A DNA stretch of 20,382 nucleotides from a virus. Positions 1-20,382 of this stretch are shown here, piece by piece. The notes below the pieces were generated by a model. It made no database searches. It saw only the letters and a list, made by a program, of their open reading frames with translations, and was not told the DNA's origin. How positions within the stretch are numbered: the stretch's first letter is position 1; the number at the start of each line of letters is the position of its first letter. A program made the position numbers and the translations under genes. The stretch lies in the IMG/VR virus record IMGVR_UViG_3300045797_000025, positions 1 to 20,382 of that record; one strand, given 5' to 3'.

Positions 1-19
1 CGGGATCTCGGTCGGCCAT
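1..19 (-). CDS. Start of the next virion-region gene (partial, 5' end only)
   Basis: An ATG on the minus strand at 19-17 overlaps the TAA stop of the preceding gene by one base (TAATG). It opens a frame reading MADRDP before the window ends. A purine-rich GGGGAA lies about 7 bases upstream, inside the end of the previous gene, as expected for translational coupling. Too little is present to identify the product. In T7-like gene order the next gene would be another internal virion protein or a fibre gene, but that is only inference. Confidence 0.5.
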
Positions 20-3000
20 TATTCGTTCCCCGTCGGGATGGAGGGTTCGCCAGAAGCCACAGCGCCGTCACCCGGCTCGATCATCGGCTTCACGTCTCGA
101 TAGCGCGGCTGTAGCCGGGGGGTGGCGCGGTCCATGAAGGCGCCCGGGACGGCAGGCGCGCTACCGCCGCTCCCTCGCATCCGGTCCTCGACCCTGCTCA
201 TGTCGAAGTGCCAGACGCGGCCGCGGCCGTCCTCGACCTCGTGAAACTGATTCCCGTTTTTCGGGTCCGGGAGCTCGACGGTGTAGACGCCGTGGAAGAG
301 GCCATCCTTCCCGGGCACGGCGACGAACCGTCCCTGCTTCAGCATGTCCGCAGAGATCGGCGTCTGCCCGACGTGAGGGTCCGCCCCCATCGCCTTGATG
401 TCGCCAGCGTTCAGTTGCCCGATCACGGTGTCGAACTTGTCGGCGCGCATATTGCTCGGGACGATGACCTTGTAGCTCGACGGGCCGCTCCACCCGCCCC
501 CCGCCGTCGTGACGCCGCCGTACTGGACTTCCTCGCCGGTGGACGTGTCGATATGGCCGCCCAAGGCGGCATTGTAGGCTTTGTCGACGAACGGTTGCTC
601 GACCTTGCCTGTCGCCGGGTCAAATCCAGCCTGCCGGGCGTCGTCCGTCATCAGGAGGCGGGCGGCGGCGTTGATGCGCCCGAAGGCGTCGGGGCTGAAT
701 TTGGAGTAGGGGCCTCCCTGCCCGGACTGATCCGAAAGAGGGTTCGCCAGCACGTTTTTGGCGAGCGTCCCCTCAGTGAAGATCGGCAGGCCCTTTGCCG
801 CTCCAGACGGCCCCTTGTCGTTCATCGCCGCGATCGTGTCGGCGAGACGGCGAATCGTGAGGGACTGGTCGACGTTCGGGTCCAGCGCCAGGCCGCCGAT
901 GGTCATGAACGCCGGCGCGTCGCCGCCGATCTGCCGGAAGACGGATTGGGCATCCGGTCCAGCGCCGCTCACGACGGCCTTCGCCATGTTGACCATGGAG
1001 TCTCCCCCGTACTGGCCGACCCGGCGCATGGTGACGCGCTCGTCCGGGCGGATGAACTGCGCCTCGGGCAGCCCCATCGCCTGCGCGGCCACCTTCGCCT
1101 GCTGGACTCGGTCGGAGATGTCCTGCGCCAGCGTCGGGCTCGCCGGGTCCAAGGCCTTCGGCGGCGGGATGAAGCCCTCGCGCGCGGCCCGGCCGATCGG
1201 GTCCTTCTTCGCCTCCTGCGCGAAATTCTTGGCGTAGTTCTCTTCCGATTCGACAACGGACCGGGCGATGTCGAGGCCCGGGTGTCTTGGATCGCTCGCA
1301 ACCATGTTGTCGAGTTCGGCCCGGTCCCGCGCGACGGCGGCGGAAACCACCTCCGGAGAGGCGTTCCAGAGCCCCTTGATCCGGTTCCTGACCGCCTCCG
1401 CGACCGCGAGTTGCTGCCGAACCTCCGGGTTGGCGGAGTTGCCGAACGCGGAAACCATCTTCTGAAACCCGGCGTCCGCGTCCTGGCCGGAGAGGCGCGA
1501 CCCCTGCTCCATGTCCTTGATGGCGGAGTTGATGGTGTCCTTGTCGCCTCGATCATCGCGCCGGGTGGCAGCGGCGGACTCGCGCTGCCACCGCTGGATG
1601 TCCCCGACGGCGCGCAACTGCATCTCGGCGCGCGTCTGCGGAGACAGCATGTTCGCGACGCTGCCCGGCGGGGGAGGCGGGAGCGCCGCCCATTGCGCGC
1701 CGGTCGCCCTCGACCCGGGCACGGGCTGCGAGGAGCCGTCGCCCATCGTGAAGGAGGCGGACCCATCCGGCCCGGTCGTGACGCCCGTGGCGCCCTGCGG
1801 CCACTTCGCCTGTGGGGGCGCGGCCGGGTGGACGGCGTCGGGCGGCGGCACCGCGAGCGGCGACAGCGGCGACGAGAGGAGAGGCTCGATCGGCAGACCA
1901 GCCGACATCCCGGTCAGGCTTGCCGAACCGGGGATCGTCATGCCCCCAGGGCCGGCATACGAGCGGCCGGGGATCGGCGCTCCATTCGATCCTGTGAAAG
2001 TTCCGTTCGCCATCTGCGAGAAATATCGGAGCGTATTCAGGCGCCCGGCATAGTTGTCCCCATTTTGCGGAGCGCTATTAGAATACCCACGGGGTTCCTC
2101 AAAGTGCATTTCGGCAAGAGCGAGGTCTTCCGGGGTCTTGGCGGAGTTAACGAGCGCAGATTCCGGTCTCTTCCGAAGCTCGTTCAGCGCCTCGATGGAC
2201 TGCTGCTGCCAATCCATCCCCATCAGATTCAGGCGTTGCAGGTTGTGACCGAACAGGCCGTAGCCTTTCCCGCCGTCATGGACTGCAGTCTGGTTAAACG
2301 AGCTTTCGTTCGCCGCCGCCCCGGTCAGCATCAGCGCCTCGTTGTTGGAGGCTCCTTGCGATCGGAGAAACTGGTACATCGTCGCCGGCGACGTGAACCC
2401 ACCTTCGCCTTTGGCGTCAAGAGGCGCCCGGTACGGAGCGTTGATCGCGCCATAACCCTGCGGAGACGGCGCGCCGACGCCCCCCGAGGCGCTCCCCCCG
2501 CCTGGGAGGCCAACGCCGCCAAGCGCCGGATATGCGCCTGGCCCCGCCGGCGCGCCGGTGTTGATGGCGAAATAGTTGTTGGCGTCCTTCTCGCCGCCGC
2601 CCGGCGCGCCGCGCTTGTAGGTCGTCACGACCGGGCCGCCCGATCCGGGGTTGCCGTTGTGCGCGGCCCACTGGTTCCAGAGGATGAGATCGCCGTCCGC
2701 CGTGTAGCCAGCGACGATGCCGGCGTGCGTCGTGTTGTTGCCGGGCGCGCCTACCCCCTGGCCGCCGTCGTAGCGATTGGACGGGTTCCCCGCCCGGTCC
2801 ATGAAGGTCGCGACCGGCGTTCCGATCGGTAGTTGGTTCTGGACCGCGTTGGCCCCGCGCGCCCACAACCCCACCGGGGGCAGCCCGGCCGCCTTCTGGA
2901 CCAGCGTGACGCATTCCCCATTGGGGAGGGTCGGGGCGATCGCCTGGATGCGCGCCGCGAGCGCGGGGTCTCCGCCCGGGGGCGTGACAGAGGCGCCCGT

Positions 3001-3861
3001 AGCGCCCCCGGCGGCGGCAGCGGTCGGCGCCCCGCCCGACGCGGCGAGCGGCATCTGTCCGCCTGGTCCCCATCCCGGCAGCCAATTCCCATCCTGGCCT
3101 ATGCCATAGCTCTTTGGGTCTACTCCGGAAAAATGCAGGTAGCGCCCCCAATCGGCGGGGGTGTTCGTAGTCAGGGCTTTGGCCTTGAGATAGTCGCTCC
3201 GCGCCGCCGCATAATCGGAGGACGCGCCCTTCCCCCACTCGACGCTTTTCACCGGGTCGATCGCGTTCGTCGCGACGAGCGGCCCGATGACCCCCTTCAC
3301 CCCGTCGAGCGCCTTCGCTGACGCCGCGTCGTCGTCGATCTTCGCCGCGTTCGCGACGATGTTGCTGACGGAGGTCATGCCGTTGGCGATCGCGCTGTTG
3401 TTGGTGAGATCGGTCGCCCGGCCCGCGAAACGCGAGCCTATCTCAGCGACGTGCGGCGTGTTCTGCGCCGTCCACATGTCCCGGGTGTTCTGGTCGCTGA
3501 TCGTCGCCGCGATCTTCGGGACGAGGTCCGAAAACCCGGACTGGATCTCCTTGACCTTGGCCGGGTCGCTCGCGTTCTGCGCGTCGAGAAGCGCCTGCGT
3601 CGATGCGGTGTAGAGCGCCCCCGTCGCCTGCGCGTGCTGAAGCGCATTCGTCTTCTGCTCGTCTTCCTTCTGTTTCTGCTGCGCCTGGTTGAACGCTGTG
3701 GCGCCGATGTCGCCGATCGTGCTGCCGAGCTTCTCGAGCGCGCCGCCTTCCTCGTTGGCGGCCTTGCCGATGACGTCCGGGCTCCAACCCCCGATTCCCA
3801 TCTTGCGCTGGGGCTCGGTGTTGATCTGGCCGACATCGTCGGCATTTGGAAGAACGGCCAT
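19..3861 (-). CDS. Large internal virion protein with cysteine-hydrolase and lysozyme domains
   Basis: This 1280-aa protein follows the gp14-like gene, the place where T7-like phages encode ejected core proteins. The N-terminal ~230 residues are Ala/Gln-rich and probably helical. Residues about 300-435 look like a papain-like (CHAP/NlpC or BPSL0067-type) amidase, with Cys317 in GEC and His379 in TTHAG as candidate catalytic pair. Residues about 486-618 match the phage tail lysozyme type, with candidate catalytic Glu519 in ANESSFN followed by GYGLFGHN. Gly/Ala/Pro-rich linkers flank both domains. The long C-terminal half (about 640-1280) has no motif I recognise. The likely role is local peptidoglycan cleavage during DNA ejection. 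The ATG at 3861 is preceded by TGAGGT at about 7 bases. Fold assignments come from motifs read by eye; the lysozyme domain is the surer of the two. Confidence 0.85.
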   Translation of the reverse strand: MAVLPNADDVGQINTEPQRKMGIGGWSPDVIGKAANEEGGALEKLGSTIGDIGATAFNQAQQKQKEDEQKTNALQHAQATGALYTASTQALLDAQNASDPAKVKEIQSGFSDLVPKIAATISDQNTRDMWTAQNTPHVAEIGSRFAGRATDLTNNSAIANGMTSVSNIVANAAKIDDDAASAKALDGVKGVIGPLVATNAIDPVKSVEWGKGASSDYAAARSDYLKAKALTTNTPADWGRYLHFSGVDPKSYGIGQDGNWLPGWGPGGQMPLAASGGAPTAAAAGGATGASVTPPGGDPALAARIQAIAPTLPNGECVTLVQKAAGLPPVGLWARGANAVQNQLPIGTPVATFMDRAGNPSNRYDGGQGVGAPGNNTTHAGIVAGYTADGDLILWNQWAAHNGNPGSGGPVVTTYKRGAPGGGEKDANNYFAINTGAPAGPGAYPALGGVGLPGGGSASGGVGAPSPQGYGAINAPYRAPLDAKGEGGFTSPATMYQFLRSQGASNNEALMLTGAAANESSFNQTAVHDGGKGYGLFGHNLQRLNLMGMDWQQQSIEALNELRKRPESALVNSAKTPEDLALAEMHFEEPRGYSNSAPQNGDNYAGRLNTLRYFSQMANGTFTGSNGAPIPGRSYAGPGGMTIPGSASLTGMSAGLPIEPLLSSPLSPLAVPPPDAVHPAAPPQAKWPQGATGVTTGPDGSASFTMGDGSSQPVPGSRATGAQWAALPPPPPGSVANMLSPQTRAEMQLRAVGDIQRWQRESAAATRRDDRGDKDTINSAIKDMEQGSRLSGQDADAGFQKMVSAFGNSANPEVRQQLAVAEAVRNRIKGLWNASPEVVSAAVARDRAELDNMVASDPRHPGLDIARSVVESEENYAKNFAQEAKKDPIGRAAREGFIPPPKALDPASPTLAQDISDRVQQAKVAAQAMGLPEAQFIRPDERVTMRRVGQYGGDSMVNMAKAVVSGAGPDAQSVFRQIGGDAPAFMTIGGLALDPNVDQSLTIRRLADTIAAMNDKGPSGAAKGLPIFTEGTLAKNVLANPLSDQSGQGGPYSKFSPDAFGRINAAARLLMTDDARQAGFDPATGKVEQPFVDKAYNAALGGHIDTSTGEEVQYGGVTTAGGGWSGPSSYKVIVPSNMRADKFDTVIGQLNAGDIKAMGADPHVGQTPISADMLKQGRFVAVPGKDGLFHGVYTVELPDPKNGNQFHEVEDGRGRVWHFDMSRVEDRMRGSGGSAPAVPGAFMDRATPRLQPRYRDVKPMIEPGDGAVASGEPSIPTGNE

Positions 3862-3960
3862 GGGGCGACCTCATCACCGGAAGGTGTGGACCGAGTCGCC
3901 GCCGCCGCAGCTATGCGGGCGTTTCTACAGGAAGACCGAATTGTGCGGTAGGAGGGCGCG

Positions 3961-4500
3961 TTAGCCGTACTTGAACCGGCCCAAGGTCGAGAAGACCGAT
4001 GACGCCGCATTGATGTTGGCCGCGGCGGTCTGTTGGGGGACCATGGATTCGGCAAGATCGCCCTGATACTTCGCCCCGGCCCCCATGTTCGTGAACCCGG
4101 CCGCCATGTCCTGCCCGCGCGACAAATCCATCAGCGATGCGTATTCGCTGCGCCCGGCGATGTTCTGGCCGAGCTCGCTCACCGAGCCCATGGTGGTGTC
4201 GAGGCCCGACCCGGCTCCGCGCGCAACCAGCGTCGACTCCACCAGCTTGCCCTTGCGCTGCTGCTCCTCCATCGCCCGCTGAGACTGCGCGACGGATGTG
4301 TCCGCCTCTTGGAGATATTGCTCCTGCTGGTAGGTCCCGAGCGCCTCCGCGTTCTCCGCCTGCTCGGCGATGCCCTGCTTCTGGACGTTGGCCCCCATGA
4401 TGGTCGCGGCGAGGCCGCCGGCCGTGGCCAGCCCGGAGATCGCTGTCGCGGGGGTGATGGCCGCTATGGCGGCGGGGATGGCGGCGGCGAGCGGCGGCAT
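3961..4500 (-). CDS. Internal virion protein, T7 gp14-like
   Basis: This 179-aa protein starts with an Ala/Ile-rich hydrophobic segment (about residues 4-38), followed by a Gln/Glu-rich helical region (about 40-90) with QxEQY and QxxMEEQQRKG patterns. It ends in a Gly/Ala/Ser-rich tail. Hydrophobic N-terminus plus coiled helix is the typical design of T7 gp14-type core proteins, which enter the outer membrane as part of the ejection channel. Position supports this: it lies between the gp13-like acetyltransferase and the large lysozyme protein. The start has GGAGGG about 9 bases upstream, inside the last codons of the preceding gene, so translation is probably coupled. Confidence 0.75.
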   Translation of the reverse strand: MPPLAAAIPAAIAAITPATAISGLATAGGLAATIMGANVQKQGIAEQAENAEALGTYQQEQYLQEADTSVAQSQRAMEEQQRKGKLVESTLVARGAGSGLDTTMGSVSELGQNIAGRSEYASLMDLSRGQDMAAGFTNMGAGAKYQGDLAESMVPQQTAAANINAASSVFSTLGRFKYG

Positions 4501-4505
4501 GACGA

Positions 4506-4886
4506 TCAGCCCTCCCAGATCCAGCCGGGCGCGCTGCGCGCGAACCCGAGGTGCCGAAGCCAGTTCGGCGTCTTTTCGTGGACATCGTCGGAGTCGGCCA
4601 CGAACACCTTCTTGATCCCCAGCTTCTTCGCCTGCCCGAACAGCATCCGGGCGGCGCGGTGCAGGCTCACCGGGTAGCGCCGTCCTTCTTCGGAGACGTC
4701 GCAGAAAGCCACGCGAGCGCCATTAGGATACAGGGCGATCCCCCCGAGGCCAATCACCTTGCCATCGACGCTCCCGGTGAAGCCGAGGATCCGGCAGGGG
4801 ACATCGCGCGCTTCCCCGTAGAGGTGCTCGAAGGCCGCCCGGCAGGTCTCGCGCGTGGCCGGCTGAAGAACGACTCGGTCAGCCAT
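4506..4886 (-). CDS. GNAT-fold virion protein, T7 gp13-like
   Basis: This 126-aa protein has the N-acetyltransferase layout: an N-terminal helix, a beta hairpin (ILGFTGSVDGKVIGLGGIAL, about 33-52), further strands, and a closing TPNWLRHLGF segment (about 106-115) typical of the GNAT C-terminal motif. The acetyl-CoA loop (Q/RxxGxG/A) is not visible. The equivalent place reads EEGRRYPVSLHRA, so catalysis is doubtful. T7 gp13 occupies the same place and shows a similar C-terminal pattern, so I infer a virion or assembly role rather than metabolic acetylation. The gene overlaps the end of tail protein B by 8 bases and runs up to the gp14-like gene. Confidence 0.65.
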   Translation of the reverse strand: MADRVVLQPATRETCRAAFEHLYGEARDVPCRILGFTGSVDGKVIGLGGIALYPNGARVAFCDVSEEGRRYPVSLHRAARMLFGQAKKLGIKKVFVADSDDVHEKTPNWLRHLGFARSAPGWIWEG

Positions 4887-7719
4887 TGCTTTCGATCGAG
4901 AACGTGAGCGCCACGACGGTCGCCGGGCGCGGGGAGGCCGCCTCGAGATAGATGCGGCAGTCGGTGTCGGTGTCGCCCGACCATTCCATCCGGGGGAAGT
5001 CGTAGTCCGCCCAGATCGTGTTCGCCGGGACCTCCATCCCCTGCTCGACGAGGGGCAGGTCGTCGATCGGGGCCAGCGTGTCCAGGAACGACGTCCCGCC
5101 GTTGCGAACCGGGTTCAGCTTGACGGCGCCGTAGCGAAGCCCCTGGCAATGGGTGTTGTGCAGGACGAACCCGATGTGGTCGACCCGCTTCTTCTCGCTG
5201 ACCGCCGTGCCCTGCTGCGCGGCGTAGGCGAGCTTGGTCGACAGGTAGGGGGCCTTGTAGGGCAGCCCGAAGGTGATCGGCGTCACGGCCTCGGGAAGCG
5301 CCCCGTAGCCCGTTCCGTCGAGCGTGAGGAGGCCCGCCTCGGCGTTCGGGCCGAAGACCTCGATGCCGTTCGCCCAGACCGCGATAGCCTGCCCGGCGAG
5401 CCACGGCGCGGAGATCGAGCTCGTCGCCGCCCCGGTGTAGACGGCGTGGCAGTCGACGAGCTTGCAGACGGCGTCGCCGAAGCATTCATCGAGCCGGGCG
5501 AACTTCTCGTAGAAGCGGCCGTTCGGGCGGTTCACCACCACGTAGACCTGATCCTCGATCGTGCCCGGCAGAACGATCACGTCCTCGTAGGAGCCAAGCG
5601 TCGTCCGGCGCCAGAACGCTTTCACGTCGTCGGCCTCGTCGTAGAGCAGGGAGACCATCTGGCCGTCCGCGCGCACGAGGTGGATGATCGTGTCCGGGTT
5701 CCGCTGCACTGCCATGGCGACGAACCCGCCCCCGGTGTACGCGCCCGTCTGCGGGACGAGATCGCCGACCTCGGGATAGAGGTTGGATAATTCCACCGCC
5801 TTGTAGTTGTAGGTGTAGAGGTCATAGACCGCGAGGAAGATGCGCCGGGCCGACTGGTTGATGAAGATGGCCTTGTTGTCGATCTTCACCGCCTGGATTG
5901 CGGCGGTCCCCTGCGTCGTCGAAAACCTCAGATTGAAATTCGTCGGGGTGAGGGGCGTCTGGATCGCGTCCGAGCGCGCGACGATGATCTGGGTGTCGCC
6001 GCCGCCGAGCAGGTTGTCGATCGAGAGCAGCCAGTTGATGTCGGCGATCGGCCCCTGCCCAACCGTGATGTCGATGTAGGACGAATCGCCCTGCTGGTCG
6101 AAGTCGAAGTTGCTGTAGTCGTCCGAGGTTGAGCCCCACCAGCGATCCGCGCCGGCCCACCAGAGCCTGCCCTCGTGGATCGCGACGGACGTCGGGTATC
6201 CCTGGGCCGGGCTCCATTCCGATTGATGCCAGTCGTAGGCTGTCCCGCTCGAAGTGAACGGGACCAGGACTTCGATCTCGACCTCCGTCGGGCTGACGTA
6301 GCCGGTAACGTGGCAGACGCCCTCGCCTCCGCCGCCCTGGTAGGCGATCGTGCAGACCGGGTTCCCCGTGACACCTGACCCGCTCACCCCGAGGCGATAA
6401 TAGACGATCTCGTTGTTGAGATAATCGCACAGCACCTCCCCGGAGACATTGGAGGTGAATGTCTGGAAGGGGTTGAAGCCGGTCGTGTAGCCGTCAAATG
6501 AGCGCGACAGCGTGACCGTCCCGGACCATGTCCCGCTGATCGTGACGGCGTAATTGCGATCCGGCACGCTGATGTCGACGATCGAACCCCCGCTGACCTC
6601 CGACACGGACGACACGCCGGTCACGCGCACGGCGTCAGTCCATGTGTCGGGAAAGGAAATCTCTGCGGTGACGTATTGCTGCCAGTGGTAGAGGCGGAAC
6701 AGGGTGCCGACGTCGTTAGGCGAAAAAATCGGCTGGTTGGCGGTCAAGGTCGTGTTCCCGACCGGCTGCGGGACGGAGAGCTTGACGGAAGCATCGCCGG
6801 GGACGGCGTTCATCGGCCCCTTAACCGGCTTGTAGAGCACGATCGACCACGACGTCACCCCGAACCGAACAATCTCGTATTGAGGGACGCCGGGCGCCGC
6901 CACGAAGATCACATCCGCCGACGGTGCGCACCGTAGCTTGCTCGGGGCCGCGAGGAGCGACGCCGGCCACGGCGTCGGAAGAACCATCGGCCCGGCGCCT
7001 TCAATCGCGATCGAAGCCACTTTGACCTGCTGGTAGCCCTGCGGCGTCGAGCTCCGGACGGTGCTGTAATTCTCCGACGCGATCGTCGTGGCGAACTCGA
7101 CGTAGGCGGTCGCTCCCGTCGGCGTGAAGGCGAACGAATAGGTCCCGGTGTCCAGCGTCGCGCTGATGAACAGGTCGTCCGCCCCTTCCGTGGTCCCCAC
7201 CCGGAAGATGATCGGCCCGTTCTCGACCACGATCCTGACAGCGTGCTCGACCCCGATGTCCGCCGAGGAGATCGACAGCGCGCAGTCGACCGCGCACGAG
7301 GCGCCCGGGTTGAGGTTCCAGATCGCCAGCCCCGTCCCGTCGACCTGCAAGGCGGCGAGGCCCGTCTGCCGGGAGGCGTTCCAGCCGACCGCGCCAAAGA
7401 CGGGGATGTGGGTCGAGACGGCGTTCCGGGTGACGATGGCGTCGTTGACCGCCACCCGCATCGCGCCGCCGGTGAGCTCGATGACCGCGACGTCGTCGGC
7501 CTGCGCGACGAACGGGACCGCCTTGCCGTGCTGGCCTCCGTTGGGCTCCCACAGCATCTCCGACCCGGGCCGCAGCGTCATGGGCCCCAGCACGCGAGGC
7601 TGCCAGTTCTCCTGCAGTTGCGCGGCGAGGCGAAGGTGCTCGACGTCCGTCCGGCCGAGAACCTGGGGCGAGACCTCGCCGCGATTCATCGCGTTTAGGA
7701 TAATATCCTGTCTAGCCAT
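4879..7719 (-). CDS. Tail tubular protein B (nozzle), T7 gp12-like
   Basis: This 946-aa protein begins MARQDIILNAMNRGEVSPQV, the characteristic start of podovirus gp12 nozzle proteins. It also carries the family's QENWQPRVLGPMTLRPG segment (about 36-52) and beta-propeller signatures such as SVAIHEGRLWWAGADRWWGS in the middle. Most of the chain is predicted beta strand with no membrane segment. Its role is to form the distal tail tube below protein A and to carry fibres or spikes. T7 gp12 is shorter, at about 790 residues. An upstream in-frame start at 7845 would add 42 residues but would lie inside the opposing endonuclease gene. The ATG at 7719 matches the family N-terminus. Its ribosome site is weak (TTGGGG). 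Confidence 0.88.
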   Translation of the reverse strand: MARQDIILNAMNRGEVSPQVLGRTDVEHLRLAAQLQENWQPRVLGPMTLRPGSEMLWEPNGGQHGKAVPFVAQADDVAVIELTGGAMRVAVNDAIVTRNAVSTHIPVFGAVGWNASRQTGLAALQVDGTGLAIWNLNPGASCAVDCALSISSADIGVEHAVRIVVENGPIIFRVGTTEGADDLFISATLDTGTYSFAFTPTGATAYVEFATTIASENYSTVRSSTPQGYQQVKVASIAIEGAGPMVLPTPWPASLLAAPSKLRCAPSADVIFVAAPGVPQYEIVRFGVTSWSIVLYKPVKGPMNAVPGDASVKLSVPQPVGNTTLTANQPIFSPNDVGTLFRLYHWQQYVTAEISFPDTWTDAVRVTGVSSVSEVSGGSIVDISVPDRNYAVTISGTWSGTVTLSRSFDGYTTGFNPFQTFTSNVSGEVLCDYLNNEIVYYRLGVSGSGVTGNPVCTIAYQGGGGEGVCHVTGYVSPTEVEIEVLVPFTSSGTAYDWHQSEWSPAQGYPTSVAIHEGRLWWAGADRWWGSTSDDYSNFDFDQQGDSSYIDITVGQGPIADINWLLSIDNLLGGGDTQIIVARSDAIQTPLTPTNFNLRFSTTQGTAAIQAVKIDNKAIFINQSARRIFLAVYDLYTYNYKAVELSNLYPEVGDLVPQTGAYTGGGFVAMAVQRNPDTIIHLVRADGQMVSLLYDEADDVKAFWRRTTLGSYEDVIVLPGTIEDQVYVVVNRPNGRFYEKFARLDECFGDAVCKLVDCHAVYTGAATSSISAPWLAGQAIAVWANGIEVFGPNAEAGLLTLDGTGYGALPEAVTPITFGLPYKAPYLSTKLAYAAQQGTAVSEKKRVDHIGFVLHNTHCQGLRYGAVKLNPVRNGGTSFLDTLAPIDDLPLVEQGMEVPANTIWADYDFPRMEWSGDTDTDCRIYLEAASPRPATVVALTFSIESNG

Positions 7720-7755
7720 GTTGCCCCAAGTGGTGAGGTTAACTAATATATCTGG

Positions 7756-8418
7756 ATGCTCGATCTCACCAACCAACGATTCGGGATGCTCGTCGCCCTC
7801 AAACGAGTGCCGCTCAAGGACAGCACCTCCGGGTGGCTCTGCCAATGCGACTGCGGAGAGCTATGGCGCGGCCCTACCAATTGCCTGCGCAGCGGTAACA
7901 CAAAGTCGTGCGGATGTCGCCGAGGCGCGGCGACACACGGCCACATGCGTGGCGGGACAGGAACGCCGACATACTCGTCTTGGAGCGCGATGATCTCCCG
8001 CTGCGCCCACCCATCGAACCCCGCCTACACCCACTATAAGAAACTCGGCATCGGGGTATGCGACCGATGGCGCCACGGGGAGGGAGGGAAGGGCGGGTTC
8101 GAGTGCTTCCTCGAGGATATGGGCGAAAGGCCATCGCTAAAACTTACCATCGACCGCCGCGACAACGATGGCCACTACGAACCGGGCAACTGCCGCTGGG
8201 CGACAAAGCGGGTCCAAGCCAACAATCGCCGAACAAATAAGCTGTTTGAATATCAAGGGCGAATGATGACCTTCGCTGACCTCGTGCGTGCGACGGGAGT
8301 GGAAAAGGAGCTTTTGCGCCATCGCCTGTTGCGGGCGGGATGGACCCTCGATGAGGCTATCAATGGGCCAAAGCAGCCGGGGCGGCGACGCGACATGGAG
8401 CGCCCGAAAGCCGCCTAG
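7756..8418 (+). CDS. HNH homing-type endonuclease
   Basis: This 220-aa protein is typical of phage free-standing HNH genes. It begins MLDLTNQRFGMLVALKRV and carries a Cys cluster (C29, C31, C33 with C52, C54: CQCDCG and SCGC) that probably binds zinc. It then shows the THGHMRG...YSSWSAMISRC segment (about 60-83) and the core IDRRDNDGHYEPGNCRWAT (about 132-150). The C-terminus (about 165-203, FEYQGRMMTFADLVRATG... ending LLRAGWTLDEAI) is a helix-turn-helix-like DNA-binding repeat of the kind appended to homing nucleases. The gene stands alone on the plus strand in a minus-strand operon. Its stop shares CTAG with the stop of tail protein A, and its start is 36 bases from that of tail protein B. 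A poor promoter match (TTGCCC, 17 bases, TAATAT at 7744) would give an almost leaderless transcript. Confidence 0.88.
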   Translation: MLDLTNQRFGMLVALKRVPLKDSTSGWLCQCDCGELWRGPTNCLRSGNTKSCGCRRGAATHGHMRGGTGTPTYSSWSAMISRCAHPSNPAYTHYKKLGIGVCDRWRHGEGGKGGFECFLEDMGERPSLKLTIDRRDNDGHYEPGNCRWATKRVQANNRRTNKLFEYQGRMMTFADLVRATGVEKELLRHRLLRAGWTLDEAINGPKQPGRRRDMERPKAA

Positions 8419-9059
8419 TCGTCGTTGCCGCCGAAGGGGCTTCCCATCGGCAGGATGGATCCACGCGGCGCCCGGGACTGGACCCACGTCCCGTAGGGCG
8501 GCTTCCCCGGCGGGAGGTCCTGCGAATCGGTCGACACGGCCTCTGACTTAGCCTGTTTCATCTCCTTCTTGATGCGGTCGACCTTGTCCAACGCCTGCTT
8601 GAGTCGTGGGGCGCAAAGCCACGCCAGGCGGGCGGCGACGTATTCCGTATAGGCCGGCGTCCAGATGCCGAGGTTCAGCCCGTAATTCGGGTCGTTCGAG
8701 ATATAGCGAACGTAGATCGTCCCGATGTTCGCGTACCAGAAACCGTTCTGGTCGGTGTAGTCCCGGAGCAGCGGGTCATAGGCCTCGTTGTCGGAGACCA
8801 TGAAGGTGTGATTCCAGTCGGTCGGCTTCGGGAAGGCGAAGGCGAAACCGAAGTTCGGGACTTGCAGGGCCGACGCTTCGAGCATCACCTCGCGCTTGGC
8901 GAAGTTCCAGTTTCCCTGCGACAGACAATAGAGGTTGTTGTCGTCGTATTCGTCGTCGAGGTAACGCCGCGACTCCCGGTTCTCCGTCAGGTTGACGAGC
9001 TTGCGCTCCTCGAGGTGGCGGAGGGCCTTGTTGTAGAGGCCGAGTCGCGACGTTCCCAT
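8415..9059 (-). CDS. Tail tubular protein A (gatekeeper), T7 gp11-like
   Basis: This 214-aa protein has the standard gp11-type signatures: LYNKALRHLEERKLVNLTEN near the N-terminus (about 8-27), then SRRYLDDEYDD and CLSQGNWNFAKR. The middle has DWNHTFMVSDNEAYDPLLRDY, and PAYTEYVAARLAWLCAP comes before a Lys-rich helix near the C-terminus. It forms the adaptor ring between portal and nozzle and closes the DNA channel after packaging. The ATG at 9059 has a strong GGAGG about 8 bases upstream. It lies 15 bases downstream of the 180-aa gene and originally probably led straight into tail protein B; the endonuclease gene now separates them. Its stop codon overlaps the endonuclease stop. Confidence 0.9.
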   Translation of the reverse strand: MGTSRLGLYNKALRHLEERKLVNLTENRESRRYLDDEYDDNNLYCLSQGNWNFAKREVMLEASALQVPNFGFAFAFPKPTDWNHTFMVSDNEAYDPLLRDYTDQNGFWYANIGTIYVRYISNDPNYGLNLGIWTPAYTEYVAARLAWLCAPRLKQALDKVDRIKKEMKQAKSEAVSTDSQDLPPGKPPYGTWVQSRAPRGSILPMGSPFGGNDD

Positions 9060-9074
9060 GTGTCGATCCTCCGA

Positions 9075-9617
9075 TCAGGCGATGCGGCGGCTGTCCATCC
9101 GGACGAACTCGGCGAGCCACGCCCGGGCGGCGTCCTCGGTCTTGAGGGAGCCGTCCCCCTTGACCACCCGACCAGTCGTGCTGTCGACGACGCCCCACTC
9201 CTTGATGAGACCCAGATACCGGACCTCGTAGTCGGACGCCGGGCCGCCGGCGGCCACCGCGCGCGGCACGACGATCGGCTCGCCGAACACCCGGACCTCC
9301 GCCCAATTCATCCCGCAGCCGAACACGACGAGCTCGACGTAAAGGCGGCCGTCCTCGCTCATGCAGACGATCTTGTCGCCGCGGCGCAGCTTCAGCGCGA
9401 CCGTCCCCCAGAACTTTTTCTCCAAAAGGTCGTTGACGGTGACGGTCTGGTCGAGATGGACGAGCCACTCGTTTTGCTTGATCTCGCGAGGATGGAAATG
9501 GCGTTCCTCGAGCGGTTTCGAGGGAGGGCGATCATGGCCGGGGACGATCTTCTCGGCGATCTCAAGCGCAACCGGGGAGGGGTCTTCTGGCGATTTCTGG
9601 GACTTTTCGACGGCCAT
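9075..9617 (-). CDS. Conserved-looking phage protein of the head-tail region, function unknown
   Basis: This is a 180-aa soluble protein. The first ~45 residues are Pro/Lys/Glu-rich and probably disordered. A central segment, FWGTVALKLRRGDKIVC followed by DGRLYVELVVFGCGMNWAEVRV (about 80-112), resembles a small beta-barrel pattern common in unassigned phage proteins near capsid and tail genes. The C-terminal ~50 residues look like an alpha/beta add-on with a KTEDAARAWLAEF helix. It is first in the tail unit, after a terminator and a promoter, and leads directly into tail protein A, so a head-completion or tail-assembly role is plausible but unproven. I chose ATG 9617 over GTG 9638 because AAAAGGA lies about 7 bases before it. 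Confidence 0.75.
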   Translation of the reverse strand: MAVEKSQKSPEDPSPVALEIAEKIVPGHDRPPSKPLEERHFHPREIKQNEWLVHLDQTVTVNDLLEKKFWGTVALKLRRGDKIVCMSEDGRLYVELVVFGCGMNWAEVRVFGEPIVVPRAVAAGGPASDYEVRYLGLIKEWGVVDSTTGRVVKGDGSLKTEDAARAWLAEFVRMDSRRIA

Positions 9618-9650
9618 AGGTGATTCCTTTTCGGTCACTGGCAGGCGTCA

Positions 9651-9678
9651 ATTATCACACCGCCGCCCCGGCAAGCAA
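9651..9678 (-). promoter_or_regulatory. Candidate promoter for the tail gene unit
   Basis: On the minus strand TTGCTT (9678-9673) is followed after 16 bases by GATAAT (9656-9651). A TG placed for an extended -10 (TGTGATAAT) precedes it. The -10 matches the bacterial sigma-70 consensus at 5 of 6 positions; the -35 is weak at 3 of 6. Transcription would start near 9644, about 27 bases before the ATG at 9617. It lies immediately after a terminator, which fits separate expression of capsid and tail genes. Confidence 0.5.
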
Positions 9679-9706
9679 AAGGGCCGTTCCGGCGGGAACG
9701 GCCCTT
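9677..9706 (-). terminator. Rho-independent terminator after the capsid unit
   Basis: A perfect 12-base-pair inverted repeat (AAGGGCCGTTCC paired with GGAACGGCCCTT) with a 4-base loop is followed on the minus strand by TTTT overlapping the stem end. It stands 49 bases after the stop of the small gene at 9755 and before the 180-aa gene. It should end or reduce transcripts from the capsid promoter. The T tract is short and broken (TTTTGCTTG), so read-through is likely. Confidence 0.8.
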
Positions 9707-9754
9707 CGCTTCGGACGCAAAGTCGCGGCGGCTTCGTTCGCGCCCGGAAGTCGA

Positions 9755-10048
9755 TTACGCGCCCGTGACGATGAAGCCGGACGTCGCGTCGTAGCCGCTC
9801 GCGGTGTACGGGGCGGTCGTAAAATAACAAAGATGAACGGTCCACGGCCCGACCGGGCCGGCGGAGCCCACGTACACGAAGACTACGTCGCCCTGCGCCA
9901 CGCCGCGCTTCATCGCGTCCGAGAAATAGCCGGCGCCGTTGACGGTCGCGATCGCGTCGGCCGTGAAGTAGACGTATTCCTTCGGATTGAAGGTCGCCCC
10001 ACCGATCGCGGCGTCGCGAAGGAGGAGCTTGCTGCCATCGTAAGCCAC
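9755..10048 (-). CDS. Small probable head protein downstream of capsid
   Basis: This 97-aa protein consists mostly of predicted beta strand, with no Lys-rich tail or membrane segment. The pattern ATVNGAGYFSDAMKRGVAQGDVVFVYVG (split about 35-50 and 51-62) recurs in small proteins placed next to phage capsid genes, often assumed to be decoration or stabilising proteins. It shares a transcription unit with the capsid gene, 40 bases apart, and is followed by a terminator, so high late expression is expected. The start is GTG at 10048 with AAGGA about 9 bases upstream. No alternative ATG lies nearby. A role as capsid decoration protein is inferred from position and size only. Confidence 0.75.
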   Translation of the reverse strand: MAYDGSKLLLRDAAIGGATFNPKEYVYFTADAIATVNGAGYFSDAMKRGVAQGDVVFVYVGSAGPVGPWTVHLCYFTTAPYTASGYDATSGFIVTGA

Positions 10049-10088
10049 TGTCGAAATCCTTTCCTAGACCAGGAGGGAGGCCCGCGCT

Positions 10089-10949
10089 TTACGCGAGGGC
10101 CGAGCCGTCGTGGGGGACCTGCACGATGCCCTTGGTCTGCAGGAGCTTGGAGCCCATGAAGACCGAGGTGCGCGCCCACGAGTAATCCTGGCGCTTGTGG
10201 TAGTCCGCCATGGCGGTGATCTCGCCGGAATTGACGGCGTGGCCGATGGCCGACCTGTGATAGGCGTAACAGAGCTCGTCGTTGGTCGAGTTTCCGGTGA
10301 TGAGCGGCGTCTCGATCCAGTTGAACCCGCCCCAGCGCATCATCCTCTTGGCGGCCTTCGAGGCGCCGGTCGGGAGGTTGGGCTGCGTCAGGGGCTTCGC
10401 GTCGACCCACTGGACGTTCACGAACTCCTTGATCTGTAGCAGGTAGCCCATGAACCCCGGGGTAATGACGAAGTGCATTTCGTCGATCTCGTCGACCGGG
10501 ACCTGCTGATTCGCGAGTTTGGTCCGCGCCCGGAGCACGAGCGAAAGCGTCGCGGCCTGCGCGGCGCCGGTGTTGTTCGTCGAGGAAGCCATCGCCGACA
10601 GGATGTCGAGGTCGATCGTGCGGTTGATGACCTTCATCGAGGTCTCTTGCATGATCCGCCGGCCGTCGCCTTGCGATGCGAACAGGTTGAACCCGGTGCG
10701 CTGCACGAGGTCGTGCTGTTCCACGAGCGTCGCGGTGTACTGGTTCAGGTTGTCGGTGCGGGGCGGGATCATGCCGTTCACGCCGCGGGTCTGCGCGACG
10801 GCGCCGCCGGAATCGGCGACAAGGAACGTGGCCTGGTTGCCCTTGATGACGGCCTCGGTAACGACGCAGGTCCGCAAAAGGGACTGCCCGACCTCGAAGC
10901 CGGCGATAAACTCTTCTCGATACTGGATCTGGAATGCGGTGTCGGACAC
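10089..10949 (-). CDS. Major capsid protein
   Basis: This 286-aa protein fits the family of podovirus major capsid proteins with an HK97-like fold. It has an N-terminal arm (MSDTAFQIQYREEF), a long mixed region with NQYTATLVEQHDLVQRTGFN (about 68-87), a central helix, and the segments EIDEMHFVITPGFMGYLLQI (about 154-173) and MRWGGFNWIETPLI (about 206-219). It ends with a GHAVNSGEITAMADYHKRQD stretch. It forms the head shell and is expected to be the most abundant virion protein. Gene order scaffold then capsid then small head protein supports it. The start is GTG at 10949, with GGGAG about 6 bases before it. A dedicated promoter and a hairpin leader precede the gene. No cleavable pro-domain is evident. 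Confidence 0.88.
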   Translation of the reverse strand: MSDTAFQIQYREEFIAGFEVGQSLLRTCVVTEAVIKGNQATFLVADSGGAVAQTRGVNGMIPPRTDNLNQYTATLVEQHDLVQRTGFNLFASQGDGRRIMQETSMKVINRTIDLDILSAMASSTNNTGAAQAATLSLVLRARTKLANQQVPVDEIDEMHFVITPGFMGYLLQIKEFVNVQWVDAKPLTQPNLPTGASKAAKRMMRWGGFNWIETPLITGNSTNDELCYAYHRSAIGHAVNSGEITAMADYHKRQDYSWARTSVFMGSKLLQTKGIVQVPHDGSALA

Positions 10950-11075
10950 GGAAATCTCCCGTCGAAAGAGAACTTTTCAGTTCGCTTCGGATCGGGTTTC
11001 CGTGGGGGACGTGGCCGGGTTGCCGGGCTTTGGCCGGGCCGGCGATCGGTCCCTTGAGGGCCTTTCGTCTGCTAT

Positions 11076-11126
11076 GTCACCGCCCCCTCCCGGGCCGTTT
11101 CCGGGTTTCCGGGGAGAGGCGGTAAC
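11076..11126 (-). promoter_or_regulatory. Stem-loop at the 5' end of the capsid transcript
   Basis: Positions 11076-11093 pair with 11109-11126 around a 15-base loop. The 18-position stem has three mismatches and one G-U pair. It begins within a few bases of the start predicted from the promoter at 11130-11158, so the capsid mRNA would open with this hairpin. Such 5' structures commonly protect abundant phage messages from decay. That function is inferred. The remaining ~125 bases to the GTG are GC-rich and contain no convincing open frame. Confidence 0.5.
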
Positions 11127-11129
11127 GGT

Positions 11130-11158
11130 CCTATATGCCGATTTGTTTTCGCTGTCCA
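11130..11158 (-). promoter_or_regulatory. Candidate sigma-70 promoter for the capsid unit
   Basis: On the minus strand TGGACA (11158-11153) is separated by exactly 17 bases from TATAGG (11135-11130). The -35 matches consensus at 5 of 6 positions and the -10 at 4 of 6. The spacer is unusually A-rich for this window. It lies just after the scaffold stop and about 180 bases before the capsid start, a sensible place for boosting capsid over scaffold. Confidence 0.55.
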
Positions 11159-11167
11159 GATAGGGCG

Positions 11168-12214
11168 TCAGCCCCGCGCGCCGGCCGCCGCGATCCGCTC
11201 CTTGAGTCCGACGAGCTCGCGGAATCGAGCCTGCAACCCCTGGGCATCGTTCCCCTTCCAATACTTGCTTTCGCGGTCGCGCATGAGGCCCTGCAGGGTG
11301 GCGTATTCGGCCTCGACGGTCTGCGCCGCCGCCTGCCCGTTGCCGGGGAGATCGCGCGCGTAGGGGTCGCCCTTCACGAACTCGGCGACGAGCGCGTTGA
11401 GGATGTCCGGGTTGTCGCCGATGCGGCGCCCGTCCGGCCCGCGCGCGGTCATGATGGTCGCGTAGGCGCCGTCGTAGCGGTCGAAGACGGTCTTGAGGAA
11501 GTTCTGGTTCTTGGTGGTCTCGCCGCCCCACAACTCGCGCAGCTTCTGGCTCGCGGCCTGGGCGTTCGTGGCGTCGCTCTCGTTCTGCTGGTCGACGAGC
11601 CGGTCCTGGTACTGCGCCCACCACCCGAGGTTACGTTTGACCTCGTCCGGGGTCGCGTTGTGCTCGTGCGCCCATTTCAGGAAGTCGTCGATGTGCGGCT
11701 TGTCGGTCTCGCCCCAGACGATGCCGTTGCCGAGATTGACGTCGTAGTCCTCCGGCTTCTCGGGGACGCCGTTGGCCTTGCGCCACTCGGCGAGCTCCTC
11801 GGAGGAATAATGGCTCGGGAGCGCCTTCCGGTATTTGCCGCTCGAGAGGTCCTTTTCGAGCGCGAGGAAGGAATCGAGGATCTTGCCCGGGTCGGTGAAG
11901 CGCGCGAGCCGCTCGGCCTTCTTCTTGTCCTCGCCTGCGACGAGCTTGCGCCAGTCCTCCGGCCAGGTGGTCGGCGACGGATCGCCCTTGGGCGCGGAGG
12001 GGTCGGCGGCGCTCGCCGGCGGCGCCTTCGGCGGCGCGGCGCCCTTGTCCCCTTCGACCTTCGGTTCCGCCGGGGGGGTCGATGCGACGACAGGCTCTAC
12101 CGGCGGAGTCGCCAATGTCCCGCCTGCGCCCGTACCCGCGCCCGTTCCGCCGCCGACGCCCATGCCGGGATCGCCGCCGCCGCCCGCTGCGGGCGTGTTA
12201 TCTGGATTTGCCAT
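11168..12214 (-). CDS. Scaffolding (capsid assembly) protein
   Basis: This is a 348-aa soluble protein. The first ~80 residues are Gly, Pro and Ala-rich and surely disordered. The remainder is charged and mostly helical, with WPEDWRKLVAGEDKKKAERL (about 84-103), RFTDPGKILDSFLALEKDL and a region resembling podovirus scaffolds (KALPSHYSSEELAEWRKANG, then PEDYDV). The C-terminal third is helical (LQARFRELVGLKERIAAAG) and would contact capsid. Its job is to guide procapsid assembly and then leave the head. Position immediately upstream of capsid and downstream of portal agrees. The ATG at 12214 has GGAG and AGGCGG upstream. No protease gene is seen nearby. Confidence 0.88.
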   Translation of the reverse strand: MANPDNTPAAGGGGDPGMGVGGGTGAGTGAGGTLATPPVEPVVASTPPAEPKVEGDKGAAPPKAPPASAADPSAPKGDPSPTTWPEDWRKLVAGEDKKKAERLARFTDPGKILDSFLALEKDLSSGKYRKALPSHYSSEELAEWRKANGVPEKPEDYDVNLGNGIVWGETDKPHIDDFLKWAHEHNATPDEVKRNLGWWAQYQDRLVDQQNESDATNAQAASQKLRELWGGETTKNQNFLKTVFDRYDGAYATIMTARGPDGRRIGDNPDILNALVAEFVKGDPYARDLPGNGQAAAQTVEAEYATLQGLMRDRESKYWKGNDAQGLQARFRELVGLKERIAAAGARG

Positions 12215-12276
12215 TGCCGCCTGTCTCCGGTATTCGGATTAGCGACCGTCTGACCAGCGGTTTGGCGACCAAAGCG

Positions 12277-12305
12277 CCCGTCGAGCCCCCGCTCGGCGGG
12301 TTTTT
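12277..12305 (+). terminator. Terminator-like hairpin in plus orientation
   Basis: CCCGTCGAGC (12277-12286) pairs with GCTCGGCGGG (12291-12300), with one T-G wobble, around a CCCC loop. TTTTT follows on the plus strand. Both neighbouring genes are on the minus strand, where the hairpin is followed only by CGCTTTGG. It could stop antisense transcription, act weakly in both directions, or serve as a processing site between the Acb2-like gene and scaffold. Confidence 0.55.
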
Positions 12306-12312
12306 CATTGGG

Positions 12313-12729
12313 TCAGTCCCGCCACGTCGCGGCTTTGACCGCCCACATTTGCGCGGTCTGCGCCTCGGTGATGGCGATGCTGAACAGCCTCATTCGCTCC
12401 GGAGACGGCTTCGGCGCGGCCGCGTCAGCCGGCACATTCGCCGCCGCGCGTTCCGCGTTGCATATGTCGATGATCTCGGCGTACAGCGCCTTGAGCCGGT
12501 CGACCTGCGGGAGAGCGGACGGGTTGAACGAGGCGCCGACCGCCTTCTGTCCGAAGGTCGGCTTCTCGTCGGGCTGGACCTCGTGAATGTGGAAGTCGCA
12601 ACCGCCGTGGACGTAGAAGTCCTCTTTCGTTTTCGGTTCGACAGTGCGCACCGTCTGGCCGCCGGCCATGATGCTCGTCACGCGGACCGGCCAGCCGGCA
12701 TGCGCGTCAATGCTGATTTTGGTGGTCAT
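12313..12729 (-). CDS. Putative Acb2/Tad1-hairpin protein (anti-CBASS sponge candidate) with N-terminal beta domain
   Basis: This 138-aa protein has two parts. Residues 1-55 are beta-rich (AHAGWPVRVTSI, then VEPKTKEDFYVHGGCDFHIHE) and resemble a small domain seen in unassigned phage proteins. Residues about 65-138 read ASFNPSALPQVDRLKALYAE, a low-complexity Ala/Pro turn, and then SPERMRLFSIAITEAQTAQM followed by WAVKAATW. This is two long helices joined by a turn, the pattern of the Acb2/Tad1 hairpin domain. Acb2 proteins bind cyclic di- and trinucleotides and so block CBASS immunity. The MW...VKA end of helix two is the strongest resemblance. It lies in the late morphogenesis operon, 25 bases after the Bbp19-like gene. 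ATG 12729 has AAGGA about 7 bases upstream; longer starts would overlap the previous gene. Sponge activity is inference from family; a virion role is the alternative. Confidence 0.65.
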   Translation of the reverse strand: MTTKISIDAHAGWPVRVTSIMAGGQTVRTVEPKTKEDFYVHGGCDFHIHEVQPDEKPTFGQKAVGASFNPSALPQVDRLKALYAEIIDICNAERAAANVPADAAAPKPSPERMRLFSIAITEAQTAQMWAVKAATWRD

Positions 12730-12754
12730 AGATTTTCCTTCTGTAAACCCCGAC

Positions 12755-13102
12755 TCAGTTGGTCGGCATCTCGTCGTCTTCCAGCCCGGCCGGCGAGAAC
12801 GCGAGCCGCGGCAGCTTCGTGATGACGTCCGGCCCCATCCGGCAGATGCGTGCGATCTGATGCCCGACGAATCGCTTCCCGTCGGCAAAGACGTGGTCCC
12901 GCTCGTCCGGCCGATAGGTCATCGCGTCGACCTCGCAGAGCACATGCAGGATGAAGCGCAGAGCCACGCCCTGTTCGGCCTCGCTGGCGCGCCCTTCCAT
13001 GAGAGCCTTGATCGCCCACGCCTGCTCCTGCGTGACCGACGGGGGCAGGTAGGGGGCATTGGCGGGAACCCTGACGGGAACGGTCTTGAATTTCTCCGCC
13101 AA
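12755..13102 (-). CDS. Bbp19-like small phage protein
   Basis: This 115-aa soluble protein has a disordered, basic N-terminus and a core AEQGVALRFILHVLCEVDAM (about 42-61) followed by DERDHVFADGKRFVGHQIAR (about 66-85). This resembles the Bbp19-type domain found beside the portal gene in BPP-1-like and other podoviruses (hydrophobic helix, short acidic loop, then a GKR/GRR-containing helix). Its function is unknown; an auxiliary head or packaging role is plausible from position. The start is TTG at 13102, immediately after the portal TGA, with GGGAG about 9 bases upstream in the portal end. No ATG occurs in frame before residue 35. Tight spacing suggests coupled translation. Confidence 0.7.
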   Translation of the reverse strand: MAEKFKTVPVRVPANAPYLPPSVTQEQAWAIKALMEGRASEAEQGVALRFILHVLCEVDAMTYRPDERDHVFADGKRFVGHQIARICRMGPDVITKLPRLAFSPAGLEDDEMPTN

Positions 13103-14833
13103 TCACATGCTCCCGCCCTGTTGCGGCTGCTGCGGCGGAACCATGCCGCCCTGCTGCAGCATGTTCGCCGCTGATCCGATCTTGCCGGCGGCGTCCGCGG
13201 CCTGGCTGACAGCGCCGAGCGCCTGTTGCTGGGCCTGCTGCTGCGCCATCATCTGTCGGGACTTCGCCTTGTCGGCGTCGGCCTTCGACTTCGGGAAGAT
13301 CCATGTCGAGGGCGCGCCGGTGCCGATGAGGGCGTCGCGGAAGGCCTCGTCGACATCAACGTCGTGGACGACGGCCGGGTCCATCTGGACCGCGAGCGAG
13401 GTGAGTTGCCCGACGGACGTGAACGCCTGCGCATTGGCGGTCTGCTGCGCCTGCACGAGCGGCGATTCGAACTCGTAGACGATCTCCTGCCCGCGGAGCG
13501 GCTTCGGGATGTCTTTGACCGGGCCGAAGGCGTTCAGCCGGAGGAGCATCGTGAAGGCTTCGTCGCAGAGGGGGGCGCTGTATTCCGACATGATCGGGTC
13601 GAACAGCGGCATGGCGGTCCTGATGAACTCCTGCCACATCTTCTGCGTCTCGTAGGCGGTGCGGACGTGGCTAGTGTCGGGGAACTTGATCTGGTTCAGG
13701 AAGTGCCCGTTGGCGATGATCTCGGCGATTCGCTTCTCGCGATCGACGCCCCACCCGAGGTTCGGGTTGGAGCCGTAGAGGGGCTTCAGCGCCGGGCCCG
13801 TGCGCTCGTCGTACTCCGGGTCGACCCATGAGATGCCGCCGGCGAAGAGGTTGACGCCGCCCTGGATGACGTCGGAGCCGACCGCCTGCATCGGGGGATC
13901 GACGGCCTTCTGCCCGGCCTCGAGCAGCGTGAGCGTGATCTGTTGCAACATGCGGGCGTCGGAGATGTTGATGACGGCCGGCGGGCTGTAGCCGTAGACG
14001 AAGCCGGGCACCGTCACCCAGCGCGGGGGAACGTAGCCGAACTGGTGCTGTCCGACCTCCTCGAGCGTTGTCTGGTGATCGGTGTCGATGATGATGGAAG
14101 AGTGCTTCAAGGCGTAGCCGACGCGGCGGATGCCCTCTTTCCCGGCCTCTGTCTTGGCGACCTTGTCGTCGTATTCGTCGCCCGGCATGACGATGTGCCG
14201 GATCATGACGGGCGTCATCCCGCCGTCCTTCTCCGCGAGCTTCTTGACCTGCTCGCTCGCCGTCTTCGGGAACATCTTGACGAGGTTGCGCGCCGGGAGC
14301 GAGTCCTTGACGTGGATGGTGTCGATGAACCCGTCGGAATTTTCCGCGTAGGCGACGTCGCGCATGTGGCGCGCGCGGAAGGAAAGCCCGGTGAAATCCT
14401 TGTTCGGCCGGACCCGGATGCAGGCGTTGCCGATCGAGGCGAAGCCCCTGTCCGCCTCCTTGGTCGCCCGGTCGAAGCCTGACTTCGGGGCGTAGAAGGC
14501 GCGCCGCATCACGTCGCCGGCATAGTCCATCCAGCGCAGGGAGGTGATGTCCTTGTTGATCTTCTCGATGTTGGTTCGGGGGTGAAACCAGACCTGTCCG
14601 GGCGGTCGCAGCGTGGCGCTGATCGCGTTCGCCAGATCCCGGTTCGCCATCGCCGGGACGCCGGTCATGAGGTGCGAGGCGAATTCCATGCCCATGGATC
14701 GGGTGTACGTGTAGTCGGCGTTCTCCGGGTAGAATTGCTCGGTGATCGCCTGCCACAGCGAGAGGATCGGCGCCTTCTTCGAGAAAAGGGCGTCGCCGAT
14801 CGCGAGGAGGTCTTTGGCGGTCGAGTCCGACAC
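13103..14833 (-). CDS. Portal (head-tail connector) protein, T7 gp8-like
   Basis: This 576-aa protein fits the podovirus head-tail connector family. It has the N-terminal helix with SLWQAITEQFYPENADYTYT, the conserved MANRDLANAISATLRPPGQV and WFHPRT segment, and GFDRATKEADRGFASIGNAC. RRVGYALKHSSIIIDTDHQT and PPRWVTVPGFVYGYSPPAV occur in the clip and stem part, followed by DARMLQQITLTLLEAGQKAV and a helical wing. The C-terminus is Gln/Ala-rich and disordered. The protein forms the 12-subunit ring for DNA entry and exit and docks the terminase. The start is GTG at 14833, preceded by TGAGG at about 5 bases. The frame can be extended to 14911, but that stretch is Arg/Pro-rich, overlaps the upstream gene and lacks family resemblance. 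Confidence 0.92.
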   Translation of the reverse strand: MSDSTAKDLLAIGDALFSKKAPILSLWQAITEQFYPENADYTYTRSMGMEFASHLMTGVPAMANRDLANAISATLRPPGQVWFHPRTNIEKINKDITSLRWMDYAGDVMRRAFYAPKSGFDRATKEADRGFASIGNACIRVRPNKDFTGLSFRARHMRDVAYAENSDGFIDTIHVKDSLPARNLVKMFPKTASEQVKKLAEKDGGMTPVMIRHIVMPGDEYDDKVAKTEAGKEGIRRVGYALKHSSIIIDTDHQTTLEEVGQHQFGYVPPRWVTVPGFVYGYSPPAVINISDARMLQQITLTLLEAGQKAVDPPMQAVGSDVIQGGVNLFAGGISWVDPEYDERTGPALKPLYGSNPNLGWGVDREKRIAEIIANGHFLNQIKFPDTSHVRTAYETQKMWQEFIRTAMPLFDPIMSEYSAPLCDEAFTMLLRLNAFGPVKDIPKPLRGQEIVYEFESPLVQAQQTANAQAFTSVGQLTSLAVQMDPAVVHDVDVDEAFRDALIGTGAPSTWIFPKSKADADKAKSRQMMAQQQAQQQALGAVSQAADAAGKIGSAANMLQQGGMVPPQQPQQGGSM

Positions 14834-14840
14834 CGGGGCC

Positions 14841-15074
14841 TCACTTGTTGGCGTTGCCGAGCGCGCCCGAGGAGAAGGTGTCCGCCGCGGTGCCGGGCGC
14901 CTGCCGCCCAACGACGGTCGAGGCGCGGCCCGCCCGGCGCGTCGCCGTCATGGCCTGGTTGTTCGCGGCCTCGGTGACGGCGGGGGCCTGCTGGTCCGGC
15001 ATGGGGGGCGCGACGGCGACCTGCGGCGTCGCTGGGGTTGCGGCGGCTTGTCCGCCTCCGAAGATTCCTGGCAT
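14841..15074 (-). CDS. Small conserved-type phage protein between terminase and portal
   Basis: This 77-aa protein starts MPGIFGGG, continues with an Ala/Pro/Gln-rich disordered stretch, and then shows RRAGRASTVVGRQ (about 46-58) before a short Ala/Gly/Ser end. Many podoviruses encode a 70-100-residue protein here that combines a Pro/Ala-rich linker with an RxGRxSTxLTG motif; this looks like a divergent member. The function is unknown, probably virion-associated. The ATG at 15074 has GGGGA about 9 bases upstream. The preceding gene's TAG ends directly before this start, and the portal gene begins 7 bases after this one, so all three are probably cotranslated. Confidence 0.7.
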   Translation of the reverse strand: MPGIFGGGQAAATPATPQVAVAPPMPDQQAPAVTEAANNQAMTATRRAGRASTVVGRQAPGTAADTFSSGALGNANK

Positions 15075-15305
15075 CTATCGAGTTCCCCGTTTGATGCTGG
15101 CATATCCAACATTCGCGTGGGATGGCTTCGACCGGGCCGCCGCTTCGGAGTCCGCTATCGCGTCGTTGACGTCTACCAGAAGGTCGGGGTGTATGTCATC
15201 TGGCCCGAGATCGAGCACCATCCCCTTGCCGGGGACGAAAACATAGCGGCCGACCTTCCGGCGGACCGGCTCGTAAAGCTGCTGCTGGGGGTTGTCGGAG
15301 CTCAT
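15075..15305 (-). CDS. Small protein sharing a C-terminal motif with the terminase
   Basis: This is a 76-aa protein. The N-terminal half (YEPVRRKVGRYVFVPGKGMV, about 11-30) looks like a short beta hairpin. The middle (DIHPDLLVDVNDAIADSEAA) is an acidic helix. The C-terminus ends with ANVGYASIKR (64-73), which matches the last residues of the terminase (ANVGYGNIKR) at 8 of 10 positions. The ATG at 15305 overlaps the terminase stop (ATGA), with GGGAG about 5 bases upstream. Function is unknown. The shared tail suggests both proteins touch the same partner or that the gene captured the terminase 3' end. The 306-aa frame extending upstream to 15995 is a shadow of terminase. Confidence 0.7.
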   Translation of the reverse strand: MSSDNPQQQLYEPVRRKVGRYVFVPGKGMVLDLGPDDIHPDLLVDVNDAIADSEAAARSKPSHANVGYASIKRGTR

Positions 15306-16906
15306 GGCGCTCCCACCCTCTTGATGTTGCCGTACCCGACATTCGCGCGCGCCGGCTGGCTGTTGCCGCGGTTCGCCGCCTGCTTCCGTTTCTGCGCCTT
15401 CTCGCCGGGCTCCCAGGCCATGACGACGGCGTCCGCCTTGTCGGGCGATTTCTTGAGCCGCTTCCGGATGTCCTTCTTCGACTCGATCTGGATGTCCCGC
15501 TTGTCCGGGATCAGCATGGGCGCGCCGAGTTCGGCCGCGAGCTCCGGATCGGGCGGCAGGCAGATTTCGGAGCCGCCCGGCTGGTCGGGGCTCAACGCCT
15601 CCCGAAACCGCCACCACGCTTGCGCGCGCCGGTTCTCGAAGCCGCGCCCGGACCCGTCGTTCGCCTTCCCGACGCCTTCCTCGACGCCGTTGAACCGGAG
15701 GTAGGGGGTCGAGTTCGATTTGAAGACCGAGCAGACGTCGCCGCCAAAGCCGCCGCCGACGTCGACCACGATCGGCGCGCCGTCGCGGCGGTGGCGCTCG
15801 GCGAACGCCGCCTGGGTGGGGCCGTCCGGGGCGTCCTTGCCCTTCGCGATCTTCACCTGGTCGAACCAGAACCCGTAGCGCGGCGCCGCCGCCACCCGGT
15901 CGATGCCGCCCTGTCCGACGTCGAGGCCGATCGCCGTCATGCGGAAGCCGGCCGGCGGCCGCGGCGTCCAGCGCGCCTGCGCCGCCTTGATCCACTCCAT
16001 CGGGATCACCTGATCTGGCTTGTCCCGGCGGGCCGCGAAGAAGTTGCCGTCGCGCATGGCGGATCGGTAGGGCTCCTCCATCTGGTCGAGGCGGCTGTCG
16101 TATCCGGTGTTCGCGAGGAAGGGGTTGTTGGCGAGGAACCCCCGGATGAAGGTTCGCGACATCGGCTTGACCGGGCGCTCCTGCCCGGGGAACTGAATCG
16201 GCTCAGGCCCGTCGACCTCGACCTCGTCCCCTTCCGGGTCTCGAGCGTACCAGCGGAGCTCGCCGTCCTTGGCCGGCTTCGGGTGCGTCGGGTCGAGCCA
16301 CGGCCGGAACATGCCGACCAGATATTGCCCGCGTTCGTCGATCGGCGGGTTGCTGGCGAGGACGACTCGGGTCCGCTGCTCGGACTCGATCGAGCGCACC
16401 CACCCGATGTGATAGCGGACGACGTCCTCCGCGACCTGCGCCACCTCGTCCACGGCCTTCAGGTCGAAGGGATGGCCCTGCCATTGGTCCTTCGTCGCGC
16501 CGGTGAACTGGATGAACCGGCCGTCGTCGAGGCGCATGGAGGGCGGGTTCGAGCCGTTGAAGCCCTTTCTGGTCCCGACGAGCCGGATCAAGTCTTCCGT
16601 CAGGGCGTCCAGGTCGTTGTACTGCTGGCGCATGATGAGCGAACGCCGGTGGTCCGAGATCGCCAGCCCCAGGACGAGACCAGATTTCCCGGCGCCGGCG
16701 CTCCCGCCATAGAGCAGGACGTCTGCCGGGGAGAAGAAGGCCGCCATCTGCGGGCCGGCGTTCGGGATGAACTTCGCGTTCGCCGTCGCTGCCCCCGCGG
16801 CCGCGGCGATCGCGTTCCGGTCGGCCTCGGACAGCGATGCGAGCTTCGCAGCGAGCTCGTCCAGCGAGAGGGTCCGCCAGCCTTCGATCTCGGACAGTGA
16901 CGACAA
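15302..16906 (-). CDS. Terminase large subunit
   Basis: This 534-aa protein carries a complete ATPase and nuclease. Walker A is GGSAGAGKS (67-75), Walker B is LKAVDE with D153 and E154, and a coupling motif ASNPP lies at 184-188. The RNase H-like nuclease has candidate metal ligands D329 (IGLDVG), D382 (VVDVGGGFGG) and D492 (DKADAVV). It pumps DNA through the portal and cuts concatemers. The N-terminal helical region (1-45) may contact a small subunit, which is not seen in the window. The C-terminal tail is basic and ends with ANVGYGNIKR. The start is TTG at 16906, preceded by GGGAG at about 6 bases; no ATG in frame fits. It opens the head operon, divergent from the plus-strand spike cassette. 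Confidence 0.93.
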   Translation of the reverse strand: MSSLSEIEGWRTLSLDELAAKLASLSEADRNAIAAAAGAATANAKFIPNAGPQMAAFFSPADVLLYGGSAGAGKSGLVLGLAISDHRRSLIMRQQYNDLDALTEDLIRLVGTRKGFNGSNPPSMRLDDGRFIQFTGATKDQWQGHPFDLKAVDEVAQVAEDVVRYHIGWVRSIESEQRTRVVLASNPPIDERGQYLVGMFRPWLDPTHPKPAKDGELRWYARDPEGDEVEVDGPEPIQFPGQERPVKPMSRTFIRGFLANNPFLANTGYDSRLDQMEEPYRSAMRDGNFFAARRDKPDQVIPMEWIKAAQARWTPRPPAGFRMTAIGLDVGQGGIDRVAAAPRYGFWFDQVKIAKGKDAPDGPTQAAFAERHRRDGAPIVVDVGGGFGGDVCSVFKSNSTPYLRFNGVEEGVGKANDGSGRGFENRRAQAWWRFREALSPDQPGGSEICLPPDPELAAELGAPMLIPDKRDIQIESKKDIRKRLKKSPDKADAVVMAWEPGEKAQKRKQAANRGNSQPARANVGYGNIKRVGAP

Positions 16907-16945
16907 TCCGGGCTCCCGTGCATGGATAGGTGATTCGCGTTATAC

Positions 16946-16984
16946 ACCGTGCCGGGAGCGGCGGCCCCGGACACTGTTCACGGT
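16946..16984. repeat. Nested inverted repeat in the divergent intergenic region
   Basis: ACCGTG (16946-16951) pairs with CACGGT (16979-16984), and CCGGG pairs with CCCGG inside it. It sits between the divergent starts of terminase (16906) and the plus-strand 149-aa gene (16993). It may be an operator or a leader hairpin that partly covers the ribosome site at GGTGG. The neighbouring GTTATAC is AT-rich enough for a -10 on either strand, but no good -35 is present, so I do not call a promoter. Confidence 0.35.
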
Positions 16985-16992
16985 GGACCCGG

Positions 16993-17442
16993 ATGAGCCG
17001 CAAACCCCGCCCCTACAATCCCACTGAGGCGATGCTGCACCACCTCGGCCAACGCCTGCTGGCGCTGCGCATCGAGCTCGGCCAGGCCATCAGGGGCGCG
17101 CCGGAACCAGCCCACCGTGGCCTCGGGGCGACGTTCCGACTCGGGCACTCCCCGATGGATCACATCGGCGATCCCAACCCGCAGAACATCGCCGGGTTCG
17201 TGGACATCGCGAATATCCGCGATGCCATCTGCGACGTCGAGCGGCAGATTTCCAGGATCACGGTCGGGCCGTTCGTGGAGCGCGGCCTCGGGCACGGCTT
17301 CCAGATGGGGCGCTCACCGATGGGGGCTCCGGGTCCCGGCATGTATCCGGCGGGGACCGCCCAGCCCGGCATCTTCCCGGCGCGCACCATAGCGGACGAT
17401 CTGGACGACTTCAGGGTCGGGGATTCGGAAATTGGCGGCTGA
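16993..17442 (+). CDS. Unknown 149-aa protein with an internal repeat, upstream of the tailspike
   Basis: I do not recognise this soluble protein. It begins with a basic segment (MSRKPRPYNP), then an amphipathic helix (AMLHHLGQRLLALRIELGQA, about 13-32). An 18-residue unit occurs twice: RGLGATFRLGHSPMDHIG (42-59) and RGLGHGFQMGRSPMGAPG (97-114), identical at 10 positions. Between them lies a second helix (DIANIRDAICDVERQISRI). The end is Pro/Gly-rich and then acidic (ADDLDDF). The ATG at 16993 has GGTGG about 7 bases before it; the frame could extend to 16930. It precedes the tailspike by 16 bases on the same strand, so an adaptor, assembly factor or attachment partner for the spike is possible. 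An antisense frame (16978-17295) is Arg/Pro-rich and less convincing. Confidence 0.65.
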   Translation: MSRKPRPYNPTEAMLHHLGQRLLALRIELGQAIRGAPEPAHRGLGATFRLGHSPMDHIGDPNPQNIAGFVDIANIRDAICDVERQISRITVGPFVERGLGHGFQMGRSPMGAPGPGMYPAGTAQPGIFPARTIADDLDDFRVGDSEIGG

Positions 17443-17458
17443 GAAAGGACCACGCACT

Positions 17459-19234
17459 ATGAGCAGACTGAAAATGATCCTCATGACGACTGCGCTTCTC
17501 GCGCCGGGTGCTGCCTTCGCGCAGGCGACGCCAGAGCAGATTTTTGGCCTCACCGCGCCGCAGAGTTGCCCGGAATGGCCCCTGACGACTGGCTGGGGCC
17601 TGAACTGCGTTCCATCGGTCGCGATGTGGGACAAGCTGTTTTCGAGCAAGGCGGACGGAGCCGCGACGCCAGCTCTCTCGCCGCTGACCTATGGAGCCAA
17701 GGGAGACGGCCTCACGGACGACACAGCGGACGTCCAGACCGCAATGAACGTCGCCGTTTCGGCGGGGATCCCGCTCCTCTTCGACGGGACCCACCTTTAC
17801 AGGATCACGGCCCCGCTCACGGCCTCCGGGAAAATTGACATCGAGGGCACCCTCCCCGGAGGGAATGATGGTGTCAGCAACGCAAAGCTTTGCACAAGTG
17901 GTCTCGTCACGACCTCGAACATCAATCTCCTTGTGCTGACGGGCGAGCAGGCCATTGTTCGCGGCATGTGTCTGCAAATGGCTCCGACCGGCCAAACTGC
18001 GACGGCTGGTACCGCGATCATGCTTGGCGGCCATCTCGGCTATTATCAAGCGCACGACGATATTTCTCACAACACGATTTTTCGGCCGTACTACGGGATC
18101 GAGTTTGGTGGGGACGGTGGTCTCGTTCGAGAGAGTCAGGCAAACGACAACATCATTCGTAGCCCCGGCGCCATCGCCTTATCAGTTGGGAGGGGAACGA
18201 CTGGCGGAAGCACGGTCGGGATCGAACTTGTTAACAACCGGATCGGGTGTGACTACTTCGACGTGAACGGAGTAGGATTTGCTTTCTTCAATGGTGCAGT
18301 AAAGTGGGATGGGACAACCTCAGGCCCGGCCGTCTGCGGGATCAATACCGAGATCATTCCCGGCGCAGGGCAGAACGTCAATGGTGAGTTCACCGGAGTT
18401 TTGGGGGACAGCGCAGGGGATAATGGCGGCGTCACAAACCCCATGGAGCTGTATATCGAGCCGCAGGCGGCGAGCGGAACTGTAAGCTGGTTGTTTTTTC
18501 ATGATGTGTGGGCAGGAGCACTGTCAAATGCAGCCTCGGCAACGAATGTGTATATTGGAAATAAGTTCGCAGGGAATTGCTCAAATATCTCTTTCAACGG
18601 ACTCACTGCCCATTCCAACGGGCATACGCAGACAACGATGATTGATATTGAAGGGTGCTTGAATATACTTATCACAGGAAGTGATATTGATACTTGGACT
18701 GGAACTGTAACAAATGGCATACTGCTCAATGATAACAATGGGCTTGGGCCGAAGTTTGTAAACATATCTGGGAACCGTTTTGGCAATGTCGCTAGTGGGC
18801 ACATGACAAACGGCATCAACCTGCAAACCAACGGATTAAGCGATCTTAACTATCTGACCGTCAGTGGGAACCAGATTGGTGGTGAAGGGTTCATCACAAA
18901 CCCGCTTGTAACGGACCTAATCCAAGGACAGGATAGCTCCTATTGGACGGTGGCTGCGAATGAAGGTGTAGATGATGCCTGCCCGACTATCGCAAGTGCA
19001 TCGTCGATCAATCTATCTGGTTATAGTTGCGTTCACCTTACGGGGACGACACCTGTGACGACATTCTGGCCTGGCTGGTATGGAAGGAAAGTCACCGTTA
19101 TCGCCGATAATGGACTGAGCCTCAACACTGGTGGGTCATACCCTGGGATGTGTGGCAGCAACATTACTATCCCGTCGGCAGGGATGGCTACGTTGCAATA
19201 CAACCATCAAAATGGTTGCTGGATGCACCAGTAA
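17459..19234 (+). CDS. Tailspike with pectate-lyase-like beta-helix and a signal peptide
   Basis: This is a 591-aa protein. Residues 1-21 form a classical Sec signal: basic start (MSRLK), hydrophobic core (MILMTTALLAPGA), and AFA before QATPEQ. Residues about 75-132 (LTYGAKGDGLTDDTADVQTA, then IPLLFDGTHLYRI) are the usual entry of the pectate-lyase-3 or tailspike beta helix. Ser/Asn/Gly-rich helix rungs continue to about 520. The last ~65 residues (TGTTPVTTFWPGWYGRKVTV, then SLNTGGS...TIPSAGMATLQY) resemble a C-terminal module found in phage spikes. It presumably binds or cleaves host surface polysaccharide. ATG 17459 has GAAAGGA about 10 bases upstream; starting at 17432 would add nine residues. 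From about 18050 onward base use is clearly more AT-rich than in any neighbour, suggesting exchange of the receptor-binding part. Confidence 0.85.
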   Translation: MSRLKMILMTTALLAPGAAFAQATPEQIFGLTAPQSCPEWPLTTGWGLNCVPSVAMWDKLFSSKADGAATPALSPLTYGAKGDGLTDDTADVQTAMNVAVSAGIPLLFDGTHLYRITAPLTASGKIDIEGTLPGGNDGVSNAKLCTSGLVTTSNINLLVLTGEQAIVRGMCLQMAPTGQTATAGTAIMLGGHLGYYQAHDDISHNTIFRPYYGIEFGGDGGLVRESQANDNIIRSPGAIALSVGRGTTGGSTVGIELVNNRIGCDYFDVNGVGFAFFNGAVKWDGTTSGPAVCGINTEIIPGAGQNVNGEFTGVLGDSAGDNGGVTNPMELYIEPQAASGTVSWLFFHDVWAGALSNAASATNVYIGNKFAGNCSNISFNGLTAHSNGHTQTTMIDIEGCLNILITGSDIDTWTGTVTNGILLNDNNGLGPKFVNISGNRFGNVASGHMTNGINLQTNGLSDLNYLTVSGNQIGGEGFITNPLVTDLIQGQDSSYWTVAANEGVDDACPTIASASSINLSGYSCVHLTGTTPVTTFWPGWYGRKVTVIADNGLSLNTGGSYPGMCGSNITIPSAGMATLQYNHQNGCWMHQ

Positions 19235-19236
19235 AC

Positions 19237-19265
19237 AAAAACGGGGCGCCCGTGAGGACGCCCCG
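19237..19265 (-). terminator. Rho-independent terminator for the right-end minus unit
   Basis: On the minus strand CGGGGCG (19265-19259), a 10-base loop, CGCCCCG (19248-19242) and then TTTTTGTTT form a canonical terminator. It lies 28 bases after the stop of the 171-aa gene and 2 bases from the tailspike stop on the other strand. No T run exists on the plus side, so it would serve mainly the minus unit and protect the convergent spike gene from antisense reading. Confidence 0.8.
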
Positions 19266-19293
19266 CTCGAAGCCGCCGAGAATTTGGACCCGA

Positions 19294-19809
19294 TCAGGGG
19301 TGGTAGCTCGCCGTCGTCAACTGCGCGCCGACGACCGACTGCACGCTCAAGCAGGCGCAGGGGTAGAACGCCGTCTTCGCCGAGTCGACGATGCGCAGAA
19401 CGAAGATCCCGCTCGCGTTGGTCTGCACCGTGAGCGCCTTCGCGGCGGTCATGACGCCCAGGATGGTCCCGTCGCTGGTCTCCGCCGTGATGCCGCCCGA
19501 GGCCGTGGTCGCCGTGAGGCCGGCTCCGGTCGCAGCGTCTGACAGCCAGACGTCGATTTCAAAAAGGCCAGCCACAGCGTTCGCGGCCAGATCGACGATC
19601 TGGAACGTCACATCGCAATAATACTGCGTCCCGCCGGCGGCGTTCGTGATCGTAACGCCGGTCGGGATGCCTTTGCCGCCGAACTGCGGGATGTTCCCGG
19701 CGGCGATCTGCTCGGCGAGCTTTCCCGCGGTGTCGAGAAGGAGGTTCCCTGTGCCGTCGAGGCCGAGATAGGGGCTGTGGACTTCGATGAGTTTCTTTCC
19801 GGCGGGCAT
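19294..19809 (-). CDS. Beta-rich phage protein of unknown function, possibly structural
   Basis: This 171-aa protein contains no membrane segment. Residues 1-50 include HSPYLGLDGTGNLLLDTAGK. From about 60 to 171 it is nearly all beta strand (QYYCDVTFQIVDLAANAVAG, then FEIDVWLSDAATGAGLTATT and VLRIVDSAKTAFYP), which looks like an immunoglobulin-like or decoration-type sandwich. Similar DVWLSDAATG-type proteins occur among unassigned phage structural genes, to my memory. Two Cys (151, 153) lie near the end. The ATG at 19809 has GGAGA about 8 bases upstream. It is last in the right-hand minus unit and is followed by a strong terminator. A surface or head decoration role is a guess. Confidence 0.75.
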   Translation of the reverse strand: MPAGKKLIEVHSPYLGLDGTGNLLLDTAGKLAEQIAAGNIPQFGGKGIPTGVTITNAAGGTQYYCDVTFQIVDLAANAVAGLFEIDVWLSDAATGAGLTATTASGGITAETSDGTILGVMTAAKALTVQTNASGIFVLRIVDSAKTAFYPCACLSVQSVVGAQLTTASYHP

Positions 19810-19898
19810 CGGTCTTATCTCCGAAACGGCCTTGAGGCCGGGGGTGCGCCGCCGAGCGCGCCGCTTTTAGCACATTGGCGACGCGCGTGGAAAGGTGG

Positions 19899-20291
19899 TC
19901 ACGGCATGAAGACCTTGCCTCCCTCGCCGGCCGGCGTCGCATCGCCCGGCTTTACGAGCCCGTTCTTCTCGAGGAACTCTTGGAACTCGCTGCTGTGGAC
20001 CCGGATGAACCGGATCGTCGCCCGGGCGAAGTCCGGCTTCCCGTTGTTCCGCTCCGCGAGGTCGTTGACGAGGTTCCTGATCCCCTTCGAGAGCTCGTCG
20101 TCGAGCCGCACCGCGGCCTGGTGGCGCAGGCAGACGTGCAGGTCACGGATGGCGGTGATTGGCCGGCGGATCTTGGTCGGGAAGCCCTTCCACGGCACGC
20201 AGATGACCGGCGCGGCGACCGCCTTGGCGCCGCAGTCCGGGTGATCGCAGGTGAAGCCGCCCATGGACGTGCCTTCGATGACGCGCGCCAT
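19899..20291 (-). CDS. Small Cys/His-containing protein, function unknown
   Basis: This is a 130-aa protein. C15 and C20 (CDHPDC) together with C54 and H57 (CLRH) form a plausible four-ligand zinc site; C31 is an extra Cys. After this the chain is helical and charged (LDDELSKGIRNLVNDLAERN, about 63-82; FIRVHSSEFQEFLEKNGL, about 95-112). Zinc-binding plus helices could mean nucleic-acid binding, or regulation, but no family is recognised. The ATG at 20291 has GGGAGGG about 9 bases upstream, inside the end of the preceding gene. A gap of 89 bases separates it from the beta-rich gene; that gap contains only a short GGCCTTGAGGCC palindrome and no clear promoter. Confidence 0.7.
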   Translation of the reverse strand: MARVIEGTSMGGFTCDHPDCGAKAVAAPVICVPWKGFPTKIRRPITAIRDLHVCLRHQAAVRLDDELSKGIRNLVNDLAERNNGKPDFARATIRFIRVHSSEFQEFLEKNGLVKPGDATPAGEGGKVFMP

Positions 20292-20295
20292 GGGG

Positions 20296-20382
20296 TCAGC
20301 CCTCCCGCACGATCGACATTAGCTCCCGGAAGTCGGAGAACCATGCGCTCTTGACCTTGGGAGGCCACGCTGGGTCGAAAGC
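20296..20382 (-). CDS. C-terminal end of an unknown gene (partial)
   Basis: The minus-strand frame is open from the window edge to a TGA at 20298-20296 and gives 28 residues, including FDPAWPPKVKSAWFSDFREL (2-21). The composition is like a real protein (aromatic residues and an amphipathic helix), unlike the Arg/Pro-rich shadow frames here. Its end carries the ribosome site for the next gene, starting 4 bases downstream, so the two are probably cotranslated. The product cannot be identified from this fragment. Confidence 0.6.
   Translation of the reverse strand, partial: AFDPAWPPKVKSAWFSDFRELMSIVREG

Follow-up and report, generated by a model that had tools for sequence, protein, structure and literature searches.

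What is a small protein with the helical hairpin of cyclic-nucleotide sponges doing among the head genes of a phage, and is it a sponge at all? The question is raised by a gene at 12313-12729 on the minus strand of IMG/VR virus record IMGVR_UViG_3300045797_000025, whose positions 1 to 20,382 were analyzed here as one window (the whole stretch of 20,382 nucleotides). A first-pass annotation, made from the letters of the window, had proposed that this gene encodes an Acb2-type sponge domain fused to a beta domain and counters host CBASS.

A gene inserted between gp115 and the putative scaffold

The open reading frame runs from an ATG at 12729 to a stop codon ending at 12313 and encodes 138 amino acids, comprising a beta domain followed by an Acb2/Tad1-type hairpin. 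The motif AGAAGGA, which resembles a ribosome-binding site, lies six bases before the ATG (12736-12742, minus strand). The gene had been placed inside the head operon, and the families of its neighbors bear this out; the motifs that had been quoted are likewise present in the protein. On the minus strand, the order is terminase (15302-16906), gp77, the portal or head-tail connector (13103-14863; PF12236, E = 2.5e-60), gp115 (12755-13102), the 138-aa gene, a putative scaffold (11168-12214), the major capsid protein (10089-10949; PF19821, E = 4.3e-21; PHROG 3437, E = 8.5e-51), and then the tail genes. The names gp77 and gp115 are labels of this analysis, and gp115, the small gene after the portal, has no assigned family. 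The putative scaffold matches PHROG 3742 (E = 2.5e-30), a family of unknown function, as well as the PHROG 458 protease (E = 9.8e-5); its name comes from its location between the portal and capsid genes of this virus and of the relatives, and not from a named family.

The G+C content of the 138-aa gene (about 0.64-0.65) is similar to that of its flanks, so composition carries no sign of recent foreign origin. A second record, IMGVR_UViG_3300045777_000097 (55.9 kb), contains a 10,404-base locus identical base for base to the corresponding part of the 20,382-base record and was counted as the same virus in all tallies.

The slot was compared across 17 portal-bearing loci, one of which is this same virus. 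Homologs of gp115 and of the scaffold were both recognized in nine (L306-L314, with L307 and L308 nearly identical), where they abut with nothing between them; the spacing, measured by first possible start codons, is -11 to +31 bases in these relatives versus 540 in this virus. For the seven loci L315-L321, gp115 was not recognized by profiles; a small ORF of 87-107 aa there lies directly against its neighbor, and the loci gave no hairpin. Because the slot is empty in 9/9 relatives with both borders, the gene was identified as inserted accessory cargo. PF24729, the Acb2/Tad1 hairpin family, was detected in 2/17 portal-bearing records, this virus and G075, but a large share of the records are only short fragments and the absence applies to the slot, not to whole genomes. 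In G075 (L322, 64198-64380), a portal relative, the head genes lie some 46 kb away from a gene for a canonical Acb2 that bears another N-terminal extension. Searches of the phage collection with the scaffold and gp115 gave no relative within the thresholds set.

Several other features were observed in the window. Just beyond the stop codon of the 138-aa gene, a terminator-like stem and T run lies on the plus strand at 12276-12301; for transcripts of the coding strand, its effect would be at most a reduced read-through into the scaffold. An HNH endonuclease gene (7756-8418, plus strand; PHROG 374, E = 7.8e-61) stands between two tail genes on the opposite strand and looks like an inserted homing-type endonuclease. 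A tail fiber or spike-like protein (PHROG 33320, E = 7.6e-30) is encoded at 17432-19234 on the plus strand, opposite to the head/tail operon.

The C-terminal hairpin and its pocket positions

Residues 70-135 (12325-12522, minus strand) match PF24729 in Pfam with E = 2.7e-9 and 37.5 bits, above the curated cut-off of 27, which confirms the hairpin identity first proposed; a genome search with the hairpin family gave 38.8 bits. For comparison, T4 Acb2 (Vs.4, in PDB 7uq2), PaP2 Acb2 (gp26, a chain of PDB 8h2j), and SBSphiJ7 Tad1 scored 71.4, 66.1, and 34.2 bits with the same library. PADLOC and NCBIfam scans gave no match. A phmmer search of the PDB with the 138-aa protein returned unrelated chains only (best E = 0.14) and no Acb2 chain. 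When the profile of a 40-row alignment, A5, was run against PDB sequences, Acb2 was the top match of seven (E = 0.0024), with Vs.4 in third place (0.026) and Tad1 in sixth (1.5). The profile also matched the Acb2 alignment at 99.7%, but since A5 includes two canonical Acb2 hairpins (of its 40 rows, just three are fused and three are hairpin-only), these Acb2 matches are not independent. A5 had replaced a mixed alignment, A4, in which stand-alone N-domains were misplaced. In profile comparison, the clean subfamily alignment A9 gave 36.9% with Acb2 and 7.9% with Tad1; true Tad1 and Acb2 profiles reach only 70.8% with each other, so low values are usual for hairpins this short.

With A5 as input, AlphaFold gave a monomer model with a pLDDT of 89.4 and a pTM of 0.52 (a first run from the single sequence, at pLDDT 43, was unusable). 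Five strands at residues 3-8, 15-21, 24-30, 35-40, and 45-50 are followed by a loose, low-confidence linker (59-66) and two long helices (74-98 and 110-134). The separate N-terminal beta domain and the two-helix C-terminal part described earlier are both found in the model, with two corrections: ASFNP, which had been counted as part of helix 1, forms the loop preceding it, and the beta domain, which had been ended at residue 55, extends to about residue 57. In VIA-align, T4 Acb2 (7uq2) was the top match (Z 7.1 over 80 residues at 4.5 A, residues 58-138) and Acb2 8h2j the fourth (Z 6.4), the places between them going to EncB, an unrelated two-helix protein (Z 6.9 and 6.5); by VIA-align's own rule, these values are ties. 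Foldseek placed 7uq2 at rank 34 (E = 0.62), and none of its PDB or viral matches reached E < 0.001. Due to the tie with an unrelated hairpin, the fold agrees with Acb2 but is little proof alone. No Tad1 chain is among the best 50 VIA-align matches listed, which excludes nothing.

The subfamily alignment, with 27 rows chosen from hairpin loci, has 20 invariant columns. We were able to map the Acb2 pocket positions by three concordant MAFFT modes, using 27 subfamily and 22 Acb2 rows. K80 (PaP2 K26), R114 (PaP2 R67), and M128 (M81) are conserved in 27/27 subfamily rows, as is K132, a Lys at the position of R85; at R114, Arg is also found in 20/22 Acb2 rows, T4 not among them. T121 (T4 T68, PaP2 T74) is a Thr in 26/27 subfamily rows. 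The pocket Tyr (T4 Y8, PaP2 Y11), found in 21/22 Acb2 rows, is replaced by F68, with Phe in 27/27 subfamily rows; the ring is kept and the hydroxyl lost, so that the choice of ligand may differ. The aromatic loop is three residues closer to helix 1 than in Acb2. We take K26 and R67 of PaP2 Acb2 to have roles in the binding pocket. For T4 Acb2, the Y8A variant is reported to be binding-deficient and T68M to lower binding (PMC12657230).

The protein is therefore like Acb2 (PaP2 gp26, T4 Vs.4) in its PF24729 hairpin, in the aligned Lys/Arg/Thr/Met positions, and in being the product of an accessory phage gene; it is unlike Acb2 in its extra beta domain, its Phe for the pocket Tyr, its head-operon site, and a sequence three residues shorter ahead of the conserved Lys.

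Relatives of the hairpin are abundant in viral contigs (276/286 candidate viral stretches, with the best 80 kept). They are also present in 155 phage records, mostly from Flavobacterium phages (146); none of the 155 covers 80% of the query, and the matches listed start at residue 48 or later. Many relatives stand alone at 72-90 aa, for example gp26 of Enterobacter phage EcP1 (PF24729, 37.5 bits). Neighbors were surveyed at 53 distinct hairpin loci, where a simple ORF picker selected the closest larger gene up to 4 kb away. Among the 25 of 42 neighbor families listed, upstream genes (n = 48) included Sak4-like (14), terminase (6), portal (3), and head-tail adaptor (2) genes, and downstream genes (n = 48) included DNA polymerase (7) and scaffold (2 to 4). 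The hairpin gene lies amid small genes in the RNA polymerase to helicase interval of EcP1, between lysis and terminase in Pmp11, directly after terminase in DSL-LC05, and among hypothetical genes near a ssDNA-binding protein in FCV-1.01. Such varied contexts are the behavior of a mobile counter-defense gene and not of a head protein.

The N-terminal beta domain and its partners

Residues 1-57 (12559-12729, minus strand) form a five-stranded beta domain with a family of its own, found in 68 viral contigs including this virus (in one of the 68, L175, the match covers 15 residues only). It is also encoded in 10 genome contigs (Bosea, Rhizobium, Allorhizobium, Phyllobacterium, Luteovulum, Sphingopyxis, and two MAGs), as well as by gp27 of EBPR siphovirus 2 and gp27 of Rhodobacter phage RcKemmy. 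A 6-row alignment, A1, has 16 invariant columns. The domain is made alone, as a protein of 58-77 aa, in 56 of the 64 distinct proteins fetched. The stand-alone proteins (EBPR siphovirus 2, RcKemmy, and the viral-type contigs in Bosea, Rhizobium, and Sphingopyxis) share the beta domain of some 55-60 residues and the motif MTT..A..GWPV with the protein studied here but are mostly single-domain; the Bosea protein, for its part, carries a canonical Acb2 hairpin as a fusion. VIA-align gave the beta domain no clear fold relative, its matches to designed Ig-like proteins and to pVHL having Z values of about 5. An identity with Tad1's own beta sheet was considered and rejected at the level of sequence profiles, where similarity is absent (0.2%).

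PF24729 is present in 8/68 of the beta-domain contigs (7/50 and 1/18). The two domains are fused in three of the eight, namely this virus, L115 (the Bosea contig, 153 aa), and L126 (150 aa). In another three (L120, L156, and L163), the hairpin is the next gene downstream of the beta-domain gene, its ATG overlapping the N-domain stop in L120 and L156 and following three bases later in L163. The genes are apart in the last two (about 30 kb in G027 and about 2 kb in G062). Without this virus, 5/7 are fused or adjacent, for which a rough model of random placement at 1.4 genes/kb gives a chance of about 6e-6. The fused hairpins of L115 and L126 are canonical Acb2 (PF24729, 60.9 and 55.8 bits), a different subfamily, so the fusion in this virus looks independent. 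The beta domain is thus a recurrent phage protein that is sometimes paired with Acb2 hairpins.

A general pairing, seen from the hairpin, was rejected. Within the flanks fetched, the beta domain occurs at 0/79 hairpin loci of this protein's type (L003-L081), and across 39 canonical hairpin loci it was found only at the query's own locus and in a truncated chimera, L224. With pairing this rare on the hairpin side, the association holds from the beta-domain side only. The idea that beta-domain genes mark head operons was likewise abandoned, as their 106 neighbors are mixed; repressors, terminase, thymidylate synthase, and neck genes are among the 25 of 145 families listed.

The L224 chimera (2384-2617) consists of a beta-domain start and, in the same frame, the latter half of a canonical Acb2 hairpin, and is either a deletion product or an assembly artifact. 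Beta domains with other C-terminal parts were observed in L135 (5001-5378, with the same in L137 and L138), L104, L110, and L112. Pfam gave no match above cut-off for L135, L104, or L110, and the C-terminal part of L135 appears helical by eye; these parts are possible further partner modules. A literature search on Acb2 fusions or virion carriage, at the level of titles and with the main Tad1 binding study outside it, gave no beta-domain-hairpin fusion.

Function, timing, and significance

We consider the protein to be probably an Acb2-like cyclic-nucleotide sponge against CBASS-like signaling, a counter-CBASS role that we infer by homology. The C-terminal hairpin would oligomerize in the manner of Acb2 and Tad1, presumably as a hexamer, and the oligomer would bind cyclic di- or trinucleotides made by a CBASS-type system of the host, or possibly by Thoeris or type III CRISPR; with the messenger bound, the suicide effector would stay off. 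The beta domain may act as a partner module, elsewhere separate and sometimes translated just ahead of an Acb2 hairpin, and here part of one chain. To our knowledge, no member of this hairpin subfamily has been tested.

A Tad1 ortholog, with the Tad1 fold made up of beta domain and hairpin together and with the gcADPR of Thoeris as its main ligand, is an unlikely alternative reading of the same architecture. Tad1 (SBSphiJ7, PDB 7uav and 8kbb; phiKZ gp184, PDB 8y6v) likewise has an N-terminal beta part and then a PF24729-type hairpin, and is described as a beta sheet followed by two helices, in the same order, with a C-terminal tail that is part of the gcADPR pocket (PMC12043709). The hairpin motif AIT..MW is common to SBSphiJ7 Tad1 and the 138-aa protein, and A5 gave 59.3% with the Tad1 alignment A10 over the hairpin. 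However, the N-terminal parts are not alignable by profile (0.2% for the beta domain against the Tad1 N-terminus), the protein ends in KAATWRD without the RGVEGT tail conserved in 27 Tad1 rows of A10, and the hairpin subfamily is closer to Acb2 than to Tad1 in the A9 comparison above.

It is improbable that the protein serves the virion or its assembly, keeping the hairpin fold without nucleotide binding. The position between gp115 and the scaffold would suit such a role, as would the portal or terminase genes that adjoin some hairpin genes, but the slot is empty in 9/9 relatives keeping the head operon and hairpin relatives also stand among replication and other non-head genes. Very improbable, finally, is a hairpin-family protein for a different small ligand or a protein, without sponge activity on the known messengers. 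The Phe in place of the pocket Tyr in 27/27 rows and the shift of the aromatic loop toward helix 1 would fit a changed ligand; the Acb2-equivalent Thr, Lys, Arg, and Met, however, are invariant or nearly so, which would be difficult to account for if no ligand site were conserved.

For an Acb2-like sponge, the position of the gene raises the matter of timing. Inserted as accessory cargo between gp115 and the scaffold, it is probably co-transcribed with the late head operon, and this position points to expression late in infection. A search of 10900-13200 for sigma-70-like promoters, a weak test, gave none. In phiKZ, gp184 (the 230-aa chain of PDB 8y6v) is annotated as structural and is related to Tad1 by phmmer (E = 2e-6), despite which the phiKZ genome has no match to PF24729. 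This Tad1 member belongs to the virion and its injection has been demonstrated (PMC10449902); according to a review, the injected protein blocks CBASS and Thoeris (PMC13282480). Virion carriage of a sponge therefore has a precedent. A Tad1 relative was also observed in Lactococcus phage 1706, where orf71 (L326, 2381-2734) is annotated as a structural protein and is perhaps a second virion-borne sponge besides gp184. It is conceivable, though rather unlikely, that the beta domain is a module loading or tethering the Acb2 sponge into the head, from which it would be ejected with the DNA ahead of the rise of the alarm signal; the phage in question is a small one whose portal is of the head-tail-connector type, not a jumbo phage.

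Acb2 and Tad1 sponges are already well known (PMC12043709, PMC10419184, PMC11722364). The hairpin subfamily described here would extend the Acb2 kind of sponge to hundreds of stretches from uncultivated phages, and the analysis brings out a small beta-domain family as a repeated partner of the Acb2 hairpin, either as a neighbor or as a fusion. The clean insertion into the head operon makes the costs and benefits of late expression testable. If the beta domain does widen the range of ligands or load virions, it would show how a stoichiometric counter-defense arrives in time.
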